DNA from: an uncultured Clostridia bacterium
Lineage (GTDB): Bacteria; Bacillota; Clostridia; Christensenellales; Borkfalkiaceae
Assembly (NCBI GenBank): GCA_947630605.1
Contig: CANRIO010000004.1
Span: 1 to 46,186 of the forward strand
Reading direction: 5' to 3'
DNA length: 46,186 bases
The translations under genes and the position numbers were made by a program. Every line of letters begins with the position of its first letter. Positions within the stretch are counted from its first letter, which is position 1. Positions 1 to 46,186 of the stretch are shown in pieces. Below the pieces are notes generated by a model. It was not told the DNA's origin, ran no database searches, and was given only the letters and a program-made list of their open reading frames with translations.

Positions 1-2
1 TA

Positions 3-815
3 TACCGTATCAATGATGAAGTCCTGACGAATATGTACCCGCAAATCGTAGACGAACATCTCTACAACCGCGTGAAAGCCCTCTTGAAACGCAATAAGCG
101 CGGAAGCCGCAGCATGGAAACCAACTATCTCTTAAAACACAAAGTGCGGTGCGGCTACTGCGGGAACAATATCAACGGCGAATATGCTATCTCCCACACG
201 GGCGCGAGTTTTTACTACTACAAATGCCGCGGGCGCAAGATGAAACTTACGGAGTGCCATAAGGAAACCATACAAAAGGACGTGCTTGAAAACCTTGTCA
301 TCAATGTGACCGTTCAGAAATTGAGTGAGCCGCAAGTCATGGAAACAATCGTAAACGGGATTCTTGCCATGCAACAGCGAAACCTGCAAGTCAATTCGAC
401 CTTGACGGCGTTGCAACGGGAACAGAGAGAAGTCCAAACGGCAATCGACAACATGATGAAAGCGATAGCACAGGGCGTTATCACGAAGTCCACCACGCAA
501 TATCTCAAAGGCTATGAGGAGCGGCAGGAAGAACTCGAAAAGATGATCGCCGTAGAGCAAGCCAAAGAATCGGTCGTTATTACCGAAAAGGAGATACGGA
601 AATATTATGCGGAAGCCTTGAAAGCAGAGCCGCAAATGCTTGTAAACTATCTGATAAAGGAAATCGTCTTATACGACGACCGCATAGAAATCTACTACAA
701 CAGCCCCATGAACAAATCAACGGACAGCCCTGACGAAAGTCGGGGCTTTTCCTTTTATATGAACTCATTCAAAGTAGGATTTACCACTATGAGCGTAACG
801 CTTTTTATAAGATAG
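3..815 (+). CDS. Site-specific serine recombinase, C-terminal part (recombinase domain / zinc beta-ribbon / coiled coil); truncated by window start
   Basis: Reading frame is open to the window edge; CGYCGNNINGEY...YYYKCRGR zinc-ribbon pattern followed by a coiled coil, typical of large serine recombinases. Confidence 0.85.
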   Translation, partial: YRINDEVLTNMYPQIVDEHLYNRVKALLKRNKRGSRSMETNYLLKHKVRCGYCGNNINGEYAISHTGASFYYYKCRGRKMKLTECHKETIQKDVLENLVINVTVQKLSEPQVMETIVNGILAMQQRNLQVNSTLTALQREQREVQTAIDNMMKAIAQGVITKSTTQYLKGYEERQEELEKMIAVEQAKESVVITEKEIRKYYAEALKAEPQMLVNYLIKEIVLYDDRIEIYYNSPMNKSTDSPDESRGFSFYMNSFKVGFTTMSVTLFIR

Positions 816-839
816 GACGGCGGCTATTTATTCCACAGT

Positions 840-964
840 CCGCTTGACATGAGCCTCGCAGGCGTGCGGTATTCAGGCAAAGAGCCAAACACGAACGCCC
901 CTGCGGGGCTAATTGTTTGCCGTTGGCACGATAGCCTACCACACGCCATTCTCATGTCAAGCGG
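840..964. repeat. Long imperfect inverted repeat / predicted stem structure downstream of the recombinase
   Basis: CCGCTTGACATGAG (840-853) is perfectly inverted as CTCATGTCAAGCGG (951-964); inner arms GGCGTGCGGTA / TACCACACGCC differ at one G.U-compatible position. Confidence 0.7.
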
Positions 965-1104
965 CTTTTGCGGCATAAACCGCCGCCGAAAATGAGAGCG
1001 CCAAAAAGCGTTTATAAGCCTTGAAAAATCCCCGCCGAGAATGACACCGAAGTCCATAAAGAAAAGCCGTACAGGGCAATTCTGCACGGCTGGCGGCATA
1101 AAAA

Positions 1105-1150
1105 AACAAAGCCGCTCCCTCAACTCAATGAGGGTTCGACTTTGTTTCAG
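1105..1150. terminator. Putative terminator hairpin at mobile-element edge
   Basis: AACAAAGCCG..CTCCCTCAACTCAATGAGGG..GACTTTGTTT inverted repeat. Confidence 0.4.
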
Positions 1151-1152
1151 AG

Positions 1153-1227
1153 TGGTGACCTTGCCGGGAATCGAACCCGGGATTGCGCCGTGAGAGGGCG
1201 CCGTCTTAACCGCTTGACCACAAGGCC
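1153..1227 (-). tRNA. tRNA-Glu(CTC)
   Basis: Minus strand GGCCTTGTGGTCAAGCGGTTAAGACGGCGCCCTCTCACGGCGC...GGTTCGATTCC...CAAGGTCACCA: acceptor stem, anticodon loop CTCTCAC and encoded CCA all visible. Confidence 0.92.
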
Positions 1228-1337
1228 TCTTTTCAATTGCTTATAGAGTATAGCATAGTTTCCGACTTCTTGCAACCGATTTTGCCTTCATTCCTCAAAA
1301 AAATTTTTGCGGGATGGTTTCGAATGCAAAAAGCCAC

Positions 1338-1523
1338 AAAAAAAGACATCCGCCTGTGCCGCACTTCGAAAAAGGGGTAACCCGCTTCTCGCAGGTGGGT
1401 ACGCTGTGCGCAAGCATCAGACTTTCCGTATTCGCATACAGACCTCGCATAGTTTGCGCAACCTGCGTTCCCGTAAATACATTGTGGATCACATTTGATC
1501 GAACTCCGAACACTGCAGGTGTC
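1338..1523 (-). ncRNA. ssrS: 6S RNA-like transcript (candidate ssrS)
   Basis: Minus-strand promoter TTGCCT-17 bp-TATACT; ~186 nt RNA; closing stem GACACC.../...GGATGTC; 6S-like words TGTTCG near the 5' end and GAGAAGC in the 3' half; terminal T7 run. Confidence 0.55.
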
Positions 1524-1628
1524 ATTTACAGTATAGCAAACTGCAAGAAAAAAGGCAAGGGTGCGAAGGCAATTTTTGCAAGGAAATTTCATACAAAAAT
1601 TTTTTCTGCGAAATGGGAGGAAAATCAC

Positions 1629-1656
1629 TTGACACTTTTGGAATTTTCTATATAAT
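1629..1656 (+). promoter_or_regulatory. tRNA-Pro promoter
   Basis: TTGACA (1629-1634), 16-bp spacer, TATAAT (1651-1656), directly upstream of the tRNA. Confidence 0.75.
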
Positions 1657-1671
1657 AAGAAATGCTTTCAT

Positions 1672-1748
1672 TGAGGTGTAGCGCAGTTTGGTAGCGCGCT
1701 TGGTTAGGGACCAAGAGGTCGCGTGTTCAAGTCACGTCACCTCAACCA
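1672..1748 (+). tRNA. tRNA-Pro(AGG)
   Basis: TGAGGTG/CACCTCA acceptor stem; anticodon stem-loop CTTGG-TTAGGGA-CCAAG with anticodon AGG at 1706-1708; TTCAAGT loop; encoded CCA. Confidence 0.88.
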
Positions 1749-1752
1749 CGAA

Positions 1753-1797
1753 GAGCCTAAATTGAACACGCAAGTGTTTGATTTAGGTTCTTTCGTT
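1753..1797 (+). terminator. Terminator after tRNA-Pro
   Basis: 17-bp stem GAGCCTAAATTGAACAC-GCAA-GTGTTTGATTTAGGTTC followed by TTTCGTT. Confidence 0.6.
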
Positions 1798-1935
1798 ATG
1801 TTTAAGTCTTACACCGGTAAAATTTTAAGCATAAAAAATTGTGACAGATGATCTTTTTGGTTCAAACGGTATTATATTGAGGACTTGAGAACTTCATATA
1901 GAAGTGATATAATGATGGCAATCAAGGAGATTTAC

Positions 1936-2721
1936 ATGGATAGCACATTGGAAAACATCATGAGACAGTACTGCGATGATTTTAATCAGGCGCTCGGCGA
2001 TAAGGATTTGGAAACATACATTGTCAAAAATTCCATTCCCGTTATTTGGTTCGGCGACCTTGAAAGATATCAAGCATCGCCCGTGAAAATCGTGACCGTG
2101 GGTCTGAATCCCTCATGGCATGAATTTTTGGAAAAGGACCAAACTCCGCTAAAAAATCCCCGCTTCAAACATGTTGATTTGTTGTCGTCGGACGAAAATA
2201 AGCTAAACAAATTATATTCTACGTTAAATGAGTATTTTCGGACAAACCCGTATCGTCAGTATTTTGATGGTTATGAGTTTGCTCTGCGGTATTTGGGAGC
2301 AAGTTACGGCGTAAAAGCGTTCGATATAAAAACGGATATAACTGCAGTTCATATTGATGTATATTCTGCTTTTGCCACCTCCTCCCTATATTCTTCCTGT
2401 CCCAAAGAACTGTTCCATACAAAGCTATTTTCGCAACTTTTTGACTATCTTTCTCCTGATGTCGTTCTTGCCTCAATCGGGAAAGATCATTGGGATGCTT
2501 GGCTTGCAATTGGTAAGAATTCATTTTTTCTCGATAAGAAAAGCGATTTGTTTGGAGGCAAATACAGAAACGAATTGGAAGCATACCGTAGCAAAAATCG
2601 TTTGATTGTTTATGGAAGAAACAGGCAACGCCCCTTTAATATAAAAAATAAGGAAACTGTTTTTGAACAGGTTGCGGATGCGCTCTTGGATGAAATGATA
2701 AACACGGTGAAAACAAAATGA
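1936..2721 (+). CDS. Uracil-DNA glycosylase superfamily-like / uncharacterised protein
   Basis: Start chosen at the ATG after AAGGAG (ORF begins upstream); motif VKIVTVGLNPSWHEF and later IHIDVYS...PDVVLASIGKDHW resemble UDG-superfamily patterns. Confidence 0.45.
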   Translation: MDSTLENIMRQYCDDFNQALGDKDLETYIVKNSIPVIWFGDLERYQASPVKIVTVGLNPSWHEFLEKDQTPLKNPRFKHVDLLSSDENKLNKLYSTLNEYFRTNPYRQYFDGYEFALRYLGASYGVKAFDIKTDITAVHIDVYSAFATSSLYSSCPKELFHTKLFSQLFDYLSPDVVLASIGKDHWDAWLAIGKNSFFLDKKSDLFGGKYRNELEAYRSKNRLIVYGRNRQRPFNIKNKETVFEQVADALLDEMINTVKTK

Positions 2722-2999
2722 AACAGGGTGTGTTTTGGGTCATAAAAAAGGAAAGCGGATCTGAACTTGTTCACCGTTTTGATGATACAAGAGGTCATTG
2801 CGAGATTTGGGACGAGATCGTTGCCGAATATCCCGAGTTGATGAAATATGACTACGAGCATTTCCCGAGGGGAAGAGTTTGGGTGATAGACGGCAAGGCA
2901 ACGGTTTTTCTCGATGAGAAAATAAATTTACCGAACATTATCGATCGGATCGATCAAATATTCTGCTTAAACGGAAATTACGAGATACAGCCGAGCTGA
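2718..2999 (+). CDS. Small uncharacterised protein (93 aa)
   Basis: ATGA overlap with the upstream gene suggests translational coupling. Confidence 0.6.
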   Translation: MKQGVFWVIKKESGSELVHRFDDTRGHCEIWDEIVAEYPELMKYDYEHFPRGRVWVIDGKATVFLDEKINLPNIIDRIDQIFCLNGNYEIQPS

Positions 3000-3011
3000 C
3001 GGAATCCTTAT

Positions 3012-3458
3012 ATGAAAGTATTGTTTTTGGATATCGACGGCGTTGTATGCCTACATGAGGAAGGCGTTGTGAATTGGGGCGACAATACCGCAGATGACGT
3101 ATTTGATGAACAATGTTGCCGACGGTTAAAGGAAATCATAGACAGAACGGGTTGCAAGTTGGTGATGTCCAGCTTTTGGCGGTTGGAGAAAAAGGACATA
3201 TTGAATATGTTGGAACAATTCCGCCCGTTCGGTATCACTTCCTGCGACTTCCACGGCAAAACACCGCTTATGGAAAATCGCGGCGATGAAATCATGGCGT
3301 ATCTTTCGGAGCATCCGGAAATCACAACATTTGTTGTCGTCGATGATGAAGATTTTGTGAACGATGATTTCCCCCATGACCGATTTGTGCTGACCCGGCT
3401 CGCGCATGGGATCACCGAGCCGATCAAAAATCTGATCATAGAAAAACTCGGAATATAA
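3012..3458 (+). CDS. HAD-superfamily hydrolase, 'Swiss Army Knife RNA repair' HAD type
   Basis: MKVLFLDIDGVV N-terminal HAD motif; C..LKEIIDRTGCKLVMSSFWR and VVVDDEDF motifs. Confidence 0.7.
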   Translation: MKVLFLDIDGVVCLHEEGVVNWGDNTADDVFDEQCCRRLKEIIDRTGCKLVMSSFWRLEKKDILNMLEQFRPFGITSCDFHGKTPLMENRGDEIMAYLSEHPEITTFVVVDDEDFVNDDFPHDRFVLTRLAHGITEPIKNLIIEKLGI

Positions 3459-3499
3459 AGAGGGCTCCCGTAAAAGGCGGTATTTAATGCGGACTTGCG

Positions 3500-3750
3500 T
3501 TTTAGGGGATGCTTCGGGGAGGGGCTTGCGGTTTTCATCCCTCTTGGTCGGCTCAGCATGACGCGGTTCACCACGGACTTCGTATGGCCGTTACGGCTAC
3601 TTCGGGGCTTTGCCCCTCGTGCCGCGCTTAGTTGACAATAGTGCGCGCGGGCAGCATGACGCGGTGGACACATTGGAAGCCCAACCCTCATCAATCACGC
3701 GGAGCGTGACAGCTTCCCCCTTCAAAGGGGGAAGCCTTGTAATTAGCAGG
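3500..3750. repeat. Composite dispersed intergenic repeat, block A
   Basis: Contains GATGCTTCG, TTTTCATCCCTCTTGGTCGGCTCAGCATGACGCGG, GCTACTTCGGGGCTTTGCCCCTCGTGCCGC and TCACGC..GCGTGACAGCTTCCCCCTTC..GGGGGAAG, shared with blocks B-D. Confidence 0.75.
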
Positions 3751-3757
3751 ATGAGTT

Positions 3758-4396
3758 TTATAGAATGGTGAGGAGGTCGGAGAGGAGTGTGAGAGGGTAG
3801 GTGGTGGCGGGAAAGTTTGCGGCGTCGCCGATGCCGGCCGCCTCGAATCCGCCCGCGCGGGCCGCGCGTATGCCCGCGGCCGCATCCTCGACGACGAGGC
3901 ATTCTTCGGGAGGAAGGTCCAAGAGCTCTGCAGCCTTCAAAAAGACCTCGGGGTCGGGCTTGCCGCGGGAGATCATGTTTCCGTCGACGACGGCGTCGAA
4001 AAAGCTGCCGAGGCCGATCCGCTCCAAAATATATTTCGTGTTCTTGCTCGAAGAGCCGATGGCAAGTTTTCTGCCACTCTTCCTCAAAGCAAAAAGGGTG
4101 GTGCGAACGTTTTCCGAGAGGTCGGTCTTGGACATGGTGCCCAGCATTTGCCTGTAAACGTTATTTTTCTGTTCCGCAAGCGCAAATTTTTCCTCGTCGG
4201 AAAACTGCCTTTTGCTCTTCCTTAAAAGGATCTCGAGGCTCTCCATGCGCGAGACACCGCGCTGGAGATCCCCGTCCGCCTGTGTGAAATTTGTGATGCC
4301 GATGCTCTCGGCGAGTTGTTTCCACGCCAAAAAATGAAACTTATCGGTGGAGCAGATGACCCCGTCCAAATCGAAGATGATCCCCTGAAATTTCAT
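3758..4396 (-). CDS. pgmB: Beta-phosphoglucomutase family HAD hydrolase
   Basis: IIFDLDGVICSTDKFHFLAWKQLAESIGI, GVSRMESLEILL, KPDPEVFLKAAE, VVEDAAAGIRAARAGG; adjacent to GH65 phosphorylases. Confidence 0.88.
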   Translation of the reverse strand: MKFQGIIFDLDGVICSTDKFHFLAWKQLAESIGITNFTQADGDLQRGVSRMESLEILLRKSKRQFSDEEKFALAEQKNNVYRQMLGTMSKTDLSENVRTTLFALRKSGRKLAIGSSSKNTKYILERIGLGSFFDAVVDGNMISRGKPDPEVFLKAAELLDLPPEECLVVEDAAAGIRAARAGGFEAAGIGDAANFPATTYPLTLLSDLLTIL

Positions 4397-6384
4397 TTGA
4401 GGTCCCCCTTTCTTTCAAATCCGAGCCCGCGGGTGGCCGCGATCCACGCTCCGCCGCTCGCCGCGGGGTGGGTGCCGCCGATGTAGATCTCCCCCGCCCA
4501 CTGCTTGCCTCCGCCGCGGAGGTCGATCTCCGCGCTCTCCAAAAGGGCCGTGTAGGCCTCCTCCCGCCGCCCGATGCCGCATGCCGCAATTGCATAGCTG
4601 CAACGGGAAAGGGAGGACCCATGTTCGGTGTAGGGCAGGTAAAAATCGTAATTCGCCCGCCGCACTTCCTCCGAAAAGCGGTCGGGATAGAGGTTGAAAA
4701 GGGTGATGAGGTCGGCCTGTTTGATGACCCTCGTCGCAGTCGCCACGCCGCCGCTCCCGCCCCAATATTCGTTGGGATGGCGAAGGCGGGAGCGTACTTC
4801 CTCCACGCGCACGTCCTCGAGACGGAAATAGCCGTCGAACTGCTCGATGACCCCCTCCGCATTTGGCTTCAGAAGATACAGCTTCTCCGTCCACTCCTTG
4901 AGGTTTTGCAAAATTCCTTCGGGAAGATGGCAAAGCACCTCTTTGAAGCGGGCGGGGTATTTCTTTGCAAATTCCTCCGCGAGCGCGAGTCCCTCCTTCG
5001 CCGTGAAATAGAACATGTAATTGGTGTAGGCGTTGTTGTTCACGCGCTCATGATACTCGTCGGGGCCGATGACGTCCAAAAGCTCATAGCGGCCCTTGAT
5101 GTGGTTATAGTAGCTGTATGTGCGGGCAAATTCCGCACAGGAAAGAATGGTCTCGAGCCCGCCCTCGAGCATGAGGTCGTCATCCTTCGTCCTCTCAAAG
5201 TAACGCAGGATCGCATAGGCGACGTCCGCCGAGATGTGGATCTGCTTGTCCTTGAAATAGGTGCGGACGGGTCTGTGAGTGAAGACGTCGGTGACGTTGA
5301 AATCCGAACAGGCGTCAAAGCCGTTCTGGCTCTCCCACGCGTAGAATGCTCCCCCATATCCGTAGCTTTTTGCCTTCTCTCTCGCCGCGGGAAGGGTGTC
5401 GATGCGGTACTCGATGAGCCGCTTTGCACATGCGGGCAGAACCTCCATATAGAAGGGGAGGAGGAAGATCTCGGTGTCCCAGAAGACTGCCCCCTTGTAG
5501 GTCTGTCCCGAGAGGCCGCGGGCGGCGATGGAATACCTCCCCTTGGGGGCGAGGATGAGGAGATGATAGATGCTGTAATCGAGGGCAAACTGCGCACGGT
5601 CGTCCCCCTTGGCGTCCAGCCTCGCGAGCAAAAAGAGCCGCTCCCATTCTCGGACATGGGCCTCGTAGGCCCCTTCATAGTCCCGTCCGGAGAAGTGTTT
5701 TTTCCCGACGAGGACGCGGGCGACGCGGTCGAGGGTGAACGTCTCCCCCGCCTTCAGCCGAACGGAAAACTCCCCCAGCCCGCCCTGAAAATTCTGCAGA
5801 GGCTCGGAAAAGTCGCAGACGACGCGAACGGGGATATGAAGCTCCTGCGTCTCTCCCTTGACCTCGGCGCGGCCGCCATGACAGGCGCTCTCTACATGGG
5901 AAAAATGCGGCCCGTTGAGATCCCAAATTTCGGGGTCGATGCCCGCTTTGACGGAAAACGTGGCATCCATGTCCGAGGTAAGGCGTATGCGGGAACAGAG
6001 AAGGTCGGGCTCCGCCGCGCTCACAAAGCGCTCGGAGAAAAGGGTGATGTGCGCCTTCCCGACGAGAAATTTCGTTTCACGGCGAAAGACGCCCCTTTCG
6101 AGGTCGAGCTCCGCTTCGTGGGAAAAAGTCTCTTTTCGCCGCACATCGAGGGGCACGCCGCAAAGAGAAATGACGCAAAAGAAGGGGTTGAAGGCATTGA
6201 CGGTCTCCCGCCACTTGCCCTTCACCCCGTCATAGAGGCCCGCGATGTTCAGCCCGACGCACTCCTTTGCGGTAAATTCGTCGAGCGTCCCGCGGTAGCC
6301 GAGATAGCCGTTCCCGATGAGGAATTTGTTGCCGTTTTCCACGATCTTGTCTGCGGAAAAACCCTTCTCTTTCAAAGCTCTCAT
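4393..6384 (-). CDS. Glycoside hydrolase family 65 (disaccharide phosphorylase-like)
   Basis: GH65 motifs (GNGYLGYRGTLDEF, WDTEIFLLPFY, VIGPDEYHERVNNNAYTNYM). Start set at MRALKEKGFS (ATGA overlap with upstream gene); the longer ORF start is unlikely. Confidence 0.85.
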   Translation of the reverse strand: MRALKEKGFSADKIVENGNKFLIGNGYLGYRGTLDEFTAKECVGLNIAGLYDGVKGKWRETVNAFNPFFCVISLCGVPLDVRRKETFSHEAELDLERGVFRRETKFLVGKAHITLFSERFVSAAEPDLLCSRIRLTSDMDATFSVKAGIDPEIWDLNGPHFSHVESACHGGRAEVKGETQELHIPVRVVCDFSEPLQNFQGGLGEFSVRLKAGETFTLDRVARVLVGKKHFSGRDYEGAYEAHVREWERLFLLARLDAKGDDRAQFALDYSIYHLLILAPKGRYSIAARGLSGQTYKGAVFWDTEIFLLPFYMEVLPACAKRLIEYRIDTLPAAREKAKSYGYGGAFYAWESQNGFDACSDFNVTDVFTHRPVRTYFKDKQIHISADVAYAILRYFERTKDDDLMLEGGLETILSCAEFARTYSYYNHIKGRYELLDVIGPDEYHERVNNNAYTNYMFYFTAKEGLALAEEFAKKYPARFKEVLCHLPEGILQNLKEWTEKLYLLKPNAEGVIEQFDGYFRLEDVRVEEVRSRLRHPNEYWGGSGGVATATRVIKQADLITLFNLYPDRFSEEVRRANYDFYLPYTEHGSSLSRCSYAIAACGIGRREEAYTALLESAEIDLRGGGKQWAGEIYIGGTHPAASGGAWIAATRGLGFERKGDLK

Positions 6385-8600
6385 AGCAAAAACTCCCGTG
6401 TTCCGGCAAGGGTCTCTTCCCTTCCGCAGACGATGGCGCGAAGCTCTTCCCCCTCGACGGTTACGGTCGCCTTCCCCCGTTGCACGTCCAAAAGGACCAT
6501 GCGCCCCTTGTACTTCAGGCGGAAGGTGTACCGCTTCCAAATGGAGGGAATGGTGGGCGAGATGACGAGAAGGTCCCCGTCGCTGCGAACACCGCCGAAG
6601 CCGTAGACGATGTTCAGCCATGCCGCGGCGATGGAGGTCGTGTGCAGTCCCTCGGAGGTGTTGCGGTTGTAGTCGTCGAGGTCGAGGCGGGCGGCAAAGC
6701 CGAAGAAACGGAGGGCGTCCTCCTCCTTTTTGAGCTCGCTCGCGAGAATGGAGTGCACGGAGGGCGAGAGGGAGGATTCGTGGATACAGCGGGGTTCATA
6801 GTATTCGTAATTCGCCCGTTTCTCTTCCATGCTGAAGTCCCCCGCATGGAGGAGCATGAGCATGAGCACATCGGGCTGTTTGATCATATCGTTGCGATAG
6901 ATCCTGTCGTAGCTCCAATGATGGTAGAGCGGGAAGTCTTCGACGGGGATGTCCTTGACCTCGATGTGCGGCAGACGGAAAAATCCATCGTGCTGTTCAA
7001 AGAGTTTCCTTTTCTGATCATAGGGGATATACATCCTCTTTGCGCAGGCGGAAAATTGGGCGAGCTCCCCCTCTTTCAAGTCGAGATGCACTGCTTTCCC
7101 ATATTTTTCAAAGCATGCGACGGTGTATTCGAAGGTCTTCTTCGCCATGTAGTTGGTGTAGCAGTTGTGGTTGACCATCATCTGGAACTCGTCGGGACCC
7201 ATGACGCAGAAGTACCCGAACCGCCCGTCCGCGCCGTATTCCCCGCGGGAGAGGAGGAAGCGGGAGATCTCGAGCAGCATCTCCATGCCGTAGCGGAGGA
7301 GGAAGTCCTCGTCCCCCGTCACATTCACATAGTGCGCTATGCCGTAGGCGACGCCCGTCGAGGGCTGGAATTGCAGACTTGCATGCTGCCAGAGGTCGCA
7401 TGCCTCGTGCCCGTTAAGGGTGGCGATGGGATAGCATGCCCCCTTGCAGTCGAGCATCTTTGCCCGCTCCTTGGCCTGCTGCAAGGTATGGTAGCGGAAG
7501 AGGAGCAGATCGCGGGCCGCGGCGGGGTCGTTGAAGAGATAGTAGGGAAGACAATAGGTCTCGGTGTCCCAAAAGGCGTGGCCGCTGTAGGCCTCCCCCG
7601 TGAGCCCCTTTGCGCCGATGTTGTCCGTCGGGAATGCCCCGTGGTAGGTCTGTCCGAGCTGGAAGATGCAGAAGCGGATGCCCTGCTGATTTTCCTCATC
7701 CCCCTCGATCGTGATGTCGCGCTCCGCCCAGAATTTTTTGTAGTAGCGTTCGTTCTCCGCAAGGGCCTCTTCGAAGCATTTTTGCGGGGCGACCTCGGGC
7801 ATGGTACCCTCCGATTCGCCCGTCTTGTCCGCATAGCAGGCGACGCGCTTGGTGGCGGTAAACTTTTTTTCGACGGTCGCAAAGATGCGGACGCCGACGG
7901 AGAGCGCGCCCTCTTCGGCCCTAAAGGAAAACTTTCCGCCGAGAAGTTCCACCTCCTGCCGTGCGGCGAGGTACTGCCCCGTGGACTGCGTCTTGCCGAC
8001 GATCTGCGCCCCCATCCCCTCCGCATGGGAGGAGACCTTCTGCCATCTTCCCGGCCTTCCCCAGTGCCTCGTGGCAAAGTCGATGCCGAGATACATCTCG
8101 AGGGAGACGGGAGCATCGCTCTCCACCTCGACGCGCTGATAGAGGCTGCGCGTGTCCGTCATGGAGAGGAAGCGGGAGAAGGTGAACTTCACCTCCCTCC
8201 CCTCTTTTTTTATGGCAAAGGTGCGGGTGAAGAGGCCCGACTTGAAGTCCAGCCTCCGCTCGAAGGAACAAAGGTCGCTCGTTCCCATGTCCACCCTCTC
8301 ACCGTCGAGGAGAATCTCGCAACGGATGAGGTCGGCGGCGTTGACCATGTAGTGTCCGCGGCGGATGATGCCCTTGTAGGCGGTCTCCGTCTCCTTTTCC
8401 GACCACTCGTAGACGCCATTGAAGTAGCAACCCTGCAAAGAGGGTGCCGTGGCACCCTCCTCCGCATAGCCGCGAAGCCCGCAATATTCGTTTCCGATGG
8501 AAAAGAGCGATTCGGAGGCGGCGTTCTTTTCCCTATGGAAGCCGCGCTCGACGATGCTCCACGCATGTGTTTCGATGTATTTATCCGCTTGCTTTCCCAT
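6381..8600 (-). CDS. Glycoside hydrolase family 65 (disaccharide phosphorylase-like), second paralog
   Basis: FSIGNEYCGLRGY, FWDTETYCLPYYLF, VMGPDEFQMMVNHNCYTNYM, TSIAAAWLNIVYGFGG. Confidence 0.85.
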   Translation of the reverse strand: MGKQADKYIETHAWSIVERGFHREKNAASESLFSIGNEYCGLRGYAEEGATAPSLQGCYFNGVYEWSEKETETAYKGIIRRGHYMVNAADLIRCEILLDGERVDMGTSDLCSFERRLDFKSGLFTRTFAIKKEGREVKFTFSRFLSMTDTRSLYQRVEVESDAPVSLEMYLGIDFATRHWGRPGRWQKVSSHAEGMGAQIVGKTQSTGQYLAARQEVELLGGKFSFRAEEGALSVGVRIFATVEKKFTATKRVACYADKTGESEGTMPEVAPQKCFEEALAENERYYKKFWAERDITIEGDEENQQGIRFCIFQLGQTYHGAFPTDNIGAKGLTGEAYSGHAFWDTETYCLPYYLFNDPAAARDLLLFRYHTLQQAKERAKMLDCKGACYPIATLNGHEACDLWQHASLQFQPSTGVAYGIAHYVNVTGDEDFLLRYGMEMLLEISRFLLSRGEYGADGRFGYFCVMGPDEFQMMVNHNCYTNYMAKKTFEYTVACFEKYGKAVHLDLKEGELAQFSACAKRMYIPYDQKRKLFEQHDGFFRLPHIEVKDIPVEDFPLYHHWSYDRIYRNDMIKQPDVLMLMLLHAGDFSMEEKRANYEYYEPRCIHESSLSPSVHSILASELKKEEDALRFFGFAARLDLDDYNRNTSEGLHTTSIAAAWLNIVYGFGGVRSDGDLLVISPTIPSIWKRYTFRLKYKGRMVLLDVQRGKATVTVEGEELRAIVCGREETLAGTREFLL

Positions 8601-8602
8601 AC

Positions 8603-9496
8603 TTACTCCTTGACGGCACCCGCCGCCGCACTGCCCGTGATCTGCCTCTGGAAGAGGGCAAAGATGAAGATCTGCGGAATGATGGAGATGGTCAGAAGCA
8701 TCAGAAGTTTATCGGGGCCGAAGCCCTGCACCGTGCCCATCGTGGCCTGCAGATTGTAGATCTTCACCATGACGGTCATCATGCTGTCGTCGTTCAAAAC
8801 GAGGTAGGGAAGGAGGAAATCCGACCATGCCGCCGTCATCGTGAAGATGGCGACGACGCCGATGATGGGCCGCGACATCGGGATGACGATGCGGAAGAAG
8901 GTGCGGAGCTTCCCGCATCTGTCCATCTCGGCCGCCTCGAAGAGGGCCTTGGGGAGCGACTCGAAGTAGTTCTTGAACATGATGACATAGTAGGCGTTCG
9001 CGCCGAACATGAACCACAGCGGGACATAGGAATTGATGAGCCCGAAGTTGATGATCTCGCGATAGAGGGGCACGATGGAGAGGAGCGCGGGGATCATGTA
9101 GCTGGCCATGACGAGGCCGAACATGATCTTGTACCCCTTGGGCTTTACGATGGCGAACACATAGGCGAGCAGGCCGTTGAACACGACGGAGCAGAGCACC
9201 GCCCCCACGACCACGATGATGGTGTTGAGGAAGTACCGCCAGAAGTTGAGCATGTTCCACACCTCTACAAGTTTCCCGATGTCGAATACCTTCGGGAAGA
9301 GGTGGTAGGGCGTCGCCGTAAGTTCGCCCGCCTCCTTGAAGGAGGAGATGAACAGCCACAAAATGGGAATGAGCGCAGTCAGGACCGCGACAAAGAGAAC
9401 GAGGAGAATGATGGAATAGACGATGCGGAATCCCGGCTTTTTATAGTCTGCGGCGGTCAGGATGCCGCTCGTTTTACTGCGCAGTCTTCTTTGCAT
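8603..9496 (-). CDS. Carbohydrate ABC transporter permease (MalG-like)
   Basis: Six-TM pattern; EAAEMDRCGKLRTFFRIVIPMSRPIIGVVAIFTM EAA loop. Start set at MQRRLRSKT. Confidence 0.88.
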   Translation of the reverse strand: MQRRLRSKTSGILTAADYKKPGFRIVYSIILLVLFVAVLTALIPILWLFISSFKEAGELTATPYHLFPKVFDIGKLVEVWNMLNFWRYFLNTIIVVVGAVLCSVVFNGLLAYVFAIVKPKGYKIMFGLVMASYMIPALLSIVPLYREIINFGLINSYVPLWFMFGANAYYVIMFKNYFESLPKALFEAAEMDRCGKLRTFFRIVIPMSRPIIGVVAIFTMTAAWSDFLLPYLVLNDDSMMTVMVKIYNLQATMGTVQGFGPDKLLMLLTISIIPQIFIFALFQRQITGSAAAGAVKE

Positions 9497-10442
9497 ATTT
9501 CCTCCATTTCCGCGAGACGGTATTCTTCTTCGGCCTCGAGAGGCGCAGATAGACGATCGTGAGCGAGATGATGATGACGGCAAGGATGACGCCCGTCGCC
9601 GCACTCGCACCCGCGTCAAAGGACTGGAAGGCATACTGATAGCTGAGAAGGAGCAGCGAAACGCTCGCCCCGTCCGGGCCGCCCGAGGTCATCACGAGGG
9701 GCTCGTAGAACACCTGAAAGACGGAGATGATCTGAAGGATGAAGAGCATGCGGATCGTCGATCTGATATGGGGAAGGGTGACGTGCCAGATGCGGGCAAG
9801 CGCCCCCGCGCCGTCCATTCTCGCCGCCTCGTATTGCGAATTGTCGATGTTCTGCAGGGCGGAGAGATAGACGAGCACCGTTCCCCCCGCTCCACGCCAC
9901 GTCATCGTGACGACGATGAGCGGGATGGTGAGATCGGGGTCGGACAAGAACTTCGAGACGGGAAGCCCGAGGGCGGTGAGGAGCTGGTTTAAGACCGCGC
10001 CGGGATTGGGGTCGAAGAGATAGGACCACATGATGACGACCGCCATGCCCGAGACGATGGACGGGAAGTAGATGCCGAGGCGGAAGAAGGACTTACAGTG
10101 CACCGCTTCGCTCAGCAAAAGTCCGAGCACGATCGGCACGAGAAAGCCGATGATGATGGACCAGAAGATGTATTTGAAGGTGTTGACGAGCGCCTTCGTG
10201 AACATGGGGTCATGAAAGACTTGCGCATAGTTCGCGAAGTGGTTGAACCCGACGGCCTCGAACCCCTTCGTCTCACTGAACGAGAGGAGCACGTTCTCCG
10301 CGAGCGGCGCCCATACGAAGAAGAGAAAGAGCAAGAGCCCGGGGAGCATCAGAAGCCAGCCGCTCCAATTCCGCTTGAAGAGCCGCTTTGCCTTATAGGT
10401 GAGGGAGGAGCGGTCCACGGGAAGCGCGTTCGCTTTTTTCAT
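9474..10442 (-). CDS. Carbohydrate ABC transporter permease (MalF-like)
   Basis: YEAARMDGAGALARIWHVTLPHIRSTI EAA loop; N-terminal NWSGWLLMLPGLLLFLFFVWAPL. Confidence 0.88.
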   Translation of the reverse strand: MKKANALPVDRSSLTYKAKRLFKRNWSGWLLMLPGLLLFLFFVWAPLAENVLLSFSETKGFEAVGFNHFANYAQVFHDPMFTKALVNTFKYIFWSIIIGFLVPIVLGLLLSEAVHCKSFFRLGIYFPSIVSGMAVVIMWSYLFDPNPGAVLNQLLTALGLPVSKFLSDPDLTIPLIVVTMTWRGAGGTVLVYLSALQNIDNSQYEAARMDGAGALARIWHVTLPHIRSTIRMLFILQIISVFQVFYEPLVMTSGGPDGASVSLLLLSYQYAFQSFDAGASAATGVILAVIIISLTIVYLRLSRPKKNTVSRKWRKYAKKTAQ

Positions 10443-10454
10443 GAGAGATCCCCC

Positions 10455-11873
10455 TTATTTGACTTTATTGAGGAATGTGTTCTGGAATTGGCTGTTCGAC
10501 GTGTCGAGAAGGCTCTTGCAGTTTGCCATCCCCGGATTGGACAGGACGTTCTGGATGGCGTTGTCGAGCAGTTTATACATGTCCTGGCAGTAGTAGGGCT
10601 CCTCCGCACGCTTCATCTGGGGAAGCGTCCCGAAGAAGTCGTTATAATAGTCGAGGTTGACGTTGATATACTTCTCGTCGAGGGCGTTCGCGGCCTCGAG
10701 GTAATCGGCATTCGTCCACGGGCGGATGGTCGGGATGATGGGCATGTTCTTTGCCTGCGCCACCTGATGGCCCTTTTCGATGGCCGCCATCGAGATCGCG
10801 TCCGCCTCGGGGGAGCGGCCGATATATTTGAGGAAGAGAAGCGCGCCCTTTATCTGCTCCTTGGAGGCATAGCTCGGGAAGACAAACGGGGTGCCGCCGT
10901 AGAGCGAATAGCGGCTCGTGCCGTCGCCCGTGGGCATGGGGACGAGGGCGATGTCGTCCTTGTTGAAGTTGAAGTTCGTCACGGGGAGCATGACGCTGTC
11001 GCTCCCGCAAAACGCCATGGCGACGTTCTTCGATCCGAATTTGGCATACCAATCCTGATAGGTGAGCGAGGCGTCGGGATCGATGAGCTTGTCTTGCGCC
11101 ATGCCCTGTATCCATTCGAGGGCCTCGACTGCCGCGGGGTCGTTGAGATTGGCGGTGTACTTGCCGTCTGCGCCCTTCACCTGCATCGCCTCGCAGCCGA
11201 AGTTCCACGCCATGTTGCAGAACTGCCATCCGCCGTTGTTGTTTGCCGAGAGGATGACGAGCCCATAGGTATTGTCAAGACTTTCCGTGACGAGCTCGGA
11301 AACCTCCCTCACCTCTTCGAAGGTGGTTGGATAGAGAGGGTTTCCATCCTCGTCGTAGAGCTTGTAGCTGCCGTCATCGTTCTTGTCGATGACGCCCACA
11401 TAGTTGAGCATTTCGAGGTTCAGAAGCAGTCCCATGCCGTAGCCGTCGCGGGGAACGCCGTAGCATCTGCCGTCCTTGGAGACGGCGTCGCGCATGTCCG
11501 GGTCCATCTTGTCCAGCCAGCCGAGCTCGGTGAGTTCGTCCGTGATGTCGGCGATCCAGCCGTTGTCGATGAGCTTCTGGGGCTCGGTGAAATAGGTCTG
11601 GAAGACGGTGGGGAGCTGCTTCGAAGTCGCCTTTGCGGTGATCGTGTCCGCGCTGTAAACGTAACTGTCCCCCACGATGTCGTACTCGGGATAGTCCGCC
11701 TCGAAGGCCGCCTCCCACTGCCGATACATCTCGACGTCCTGCGTGAGCGTGGGGTCGGGCCACATGCCGATGCTTACCTTTATCTTCCCGTTCCCCTTCC
11801 CGCAGGCGGCAAAGGAGAGAAGCAGCGAGCTTCCCATCAGCACGGACATCGCCGTGCACAGCCATTTTTTCAT
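10455..11873 (-). CDS. Extracellular solute-binding lipoprotein of sugar ABC transporter
   Basis: Lipobox LLSFAACGKG; family-1 SBP-like features; operon with permeases. Start set at MKKWLCTAMS. Confidence 0.85.
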   Translation of the reverse strand: MKKWLCTAMSVLMGSSLLLSFAACGKGNGKIKVSIGMWPDPTLTQDVEMYRQWEAAFEADYPEYDIVGDSYVYSADTITAKATSKQLPTVFQTYFTEPQKLIDNGWIADITDELTELGWLDKMDPDMRDAVSKDGRCYGVPRDGYGMGLLLNLEMLNYVGVIDKNDDGSYKLYDEDGNPLYPTTFEEVREVSELVTESLDNTYGLVILSANNNGGWQFCNMAWNFGCEAMQVKGADGKYTANLNDPAAVEALEWIQGMAQDKLIDPDASLTYQDWYAKFGSKNVAMAFCGSDSVMLPVTNFNFNKDDIALVPMPTGDGTSRYSLYGGTPFVFPSYASKEQIKGALLFLKYIGRSPEADAISMAAIEKGHQVAQAKNMPIIPTIRPWTNADYLEAANALDEKYINVNLDYYNDFFGTLPQMKRAEEPYYCQDMYKLLDNAIQNVLSNPGMANCKSLLDTSNSQFQNTFLNKVK

Positions 11874-11982
11874 AATAAGTTCCCTCCTTATCGGATACTT
11901 TTCCTCACTATCATTATAAATTGACAACTAAGTAAGATAAATAGGGTAAAACAGCAAAAACGTTGAGAAAACTGCCCACCTC

Positions 11983-12011
11983 TTGCAAAACGGCGGGCTA
12001 TGTGGTATAAT
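11983..12011 (+). promoter_or_regulatory. Promoter of orphan sensor gene
   Basis: TTGCAA-17 bp-TATAAT (12006-12011), only 6 nt before ATG 12018. Confidence 0.6.
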
Positions 12012-12017
12012 CGGAGC

Positions 12018-13013
12018 ATGTTCCGAAAGCTCTCCAGAAACATCTATCTGCCCGTCTTTCTGATCGCGCTTTTCCTCATCCTCTTCGTGGATATCTTTTC
12101 CGCCGTCATGATCACAAAGACGCTGCAAAGCACCTTCGTCAGCGTGGGGAAGAGCCGCGTCTCCCGCGCGCTCGATTCCTGCGAGCTCTACATCAATTCC
12201 GTCTCCGCCTCCACCTACAACCTCTCGCAGAGCGGCGTGCTCATCGAAGAGCTCACAAACAGCAGGGATGTTTCGCTTACAAGTCTGCTCGATAATACCT
12301 GCAATTATTCCCTCAACATGAACGGCGTGTGCGCCTATTCGGCGGGCGGGAAGGTCTACACCTCCTCGGGGATCTCCGCCGTCCCCTCCCTCGAAGAACT
12401 GCGCGGGTGCGAGGGCATCTCCGCCTTCCTCGCAGGGGATGCGGACAGCTTCATCTCCTTCCGCACGACCTGCATTGCGGACATCTACGGCAACGTCTCC
12501 TATCCCGATAAAATGGGCGTCATCACCTGCTGCCAAAGGGTGCGCGGCGAAAAGGGCGAGACGGTGGGCTATCTCTTTGCCGATGTCCTTCCCTCCAACC
12601 TCTACGACCTCTTCCTCGAGCGGGAACAGCTCGACGGGGCGTGGGCGTTCATCACCTTCGGGGAGGAATATTTCGACTATGGCGGAAATGCGGCGCATGA
12701 GGATCTTTTGCGGGGCGGGCACCGGGGCTATTTCAAATACGAGGCCGCCGCGGATGACGATCGCTTCGCCCTCACCGTCTTCGAGAGCACCGCGCCCTAT
12801 GGCCGCCGCCTCGCCGTACTCATCGGGGTGCTCCTCGCCGTCTCCGCCGTTCTCGCCGCCGCAGCGTACTTTGCGGCCATGGGTACCGCGAAGAGCGTCA
12901 CAAAACGTCTCGACCGCCTCGAGGAGAAGATGAGCGCACAGGAGCTTCCCTCCCTTCCTCCCGCGGACATGGGTGCTCCGCCCGCCGTAAAAGAAGAGCA
13001 AAAACACAAATAA
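12018..13013 (+). CDS. Membrane sensor protein with extracytoplasmic (Cache-like) domain but no kinase domain
   Basis: Two TM segments flanking an ~230-aa extracellular region, then a short coiled-coil tail; no HisKA/HATPase motif before the stop. Confidence 0.6.
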   Translation: MFRKLSRNIYLPVFLIALFLILFVDIFSAVMITKTLQSTFVSVGKSRVSRALDSCELYINSVSASTYNLSQSGVLIEELTNSRDVSLTSLLDNTCNYSLNMNGVCAYSAGGKVYTSSGISAVPSLEELRGCEGISAFLAGDADSFISFRTTCIADIYGNVSYPDKMGVITCCQRVRGEKGETVGYLFADVLPSNLYDLFLEREQLDGAWAFITFGEEYFDYGGNAAHEDLLRGGHRGYFKYEAAADDDRFALTVFESTAPYGRRLAVLIGVLLAVSAVLAAAAYFAAMGTAKSVTKRLDRLEEKMSAQELPSLPPADMGAPPAVKEEQKHK

Positions 13014-13024
13014 GCAGATAAGGC

Positions 13025-13067
13025 CCATGAAAAAACGGCACCCCGCGGGGGTGCCGTTTTTTCATGG
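13025..13067. terminator. Bidirectional terminator
   Basis: CCATGAAAAAACGGCACCCC-GCG-GGGGTGCCGTTTTTTCATGG, ~20-bp arms, between convergent genes. Confidence 0.9.
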
Positions 13068-13070
13068 AGA

Positions 13071-14753
13071 TCATTGCTTTTTCAAACGTGCCCGTACCAA
13101 AGTCCCCTTCCCCTTTTCGGAGGAGACTTCGAGGCCGTAGCCGTCGCCGTATTGGAGATGGATGCGCTCGTTGACGTTCTTGAGGCCGTAGCCGCCCTCC
13201 ACGCCCGCGGGCCGCGCAAGGATGTCCCCGGGGACGTCGAAGCCGCTCCCGTCGTCCTCCACTTCGAAGAGGATGTCCTCCCCCTCGCTGAAGGCGCGGA
13301 TAAAGAGGTTCCCGCTCCCGCTGTCGAAGGCGTATTTGAGGCTGTTCTCGATGATGGGCTGCAGGATGAGCTTTAAGGTCATTTCGGAGGCGATCGCCTC
13401 CTCCATGTCGATGTGCACCGTGAACCTGCCCGGGTGGCGGATGGCGTCGATCTCGAGGTAGCTTTTGACCATCTCGATCTCATCGGACACCTTGACGAAC
13501 TTGTCGCCGCCGTGCAAAAATAGGCGGAAAAAGCGGGCGAGGTTCATCACGAGCCTGTCGATCTCGGACTGCTTCTTGATGCGTGCCATCCATGAGATGG
13601 CGTCGAGGGTGTTGTAGAGGAAGTGCGGGTTGATCTGCATCTGCAGGCTCTCGAGCTCCAACTTTCTCTGGAGCTGCATGTCCTCGCGGTTCTTCTCCAC
13701 GAGGTCGTAGATCCTGTCCATCATGTCGTCGTATGTGCGTTCGAGCTGGACGAGCTCATCGCCCGCAGGGAGGACGGAGGCGTGGCTCTTTGTCGGTTCC
13801 GCCGTCGCGCTGATGCTCTCGCTGAGCAGTTTCATGGGCCGTGAGAGCTTGTTCGCCCTGATTATGGCGAGGATGACGGAGACAACGAGCATCGCAAAGG
13901 AGACGCAGAGGACCACGGCGAGCGTCGTGTCCATTTCGCCGAAGTAGTAGTTATAATCGAGCACGCTGACGATGCAACTGTCGAAGCCGTAGCGGGAATT
14001 GAGGGTCTCCGCCTTCCCCGTAACGACGATGCTCTTCACGCCGTCGAGCGTCTTTGTCTTGTATGCGGGGGAGGCGGCGGGATCGTAGACGTCGCTGTAG
14101 ACGATGACCTTTCCGACGAGCGTCTCGTCGATGTGCGAGACGATGTAGCCGTCCGACCGCATGATGAAGGAATACCCCTCCCCGCCCGAGACGGGGTTGC
14201 ACATCTCGCGGATCTTCGCTTCGGACATATAGAAGAGCATGACGCCCTCGAAGCCGTTCACGATGCCGCTCGAATAGAGCCCGAGGATGAGGCTTTTTCC
14301 CGCATTCCCCACATAGAAGAGGTTGTTTTTGTGCGCTTCGAGGACTGCATAGCTCTCCGGGATGTAGGCGGCGCTCCCATGCAGGGAGAAGCGGTCCTCC
14401 CCGAGGAGAAATTCCACGTCGTCGAAGTATTCGGGATCGACGCCCACCCGCCGCATGAGGGCATTGAAGCTCTCCTCCCGCTCCCCTCTTTCCGCCCCCT
14501 CGTCCGCGACCGTGAGCAAAAGTTCGACATTCCCGCTCCCCGCGATGCGCCCATAGAGGTAGGCGCTCTCGTTGATGACGTCCGTGACGGCGAGATCGAG
14601 CTCCTCCTGCATGGAGAAGGAATTCCGGCGGATATAGCCGTTCATCGAGATGCGGAAGCCGACGTAAAACACCGCGATCAGCACGGAGAATACTGCGGTC
14701 AGGATGCTCACGAAGGAGAGGATGAACTTGGTGGAGATGTGCTTGAGCTTCAT
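13071..14753 (-). CDS. Sensor histidine kinase, YesM/LytS type
   Basis: QINPHFLYNTLDAISWMARIKK H-box; PIIENSLKYAF N-box; GYGLKNVNERIHLQYG. ATGA overlap with the response regulator. Confidence 0.9.
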   Translation of the reverse strand: MKLKHISTKFILSFVSILTAVFSVLIAVFYVGFRISMNGYIRRNSFSMQEELDLAVTDVINESAYLYGRIAGSGNVELLLTVADEGAERGEREESFNALMRRVGVDPEYFDDVEFLLGEDRFSLHGSAAYIPESYAVLEAHKNNLFYVGNAGKSLILGLYSSGIVNGFEGVMLFYMSEAKIREMCNPVSGGEGYSFIMRSDGYIVSHIDETLVGKVIVYSDVYDPAASPAYKTKTLDGVKSIVVTGKAETLNSRYGFDSCIVSVLDYNYYFGEMDTTLAVVLCVSFAMLVVSVILAIIRANKLSRPMKLLSESISATAEPTKSHASVLPAGDELVQLERTYDDMMDRIYDLVEKNREDMQLQRKLELESLQMQINPHFLYNTLDAISWMARIKKQSEIDRLVMNLARFFRLFLHGGDKFVKVSDEIEMVKSYLEIDAIRHPGRFTVHIDMEEAIASEMTLKLILQPIIENSLKYAFDSGSGNLFIRAFSEGEDILFEVEDDGSGFDVPGDILARPAGVEGGYGLKNVNERIHLQYGDGYGLEVSSEKGKGTLVRARLKKQ

Positions 14754-15925
14754 TGCATTTTCTTTTCGAGCCATTCGCTCGCCGTACAGCCGAGAAAGTC
14801 TTTGAATACTTGACCAAAGTATTTGACGTCGTTATACCCGACGGCATAGGCGATCTCGCCGATGCGCAGATCCCCGAGAAGGAGGAGCTCCTGCGCCTTC
14901 ATCATCCTGTATTCGGTGAGGCACTCGTTGAAGGTCTTGCCGAGCTCTGCCTTGAACTCGTGCATGAGGTGGCTCTCGGAGGTGAAGAGCATTTCGGCGA
15001 CCGACTTCACCGAGAGCTTTTTCGCATAGTCGCGTTCGATGACGGTGAGGGCGTCGCGGACCACCTTTTTGAGGCGCCCGTTCCCGCTCTCCGTCACCAC
15101 ACAGTTGATGGCCGTATAGAGGGTGTTCTTGCTCAGCTCCTTTGCGGCACGGTATGCCCCGCGGATGTCTCCCCCGATGGAGACGGCGGCGACGGGGAAG
15201 CGTGCATCGGTGCGCCTGAGCGTCTTTTCGAGCAATTTTTCGATTTCCCGCTGTGCGATGCCGAGGGGTGCGGAGGTGAGCATCACCGCCCTGTCGGGGA
15301 ACACTTCGAAGGCATTCGTAAAGCCTGCGAGCGCCCTTTCCGCGTCTGCGAGGAAGGTGGAGATATAGGGGTCGCCCGTGTAGATATAGAGGAGGGTGCC
15401 CTCTTCGGGAAGTTCGACGCCGAGGAGGGAGAGCTGTTCCATGGAGGCCGAGAGGCTCTCCTCCCCCGAGAGGAGCTTTTCGAACTGCTGTCTTCTCACA
15501 ATGGGGAGATTGCTGATGAACTGTCCGAGCATGCGGCTATCCCTGCGCTTTTCGTGCAGTTTTGCCATGACTTCGCTCACGCGGTGCAGAAGTTCTTCGC
15601 TCTCGATGGGCTTCAGAAGAAAGCCCGCGACTCCGCTGTCGAGTGCGCGCCTTGCGTTTTCAAAGTCCTTATACCCGCTGTAGACGATGACGGCGAGGTC
15701 CGCCCCTTCGTCGAAGAGCGTCTTTGCCATCTGCAATCCGTCCATGACGGGCATGCGGACGTCGGCGATGATGAGGTCGGGACGAAGGCTCCTTGCGAGC
15801 CTCAACCCCTCCTCGCCGTTTTCCGCCACGGCGGCGACTTCGATGCCGATCGACTGCCAATCGATGGCGACCCGAAGGCCCTCCCTCACGAGATAGTCAT
15901 CGTCCACGATCAACAATTTATCCAT
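14750..15925 (-). CDS. Response regulator with AraC-type DNA-binding domain (YesN-like)
   Basis: LLIVDDDYLVREGL...IIADVRMPVMDGLQM receiver; C-terminal AraC HTH (IAYAVGYNDVKYFGQVFKDFLG). Confidence 0.92.
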   Translation of the reverse strand: MDKLLIVDDDYLVREGLRVAIDWQSIGIEVAAVAENGEEGLRLARSLRPDLIIADVRMPVMDGLQMAKTLFDEGADLAVIVYSGYKDFENARRALDSGVAGFLLKPIESEELLHRVSEVMAKLHEKRRDSRMLGQFISNLPIVRRQQFEKLLSGEESLSASMEQLSLLGVELPEEGTLLYIYTGDPYISTFLADAERALAGFTNAFEVFPDRAVMLTSAPLGIAQREIEKLLEKTLRRTDARFPVAAVSIGGDIRGAYRAAKELSKNTLYTAINCVVTESGNGRLKKVVRDALTVIERDYAKKLSVKSVAEMLFTSESHLMHEFKAELGKTFNECLTEYRMMKAQELLLLGDLRIGEIAYAVGYNDVKYFGQVFKDFLGCTASEWLEKKMQ

Positions 15926-16054
15926 TGTGTCCCCTTTTCTTCATTATACTATAAATAATCGCTCTTTTCAAGAGAAAACGGGAAAACAGGCCGCCGCATT
16001 TTGCGGACGGCCTGCCCATTTACCTACTTATTCGCAATGATCTTTGCGAAAGTG

Positions 16055-19000
16055 TCAGTGTCTCTTCTTCCTGACGACGACAATGATGACGGCGATGAGG
16101 ACAACGCCCGCGAGCACACCGATGACGATGCCGACGATCGCGCCCGTCGAAAGGCCGCCGTTGCCGCCCTCTGTGGTGCCGGGGGTGGTGCCGCCGCCCT
16201 GGGTGCCGCCGCCTTGGGTTCCGCCGCCTTGGGTGCCGCCGCCCTGCTGTGCGGAGACGGTGATCTGGATGGTATCCGACGCCTCGTTGCCCTTCACGTC
16301 GCGCGCGGTGACGGTGACGGTGTAGACGCCCTCCGCCGCCGTAAACTTGCCCTCGGTGAGGGTGACCGCTTCGCCGTCCTTGGTGACAGAGACGGTCACT
16401 TCCAGCTCTTCCGCCGAGGCAACGTCGTCCGTTGCGGTGTAGGCGACGGTGATCTCGTCGCCCGCCGTTGCGGTCGTCGGAGTGGTGATGTGCACTTCGG
16501 GTTTCACGGTGTCGAGATAGGTCGGAAGCGTTTCCACTGCTTGGGCATAGCCCTCTGCAACGGCGGGGGAAGCAGTGTACTTCATGAGCTTCATGCTGTT
16601 GATCTTGAAGGGACCCGTACCCGTGCCGCCGGTGTGGATGTGGAAGTTGCTCATTTCGATGTCGCTTTTTTCAAGGTCGATATACACCGTCCTGGCCTCG
16701 TCTGCGACAAATCCCGTGTCGGCAAGAAGGGTGCCGTCCGTGAGGTAGAGATAACCCTCCGTATCGTGAATGCCGAGGCCGCCCGCATAACGGGTCCCGT
16801 TCGTGAATTGGAATCTCAAGTCCGCAAGGCTGGTCCCTGTGGGAACGACGAACTCGATGGCGAGCACATCGTAGGTCTCGGTGAGCTCATCGATCCCCTT
16901 CATTTCGCAGACATATTGATATCCGTCCGACGTCGGCTGGAAGTCGAGGGTATAGTCGGCGTCGCCTGTCTCGGTCTTCAGAGTGTAGGCATTCTCTGCG
17001 TCGGGAACTACTTGTGCGGAAGCGCGCACAAGATCGACGAGCTTCATGCTGTTGATCTTGAAGGAACCCGTGCCCGTGCCGTTCGTGTGGATGTGGAAGT
17101 TGCCGAGCTCAATGTCGCTCTTTTCAAGGTCGATATACACCGTCTTTGCCTGTCCTGCGACAAAGCCCGCATCGGCAAGAAGGGTGCCGTCCGTGAGGTA
17201 GAGGTAGCCGTCTGCGTCATGGTCACCGAGGCCGCCCGCCCAACGCATTCCGTTTTTGCATTCGAAGCGAATACCCGAAAGATCTGTCCCTTCGGCGATC
17301 TCGAACTCCACGGCAAGGGCGTTATAGAAGTCGGGCGTACCGTCGAGGCCCATGACCTGACATGCATATTGATATCCGTCATCGGTCGCTTGGAAGTCGA
17401 AGGTGAAGGGCTCATCGCCCGCCTCGCTCATGACCGTCTTCACGCAATCGGTGAGCACCATGTCCGCTTCGTCCACGAAGAAGATGGTGTCGATATAGAG
17501 CTTGCCCGTGCCGCCGAGGCGAATGTTCATGCCGCAGTAGCCCGCCTCGGAGACCGCAAAGCCGCTCTCCTCGATGTCGACGACGATATAGTACCAATCG
17601 CCGTCACGGTAGGGGTTGCTCTCGTCAAGGAGCGGGGTCGCAAGGCCGTAGGCGACCTTGAGATCGTGCGACCAAATGTCGTCCGTATACGCATCATCGG
17701 GATCGCCAAGCCCAAAACGGAAGCCGGTAAGATCTGCGCCGTCCTCTGCTCTCATCTTGAACACGACGTATTTGCCGTTCACGACGCTCTTGGACTTGAA
17801 CTTGAAGTTGATATTACCGTCCGCTACGAGAGTGGTCGCGTCGAAGACGAGGCAGCCGTCCTTCACTTCGACGAGATTTCCGTTGTCGTAGGAGAGCCTG
17901 TAGTCGAGGCCCGCATCCGCAAGTCCTTCCACTGCGATCATATCATCATAGACGCCCGTAAAGCCCTTCTGCGCGAAGGAGAAGTCGTCGAGGACTTCGG
18001 CGCTTTCCGCATCGATGACAGGGACGACCGTCTCGGGGGCACGCTGGACGGCGTTCGTGAGGTAGATGCGCGTTACGGTGACGCCGTTTGCATCGCTTCC
18101 GTCATAGGAGAACTTGAAGCCCTTCTCGGTGCCATTGAGTGCGACGGAATATCCGTCGTAGGCTTCGGGGGTGCCCCAAGTCGTGCCGTCCGTCGTCGTG
18201 GCGACTTTGAGGTGCGCGGTGTCGCCCTCCGTTTCGATGATGGCATAGTCGTAATTGCCGACGGCCGTCGTTTTCACCACAGAGAAGCTGCCGCCTTCGG
18301 TGAGTTTGACGGCGCGCTTGACGATATGGCCCCCGGCGGATTCCGCCCACCATGTACCCGCATCTGCGAGTTTGGCGGTCGCAGCCACATCGTCTCCGCC
18401 CCGGAAATCGTTGATGACCGTCTGATTGTAGGTGACGGAGGCGATATCGATGACGCCCGCGGCACCTTCCGCCGCAAAGAGATGAATCCCCTGGATGATC
18501 CCGTCCTTGAACTGCGTTTGCGTCGTCGGATATACTTCGTCGTCCTCATAGCTCGTCGCAAAGCCGATCTCGAAGTTTTGCCACTCGGCGGTGATCTGTG
18601 CGGGAAGAGATTCGTTGTCCGCCGTCTTGAGCTCGCTCATCGACTTGATAAGGACGGCCGCCTCCTGATTCGTCGAGTCGCGCACGCCGAATTTCAGGTC
18701 AGAGAGGTTGACGTTCCCGTTGGGCGCACGCATTTTGAATGTGAGCTTCCCGCTCTTATTCATCTCCGTAAAACTGCCCGAGCCTTGCTTATAGATGGCA
18801 CTTACGGTCGATGCGGCACTCCCCGCGGTGTACTCGACGTGCAGATAGGGCTTTTCGCCGAGATCTACATGATCCCCTTCGGCCTTCACCGTGTCGCTGA
18901 TGATGTCTCTGTCGAAGTCCTCAAACACGACGTCCAATTTGCCGTCGAATTCGTGGCCTTCCGTCGCTTGATCCGCGAGCGCCGTCAGCGTGAGACCGGA

Positions 19001-19063
19001 GGTCAACGTCGCTATGAGCGCGGCGGAAAGAGCAGTCAGCAAGATTTTTTGTCTTGTCTTCAT
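16055..19063 (-). CDS. Large secreted, membrane-anchored protein with tandem carbohydrate-binding-like repeats and Ig-like domain
   Basis: N-terminal signal peptide; two near-identical ~150-aa repeats (DGYQYxCxMxG...YLYLTDGTLLADxGFVA...FKINSMKL); GGGTQ x4 linker then TM helix and RKKRH tail. Confidence 0.75.
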   Translation of the reverse strand: MKTRQKILLTALSAALIATLTSGLTLTALADQATEGHEFDGKLDVVFEDFDRDIISDTVKAEGDHVDLGEKPYLHVEYTAGSAASTVSAIYKQGSGSFTEMNKSGKLTFKMRAPNGNVNLSDLKFGVRDSTNQEAAVLIKSMSELKTADNESLPAQITAEWQNFEIGFATSYEDDEVYPTTQTQFKDGIIQGIHLFAAEGAAGVIDIASVTYNQTVINDFRGGDDVAATAKLADAGTWWAESAGGHIVKRAVKLTEGGSFSVVKTTAVGNYDYAIIETEGDTAHLKVATTTDGTTWGTPEAYDGYSVALNGTEKGFKFSYDGSDANGVTVTRIYLTNAVQRAPETVVPVIDAESAEVLDDFSFAQKGFTGVYDDMIAVEGLADAGLDYRLSYDNGNLVEVKDGCLVFDATTLVADGNINFKFKSKSVVNGKYVVFKMRAEDGADLTGFRFGLGDPDDAYTDDIWSHDLKVAYGLATPLLDESNPYRDGDWYYIVVDIEESGFAVSEAGYCGMNIRLGGTGKLYIDTIFFVDEADMVLTDCVKTVMSEAGDEPFTFDFQATDDGYQYACQVMGLDGTPDFYNALAVEFEIAEGTDLSGIRFECKNGMRWAGGLGDHDADGYLYLTDGTLLADAGFVAGQAKTVYIDLEKSDIELGNFHIHTNGTGTGSFKINSMKLVDLVRASAQVVPDAENAYTLKTETGDADYTLDFQPTSDGYQYVCEMKGIDELTETYDVLAIEFVVPTGTSLADLRFQFTNGTRYAGGLGIHDTEGYLYLTDGTLLADTGFVADEARTVYIDLEKSDIEMSNFHIHTGGTGTGPFKINSMKLMKYTASPAVAEGYAQAVETLPTYLDTVKPEVHITTPTTATAGDEITVAYTATDDVASAEELEVTVSVTKDGEAVTLTEGKFTAAEGVYTVTVTARDVKGNEASDTIQITVSAQQGGGTQGGGTQGGGTQGGGTTPGTTEGGNGGLSTGAIVGIVIGVLAGVVLIAVIIVVVRKKRH

Positions 19064-19094
19064 ACCAAATACTCCCCTTTATAAATTTTTTATC

Positions 19095-21707
19095 TTATTC
19101 GCCATAGACGTACAGTTCGGAGAGCTGTGCGCCGTAGCGAGAAGAACTGTTGGATGCCCATACGAGCTTGACATAACGCGCCTCGGTGGGAGAGGAAAGT
19201 TTGATCGCGTTCACGTTGCCCGTCATGGGGTCGAAGGTGTAGTCCTTGGCGGCAACGAGCGTCGTGAAGTTTCCCCCGTCTGTACTCACGAGAATGGCAA
19301 TGTTCTGGACGCGCGCCTCCCAGGTGAGGAGGGGCGGCAAGTGCATGACGATGTCCGTTATCTGATAGACGCCGCCGAGATCGACCGTGAAGGTCGCCCC
19401 GTTGCAGTCCTTTGCCGAGGTCTCCCAATAGGTATTCTCGTTCCCGTCGACGAGGTTGTTGGCGCCGTAGACGTCGAAATGCGTCGTCGAATCGAGGACG
19501 GGCTTTGTCGTGGAGAGAGAGCACGGGAAGATCTTGATGTCTGCCAATTCGAGCGTCTTCTGCCCCGTCATGCCGTCCACGCGGAAGAGGCGGAGCTGGA
19601 GAGCGCTGCTCTCGAGGGTGGCGGAAAGTTTGACGTCGAAGTAGTTCCCCGTCGCGGGGCTCGCCGCATAGCGCACGGAACTTTGCGTGCGTGCGAAGTT
19701 GCCGCCCATCTCCTTGCGGTTGAAGATGCTCACGTCGAAGTCATACACATACGCGCTGTCCTCGGGGAGATACACCCTTATGACGCTCACACTGCCCGCG
19801 GGGAGCTTTTCGCCGAATTCGAGGGTGAGGGCGACGAACTCGTCCTTCTCCCCCGTCCAGCTCTTCGCCTTGAAGAGGGTGTTCCTTTCCCCGTCGAAAA
19901 GATTGGAGGCGGGAGAGGCCGCGTCCACAAATTCGCCGCTGCCGTCGTCGTACGCGGCATCCTTCGTCGTGCCCGCACCGTGGGTGACCAAGGCGCTGAC
20001 CTCCGCCATGTCCTTTCCCCTGCCCATGTAAGTCTCGGGCACGTTGAGAATGGCGAATTCGGGCACTTCCAGCCCCTTCTGTTCGGGGGAAGGTTTCAAC
20101 GACTTCTGCGCGGCGTCGCCCTCTTTGAGCGCAAGCTTATAGGGAAGTTTCACGCTCGCGCCCGACACTTCGTAGTCGGCGCCCTGCACCTTGATATTGC
20201 TCACATAGGAGTTCGTTTTGACCTTGAGCTTATCGGCATTGTCCGCCGCCTGCCCCTCGATCTCCACGCCCCTCACGGTGACGTTCTTCACGCTGCTCTT
20301 CGCGCTCTCGCCGCTGATGCGGCAGACGATGCTGTCCGCCATCTCCAAAACTTTGATATTCTCGAAGCGGACGCCGTCGATGGAGCCGCGCTCCTCCGCC
20401 TTCGTCCAATTGGCATTGTAGGCGATGGTGATATCGATGAGGTAGTCCTCGAGGCCGTCCAGCTGGTTGTCGCCGAGCATGCGCGCGTCCTCGATGGTGA
20501 TGTTGTCATAGGCGACGTTCCTGATCTCGGCGTCGTCGCAGTTGTGGATGGACATGGCCGCCTTGTGATAGTTGTGAAGGACGGTGATGTTCTTGAAGGT
20601 GATGCCCTCCATCTTCGCGCCGTTGGTCTCATAGCCGACCTCCATGCTCTGTGCGAGGTCCGTCCAGACGACGACGTTGTCGAAGGTGACATTCTCGGTA
20701 TCTCCGCGGTCGGTGTTCTTGACGACGAGGGAATCGTCGAAGGTGCGCACGAATCCGCCCGTCACGGTCACATCCTTACAGGACTGCACGGAGATGCCGT
20801 CGCCGTTGCCGCGCGCGGTGATGATCTTGAGGTTGTCGATTTTCACCCCTTCGCTGTGATAGAGGGTGACCGCCCAGCCCGCGGGGTCTAAAAGAGCGAT
20901 GCCTTCGATCTTGACATTCTTGCAGAAGCGCAGCTCGATGGGCAGGGTGTATTCGGATTCCGAACGGCGGTCGTAGATCTCCCCGCTCATGATCCCCCTT
21001 CCCCGGATGGTGAGGTTCTCGAGGCCCTCCGCACGCACCTGTCCGTAGACATAGGCCCCGCCCGCGAGGTAGAGCGTCTCGTTGCTCTTCAAGGGGATCG
21101 CGCCCGCAGAGTACACCCCCGGTCCGATGTAGACGGTGTTTTCGGGGACGTTATCCGCGGTGATGGGGTCCTCTTCAATGGGATTTGCGAAGATGTGCAG
21201 GGCGTTGTCCGCCGCATCCTTCGCGCTCCCGTCGTTGTATTCCAATGTGTAATTTGCGCAATATTTGAGATCGAATTCCACGGTGTTTCCGTCGACCTTC
21301 GTCTCCACACCATAGGAGAGCGGGCGGACGACGACGTCCGAAAGCGCCGTTGCCCCTTGGACCTCCACGCGCATGTGCACCTTCCCCTCGAAGTCGAAGA
21401 GGACGACCTGCCCCTCGTCCTGCGAATAGGAGAAGGAGAACTGCCTATTATGGTTGACACGGGTATCGTAGACGAAGAGTTCCTCGTCCTCGACGAAGGC
21501 CTTGAGACGGGAAGAACTTTCGAGAAGATTGGGGCCCTCATAGACGTTGAGCTTGGTCTCCGTCACCGTCCTGTCGGGGGTATCCCCGCCGGGCTTTTCC
21601 CCGCCGCCCGTGGAGGGACCCTTCCCCCCGCCGCATGCGGCAACAAGGGCCGCCGTGCCCATCAGAAGTGCGGTCAAAATGCAAAAGATGGTTGCTTTCC
21701 TTTTCAT
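19095..21707 (-). CDS. Lipoprotein beta-helix glycoside hydrolase (GH28-like fold) with C-terminal F5/8 type C-like discoidin domain
   Basis: Lipobox LVAACGGG; GNGDGISVQSCKDVTVTGGFVRTFDDSLVVKN parallel beta-helix active-site region; C-terminal discoidin-like NLVDGNENTYWETSA...GATFTVDLGGVYQITDIVM. Confidence 0.75.
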   Translation of the reverse strand: MKRKATIFCILTALLMGTAALVAACGGGKGPSTGGGEKPGGDTPDRTVTETKLNVYEGPNLLESSSRLKAFVEDEELFVYDTRVNHNRQFSFSYSQDEGQVVLFDFEGKVHMRVEVQGATALSDVVVRPLSYGVETKVDGNTVEFDLKYCANYTLEYNDGSAKDAADNALHIFANPIEEDPITADNVPENTVYIGPGVYSAGAIPLKSNETLYLAGGAYVYGQVRAEGLENLTIRGRGIMSGEIYDRRSESEYTLPIELRFCKNVKIEGIALLDPAGWAVTLYHSEGVKIDNLKIITARGNGDGISVQSCKDVTVTGGFVRTFDDSLVVKNTDRGDTENVTFDNVVVWTDLAQSMEVGYETNGAKMEGITFKNITVLHNYHKAAMSIHNCDDAEIRNVAYDNITIEDARMLGDNQLDGLEDYLIDITIAYNANWTKAEERGSIDGVRFENIKVLEMADSIVCRISGESAKSSVKNVTVRGVEIEGQAADNADKLKVKTNSYVSNIKVQGADYEVSGASVKLPYKLALKEGDAAQKSLKPSPEQKGLEVPEFAILNVPETYMGRGKDMAEVSALVTHGAGTTKDAAYDDGSGEFVDAASPASNLFDGERNTLFKAKSWTGEKDEFVALTLEFGEKLPAGSVSVIRVYLPEDSAYVYDFDVSIFNRKEMGGNFARTQSSVRYAASPATGNYFDVKLSATLESSALQLRLFRVDGMTGQKTLELADIKIFPCSLSTTKPVLDSTTHFDVYGANNLVDGNENTYWETSAKDCNGATFTVDLGGVYQITDIVMHLPPLLTWEARVQNIAILVSTDGGNFTTLVAAKDYTFDPMTGNVNAIKLSSPTEARYVKLVWASNSSSRYGAQLSELYVYGE

Positions 21708-21719
21708 ACTTCCTCCTTC

Positions 21720-23360
21720 TCAAACGATCTCGACGATGCATGCGTCCCCGAAGGTTGCAAGGTATTCGTCGGTCTGTGCAAAGATGAATTTCGCCCCCGT
21801 CACCTCTTTTGCCTCCTGCAAAAAGGAAAATCCGCGGAGGTAGCTTCGGATGAGGGAGAACTTGCATTCCGCCTCCGTGGGGCGCATCCCCGCGAGCGAA
21901 ACGTTCTTGATCGTCACGTTTGAAACGAAATGGTCGCTCTCAAAGCCCGGCCGCGTATCGCGGCAGCCGCCGACGGTCGCCGAAAAACGGCGGGCGGAGA
22001 GCACTTTGATATTCTCGATGAGGACGCCGTCCACCGTGCCGAGGGCCGTGGGGGAGGTGTGCTGGTCCGACCAGGTCGCGCTATACAGGATGCGCACATC
22101 GATAAGGCCCGTCCCGTCGGCGGGAGCCTTCCCGTCCTCGACGGTGATATCCTTGAAGGTCACGTCCTCGATGGCCGCGTTGTTCGCGTTGTGGATGCTC
22201 ATCACGGCATTGTGCATGGCGTGGAGCACGGTGATGTTTTCGAATGTGATGTGGGAGAAGGGAACGCCCACCGTCTCGTAGCCCAGCTCCATGCTCTGTG
22301 CGAGGTCCGTCCAGATCGTGCAATTTGTGACGGTGATGTCCTCCGTCTCGCCGTGCGTAGAGCGGTTCTCCCAGCGGGGATAGTTCTTGACGACGATGGA
22401 GTCGTCCCAGCTCCGCACAAAGCAGCCGTCCACCCCGATATGCTTGCAGGACTGCAGGGAGATGCCGTCCCCGTTGGAGCGGGAGGTGATGATCTTGATG
22501 TCCTCGATGCGGGAGTTTTCGACAAAGTAGAAGTTCACGCACCAGCCCGCGGGGTCGAGGACGGAAAATTCGCTAAGAAAGATGTCCTTACAGTAGTTGA
22601 ACTCGAGGGGCACCGTGACCGTGCCGTGGTCCGCATCCCGCTCGAAGGTGCTGCCGTCGATGATCCCCCTGCCCGCAATGGCGATGTGGCTGGCGTTGTT
22701 TGCGAGGAATTTCCCCCGCACGACGGCGCCGTCCTCGAGATAGACGAGGGTGTTGCCCGAAAGGTTTATCACATTCCCCGCGCCGATACGGCTGTCGCTT
22801 TGGGCGGTATGAATGCCCGCGGAGAAGATCTCTACATTGGAATAGCCCGAATATTTGGCCGCGCCCTCCTTGTCGTATGCGCTCACGAAGAAGTGGATGG
22901 CGTCGTAGGGGTCGCCGTTGATCTCGAGGACGTATTCCCCCGCACTGCGGAAGGTGAAGGTGAGGGTGTTCTCCTCGATGTCTGCGATGGGCGTGATCTT
23001 TGCGGAGAGGGGGCGCAGAACGGAGGCGTAGTTGATCTTCGTCTCGGGCCTTACAACGATCTGTGCCGTCCCGTCGAGCTCGAAGAGGCAGACGCCGCTC
23101 TCCTTCCTTTTATAATTGTTGGGCGTCCAGCTCTGCGAGGTGTTCACGAGCACCGAATAGGCGGGAAGGGAAGTCTCTCCGACCGAGATCTCCGCTCCCT
23201 CATAGCGGGCGGCTCCCTCGGGGAGCTCCGCGATCCGCACCCTGCTCTCCCCCTCCTCCGTCTTGGGAGGATCCTCGTCGGGTGCGTTGGAGGTGCCGCA
23301 CCCGACAAGGACCAAAAGACAGGATAGGATGAGCGATAAAGCTAACAATAACTTCTTCAT
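21720..23360 (-). CDS. Lipoprotein beta-helix glycoside hydrolase (GH28-like fold), paralog of upstream gene
   Basis: Lipobox LVLVGCGTS; SNGDGISLQSCKHIGVDGCFVRSWDDSIVVKNYPRW, WTDLAQSMELGYET shared with paralog. Confidence 0.75.
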   Translation of the reverse strand: MKKLLLALSLILSCLLVLVGCGTSNAPDEDPPKTEEGESRVRIAELPEGAARYEGAEISVGETSLPAYSVLVNTSQSWTPNNYKRKESGVCLFELDGTAQIVVRPETKINYASVLRPLSAKITPIADIEENTLTFTFRSAGEYVLEINGDPYDAIHFFVSAYDKEGAAKYSGYSNVEIFSAGIHTAQSDSRIGAGNVINLSGNTLVYLEDGAVVRGKFLANNASHIAIAGRGIIDGSTFERDADHGTVTVPLEFNYCKDIFLSEFSVLDPAGWCVNFYFVENSRIEDIKIITSRSNGDGISLQSCKHIGVDGCFVRSWDDSIVVKNYPRWENRSTHGETEDITVTNCTIWTDLAQSMELGYETVGVPFSHITFENITVLHAMHNAVMSIHNANNAAIEDVTFKDITVEDGKAPADGTGLIDVRILYSATWSDQHTSPTALGTVDGVLIENIKVLSARRFSATVGGCRDTRPGFESDHFVSNVTIKNVSLAGMRPTEAECKFSLIRSYLRGFSFLQEAKEVTGAKFIFAQTDEYLATFGDACIVEIV

Positions 23361-23361
23361 A

Positions 23362-25671
23362 TCAGGCGAATTTTATCCCGTGCGCCGCGTCGTAGACGCC
23401 CGCCGTATTCAGGTCTATATCGAAGGAGACGGTCTCCCCCTCCCCCTCATAGGGAAGGACGATCTTCGCGCCGAGGCATTCCGCACGCGCATATTTCTTT
23501 TCCCCGAAATCGTAGCGTTCGAGAATGTTTGCCTTGAAGGTGTCCCCGGGGAGAAGGGCGTCCTCGCCGAAGTGGAGCTCGAGGTCCACGCCGAACAGCT
23601 TCCGATCGCTCGCGCCGAGAAGACGTTTCAGAACATTGAAGGGGCAGCGCATGGAGACATCGCCGCATTCGACGAAGATGTCCATGTCCCGTCTCTCCTC
23701 GGGGGGAAGCGCCTTTCTTTCCTCCTTGGAGAGCTTGCGCTTTCTGAGCTTGACGGCAAGAGCATTTTGCGTCTCGAGGGCGGGCCGCACCACTTCGCCG
23801 TCGCGGGAGATGGAGAGGGTGTGCCAATCCAATTTGATCCCCCCTTCGATGCCGCCCTCTCCCAAGGCGTACAGCCTCTGTGAGCCGACTTCGATGCGGG
23901 TGAGCGTTCCCTCTTTGAGCTGTTCGCTCTCCAAAACTCTTGCGGGATAGGCGTCCCCGCTCTGCACTGCGGTGGCGGGGAAGAGGGCGTCGAATGCGCC
24001 CTCGAGCCCTTGAAGTGCGGGCGGAAGGTCTGCCCCCACGCCGCCGAGGAAGAGTTTGCCCCCTTCGATGGTCACGGGGAGGTCGTTGTAGCGCACAAGG
24101 CGGTCCATGACGCTCACTTCCGTCTCCGCGTCAAAGTAGTGCGCATTCGCAAAATCGATGTTTACCCTGATGATGTCGCCGCTGCGGTGCGGACATACCC
24201 CCGCCGTCTTGAGGATGAATGGATAGGTCCCGCTCTCGTAATTGGCCTTGTTCTGTGTGTCGAAGTCGCAATAGAGGAGGGTCTCGCTCCCGAGCATCTC
24301 GACGCCGAGGACGACGCATTCGATCCCCCCTTCCGTGAGGAACACATCCTCCGGCCGAACGCCGAAGGTCACCTTTTTCCCCAAATATTTGCGCTCGAAT
24401 TTCTTGAGATATTCCGCGGAGAAGTTCAGCCTCTTCCCGCCCGCAAAGGTGACGCTCGCCTCTTTGCCGTCAAGCTCCACGACGGCGTCGAAGAAGTTCA
24501 TGGACGGGGTGCCGATAAAGCCTGCGACGAAGAGATTCTTCGGATAGGTGTAGAGGTCGATGGGCGTGTCGATCTGCTGGACGGTGCCCTTCTTCATGAC
24601 GACGATCCGGTCCCCCATCGTCATCGCCTCCACCTGGTCGTGCGTGACGTAGATGAAGGTCGTCTGCAGGCGGTTGTGCAATTTGGTGATCTCACTGCGC
24701 ATCTGGGTGCGGAGTTTCGCGTCGAGGTTGGAGAGCGGTTCGTCGAGGAGGAAGACCTTGGGGTCCCGCACCATGGCGCGGCCGAGGGCGACCCTCTGCC
24801 GCTGGCCGCCGCTCATGTCCCCCGGCTTGACGCCGAGGTATTCCTTGAGGCCGAGGATGTCCGCGATCTCGACGACGCGCATATACATCTCCTCCCGCTT
24901 GACGCGCGCGGCGTAAATGGGACGGAAGAGATTGTGGAGGAGGGAGATGGGACGCTGCAGATGCTTCTCCTCCCGAAGGCCGACGATGTATTCATGCCGA
25001 AGGGTGAGAAGGTGCAGGGGCTTCAATATAAAATTCTTAAAGGAACGCGGGAAGACTTCCTTGAGGTCCTTGGAGATCTCCGCCTTGTCCTCCTTTGTGA
25101 GCACGATCTTTTTATTCACACGGTAAAGTTTCCGCGTCTCGGCGTTCTTTGCCTTCGCCTCGCTGTATTGGGAATAGAGTTCCTCCCCGCGAAGGGCGAT
25201 CGCATCCAGCTCCGCCTGTGAGAGGGCGTCGGCCTTTTTGTGCATCTTGAGGAGGTACTCTTTTTTCGCGATCTTCCGGAAGCTCTTTGCGGAGCGGATG
25301 GGCGGAAATCTTCCATCGATCCGACTCTTTAGGGCCGCCTTCTGCTCCTTGGTGAGCTTCGCCATCTTGAGTGGGAAAGCCATGTTGTCGGCGACTGTCA
25401 TGTGCGGATAGAGGGCATAGTTCTGGAAGACCATTGCCGTATCGCGGTCCTTGCAATCCACATCGTTGACGACGGCCTCGTCGATCTTGAGTTCCCCCGC
25501 CGTGATCTCCTCGAGCCCCGCGATCATGCGCAGGACGGTGGATTTTCCGCAGCCGGAAGGGCCGACAAAGACGACAAATTCCTTGTCCTCGATGTCCATC
25601 GAAAAATCGTTGACCGCTTTCGTGCCGTTGGGATAGACTTTGTAGATGTTTTTCAGATGAAGACTTGCCAT
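23362..25671 (-). CDS. Sugar ABC transporter ATP-binding protein (MsmK/UgpC-like) with large internal insertion and C-terminal extension
   Basis: Walker A GPSGCGKST, Q-loop FQNYALYPHMTV, signature MSGGQRQRVALGRA, Walker B VFLLDEPLSNLD; ~145-aa extra segment between Q-loop and signature; start set at MASLHLKN. Confidence 0.88.
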   Translation of the reverse strand: MASLHLKNIYKVYPNGTKAVNDFSMDIEDKEFVVFVGPSGCGKSTVLRMIAGLEEITAGELKIDEAVVNDVDCKDRDTAMVFQNYALYPHMTVADNMAFPLKMAKLTKEQKAALKSRIDGRFPPIRSAKSFRKIAKKEYLLKMHKKADALSQAELDAIALRGEELYSQYSEAKAKNAETRKLYRVNKKIVLTKEDKAEISKDLKEVFPRSFKNFILKPLHLLTLRHEYIVGLREEKHLQRPISLLHNLFRPIYAARVKREEMYMRVVEIADILGLKEYLGVKPGDMSGGQRQRVALGRAMVRDPKVFLLDEPLSNLDAKLRTQMRSEITKLHNRLQTTFIYVTHDQVEAMTMGDRIVVMKKGTVQQIDTPIDLYTYPKNLFVAGFIGTPSMNFFDAVVELDGKEASVTFAGGKRLNFSAEYLKKFERKYLGKKVTFGVRPEDVFLTEGGIECVVLGVEMLGSETLLYCDFDTQNKANYESGTYPFILKTAGVCPHRSGDIIRVNIDFANAHYFDAETEVSVMDRLVRYNDLPVTIEGGKLFLGGVGADLPPALQGLEGAFDALFPATAVQSGDAYPARVLESEQLKEGTLTRIEVGSQRLYALGEGGIEGGIKLDWHTLSISRDGEVVRPALETQNALAVKLRKRKLSKEERKALPPEERRDMDIFVECGDVSMRCPFNVLKRLLGASDRKLFGVDLELHFGEDALLPGDTFKANILERYDFGEKKYARAECLGAKIVLPYEGEGETVSFDIDLNTAGVYDAAHGIKFA

Positions 25672-25829
25672 AGATTTCCCCAATTTTGATAGTTACATTT
25701 TAACAATTTATGAAAAAATTTTCCATGGGGTAAAACTGTCAAACAGTCGAATAATCTGCAGACTTGCCCCGCGCATATTGTCTGCAATTTCCGTTGTTCT
25801 ATGTCGCGACGAAGCCTTTCTTTCGGGGA

Positions 25830-26415
25830 AAAAGGGGTGAACCGCGTCATTCTGAGCCGATGGGGTTTTTACGACTGTCCGCAAAGGCAACTCTCCGAAG
25901 AATCCCCATATACGAAGTCCGAAAAAAAGCTCCTCCCTTGGGGGGAGCTGTCACGCCCTGCGTGACTGAGGTGGGGCGTGTTCTGAATTCGTACCCACCC
26001 CTCAGCCCCTCCTCGGGAGGGGGCATTGGACTTCGTAGTTCGGGATGCTTCGAGGATGGGCTCTTCGGATATGGTATAGGCAATTCGGCTACTTCGGGGC
26101 TTTGCCCCTCGTGCCGCCCTTCGTTGGCGATCAGAACGTGCGGGCGGGGCAGCATGACGCGGTTTACCCCTGGACTTCGTATGGGGGGATGCTTCGAGAA
26201 TGAGCTCACGGTTTCATCCCTCTTGGTCGGCTCAGCATGACGCGGATGGCGACAGCGCATAGAGAGGTTCGGCTTCGGACATGGTATGGCTGTTTTGTGT
26301 CTTGAAGGGCAATTGGAAGCACAACCCTCATCCGTCACGCGAGCGTGACACCTTCCCCCATGGATGGGGGAAGGCATGAGAGCCCATTGCGGACATGGTA
26401 TGGACGTTTATGCTG
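25830..26415. repeat. Composite dispersed intergenic repeat, block B
   Basis: Contains TTTCATCCCTCTTGGTCGGCTCAGCATGACGCGG, GCTACTTCGGGGCTTTGCCCCTCGTGCCG, GCGATCAGAACGTGCGGGCGGGGCAGCATGACGCGG, and two CGGACATGGTATGG words. Confidence 0.8.
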
Positions 26416-26429
26416 GCAGGCCCTCTTTT

Positions 26430-27566
26430 TTAATTGCAGCTCTTTGTGCGATTATGTTCTTTGCAGAGCATCTGTAAATTCTCGACGGTAGTCTTGCCGC
26501 CCTCGCGCCAAGGGGTGATGTGGTCCCCTTCCATTTCACTAAGTTCATAATGCGTCTTTGCGCGATGCTCCCTTTCGCAGTAAGGGCAGATGCCGCCCTG
26601 CCGCTCGTAGGCTTGCCGCTTCTGGCTCTCGGTGAAGGCGCGGATGTTCAGGAATTTCTCCTTGCCCGTCAAAACATAGGGGTAGATGCCCTTCTTGTTC
26701 GTCACGTCGTCGTCCGCCATGAGCGCGGATATCCTTTGCTCCAACGCCGCCGTGTCGAAGGTCTTTTCATGGAACTCATCGTAGAGTGCGCCCCAGCCTA
26801 TCCCCTTCATCTCCCTGCGGTACTTTGGGAAAGTGAGCTGCACCCATTCGATGACGTTCCGGAAATACGTCCAAAGTTCGTTCGCATTGGGAGCATGTTG
26901 ATGCGTCCCCATGTAGGCGCGGATATGCGCGTCCGGCTCCCTTCTCCCCTCCCCGAGGTGAAGGCTCTTTCCCATCCAATCGAGTGCGGTCTCCAAGATC
27001 TCCTGCCGAATGGGAGAGCCGCCTACATAGTCCTTTGCGAGAAGGTAGGCAGCGCAGTTCGACTTGCTGAAGATGCTCTTCGCGTGCGTGAGCCACGGCC
27101 CCGTATAGGTCGCGTTGCGCAGTTCCTGCTCGGTGAGTTTTTCCCCCGCGATATTGATGATGCGGAACCATGCGAGCTTCTCGTCCTCGTCCCCTTCGCA
27201 AAAGTAGACGAGGACTTTATAGTTTAGGATCCGCCGCTGTTCGGGCTCGGTCAGATTGTGGAAGGCACGATCGGCGATCGAAAACTCCCCCTTCACATAT
27301 TGGCAGAAGCTGATCGTGCGCTGTTGGCCGTCCAGGACTTCGAAACTGCCGTCCTCGTTTTTCACCCAATACATGACATTGAGCGGGAACCTCTTCACGA
27401 TGGTGTCGATGACGGCGTCACGCTTTTCGTTGTCATAGACGAATTCACGCTGATATTTTGGGCGGATATTGAGCTTGCCGTCGTAGCCGACGACCCCCTC
27501 CTCGGCGTTGTCGATGTAATTTTTTGCGATCTCGCCGACCGAAATTTCATGCAGTTCGATCTTCAT
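26430..27566 (-). CDS. DUF262 domain plus HNH endonuclease (GmrSD-like nuclease architecture)
   Basis: N-terminal DUF262 hallmark (RPKYQREFVYDNEKRDAVIDTI...FEVLDGQQRTISF); C-terminal HNH (GGICPYC...EMEGDHITPWREGGKTTVENLQMLCKEHN). Confidence 0.88.
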   Translation of the reverse strand: MKIELHEISVGEIAKNYIDNAEEGVVGYDGKLNIRPKYQREFVYDNEKRDAVIDTIVKRFPLNVMYWVKNEDGSFEVLDGQQRTISFCQYVKGEFSIADRAFHNLTEPEQRRILNYKVLVYFCEGDEDEKLAWFRIINIAGEKLTEQELRNATYTGPWLTHAKSIFSKSNCAAYLLAKDYVGGSPIRQEILETALDWMGKSLHLGEGRREPDAHIRAYMGTHQHAPNANELWTYFRNVIEWVQLTFPKYRREMKGIGWGALYDEFHEKTFDTAALEQRISALMADDDVTNKKGIYPYVLTGKEKFLNIRAFTESQKRQAYERQGGICPYCEREHRAKTHYELSEMEGDHITPWREGGKTTVENLQMLCKEHNRTKSCN

Positions 27567-28622
27567 TTATTTTCTCCTTATAAGAATGCGGTTGTAGGGG
27601 CATTGTGATTTTCCGTTTACCGTGTATGCCAAATCTGTTCTTCCACGGTAATTCTTTTTTACGCCGATCATTTTTGCGGTGTCCCCCGTACCCATGCCGA
27701 TGATCTCAAATTGTTCGGGGTTATATTTATCGAGGAAGGTAATGGGTACGCCCATCACGCCATCGTAGTCGTAAGGGATATCAGTAGTTGATGAAACATT
27801 TATAGCTTCAAAATTATCATATTTTGGATATTCCATGGGATTATATCTTTTATAAAGAGTTAGAGATTCATGACGTTTCTGCGTATCTAAATTTGTATAC
27901 CATGTTACGCCTGACACACGGATCATGCCCTCCTTGTGCTGGCTGGATTTCGCATAATCAGTGTATTGGGTATTGATAAAAAACCCTACATTTCCTTTGA
28001 AGCCAAACCCAAGCCATATTTTGTTCTCTTTAATGAGGGGAAATATTTCTTTGTATGCTATAGCATTCTGATTCCCTATGATGAGAAATTTTTTCTCATA
28101 CTCCATGAGTTGCGCCACATACTCGCGGAAGAGGGAAAAGGGCGGGTTGGTCACGACGATGTCCGCCTCCCTCAAGAGCTCCACGCACTCCTCGGAGCGG
28201 AAGTCGCCGTTCCCCTTCAGAAGGGAGAGGGAATTTTTCTTGTTTTTCAGAAGCCATGCGATGTCGCAGAGGTCCACCGCACCGTCGCCGTTGTAATCTT
28301 CGACCTCGGTGATCTCTATCTTGTATGCACGGCGGTTCTTGTTCGGAACGGCCCTTTCGTCGTCGAAAAAGGACATCTGCGTATAGGCGATGGGCGAGGA
28401 GTCGTAGCAGGTCGCGATGAGCTTTTTGAGCCCCAAATGGTTGAAGTTCATCGCAAAATATTTGAAAAAGTTGCTCTCGAACGGGTCGTCGCAGTTGCAA
28501 AGGATGATTTTCCCGTAGAGCTGCTCCTTGTAATGTTTGAGCTCTGCCTCGATATCGGCGAGCTGCGTGTAAAATTCGTCCGCCTTGTTTTTCTTTGCGT
28601 TTCTCAATGTCTCGGCCGGCAT
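27567..28622 (-). CDS. EcoRI-type adenine-specific DNA methyltransferase
   Basis: DIVVTNPPFSLFREYVAQL (NPPF motif); overall resemblance to the EcoRI methylase family; stop directly abuts the nuclease start (TAAATG). Confidence 0.88.
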   Translation of the reverse strand: MPAETLRNAKKNKADEFYTQLADIEAELKHYKEQLYGKIILCNCDDPFESNFFKYFAMNFNHLGLKKLIATCYDSSPIAYTQMSFFDDERAVPNKNRRAYKIEITEVEDYNGDGAVDLCDIAWLLKNKKNSLSLLKGNGDFRSEECVELLREADIVVTNPPFSLFREYVAQLMEYEKKFLIIGNQNAIAYKEIFPLIKENKIWLGFGFKGNVGFFINTQYTDYAKSSQHKEGMIRVSGVTWYTNLDTQKRHESLTLYKRYNPMEYPKYDNFEAINVSSTTDIPYDYDGVMGVPITFLDKYNPEQFEIIGMGTGDTAKMIGVKKNYRGRTDLAYTVNGKSQCPYNRILIRRK

Positions 28623-28677
28623 TTTTCCCCTCGCATGATTGAATTACGGCGTCAAAAATACTTGGCGCATCGCTATA

Positions 28678-28721
28678 ATTATATGTGCAATGCACATATT
28701 TGTCAATGTGCAATACACATT
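28678..28721 (-). promoter_or_regulatory. R-M-like operon promoter with two palindromic operators
   Basis: Minus-strand TTGACA (28706-28701), 17-bp spacer, TATAAT (28683-28678). Operator 1 ATATGTGCAATGCACATAT (28681-28699, perfect) and operator 2 AATGTGCAATACACATT (28705-28721), centres 23 bp apart. Confidence 0.8.
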
Positions 28722-28738
28722 TTTCCTAAAATATTCTT

Positions 28739-28951
28739 ATGGATTTTGGAAAAAATTTCAGAAAAATTCGCAAGGAATGCGGCTATACGCAAAAGGATGT
28801 TGCCGAGAAACTCGAGATCTGCCAATCGAATATCAGCGATTGGGAGAATGACCGTTCACGGCCAGAGTATGAGAATCTCATCAAACTTTCCCTTCTCTAC
28901 AAGGTCTCTCTCTATGAACTTTTGGGGATCGACCCTCCCCCTTTTTATTGA
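28739..28951 (+). CDS. XRE-family HTH regulator, R-M controller (C)-protein-like (70 aa)
   Basis: IRKECGYTQKDVAEKLEICQSNISDWENDRSRPEYENLIKLS; divergent from MTase-nuclease operon. Confidence 0.85.
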   Translation: MDFGKNFRKIRKECGYTQKDVAEKLEICQSNISDWENDRSRPEYENLIKLSLLYKVSLYELLGIDPPPFY

Positions 28952-29021
28952 GACGTCCGCAAGTGCGGAAAAGGCATTTTCGCCTAAACAGATAAAAAAG
29001 ATTTCTCAAAAAATTACAGCA

Positions 29022-29061
29022 AAAACCCCACCCCGCAGGTAAAAGTATGCGGGGTGGGGTT
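29022..29061 (+). terminator. Strong hairpin terminator
   Basis: AAAACCCCACCCCGC-AGGTAAAAGTAT-GCGGGGTGGGGTT. Confidence 0.8.
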
Positions 29062-29132
29062 ATGTATTATCGCCGTTTGATTTTTCTGTTTCCGCTGAAA
29101 AGGGCCTTTCTCTGCTTTGGCCCGTAGCGGAG

Positions 29133-29327
29133 TTATTTCAGGAACCCTTTATCTCTTGCAAGATTTTCGATGCTCCTGTCGTAGGTCGCCTCCGCCTCCT
29201 TTGAAAAGAAGCATCCCGGGACGCCCTCGTTGTGGTCACGGTGGTGCGCCACGCATGCACAGCATTTCCCGTGGCGCGGACAGTCATAGGTGCACGGACA
29301 GGGTCTTGCATTATCGCAGACGTTCAT
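29133..29327 (-). CDS. Cysteine-rich small protein (DUF6485-like)
   Basis: MNVCDNARPCPCTYDCPRHGKCCACVAHHR...PGCFF. Confidence 0.75.
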   Translation of the reverse strand: MNVCDNARPCPCTYDCPRHGKCCACVAHHRDHNEGVPGCFFSKEAEATYDRSIENLARDKGFLK

Positions 29328-29524
29328 AAATTTTTCCTCCAAAGTTTCGACGGCAAGAACGAAGCCTTATCTTTTGAGGCCGCTTGCCGAAGTTTCTTCT
29401 ATCTTATCACAAAATGAGCGATCTATCAATTGTTTTGAAAATTTTCTTCTCTGTGAAGGGGCAACCTCGGACATGGTGTGCCCGTCATGTGTCATAAATC
29501 GCTCCGAGAGCGTGATGAGATCCT

Positions 29525-29803
29525 TCAGAACAGGTCCGAATGCGTTCCGGTTCGGGTGAGATATAAAATCAGCTCATCCTCCCAAGTTTCGTAGATCAAC
29601 AGCCAATCGGGTTTGATATGGCATTCGCGGCATCCCCCGAAATTCCCCGTAAGTTCGTGGTCCCGATATTTTTCGGGAAGAGGCTGTCCGCTCGCGAGAA
29701 TATCGACGACCTCCTCAAGAAGCGCGGTATTATATCCTCGGCGGAGAATGAGTTTATAGTCTCTGCGGAAAGAGTTCGTGAGAATGACGTTATACTTCGC
29801 CAT
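29525..29803 (-). CDS. YafQ/RelE-family mRNA interferase toxin
   Basis: FRRDYKLILRRGYN...LPEKYRDHELTGNFGGCRECHIKPDWLLIYETWEDELILYLTRTGTHSDLF. Confidence 0.92.
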   Translation of the reverse strand: MAKYNVILTNSFRRDYKLILRRGYNTALLEEVVDILASGQPLPEKYRDHELTGNFGGCRECHIKPDWLLIYETWEDELILYLTRTGTHSDLF

Positions 29804-30068
29804 CGCCGTTCAACTCCTCAAACATTTTATGGACGTCGGTATACACCCTTGCGGATTGCTCCCCCGCCCGAATGCGGCGAACCTCCTCCATTGCCGCCAA
29901 CGTCTCCGCATTGGGACGTCTCTTCACTTCAAAGGGCAGACCCTCCCTTGCGATCGCCTGATATAAAAACAAATTGATCGCCGTACTCATGTCGAGGCCA
30001 AGCTCCGCAAAGAGCGCACTTGCTTCGTTTTTGATGTTTTCTTCAACGCGCACATTGATCGTGGTCAT
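29790..30068 (-). CDS. RelB/DinJ-family antitoxin
   Basis: MTTINVRVEENIKNEASALFAELGLDMSTAINLFLYQAI; overlaps the toxin by 14 bp. Confidence 0.92.
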   Translation of the reverse strand: MTTINVRVEENIKNEASALFAELGLDMSTAINLFLYQAIAREGLPFEVKRRPNAETLAAMEEVRRIRAGEQSARVYTDVHKMFEELNGDGEV

Positions 30069-30094
30069 ATGATACCTCCTTGACATATTATGCT

Positions 30095-30135
30095 CAATGT
30101 ATATACATTGTACTCATATTGTGCGCAAAAGTCAA
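30095..30135 (-). promoter_or_regulatory. TA promoter/operator
   Basis: Minus-strand TTGACT-17 bp-TACAAT overlapped by the perfect palindrome CAATGTATATACATTG (30095-30110). Confidence 0.75.
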
Positions 30136-30171
30136 GTGTTCTTTAAGAATAATTTATGGGAAAAATGTTCT

Positions 30172-30208
30172 AAGCAAAAAGGGCAGTCCTGAGACTGCCC
30201 TTTTGCTT
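30172..30208 (-). terminator. Terminator of tRNA-Pro(CGG)
   Basis: AAGCAAAAAGGGCAGTC-CTGA-GACTGCCCTTTTGCTT. Confidence 0.75.
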
Positions 30209-30284
30209 GGTCGAGGAGACGGGATTTGAACCCACGACCTCTTGGTCCCGAACCAAGCGCGCTACCAAACTGCGCTACTCCTCG
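30208..30284 (-). tRNA. tRNA-Pro(CGG)
   Basis: Minus strand CGAGGAGTAGCGCAGTTTGGTAGCGCGCTTGGTTCGGGACCAAG...GGTTCAAATCC...CTCCTCGACCA. Confidence 0.93.
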
Positions 30285-30368
30285 ACGCGACCTTTATTAT
30301 AGCAGATACTCCCCCCTTTTGCAAGCGTTTTCCGCCTCATTTCAAAAAAACTAAAGGCCCGGAGCATC

Positions 30369-32579
30369 TCACTTCTTCATAAAACGCATGAGGCGCAAAG
30401 CGTTTGTGACGACGAAGAGGGAGGAAAGGCTCATGGCGGCCGCGGCGATCATGGGGTTCAATGCGACGCCGAAGACGGCGAATGCGCCCGCGGCGAGGGG
30501 GATGCCGATGCAGTTGTAGAAGAACGCCCAGAAGAGATTCTGCCTGATGATCCGCATCGTCTTTTTTGCGAGGCGGACGGCCTTCGGAAGGGCCCCAAGG
30601 TCCCCTTTGACGAGGACGACGTCTGCGCTCTCGATGGCGACGTCGGTACCGTTCCCCATCGCGACGCCGATGTCCGCCTCCTTCAGGGCGGGAGCGTCGT
30701 TGATGCCGTCGCCCACCATGGCGACATGGGAATTTGCCCGCCGTGCCGTGCGGCTCTCCTTCTTTGCCCGCTCGTTTTGCTCCCGCGCATCGCGCACGAT
30801 GCGCAGTTTATCCTCGGGGAGAAGTTCGGCGCGCACACAGCCCTCCTGCGGGGGGATGCCCGCCTCCGCGGCGATGTGCCTTGCAACGGCCGCATTGTCC
30901 CCCGTGAGCATGACGGGAAGGCAGCCGAGTGCGGTGAGCTCTTCGACGGCCTTTCCGCTCCCCTCCTTCAGGGTGTCGGCGAGGGCGAAGAGCGCGAGGA
31001 CGCGGGTCTCATCCGAAAGGAAGAGGACCGTCTTGCCCTCCTCGGAGAGGGCCGAATAGGTGGGAAGATGTTCTTCGAACTTGATATTTTTCTCCTGCAT
31101 CATGCGGGCGTTTCCAAGGAAGTAATTCTTCCCGTTGACGACGCCCGTGGCACCCATGCCCGCGATGAAGGTGACATTTTCGCCCTCTTCCCCCCTCTCG
31201 CAGTACGCCGCGATACAGCGGGCAAGCGGGTGGGAGAGCTTGCTCTCGAGGGCGTAGGCGATGCCCTTTGCCCCTTCTTCGTACTCCTCGAAAAAGACGA
31301 CTTTGGGTGTGCCCTCGGTGAGGGTCGCCGTCTTGTCGAGGAAGATCTCTTTGACCGTTGCGAGCTTTTGGAGGGCCTCCGCATTCTTGAACAGCACCCC
31401 GAGCCCTGCGCCCCTTCCCGTTGCGGCCATGACGGCGACGGGGGTCGCAAGCCCCAATGCGCACGGGCAGGAGATGACGATGACGCTCACGCTGAAATTG
31501 AATGCCTTTTGGACATCGTGCGTGACGAGCATCCATATCATAAATGTGAGGAGGGCAAGGCCCACGACGACGGGGACGAAGACGGCGGAGATCTTGTCGG
31601 CGAGCTTCTGGATGGGGGCCTTGGAAGTGCCCGCTTCCCGCACCATGCGGATGATGCCCGAGAGCATGGTGTCCTCCCCCACCTTCTCCGCTTCGATGGT
31701 CAGGTACCCGCCCGTGACGATGGACGCGCTGACCGCACCATCCCCCTCGCAAAGCTCCACGGGAAGGCTCTCGCCCGTCACGGCGGAGGTATCGACAAAG
31801 GCGTGGCCGAACACGACTTTCCCGTCCACGGCGATGCTCTCTCCCTGCCGCACAATGACGCGATCTCCCACCTCGACCTCGGACATGGGTATCGCCTTTT
31901 GCGTCCCGTCCCGTTCGACGGTGACCGTGTCGGGGGCGAGGGCACGAAGCTTTTCGAGTTCCTTCCCCGTGCGCTTTTTGCTTTTATCTTCCAGAAATTT
32001 TCCGAGGGTGACGAGGGTGACGATCATCGCCGCAGATTCAAAAAAGACGGTGTGCGTCATGGGGTCGAGCGAGACCGTGACGACGCTGTAGACAAAGGAG
32101 ACCGCAGCCCCGAGCGTGACGAGCGTATCCATGTTGGGGACGAGTTTCACGGCCGCACGCACGCCGCTTACGAAGAAGGCGTAGTTCACACAGAGGATGG
32201 CGAGGGTGAGCGCGAGCTGGAAGCCGTAGTTCCACCATCCATGCGGGACGATGGCGGGGCTTATCATGTGCCCCATCGCAAGATACATCTCGGGGATGAG
32301 GAGGGAAAGGGAGATGATAAAGCGCGTGAGAAGACTAAGGCCCCGTCCCTTCTTCTCGGGGACCTTCCCGAAGTCATAGATGCCGTAGCCGAGACCCTTG
32401 ACCGCTGCACGGATACCTTCGTCCGAGGCGACACTCTCGTCGAACTCCGCCTCCATGCTCTCCCCCATGAGGGAGACCGTGCAGGAGGTGACGCCCGATA
32501 ACTTTTTGACGGTGCGCTCGATGCCCGCGGCACACGCCGCGCACATCATCCCCGTCACCGAGTATTTTCTCTTCGTCAT
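30369..32579 (-). CDS. copA: Copper-translocating P1B-type ATPase
   Basis: N-terminal HMA GMMCAACAAGIE; CPCALGLATP; DKTATLTEGTP; MVGDGINDAPAL. Confidence 0.93.
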   Translation of the reverse strand: MTKRKYSVTGMMCAACAAGIERTVKKLSGVTSCTVSLMGESMEAEFDESVASDEGIRAAVKGLGYGIYDFGKVPEKKGRGLSLLTRFIISLSLLIPEMYLAMGHMISPAIVPHGWWNYGFQLALTLAILCVNYAFFVSGVRAAVKLVPNMDTLVTLGAAVSFVYSVVTVSLDPMTHTVFFESAAMIVTLVTLGKFLEDKSKKRTGKELEKLRALAPDTVTVERDGTQKAIPMSEVEVGDRVIVRQGESIAVDGKVVFGHAFVDTSAVTGESLPVELCEGDGAVSASIVTGGYLTIEAEKVGEDTMLSGIIRMVREAGTSKAPIQKLADKISAVFVPVVVGLALLTFMIWMLVTHDVQKAFNFSVSVIVISCPCALGLATPVAVMAATGRGAGLGVLFKNAEALQKLATVKEIFLDKTATLTEGTPKVVFFEEYEEGAKGIAYALESKLSHPLARCIAAYCERGEEGENVTFIAGMGATGVVNGKNYFLGNARMMQEKNIKFEEHLPTYSALSEEGKTVLFLSDETRVLALFALADTLKEGSGKAVEELTALGCLPVMLTGDNAAVARHIAAEAGIPPQEGCVRAELLPEDKLRIVRDAREQNERAKKESRTARRANSHVAMVGDGINDAPALKEADIGVAMGNGTDVAIESADVVLVKGDLGALPKAVRLAKKTMRIIRQNLFWAFFYNCIGIPLAAGAFAVFGVALNPMIAAAAMSLSSLFVVTNALRLMRFMKK

Positions 32580-32588
32580 ATCAAACAC

Positions 32589-32879
32589 TCATTGGAATTT
32601 GCGGAAGAGGTGTGCGATCTCCTCCACGCAGTCCGTATTTCCGTTTTGGATATTCTCGATGAGGCAGGTGTGGATGTGGCTGTCAAGCATGAGCGCGGCA
32701 AGGCTCTTTACCGCCTTGTCGATGGCCGCGAGTTGAATGAGGATGTCCGCGCAATAGCGGTCCTCCTCCACCATGCGCCCGACGCCGTTCATCTGCCCCG
32801 CAATGCGGTTGATGCGCGCCCTGAGCGTCCTCTTCTCTTCGTCGCTCCGGACCTTCTTCATCTCACAGTGGTTTTCCAT
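32589..32879 (-). CDS. csoR: CsoR-type copper-sensing repressor
   Basis: RARINRIAGQMNGVGRMVEEDRYCADILIQLAAIDKAVKSLAALMLDSHIHTCL. Confidence 0.9.
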   Translation of the reverse strand: MENHCEMKKVRSDEEKRTLRARINRIAGQMNGVGRMVEEDRYCADILIQLAAIDKAVKSLAALMLDSHIHTCLIENIQNGNTDCVEEIAHLFRKFQ

Positions 32880-32893
32880 CTGTAGTACCTCCG

Positions 32894-32936
32894 ATACCCC
32901 TTTGGGGCATGATTATTTTATACCCCTTATGGGCAT
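32894..32936 (-). promoter_or_regulatory. Tandem CsoR-like operators
   Basis: ATACCCCTTTGGGGCAT (32894-32910) and ATACCCCTTATGGGCAT (32920-32936), 26 bp apart; the second sits in the spacer of a minus-strand TTGACA/TAAAAT promoter. Confidence 0.75.
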
Positions 32937-32954
32937 TTGTCAAGCGGTTTTAGA

Positions 32955-33445
32955 AAAAAAGTTGAATGAGGACTGCGTATTGGGGGATCCTTCGCTTCGC
33001 TACTTCGGAACGATGCCCCTCGTGTCGCCCTTCGATAGCGATCAGAACGTGCGGGCGGGGCAGGATGACGCGGAGCGCCCCACCCCCCTACCCCCTCCCA
33101 CAAAGGGGGCAAGCCCTCATTCCAAGCCGAAGGCGTATCCCCTCTCGATATAGCAAAGCGCGTTTGTAGGGGTCTCCTCCGCCGCGCCGCCCGATGGGCG
33201 GCGCGGCGTCGAGATGAGGAGAAAGTGCGCGGCGTCGAAATGAGGAGAAAGGTGGATGACGCGGGAATCATCGAACTTCGTATGAGGGGATCCTTCGAAG
33301 ATGGGCTCGCGGTTTTCATTTCGCTTTATCGGCTCAGGATGACGCGGATGGCCTACGGCTACTTCGGAGCGATGCCCCTCGTGCCGCCCTTCGATAGCGA
33401 TCAGAACGTGCGGGCGGGGCAGCATGACGCGGGCAGATGCGCATA
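32955..33445. repeat. Composite dispersed intergenic repeat, block C
   Basis: Two copies of GATGCCCCTCGTG(C/T)CGCCCTTCGATAGCGATCAGAACGTGCGGGCGGGGCAG(C/G)ATGACGCGG plus GGATCCTTCG modules. Confidence 0.8.
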
Positions 33446-33523
33446 TGGGTATTTAGACAATTATCGAAATATATTAAAAAGCAAGAAAAAAGCCCGCAAA
33501 AGCGGGCGATTTCGTGCTGATTT

Positions 33524-34162
33524 TTATTTTCGGTGGAAGTTCTCCTTCCCGACGCCGCAGAGCGGACAGACCCAGTCGTCGGGGAGTTCTTCGAAGGGGA
33601 TCTCGCCGTCGTAGGTGTAGCCGCACACATCGCACACCCAGACTTCCCTCTCCGCCTTGCCGCCGTCCTCTATGAAGGTCGGGGCGTTCACGCTCGTCTT
33701 CCCCTTCAGCACCTCGTGGTAGTAGGCGTAGGTCATGGGCTTATCTTTCTTCAGATTGCCGCAGTCGAGAACTTCGCCCAAAAAGACGGTGTGCGTCGGC
33801 GTCTCCAGCTTTCCTATTACCTTGCAGGAGATGAAGGCGATGGCGTCGTCGATGACGGGGAGCTTCCCGCGGACGGTGTAGCGAACGTTCTGGAATTTAT
33901 CCGTATCCCTCGAAGAGCGGAAGCCGAAGAGGCCGATGAGCTTGGGGTCCGACTTCTCGCCGAGGACGGTGAGGGCGAAGTGGCCCGTCTCCTCGATGCA
34001 CTTGTGCGTATGGTTGACGCGGTTGATGCTCACGGCAACCGTCGCGGGGGAGGAAGTTATCTGCATGGAACTGTTCGCAATGCAGCCGACGGGGCGGCCT
34101 TCGTCCCAGCTCGTGCAGATGTAGACGCCGTAGGAAAGTTTGAAAAGTGCGGTTTGATCCAT
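33524..34162 (-). CDS. Flavin reductase-domain protein fused to C-terminal rubredoxin domain
   Basis: Flavin reductase-like N-terminus ([39 protein letters not shown]) and rubredoxin [35 protein letters not shown]. Confidence 0.9.
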
Positions 34163-34236
34163 TTTCTTCTCCAAATGATAAGATGGAATGAAAATAGGCG
34201 GACTTCATTTCCGTCCGCCTCTTCCTTTGCAGATGC

Positions 34237-34428
34237 TTACTTCTTCTTTTCCGTCTCCTGCGGGACGACTTCCGTGCCGTCGTAATAGCCGCAGTGGCCG
34301 CAGACCTTGTGCGCGACCTTGAGCTCGTGGCAATGCGGGCACTCGACGAGCGTAGGTGCCGTTGCCTTGTAATTTGCGAAGCGTTTGTTGGTTCTGCTCT
34401 TCGATTGTTTACCCTTGGGGACTGCCAT
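34237..34428 (-). CDS. rpmF: 50S ribosomal protein L32
   Basis: MAVPKGKQSKSRTNKRFANYKATAPTLVECPHCHELKVAHKVCGHCGYYDG. Confidence 0.95.
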   Translation of the reverse strand: MAVPKGKQSKSRTNKRFANYKATAPTLVECPHCHELKVAHKVCGHCGYYDGTEVVPQETEKKK

Positions 34429-34454
34429 ATTACACCTCTTTTTCTTTTTGCATT

Positions 34455-34853
34455 TTATTCTTCGCCGCAGTGCCCGCAGAGCACCCGCGAAGGAAGGGCG
34501 AACAGCACCGCGTCGCGGAGGAGTTCGTCAAACTTTACGATGTGATTCCCATAGCCGTATGTCTCGCCGTCGCCCTCGCCCCGGACAAAGACGCCCGAGA
34601 AGCTATCGGATATGGCACATTCGGCATGCCCGAGGCAACGTGAACAGTCGCCCTCGAGCGTGAAGGAGAGCTCTCCTTCCGCCTCCACCGTGTCGTCTTC
34701 GGCGATCGCATATTTGAGATGCACGCGCACAGGCCCTTTGAAGGAGACGAAGGGGATGTCTAAAAGTTCGCTCTCGGGGAGGTATTCGAAGTCGAACGCC
34801 CCTTTGAGCGACCCCCGCGCCCTGCACTGCGCGACATTGATGGTAGGAATCAT
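34455..34853 (-). CDS. DUF177 (YceD-like) protein
   Basis: Upstream of rpmF; GDCSRCLGHAECAI and VKFDELLRDAVLFALPSRVLCGHCGEE motifs. Confidence 0.85.
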   Translation of the reverse strand: MIPTINVAQCRARGSLKGAFDFEYLPESELLDIPFVSFKGPVRVHLKYAIAEDDTVEAEGELSFTLEGDCSRCLGHAECAISDSFSGVFVRGEGDGETYGYGNHIVKFDELLRDAVLFALPSRVLCGHCGEE

Positions 34854-34930
34854 CGACTTAAAAAAGTATAGGGTATTTCAGGGGGTTTGTCAAGCTGTTT
34901 TCGCGCCCTTTTATAAGATTTTACGAAAAA

Positions 34931-36124
34931 TCAGCAAAGCGCGGCCGTCTCGCGGGCGATGACGAGCTCTTCGTTCGTGGGAATGACGAGGATCTTCACC
35001 TTGGAACCCTTCGCCGAGAGGTCATGGATGGTGCCGTCGTTCTTTTGCGCATTCTTCTCTTCGTCGAGTTTGACGCCGAGATATTCCAGCCCGTCCGTCA
35101 CGCCCTTCCTGACCGCGGGGGTGTTTTCACCGATGCCCGCCGTAAAGACGATGACGTCCAGCCCGCCCATGGCCGCGGAGTACGCTCCGACATACTTTTT
35201 GCAGGAATAGTTGAACATGTCAAGCGCGAGCTTTGCGCGCACATTCCCCTGCGCCTTGGCGGCCTCGAGGTCGCGGAAGTCGGAGGAGACGCCCGAGATG
35301 CCGAAGACGCCGCACTTCTTGTTGAGATAGGCAAGGCCCTCCTGCATCGTCATGCCCTTCTTCTCGCACAGATAGTCGATGGCGGCAACGTCGATATCGC
35401 CGCTGCGCGTGCCCATGGGGACGCCAGCGAGGGGGGTGAAGCCCATCGAGGTATCGATGCAGACGCCGCCCTTCACCGCCGAGATGGAGGAACCGTTCCC
35501 GAGGTGGCAGGTGACGATTTTGAGGTCCTTCAGGTCCTTTTTGAGATACTTTGCCGCCTCGCCCGCAACAAATTTATGGGAGGTGCCGTGTGCGCCGTAG
35601 CGGCGGACCTTGTACTTCTCGTAGTCCTCGTAGTCGATGGCGTAGAGCTTGGCATGGTCTGGCATGGTCTGGTGGAAGGAGGTGTCGAACACGAGCGCCA
35701 TCTTCTTCCCCGGCATGACCGCACGGCAGGCGTTGACGCCCAAAATGGCCGCGGGATTGTGGAGGGGAGCGAGGTCCTTGATCTCCTCCATGAGCTCCAT
35801 TGCCCGCTCGTCCACGAGCGTCGTCTCCTTGAAGGCCTCGCCCGAGGCGACCACACGGTGCCCGACGGCGTCGATCTCGTCCATGGAGGAGATGACCCCC
35901 GCCCTTTCATCCACGAGCATCTTGAGCACAAGGGAGATGGCGTCGGTGTGGGTGGGAAGTTCCTGTTCGACGACGAAGGTCTCGCCGTGGGCCTTGTGGG
36001 TGAGCTTGCCGCCCGGAATGCCGATGCGCTCGCAGCCGCCCTTGGCAATGGCCTCCTCCGTCTCCATATTGATGAGTTGGTATTTGAGCGAGGAACTCCC
36101 CGCATTGATGACAAGAATTTTCAT
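34931..36124 (-). CDS. ackA: Acetate kinase
   Basis: MKILVINAGSSSLKYQLI; HRVVASGE; FDTSFHQTMP; RRYGAHGTSHKFV. Confidence 0.96.
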   Translation of the reverse strand: MKILVINAGSSSLKYQLINMETEEAIAKGGCERIGIPGGKLTHKAHGETFVVEQELPTHTDAISLVLKMLVDERAGVISSMDEIDAVGHRVVASGEAFKETTLVDERAMELMEEIKDLAPLHNPAAILGVNACRAVMPGKKMALVFDTSFHQTMPDHAKLYAIDYEDYEKYKVRRYGAHGTSHKFVAGEAAKYLKKDLKDLKIVTCHLGNGSSISAVKGGVCIDTSMGFTPLAGVPMGTRSGDIDVAAIDYLCEKKGMTMQEGLAYLNKKCGVFGISGVSSDFRDLEAAKAQGNVRAKLALDMFNYSCKKYVGAYSAAMGGLDVIVFTAGIGENTPAVRKGVTDGLEYLGVKLDEEKNAQKNDGTIHDLSAKGSKVKILVIPTNEELVIARETAALC

Positions 36125-36304
36125 GATATAACTACCTTTTTGAAGTTTAATAGACTGCTATTACAAGGGCACCGAATATCCATGATGGCGCAAGCAAAAC
36201 CACGATTTTGCGCCGCGCGCCCCAATTTGCAAGCCCCGCTTGCTTTTTGTTTTTATGAAACTGCTTTCAGAGCCGCATTCTGCGAAGCAAAACTGCCTAT
36301 CTGC

Positions 36305-36339
36305 TCGTGGGATTTGTTTTCACAAAACAAATCCCACGA
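36305..36339. repeat. Perfect intercistronic hairpin between pta and ackA
   Basis: TCGTGGGATTTGTTTT-CAC-AAAACAAATCCCACGA: 16-bp perfect arms, 3-nt loop, no T-tract on the minus strand. Confidence 0.85.
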
Positions 36340-36344
36340 AACAT

Positions 36345-37382
36345 TTATTCTGCCTGAAGCGCTGTGATGGCCACCGCGCAGACGATGTCCGAAGGCTTGC
36401 AGCCGCGGGAGAGGTCGTTGAGGGGCTTTGCAAAGCCCTGGCAGATGGGGCCGATGGCCTGGAAGCCGCCGAGGCGTTCCGCGATCTTATACCCGATGTT
36501 GCCCGACTGCAGATCGGGGAAGATGAGAACGTTTGCGTGACCCGCGACCTCGGACATGGGTGCCTTCAATTTCGCCACCTCGGGGACGATCGCCGCGTCG
36601 AACTGCAGTTCGCCGTCGAGTTTCAACTCGGGTGCCTGCTCCTTTGCGATGCGCGTTGCCTCCTGCACCAAGGTCACGTTGTCGTGCTTCGCACTGCCCA
36701 TCGTGGAGAAGGAGAGCATGGCGATGCGGGGCTCCACGCCCGCAATTTCTTTGGCGCTCTTCGCCGTCGCGATGGCGCACTCCGCGAGCCCTTCGGCGGT
36801 GTAGGTGGGGTTGAGGCCGCAGTCGGCAAAGACGAGGAGATCGTCCTCGCAATATTGGTTGCGGCCCACCATGAGGTTGAAGCTGGAGACCGCCTTCACG
36901 CCGGGAGCGGTCTTGATGATCTGAAGGCCGGGACGGAGGGTATTCGCCGTCGAATGGCATGCGCCCGAGACGAGCCCGTCCACGTCGCCGCTTTTTAGCA
37001 TGAGCGCGCCGAAGAAGGTGCTATCCTTTGCAAGCTCCAAAGCCTGTTCCTCGGTCATGCCCTTCGCCTTGCGCAGTTCATAGAGAAGATGTGCATATTC
37101 CTCAAGTTTGGGGGAAGTTGCGGGCTCGACGATCTCCACCTTGCTGAGGTCGACGTCGGGGTTCCGTGCCGCAATCTCTTCGGCATTGCCGAGAAGCACG
37201 ATGCGGGCGATGCCCTCTTCCACGCAGTCCGCCGCCGCCTCGACGACACGGCTGTCTTCGCCCTCACAGAGGACGATCTTCTTGTTCTTTTCGGCCGCCT
37301 TCTTCTTGATGGCCTGCACGACGGTGCCCGATTCCGAGATCTTCTGCATGGTCTTTTTCAAGGTCTTTACAAAACCTGCCAT
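36345..37382 (-). CDS. pta: Phosphate acetyltransferase
   Basis: VDGLVSGACHSTANTLRPGLQIIKT; DCGLNPTYTAEGLAECAI; SFSTMGSAKHDNV. Confidence 0.94.
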   Translation of the reverse strand: MAGFVKTLKKTMQKISESGTVVQAIKKKAAEKNKKIVLCEGEDSRVVEAAADCVEEGIARIVLLGNAEEIAARNPDVDLSKVEIVEPATSPKLEEYAHLLYELRKAKGMTEEQALELAKDSTFFGALMLKSGDVDGLVSGACHSTANTLRPGLQIIKTAPGVKAVSSFNLMVGRNQYCEDDLLVFADCGLNPTYTAEGLAECAIATAKSAKEIAGVEPRIAMLSFSTMGSAKHDNVTLVQEATRIAKEQAPELKLDGELQFDAAIVPEVAKLKAPMSEVAGHANVLIFPDLQSGNIGYKIAERLGGFQAIGPICQGFAKPLNDLSRGCKPSDIVCAVAITALQAE

Positions 37383-37504
37383 AAAAATTACTCCTGAAAT
37401 TCTTTATTTTTTCTTCCCAATCGTGTATAATGGTTGCGAAAGAAAGATATTTGCCATTATTATACACCTTCGGAAAAAAATTGTAAAGGAATCGCATGGA
37501 AAAG

Positions 37505-37528
37505 ATGAAAATTTGTGCCGTTGTTTGC
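37505..37528 (+). repeat. Left copy of 24-bp direct repeat flanking the type III TA
   Basis: ATGAAAATTTGTGCCGTTGTTTGC, identical to 38479-38502. Confidence 0.97.
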
Positions 37529-37533
37529 ACAAT

Positions 37534-37560
37534 AAAAAGGAGGGTCAAACCCTCTTTTTT
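37534..37560 (-). terminator. Terminator after toxN-like gene
   Basis: AAAAAGGAGGGT-CAA-ACCCTCTTTTTT. Confidence 0.75.
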
Positions 37561-37566
37561 CTCTGC

Positions 37567-38055
37567 TCAACGATACATAGTAGCTTTTTCTTCGAGCAAT
37601 TTGAAATCGCAGGTCACCCTGTCATAGTTCTCATAGAGCTTTCCCGTGAGCTTCAGGTTATATAACTTTTTCGCCTTGAGGATGATATACTTCTCGTGTT
37701 TTCTCAAAAAGATGACTTGCTTTTGCAAAAGGATCTTCTTTTTGGGGTTGGGTTCGTTTGCGATATCGAATGGCTCATAGACCCTTTTGATGACGGGGAT
37801 CATATTATTCAGATTGATCCCGCCCAACTTACATCCATCGATGGGGAAGAAAGTCGTACTCTCTTCCTTGGGTGCATCCTTGAGCTTTTTCCCTTTCCCG
37901 GAAGATGTCAGCGGTGCAAAATATTCTTTGTCCTGAACCTTCAAAAGAACACCTATGTAGGGCCGGACATATGTCCTGTCGATGTTGACGGAAACGCGTC
38001 CGTCGAACTGCCTCAGATAATCGGTGTATTTCTGCTCTATCCTGACGATCAGCAT
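37567..38055 (-). CDS. Type III TA endoribonuclease toxin, ToxN/AbiQ-like family
   Basis: YTDYLRQFDGRVSVNIDRTYVRPYIGVLLKVQDKEYFAPLTSSGKGKKLK...FPIDGCKLGGINLNNMIPV; start MLIVRIEQ preceded by GGAGGAGG; upstream terminator and tandem repeats as expected for type III TA. Confidence 0.87.
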   Translation of the reverse strand: MLIVRIEQKYTDYLRQFDGRVSVNIDRTYVRPYIGVLLKVQDKEYFAPLTSSGKGKKLKDAPKEESTTFFPIDGCKLGGINLNNMIPVIKRVYEPFDIANEPNPKKKILLQKQVIFLRKHEKYIILKAKKLYNLKLTGKLYENYDRVTCDFKLLEEKATMYR

Positions 38056-38076
38056 ACCTCCTCCTCTTCCAAAAGG

Positions 38077-38100
38077 AAAGGGCCGCAAGCGCGGCCCTTT
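38077..38100 (-). terminator. Terminator between antitoxin repeats and toxin
   Basis: AAAGGGCCGC-AAGC-GCGGCCCTTT perfect 10-bp stem; T-rich downstream on the minus strand. Confidence 0.88.
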
Positions 38101-38106
38101 TTTGGC

Positions 38107-38208
38107 TTCCACTACGGCAGGAACTCTCCGCTTGTTTTTTCGTTTCCACTATGGCAGGAACTCTCCATTTTTTTCCACTACGGCAGGAACTCTCCGCTTG
38201 TTTTCATG
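38107..38208 (-). ncRNA. Candidate type III antitoxin RNA (ToxI-like), three tandem repeats
   Basis: Three copies of TTCCACTA(C/T)GGCAGGAACTCTCC starting at 38107, 38144 and 38173, on the transcript upstream of toxN. Confidence 0.88.
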
Positions 38209-38237
38209 TTGCAGGGTCTTTCCTCCTCTGCATCATC

Positions 38238-38266
38238 ATTATAGCATACCTTATCATACCCGTCAA
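38238..38266 (-). promoter_or_regulatory. Promoter of type III TA locus
   Basis: Minus-strand TTGACG (38266-38261), 17-bp spacer, TATAAT (38243-38238). Confidence 0.85.
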
Positions 38267-38362
38267 GCTTTTGCGCCAAAATCATCAAACTTTTCTATTC
38301 TATAGTATGCGCTGCGTTTTCCCTTCGATACCCGAACGTTGACTTTTTTCGTTGCCGTTTGA

Positions 38363-38392
38363 GTTGACTTTTCGCGAGGATATGGTACAATA
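38363..38392 (+). promoter_or_regulatory. Putative promoter for tmcAL
   Basis: TTGACT-16 bp-TACAAT upstream of the tmcAL start. Confidence 0.55.
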
Positions 38393-38478
38393 AATGGCGG
38401 AATGCGAAAAAATCAATGTGAAAGGTTTGACCGGACAAACAGGACTGTTCGTGAGGAAAGCCTTTTTGTGGAGAACAT

Positions 38479-38502
38479 ATGAAAATTTGTGCCGTTGTTT
38501 GC
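38479..38502 (+). repeat. Right copy of 24-bp direct repeat (5' end of tmcAL)
   Basis: ATGAAAATTTGTGCCGTTGTTTGC, identical to 37505-37528. Confidence 0.97.
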
Positions 38503-39663
38503 GAATACAATCCCTTCCACAACGGGCATCTCTACCAGCTCCGGGAGATGAAGGAGCGGAGCGGGTGCCAAAAGCTCCTCTGTCTCATGAGCGGGAACTT
38601 CACCCAGCGGGGCGACATGGCGGTGTTCGACAAATACACGCGCGCAAGGCATGCCGTAGAAAACGGGGCGGACGCCGTTCTGGAGCTTCCCGTCTCCTTT
38701 GCCGTTTCCCCCGCCGAACTCTTTGCCAAGGGTGCTGTAAAACTTCTTGCCGCCATTCCCGCCGTAAAGGTGCTCGCTTTCGGCTGTGAGAGCGGAAACA
38801 GGGAGGACTTCATGAAGACCGCCTCCGCCACCCTTCGCGAGGACAGGGCGTTCCGCGCCGCGCTCAAGGAAAACTTAAAGGACGGGACCTCCTACATCCG
38901 TGCGCGGACACAGACCCTTCTCTCCCTCAACGCCGACCTCGACGAGAAGCTCCTCTCCTCCCCGAATAATATCTTGGGCGTGGAATATTGCCGCGCGATC
39001 CTTGCCGAAAAGGCGGACATTGACCCCCTGCCCATTTTGAGGATCGGAGCCTCATTCGCGGACATGGTACCCAGAAAAGAGTTCTCCTCGGCAACTTCGC
39101 TGCGCGCAGCCATGGCAGACGGGAGTTTTTCCGCCCGCCGCGCCCTGAAGCGAAATATGCCCAAAAACGTCTATGAGGACGCCCTCGCCTTTCAGCCTAC
39201 CGCCTTCGAGGAAGCTCTCCTTTGCGCCCTGTATGCGGCAGAGGACGATGAGATCGCAAAGACTGCCGACTGCTCGGAGGGACTGGAAAACCGCCTGAAG
39301 GCGATGGTGCGCACAAATCCCGGGTATGAGGCCGCCCTCTCGAAGGTGGTGACAAAGCGCTACACCCGCGCCCGCATCAAGCGCGTCCTTTTGCAGAACT
39401 TTTTGAAGATCGGGCTGGACGAGGTGAAGGACTTCCTCGAAAGTCCCCTTTACCTGCGCACGCTCGCGCTCAGAAAGGAGGGTTCGGAGGAGATGCTCTC
39501 CGCCCTCTCGGAGGCGAAGTTCCCCCTCATCGTGCGCAAGAGCGACGCCGCCCTTCTCAAAAAGGACGCCCTCGCCTGCTTCGAAAAGGACAGGTTCGCA
39601 AACTCCCTCTATAGCCTTCTCACGCACAGCGCCCTCGGCGACTACGAGACGCTGTTTGTATAA
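38479..39663 (+). CDS. tmcAL: tRNA(Met) cytidine acetate ligase / YlbM-type nucleotidyltransferase
   Basis: MKICAVVCEYNPFHNGHLYQL, MSGNFTQRGDMAVFDKYTRARHAVENGADAVLELP. Confidence 0.92.
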   Translation: MKICAVVCEYNPFHNGHLYQLREMKERSGCQKLLCLMSGNFTQRGDMAVFDKYTRARHAVENGADAVLELPVSFAVSPAELFAKGAVKLLAAIPAVKVLAFGCESGNREDFMKTASATLREDRAFRAALKENLKDGTSYIRARTQTLLSLNADLDEKLLSSPNNILGVEYCRAILAEKADIDPLPILRIGASFADMVPRKEFSSATSLRAAMADGSFSARRALKRNMPKNVYEDALAFQPTAFEEALLCALYAAEDDEIAKTADCSEGLENRLKAMVRTNPGYEAALSKVVTKRYTRARIKRVLLQNFLKIGLDEVKDFLESPLYLRTLALRKEGSEEMLSALSEAKFPLIVRKSDAALLKKDALACFEKDRFANSLYSLLTHSALGDYETLFV

Positions 39664-39887
39664 AAGCGATCCGGAAACTTTGTTCGCCCCCCGAAGACCG
39701 ACGCCGCGGGGGGATTTTTTGGCAGTAGAAAAGTGCCGTCCCTTCCGGGGCGGCACTTTCCTGAGAGAATATGAAAAAAATAAGGAGAGTAAGCTGATTG
39801 GTTATCTTTATTATAGCAGAACTTTTGCGAAAAAGAAAGTGCTTCGCATGAAATTTTCGTGATTTTTCGGAAAAATTTTTATGCAAG

Positions 39888-41405
39888 TCAAAAATGTTTC
39901 CTTGCGATGGCATATGCCGCGCGGATGCCGTCGGCCGCGGCGGAAGTGATGCCGCCCGCATAGCCGCACCCCTCGCCGCAGGGATAGACCCCCTCGACGC
40001 CCACGGCCTGCATGTCCTCGCCACGCAAAATGCGGACGGGCGAGCTGGTGCGCGATTCCACCCCCGTGAGAAGGGCGTCTGGGACCTTGAAGGCGGAAAG
40101 CAGCCTACCCATGTCCGGGATCGCGGCGCGCAAACTGCCTGCAAGGACGGACGGAAGATAGCTCTCCAATGGGGCAAAGGAGGTCCCGCGCGCATAGCTC
40201 GGAAGAACGCCTTTGAAATGCGAGCTCTCCCTTCCCTCCAAAAAATCGCCGACGAGCTGGACGGGGGCGCGAAAGCCTCCTCCCGCCGCGCGGAAGGCCG
40301 CCCGCTCCATTTCCCGCTGAAGCGCAACGCCCGCCAAGGGGTGGTCGCTCCCGAAATCTTCCCGCTTCACCTGCACGACAAGGGCGGAATTGGCATTTTT
40401 CCCGTCGCGGGCAAAGTTGCTCATGCCGTTCGTGACGACGCCCATCTCTTCGGACGCGGAGGGGATGACGACGCCGCCCGGGCACATGCAGAAGGAAAAG
40501 ACCGCCCGCTCCGCCGCATGCGAGACGAGTTTATAGTCCGCGGGAGGGAGGAGGCGGTAGGCCTCGCCGTACTGCGCTCGCCCGATCTCCTCCTGCAAAT
40601 GCTCGATGCGGACGCCCGCCGCGAACTCCTTCTGCTCCATTTGAAAGCCGTTTGCAAGGAGTATTTCGAAGGTGTCCCGCGCGCTGTGCCCGATCGCGAG
40701 GACGAGGTCGTCCGCCTCCGCCCGCGTGCCGTTGATATACACGGCGGTAAGCTTCCCGCCCTTGATCTCAACGCCTGTGAGCTTGCTCTCATAGAAAATG
40801 CGGCCACCATGTCCGAGGATGAACCCTCGGATATTGGCTACGACCCTCTTCAGATTGTCGCTTCCGATGTGCGGCTTTGCAAGGTAGGCGATCTCCTTCG
40901 GCGCGCCGAACTCCACGAAGGTCTCGAGCACTTCGCGGTTCAAAGGAGAATTTGTCTGCGTATTAAGTTTCCCGTCCGAAAACGTCCCCGCGCCGCCCTC
41001 GCCGAACTGCACGTTGCTCTCGGTATTCAAAACGCCCGTTCTTTGAAAAGTGAGGATGTCCTGCTCGCGCGCTTCGACGGGCTTGCCGCGTTCAATGAGG
41101 GTGGGGCGGATGCCGTGCCGTAGCAGCCTCACCGCGCAAAAGAGGCCCGCGGGACCCGCGCCGACGATGATGACGCGGGGCGCTTCCCCCCTGATCTTTT
41201 CGTACGTCCTTGTGGGGAGGGGCTCCTTTTTCTTCGAACACTCCACGGTATAGACCCACTTGATCGCCCCCTTGTCGCGGGCGTCGAGCGATTTTTTCAA
41301 GATACGGAAGTGTGCCGCGGGTGCGTGCAGTTTTCTCTCGCAGAGGGCAAGGAGCTTGTCCTCGCTCTCCCCAAGATGCAGGGTGAGCCCTGTCAGGGTC
41401 AGCAT
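39888..41405 (-). CDS. NAD(P)/FAD-dependent oxidoreductase (uncharacterised FAD-dependent protein family)
   Basis: VIIVGAGPAGLFCAVRLLRHGIRPTLIERGKPVEAREQDI; C-terminal GEGCGYAGGITSAAADGIRAA. Start MLTLTGL overlaps the upstream stop (ATGCTGA). Confidence 0.85.
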   Translation of the reverse strand: MLTLTGLTLHLGESEDKLLALCERKLHAPAAHFRILKKSLDARDKGAIKWVYTVECSKKKEPLPTRTYEKIRGEAPRVIIVGAGPAGLFCAVRLLRHGIRPTLIERGKPVEAREQDILTFQRTGVLNTESNVQFGEGGAGTFSDGKLNTQTNSPLNREVLETFVEFGAPKEIAYLAKPHIGSDNLKRVVANIRGFILGHGGRIFYESKLTGVEIKGGKLTAVYINGTRAEADDLVLAIGHSARDTFEILLANGFQMEQKEFAAGVRIEHLQEEIGRAQYGEAYRLLPPADYKLVSHAAERAVFSFCMCPGGVVIPSASEEMGVVTNGMSNFARDGKNANSALVVQVKREDFGSDHPLAGVALQREMERAAFRAAGGGFRAPVQLVGDFLEGRESSHFKGVLPSYARGTSFAPLESYLPSVLAGSLRAAIPDMGRLLSAFKVPDALLTGVESRTSSPVRILRGEDMQAVGVEGVYPCGEGCGYAGGITSAAADGIRAAYAIARKHF

Positions 41406-42535
41406 TGCAAGACCCCCTCCGCGGCGGCATGCGCCGAAGAAAACGCCCACTGCAGGTTATAGCCGCCGCACTCGCCGTCCACGTTCAGGATCTCCCCCGC
41501 GAAGAAGAGGCCGGGCCGCTTCAGGCTCTGCAAGTTTTCGTCCGTCTCGAGAAGGGGGATGCCGCCCTTGGTGACCTGAGCGTTGGCAAACCCGCAGTCG
41601 CCGAGAACGGGCAATTGAAAGGCTTTCAGAAGTGAAATGAGGGTACCATGTCCGCCGTCTGCCCTCTTGGAAAGCGCTCTTCCGAGGCCGTTGGGGACGA
41701 TGCAGAGAAGGGATCCGCCGCTTGCCTTTAAGGCCTCCGAAAGCCTCTCCCTTCCGACGTCGGGCAAGAAATCTATCTCGAGCACGTCGCCCTTTTTTGC
41801 ATAGGAGGAGGCGCGGAAAACGGCGTCGCCCGAGACGCCGTCCTCGGTGAAGAGGACATCTCCGCGGCACGTAAAGCATATACTATCATTGTGAAGAACT
41901 TTTAAGCCCGCGTCCATGCGGATGCCCTTGAGCCCGCGAACGAGCGCTGCGTCGCTTTTGAGCCTTGTCAGTGCGGGAAAAAGGGGCGTCACGGTGTGGC
42001 CGAAACTCTTCGCAAGCGCGTAGGCGGAACCGTCCGTCCCGAAGTGCGGCGCGGCCTTTCCTCCCGCTGCCAAAACGACTGCGTCTGCCCGCACATGTCC
42101 GCCCGCCCATAAAAGGTCGAATGCGCCGTCATATGCGATCTCCTGCACCTGCGTCTTGAGACATATGTCCGCATGCAGCTTTTCGAGTTCGGCGCGGAAG
42201 AGGTCGCAGACGGCCGAGGCCTGCCTGCCCGCGGGGTAGACTCTTCCCCGCGCATCGGGCAAAAAGAGGCCACCCATGTCCTCGAGGAAGCGCACGGTTT
42301 CGGGATATCCGAAGCGGGCGAGGATGCGGCCGACCTTGTTTGGATCGTCCGAAAAATAGTGTTCCTGTGAACAGTTCACGTTGGTCACGTTCCCCTGCCC
42401 GTTGCCCGTTGCGGAGAGCTTGCGGCCGAGGCGTTCCCCACGCTCGAGGAGAATTACTTCCCTTCCCGCCCTCAAAAGTTGTACGGCGCACGCCATGCCC
42501 GACGCACCGCCGCCGATGACAGCAATTTTCTTCAT
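41399..42535 (-). CDS. BaiN/YhiN (HI0933-like) family FAD-dependent oxidoreductase
   Basis: IAVIGGGASGMACAVQLLRAG, LGRKLSATGNGQGNVTN, GEILNVDGECGGYNLQWAFSSAHAAAEG. Confidence 0.88.
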   Translation of the reverse strand: MKKIAVIGGGASGMACAVQLLRAGREVILLERGERLGRKLSATGNGQGNVTNVNCSQEHYFSDDPNKVGRILARFGYPETVRFLEDMGGLFLPDARGRVYPAGRQASAVCDLFRAELEKLHADICLKTQVQEIAYDGAFDLLWAGGHVRADAVVLAAGGKAAPHFGTDGSAYALAKSFGHTVTPLFPALTRLKSDAALVRGLKGIRMDAGLKVLHNDSICFTCRGDVLFTEDGVSGDAVFRASSYAKKGDVLEIDFLPDVGRERLSEALKASGGSLLCIVPNGLGRALSKRADGGHGTLISLLKAFQLPVLGDCGFANAQVTKGGIPLLETDENLQSLKRPGLFFAGEILNVDGECGGYNLQWAFSSAHAAAEGVLQC

Positions 42536-42622
42536 ATTCCTATCATAACGCAATCAAAAAAATTTGTCAATGGATTGACAGCCGCGCGAAATCGTGTTAC
42601 AATATTGCAAAGGAGAAAAAAG

Positions 42623-43810
42623 ATGCTCTACAATCTTCAATCTGTCGTTGATTTTTTTAAGAATAATCCCGTCCTCGTCGGCGTTCTTGCGGCCATCCTC
42701 GCGGTCATCATCGCCCTCATCATCGCGATCATCGTCCTGCAGGTGAAGGGGAAAAAGCGCCGCGCCGAGGAGGAAGCGCAAAGAGCGGCAGCGGCCGAGG
42801 CCCCCGATGAGGAGCCGGAGCCCTACTCGCCCGAAGAGACACCCGTCGCCTCGGAGGAAGTTCCCGAGAAGGAACCTTTGCCCGAACCTGTCGTCGTGGA
42901 ACAAGCCCCCGAGAAGGAACCTTTGCCCGAACCTGTGGAGGAAGTCCCCGAAGAGGAGCCTCTGCCCGAGCCCGTGGAAGAAGCCCCCGAAGAGGAGCCT
43001 CTGCCCGAGCCCGTGGAAGAAGCCCCCGTCGAGAGGCCTCTGCCCGAACCCGTGGAGGAAGTTCCCGAAGAGGAACCCCTGCCCGAGCCCGTGGAGGAAG
43101 TTCCCGAGGAGGAACCTTTGCCCGAGCCTGTGGAGGAAGTTCCCGAGAAGAAACCTTTGCCCGAGCCTGTAGAAGAGATCAAGGAAAAGCCCGCGCCCTA
43201 CGCGGATGTTCATAGGAAGGAGGAATTACCCATGAAGAAAGCACAAAAAACCGCGCCCAAGCCCGCGCCCGCGAAGAAGGGATCGCTCGTCTTTAAGCCC
43301 ACTCCCAAGAATGCTCCCGCGAAGCCGGACGCAAAGCCCGTGCCCGTGAAGAAAGAGGTCCCCGCAAAGCCTACGCCCGTGAAGAAGGAGGCGCCTGCAA
43401 AGCCCGCTCCCGTAAAGGCACCCGCGAAGGCCGCGAAACCCGCTCCCGCACCCGCGCCCGCGAAGAAGGAAGTTTCCGCCGTCAACGGCAAGTGGACCAT
43501 CGAGAACGTGAAGGGCAAGTTCTGGTTCAGCCTCATCGCCCCCAACGGGCAGGTCATGTTAGAGAGCTCCGCCCCCTACGCGACGCTTTCGAGCGCGAAG
43601 ACGGGTATCAAGACCTATCAGGACAACATCGCCGCCGACCACCTCGAGATCGTCGAGCACAAGAACGGCGACAGCCAGGTGCAGATCCTGAACGGCAGCG
43701 GCAGACTTCTTGCCACGAGCTCCACCTATTCGACGAGGAGCCAGGCGGAGAGCGCACGCGACTCCATCAAGCGTTGGGCTCCCACCGATGCGGTCGAAGA
43801 TCCCGACTAA
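42623..43810 (+). CDS. Membrane-anchored protein with Pro/Glu tandem repeats, Pro/Ala/Lys-rich linker and C-terminal DUF1508 (YegP-like) repeats
   Basis: AAAGGAG RBS then MLYNLQSVVDFF; TM helix; (PEEEPLPEPVEEx)n; C-terminal NGKWTIENVKGKFWFSLIAPNGQVMLESSAPYATLSSAKTGIKTY. Confidence 0.75.
   Translation: MLYNLQSVVDFFKNNPVLVGVLAAILAVIIALIIAIIVLQVKGKKRRAEEEAQRAAAAEAPDEEPEPYSPEETPVASEEVPEKEPLPEPVVVEQAPEKEPLPEPVEEVPEEEPLPEPVEEAPEEEPLPEPVEEAPVERPLPEPVEEVPEEEPLPEPVEEVPEEEPLPEPVEEVPEKKPLPEPVEEIKEKPAPYADVHRKEELPMKKAQKTAPKPAPAKKGSLVFKPTPKNAPAKPDAKPVPVKKEVPAKPTPVKKEAPAKPAPVKAPAKAAKPAPAPAPAKKEVSAVNGKWTIENVKGKFWFSLIAPNGQVMLESSAPYATLSSAKTGIKTYQDNIAADHLEIVEHKNGDSQVQILNGSGRLLATSSTYSTRSQAESARDSIKRWAPTDAVEDPD
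42858..43180 (+). repeat. ~39-bp tandem repeats coding for Pro/Glu-rich units
   Basis: Repeated CCCGAAGAGGAGCCTCTGCCCGAGCCCGTGGAAGAAG with variants, about eight units. Confidence 0.85.
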
Positions 43811-43828
43811 AACTTTTTATAGTACGGC

Positions 43829-43862
43829 AAGGCCCGCAGCTTTTGCAAAAGCTGCGGGCCTT
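43829..43862. terminator. Bidirectional terminator
   Basis: AAGGCCCGCAGCTTTTGCAAAAGCTGCGGGCCTT palindrome between convergent genes. Confidence 0.85.
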
Positions 43863-43874
43863 AAATTTTTGCAA

Positions 43875-44720
43875 TTATTTGAGGTGGTCTTTGATCTCGC
43901 GGGAGTGCAGAATTTGGGCAAAGACATCGGCGAGGAAATCCGTCTCGGCCTCTTCCAGCCTACCCATGTCCGCAAGCCGGCTGAGCGTAGGGTCGATGGG
44001 AATGCGGGCGACGGCGGGGAAAGAATAGAGTTTCGCAAGCTCCTCTGCCTTGCTTTCGCCGAAGATCTCATGCCGTTTGCCGCAGTCGGGGCAGGTGAAA
44101 AAGCTCATGTTCTCGACGAGCCCCAAGAGGGGCACATGGAGCATGCCCGCCATGTTCACGTTCTTTTTGACGATCATCTCCACGAGCTGCTGCGGGGTGG
44201 TCACCACGACGACGCCCGAGAGCGGGATGCTCTGAAAGACGGAGAGCGGAACATCCCCCGTTCCCGGCGGCATGTCGATGAAGAGGATGTCGACGTCCCC
44301 CCAGACGACGTCCGTCCAGAATTGGAGCGCCGCGCCCGCGATGAGCGTTCCCCTCCAGACGACGGGGTCGTCCTCGTGCTCCAAAAGGGTGTTCATCGAG
44401 ATCATCTTGATGCCGCTTCTCGATACGACGGGCTCGATGTTGCCGTCGGTGCCCGTAGCGAGGTCATGTACGCCGAAGGCCTTCGGAATGGAAGGGCCCG
44501 TGACGTCGGCGTCGAGAATGGCCGTTTTATACCCCATCGCCCGGGCGCGGACGGCGAGAAGGGCGGTGACGAGCGACTTCCCCACGCCCCCCTTGCCGCT
44601 TGCGACGGCGACGACGCGGGTGATGTGGGCGCTTTTATGCGGCGGTTTGATGAATGAAGTCTTGCTCCGCGAGCTGCAATTTGAAGCGCAGGTCGAGCAA
44701 TCATGCGTGCAGTCTGCCAT
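43875..44720 (-). CDS. mrp: Mrp/NBP35 family Fe-S cluster carrier ATPase
   Basis: CSTCASNC; VAVASGKGGVGKSLVTALLA; DADVTGPSIPKAFG; DMPPGTGDVPLSVFQ. Confidence 0.92.
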   Translation of the reverse strand: MADCTHDCSTCASNCSSRSKTSFIKPPHKSAHITRVVAVASGKGGVGKSLVTALLAVRARAMGYKTAILDADVTGPSIPKAFGVHDLATGTDGNIEPVVSRSGIKMISMNTLLEHEDDPVVWRGTLIAGAALQFWTDVVWGDVDILFIDMPPGTGDVPLSVFQSIPLSGVVVVTTPQQLVEMIVKKNVNMAGMLHVPLLGLVENMSFFTCPDCGKRHEIFGESKAEELAKLYSFPAVARIPIDPTLSRLADMGRLEEAETDFLADVFAQILHSREIKDHLK

Positions 44721-44831
44721 AGATCTCTCCTTGTATCTTTCTATATTGTAGCAGACATCGCGGAAAAATTCAACCAAAATAATTGCATGGAAAAACGCTT
44801 GCAAAATTTTCTCATTTGCACTATACTAAAA

Positions 44832-45080
44832 GTGCTGTGATAGGTGGGGAGTTAGCGGTGCCCTGTATCTGCAATCCGCTATAGCAGAGCCGAACGCTTT
44901 TCTCGGTGCAGTCTATGGAAGGCCGCACGCGGTAAGTGGTGTTGATCACAAGGTCTTATGCAACGTACGCCCGCGAACCGTGTCAGGGTAGGGATACAGC
45001 AGCACTAAACGGTGCCGTGCGTGTGCCATGAGGTAGCTTTGTGGGAGCTGTCTGCCGCGTTCCCGCTTCGGTAGATTGCA
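44832..45080 (+). ncRNA. ffs: Bacterial large-type signal recognition particle RNA
   Basis: GGTGGGGAGTTAGCGGTGCCCTGTATCTGCAATCCGCTATAGC ... GAACCGTGTCAGGG ... CAGCAGCACTAA ... GTGCCATGAGGTAGC; promoter TTGCAA-17-TATACT. Ends approximate. Confidence 0.9.
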
Positions 45081-45118
45081 ACAAAAAAAGCCCTCACAGT
45101 TTTTTATTTCTGGGAAAA

Positions 45119-45157
45119 TAAACGCCGATGCGAAAAACTCGCAACGGCGTTTTTTTA
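45119..45157. terminator. Hairpin terminator
   Basis: AAACGCCGATGCGAAAAACTCGCAACGGCGTTTTTTT. Confidence 0.75.
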
Positions 45158-45289
45158 CTCAACCGTGATTTTTCTGACCGTCCCGTCCCCGAACCGTACG
45201 ACGATCGTGTTTTCATCTTTCTCGAGCATTCCCACAATATCGTCTTTAAGTTCCGCCAATAAAAGTGCCAAAAGTTCTGAAACATTCAT
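45155..45289 (-). CDS. Small ORF, 44 aa (not in supplied track): MNVSELLALLLAELKDDIVGMLEKDENTIVVRFGDGTVRKITVE
   Basis: AGGAGGAG RBS, minus-strand promoter TTGACA-17-TAAAAT (45347-45319), downstream hairpin. The 63-aa ORF in the track is a different frame. Confidence 0.65.
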   Translation of the reverse strand: MNVSELLALLLAELKDDIVGMLEKDENTIVVRFGDGTVRKITVE

Positions 45290-45389
45290 GTTATTCTCCT
45301 CCTCATAAGTTTAGTAGTATTTTATCCGACTTTATAAGATTTGTCAAGCAAAAGTATGATTTATTTTATAATAATTTCGGAGGAAAGCC

Positions 45390-45539
45390 ATGAAGCCGTT
45401 AAAAGAAAAGGTAAGTATTACGATCGATTCCGACCTTTTGAAGGAACTGAAAATTCAAGCGGAAAGGGATGACCGTTCCCTTTCGCAATTCATCAATCTT
45501 GTTTTACGAAAATATATCGAGGCAGAAAAGGAAGATTGA
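45390..45539 (+). CDS. Small ribbon-helix-helix (Arc/CopG-like) protein, 49 aa (not in supplied track)
   Basis: MKPLKEKVSITIDSDLLKELKIQAERDDRSLSQFINLVLRKYIEAEKED; GGAGGAAAG RBS; TATAAT at 45367-45372. Confidence 0.75.
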   Translation: MKPLKEKVSITIDSDLLKELKIQAERDDRSLSQFINLVLRKYIEAEKED

Positions 45540-45584
45540 AAGGCTATCGGTCATGCCGCGGCGAATGCTGCGGTTTTTTGCTAC

Positions 45585-45835
45585 TCTCCCCTTTGAATGC
45601 GCCCCACCCCCTTTGATCCCCCTCCCACGGAGGGGGCATTTTTACGTCATGCTGAGCCGCGCGGTATGCGCGTGTCGAAGCATCACTTTATTTTATAATA
45701 CGGTGACCCTTCGACTGCGCTCAGGGTGACGCATGGAGTAGAAATGCGCATGACCCCCTCCTTGGGGGTGATGCTTCGACAAGCTCAGCATGACGATTGA
45801 GAAAGAATGAGCGCGTTGGGCCATACCATGTCCGA
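45585..45835. repeat. Composite dispersed intergenic repeat, block D (REP-like)
   Basis: GTCATGCTGAGC...GTCGAAGCATCA, CCTTCGACTGCGCTCAGGGTGAC and GATGCTTCGACAAGCTCAGCATGACG inverted modules; CCCCCTCC..GGGGG palindromes. Confidence 0.75.
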
Positions 45836-45858
45836 GGGAAACACAAAAAATCGGCTCT

Positions 45859-46140
45859 TCAGCCGATTTTTTTCGAGGCATTTACTTCCCACGCTCTGGC
45901 TCGAAGCAATTTCTCAGGCGTCCTTTTTGAAATGAGCATATATATAAGTGTAAATACCCCATCTAATAGAACAAAGATAAAGCAAGGGAGGAATATCGCC
46001 ATGTCGAAATTAAACGTTAGACTTCCCCCTCCAACGACTTTTTTTATATGGTCGCATAAAGATACGGCTAAAACAATATCAAGCCAAGTAAACACAACAA
46101 AATCGAATACCTTCCTATTTGCTCCATAGGGATAGGACAA
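45859..46140 (-). CDS. Possible small membrane protein (93 aa)
   Basis: Hydrophobic segments FDFVVFTWLDIVLAVSL and IFLPCFIFVLLDGVFTLIYMLI; hairpin AAATCGGCTGAAGAGCCGATTTTTT near its 3' end. Confidence 0.45.
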   Translation of the reverse strand: MSYPYGANRKVFDFVVFTWLDIVLAVSLCDHIKKVVGGGSLTFNFDMAIFLPCFIFVLLDGVFTLIYMLISKRTPEKLLRARAWEVNASKKIG

Positions 46141-46186
46141 AAAGAAAAACGACGTAACCGTTTCAGTTACGCCGTTCGGCTATGTT

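Follow-up and report, generated by a model that had tools for sequence, protein, structure and literature searches.

Organization of the locus

The window, which is the whole stretch of DNA analysed (46,186 nucleotides), belongs to a metagenome-assembled genome (G000) that is 74% complete; the material compared with it is likewise metagenome-assembled. The features of the locus are summarized in Table 1. Between the housekeeping gene pta and tmcAL, a tRNA-modification gene, lies a complete ToxIN-type toxin-antitoxin (TA) locus on the minus strand, bracketed by two copies of the perfect 24-bp direct repeat ATGAAAATTTGTGCCGTTGTTTGC placed 974 bp apart. Copy A stands on the pta side and copy B forms the present start of tmcAL. 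No further copy with three or fewer mismatches occurs in the window (none expected from shuffled sequences) or in the 1.34-Mb draft genome. A preliminary description had reported a perfect repeat around the TA locus, with its second copy at the tmcAL start and no recombinase between the copies; the sequence search bore out the repeat, and the interval does lack a recombinase. An assembly artefact is judged unlikely, given how short the repeat is, the 46-kb length of the contig and the presence of the same layout in other genomes. The ribosome binding site before copy B, GGAGAAC, resembles GGAGGCAC, the sequence that precedes copy B in two other genomes (G223 and G247). Elsewhere in the window, a long open reading frame containing several EEPLPEPVEE-like units and a stretch rich in lysine, proline and alanine was observed at 42479-43810, and Rfam identified a 6S RNA (1343-1524) and a large SRP RNA (44835-45099).

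Table 1. Features of the pta-tmcAL region in G000 (positions are those of the window).
Feature	Position	Strand	Evidence or remark
pta	36345..37382	-	PF01515, 1.5e-123; housekeeping flank; adjoins tmcAL in 89 empty congener loci
Original pta/tmcAL intergenic region, including what was formerly upstream of tmcAL	37383..37504	.	96.7% identity to the G249 empty site
Copy A, former tmcAL start, 8 codons, attL-like	37505..37528	+	Follows the ancestral upstream sequence without a break in G249 and G009
Short hairpin, readable as a terminator in both directions	37534..37560	.	z -4.3 (plus), -2.7 (minus)
toxN, type III toxin (stop codon included)	37567..38055	-	PF13958, 4.6e-38, 131 bits against a cut-off of 25
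Hairpin between toxI and toxN, in terminator position	38071..38103	-	Fold of 38060-38104, minus strand: -23 kcal/mol, z -2.7
toxI, three 29-nt units	38107..38201	-	38107-38135, 38144-38172, 38173-38201
Predicted toxI promoter, TTGACG-17-TATAAT	38238..38266	-	Promoter scan, 11/12
Predicted new tmcAL promoter, TTGACT-16-TACAAT	38363..38395	+	Probable integrase-gene relic, in-frame VDFSRGYGTIN
New ribosome binding site, GGAGAAC, upstream of copy B	38470..38476	+	Sequence; similar to GGAGGCAC
Copy B, present tmcAL start, attR-like	38479..38502	+	Repeat search
tmcAL, intact	38479..39663	+	PF05636, 6e-111

The toxin-antitoxin module

The nearest solved structures to the toxin are ToxN (PDB 2xd0, 9.7e-22) and AbiQ (4glk, 1.7e-15). 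The hairpin between toxI and toxN was missed by the terminator scan, and its T run is broken. Each toxI unit can be folded as an H-type pseudoknot; the pairs are 100% standard with one compensatory change among only two distinct rows, which is weak structural support for the predicted fold. By its toxin domain, tandem repeats, hairpin and single predicted promoter the locus is assigned to the ToxIN/AbiQ family of type III systems (PMC5086642; PDB 2xd0, 4ato, 4glk), which it resembles in the ToxN domain, the pseudoknot-forming repeats upstream of it, the terminator-like hairpin and the one promoter. No structural departure from that family was seen; only the genomic setting is unusual. The same ToxN was found neither in the 103 congeners outside G000 nor in viral contigs or GTDB genomes; the pattern-based searches of the collections, made with back-translated peptides, reach close relatives only. 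The ToxN loci of four genomes (G024, G239, G115 and G323), considered as counterparts, are all located away from tmcAL. An Rfam scan near the locus gave only weak, irrelevant matches.

Comparison with related genomes

The comparison set consisted of 103 genomes of the genus, 97 of which contain tmcAL. At 89 readable congener loci, pta and tmcAL lie side by side in divergent orientation with a short gap between them, a single start of the 24-mer type, no insert and no TA locus. The nearest sister genome, G249 (SH-aLRT 99 in the pta+tmcAL tree), has such an empty site, which runs straight into tmcAL. Its upstream sequence matches that before copy A in G000. The former start of tmcAL is therefore copy A, severed after the eighth codon, and the body of the gene is now joined to copy B. 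The preliminary description had proposed an insertion at the tmcAL start by way of an att-like 24-mer, with the start regenerated and a replacement promoter supplied, and had named empty sites as the comparison of interest; the congeners support this part of it. Larger gaps in G232, G028 and G260 were considered as insertions, and look native or correspond to differences in the pta start. G007 has two tmcAL copies, each adjoining pta, on contigs C16 (L021) and C15 (L084); contamination of this bin is 3%.

Other insertions at the same point were found in at least six lineages besides G000. A fewest-changes count on the pta+tmcAL tree gives at least seven changes between filled and empty states; because several branches are weak, the claim is limited to the number of lineages, with no exact count of events. 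Contig C13 of G025 carries pta and a copy of the tmcAL start, followed by over 12 kb of sequence that includes phage replication genes, and is a prophage. On C14 of the same bin the pta-tmcAL site is empty (C13 and C14 being L088 and L100), so C13 may derive from a co-binned relative; the two contigs probably represent such relatives. The insert of G223 consists of a phage left-end gene and a C-terminal remnant of a tyrosine integrase, and in G247 an integrase gene lies directly upstream of tmcAL as a 305-aa frame, intact up to the contig end that cuts it. A RelE toxin is paired with an HTH antitoxin in the inserts of G220 and G253, and G230 and G233 carry scars without recognisable cargo. The four compact scar types differ in how far from tmcAL they end and have unlike filler.

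In G220, all 24 bases of copy A agree with the empty site of a near relative, G237, and copy B differs at 9 of 24 and is chromosomal from codon 9 on; by this comparison the exchanged segment is the same 24 bp that is repeated in G000. The two copies differ at 5-9 of 24 bases in the other insertions where this was counted, and at none in G000. G237 (L071), G220 (L102) and G253 (L124) are near-equally related, with the RelE/HTH insert in two of them and a cleanly empty site in G237; precise loss, recombinational replacement or two separate gains would each fit. In G253, hardly any of copy A survives between pta and the RelE insert, while the insert and copy B are kept.

The duplicated start is thus seen in relatives without ToxIN, where it encloses a prophage, integrase genes, another type of TA locus or nothing; the preliminary description had itself named such a finding as one that would refute it. 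The proposal of the preliminary description that the TA cassette is itself the mobile unit is therefore wrong or unproven, and the TA locus is most likely residual cargo at the attachment site of a phage family.

Phage attachment site and integrase

An unintegrated phage, IMG/VR contig IMGVR_UViG_3300006145_000172 (L129), carries the end of an integrase gene followed, after about 90 bp and a ribosome binding site, by ATGAAGATATGTGCAGTAATTTGCGAA. This corresponds to the first nine codons of tmcAL, continues into phage sequence and constitutes an attP with the same core, beside the integrase gene. The integrase of G247 is 72% identical to that of L129. A search showed that L129 shares its left-end gene with contig C13 of G025, and shared replication genes were judged by eye. 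On this sequence evidence the 24-mer serves the phage as attB and is no feature peculiar to the TA locus. A small antitoxin-like open reading frame (Phd/YefM-like by eye) was observed at 8115-8492 of L129, on the strand opposite to the left-end gene.

The exact 24-mer was found in none of the viral contigs; nine of the ten looser matches there lie inside other sequence and are attributed to chance. Among 18 helicase-related phage contigs the tmcAL-type attP occurs only in L129 itself, and the integrases of four others are 34-37% identical. Behind integrases of about 35% identity in G140, G148, G159 and two viral contigs no tmcAL-like start was seen. ToxIN lies next to the attP in no phage of the L129 family seen here. 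No literature on tmcAL or ylbM as an attB was found.

The predicted replacement promoter of tmcAL

The scars carry GTTGACWTTTYNCR-N7-GNTACAATAAW before copy B. The same stretch is found within the phage integrase gene and within that of G247, encoding VDFLQK(S/T)VTI in both, and the G220 scar matches the phage integrase gene at 87.5% over 40 nt (E 9e-8). The pattern is present in six of the 103 genomes, always at the tmcAL site. Because it had been drawn from these sequences, the test was repeated without G000. A matrix built from the other six scored 27 bits at position 38356, against at most 15 in the rest of the window and a next best of 17.2 bits in 705 kb. The corresponding G000-free pattern recovered the G000 site with two mismatches, and no more than five off-target sites in the 103 genomes were as good. 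The integrase reading frame is kept in all (VDFLQKSVTIN, VDISRKHGTIK, VDFSRGYGTIN), and the resemblance of the G000 and scar promoters to the integrase-internal stretch extends over spacing, sequence and frame. The promoter of G000 diverges more than any other in the set, and part of the match can be put down to promoter consensus; beyond the att core and the promoter stretch, no significant similarity of the G000 insert to the phage was found. The evidence for an origin of the G000 promoter as an integrase relic is good but falls short of proof, and this promoter should drive tmcAL.

Origin of the insertion

The G000 locus is probably a decayed prophage that kept its TA locus and a promoter from inside its integrase gene; it is regarded as a remnant and not as an intact prophage because the integrase gene is absent from the att site. 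Genome comparison shows, at sequence level, a shared attachment site with its attP, empty sites and repeated integration; the G000 insert itself probably came from the L129-type phage family. The first eight codons of tmcAL would serve as attB for a family of temperate phages that integrate by means of a tyrosine integrase and whose attP mimics these codons behind a ribosome binding site of its own. Integration would sever the native start, leaving it as copy A, and copy B would supply tmcAL with a phage-borne start, ribosome binding site and promoter. In G000 the element would have entered once the lineage had separated from that of G249, and would since have shed almost all of its content, keeping the ToxIN locus and the integrase-internal promoter. 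During decay, deletions that took this promoter would silence tmcAL and those that removed the TA locus would be costly, so that both would remain. ToxIN may have persisted because the loss of an addiction or anti-phage module is costly.

The age of the insertion bears on how this decay proceeded. G000 and G249 differ at 41 of 199 four-fold sites in tmcAL and at 29 of 177 in pta, so the identical copies of G000, if identical at the start, speak for an insertion after the G249 split. It looks young for something so decayed, and either one or two large deletions or a compact arrival would explain why almost no phage is left.

A compact arrival would mean a non-autonomous cassette of attL, ToxIN, promoter and attR, excised and integrated in trans by the tmcAL-specific integrase of a helper phage. 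The apparent youth of the insertion, the lack of a recombinase inside it and the occurrence of two different TA types in similar compact inserts are in keeping with such a cassette. This origin is nevertheless unlikely, since the same ToxN was not recovered from the congeners, viral contigs and GTDB genomes searched, the differing end distances and unlike filler of the four scar types are those expected of separate deletions, and a search of the 74% complete genome for a phage-type integrase gave a single match, which is Xer-like. The wider proposition that TA modules travel as integrase-less tmcAL-start cassettes with an integrase-derived promoter, moved in trans by tmcAL-specific phages, is likewise unlikely; were it true, the promoter in each cassette would keep the target gene on.

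Little of the G000 insert matches the known phage and promoters share consensus hexamers, as would be the case had some other element, either an IME or an unrelated phage, used the same attB and come to resemble the integrase gene at its promoter by convergence. The leave-one-out promoter tests and the conserved integrase reading frame speak against this, and we regard it as quite improbable. A replication error that doubled the tmcAL start, with the TA locus captured by end joining at microhomology, would leave two identical copies around unrelated filler, but is very improbable given at least six other lineages with an insertion and the same duplication, integrase sequence beside two of the insertions and a phage that carries the attP.

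Precedents and implications

The promoter arrangement of the decayed prophage has a counterpart in SpyCIM5 of Streptococcus pyogenes Manfredo, a phage-like island at the 5' end of mutL in which a cryptic promoter, mapped inside an int pseudogene, is held to drive the downstream mutL (PMC3430984). Common to both are an integrase element at the 5' end of a housekeeping gene and a promoter within a broken int or, in G000, its probable relic. In SpyCIM5 the island is still present with its broken int, whereas in G000 the target is tmcAL, the element is less than 1 kb with a TA locus, and the same outcome is seen in several lineages; promoter use was mapped in SpyCIM5 and is predicted from a sequence match in G000. 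The promoter-rescue half of the proposed mechanism thus has a mapped precedent, and the TA-retention half is what we infer. Decayed ('grounded') prophages with retained cargo have been described (PMC6379469). They share with G000 the loss of phage functions and the keeping of selected remnants, and differ in that the G000 remnants would include a promoter needed by a host gene, tmcAL depending on it because integration removed its own.

In this genus, phages have repeatedly used the first codons of tmcAL for attachment, and TA pairs may persist longer than the phages by which they arrived. An integrase-internal phage promoter may have become the promoter of a housekeeping gene in about four separate scars. 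This recurrence opens the way to testing whether promoter rescue from integrase relics generally follows when elements integrate at the starts of genes.
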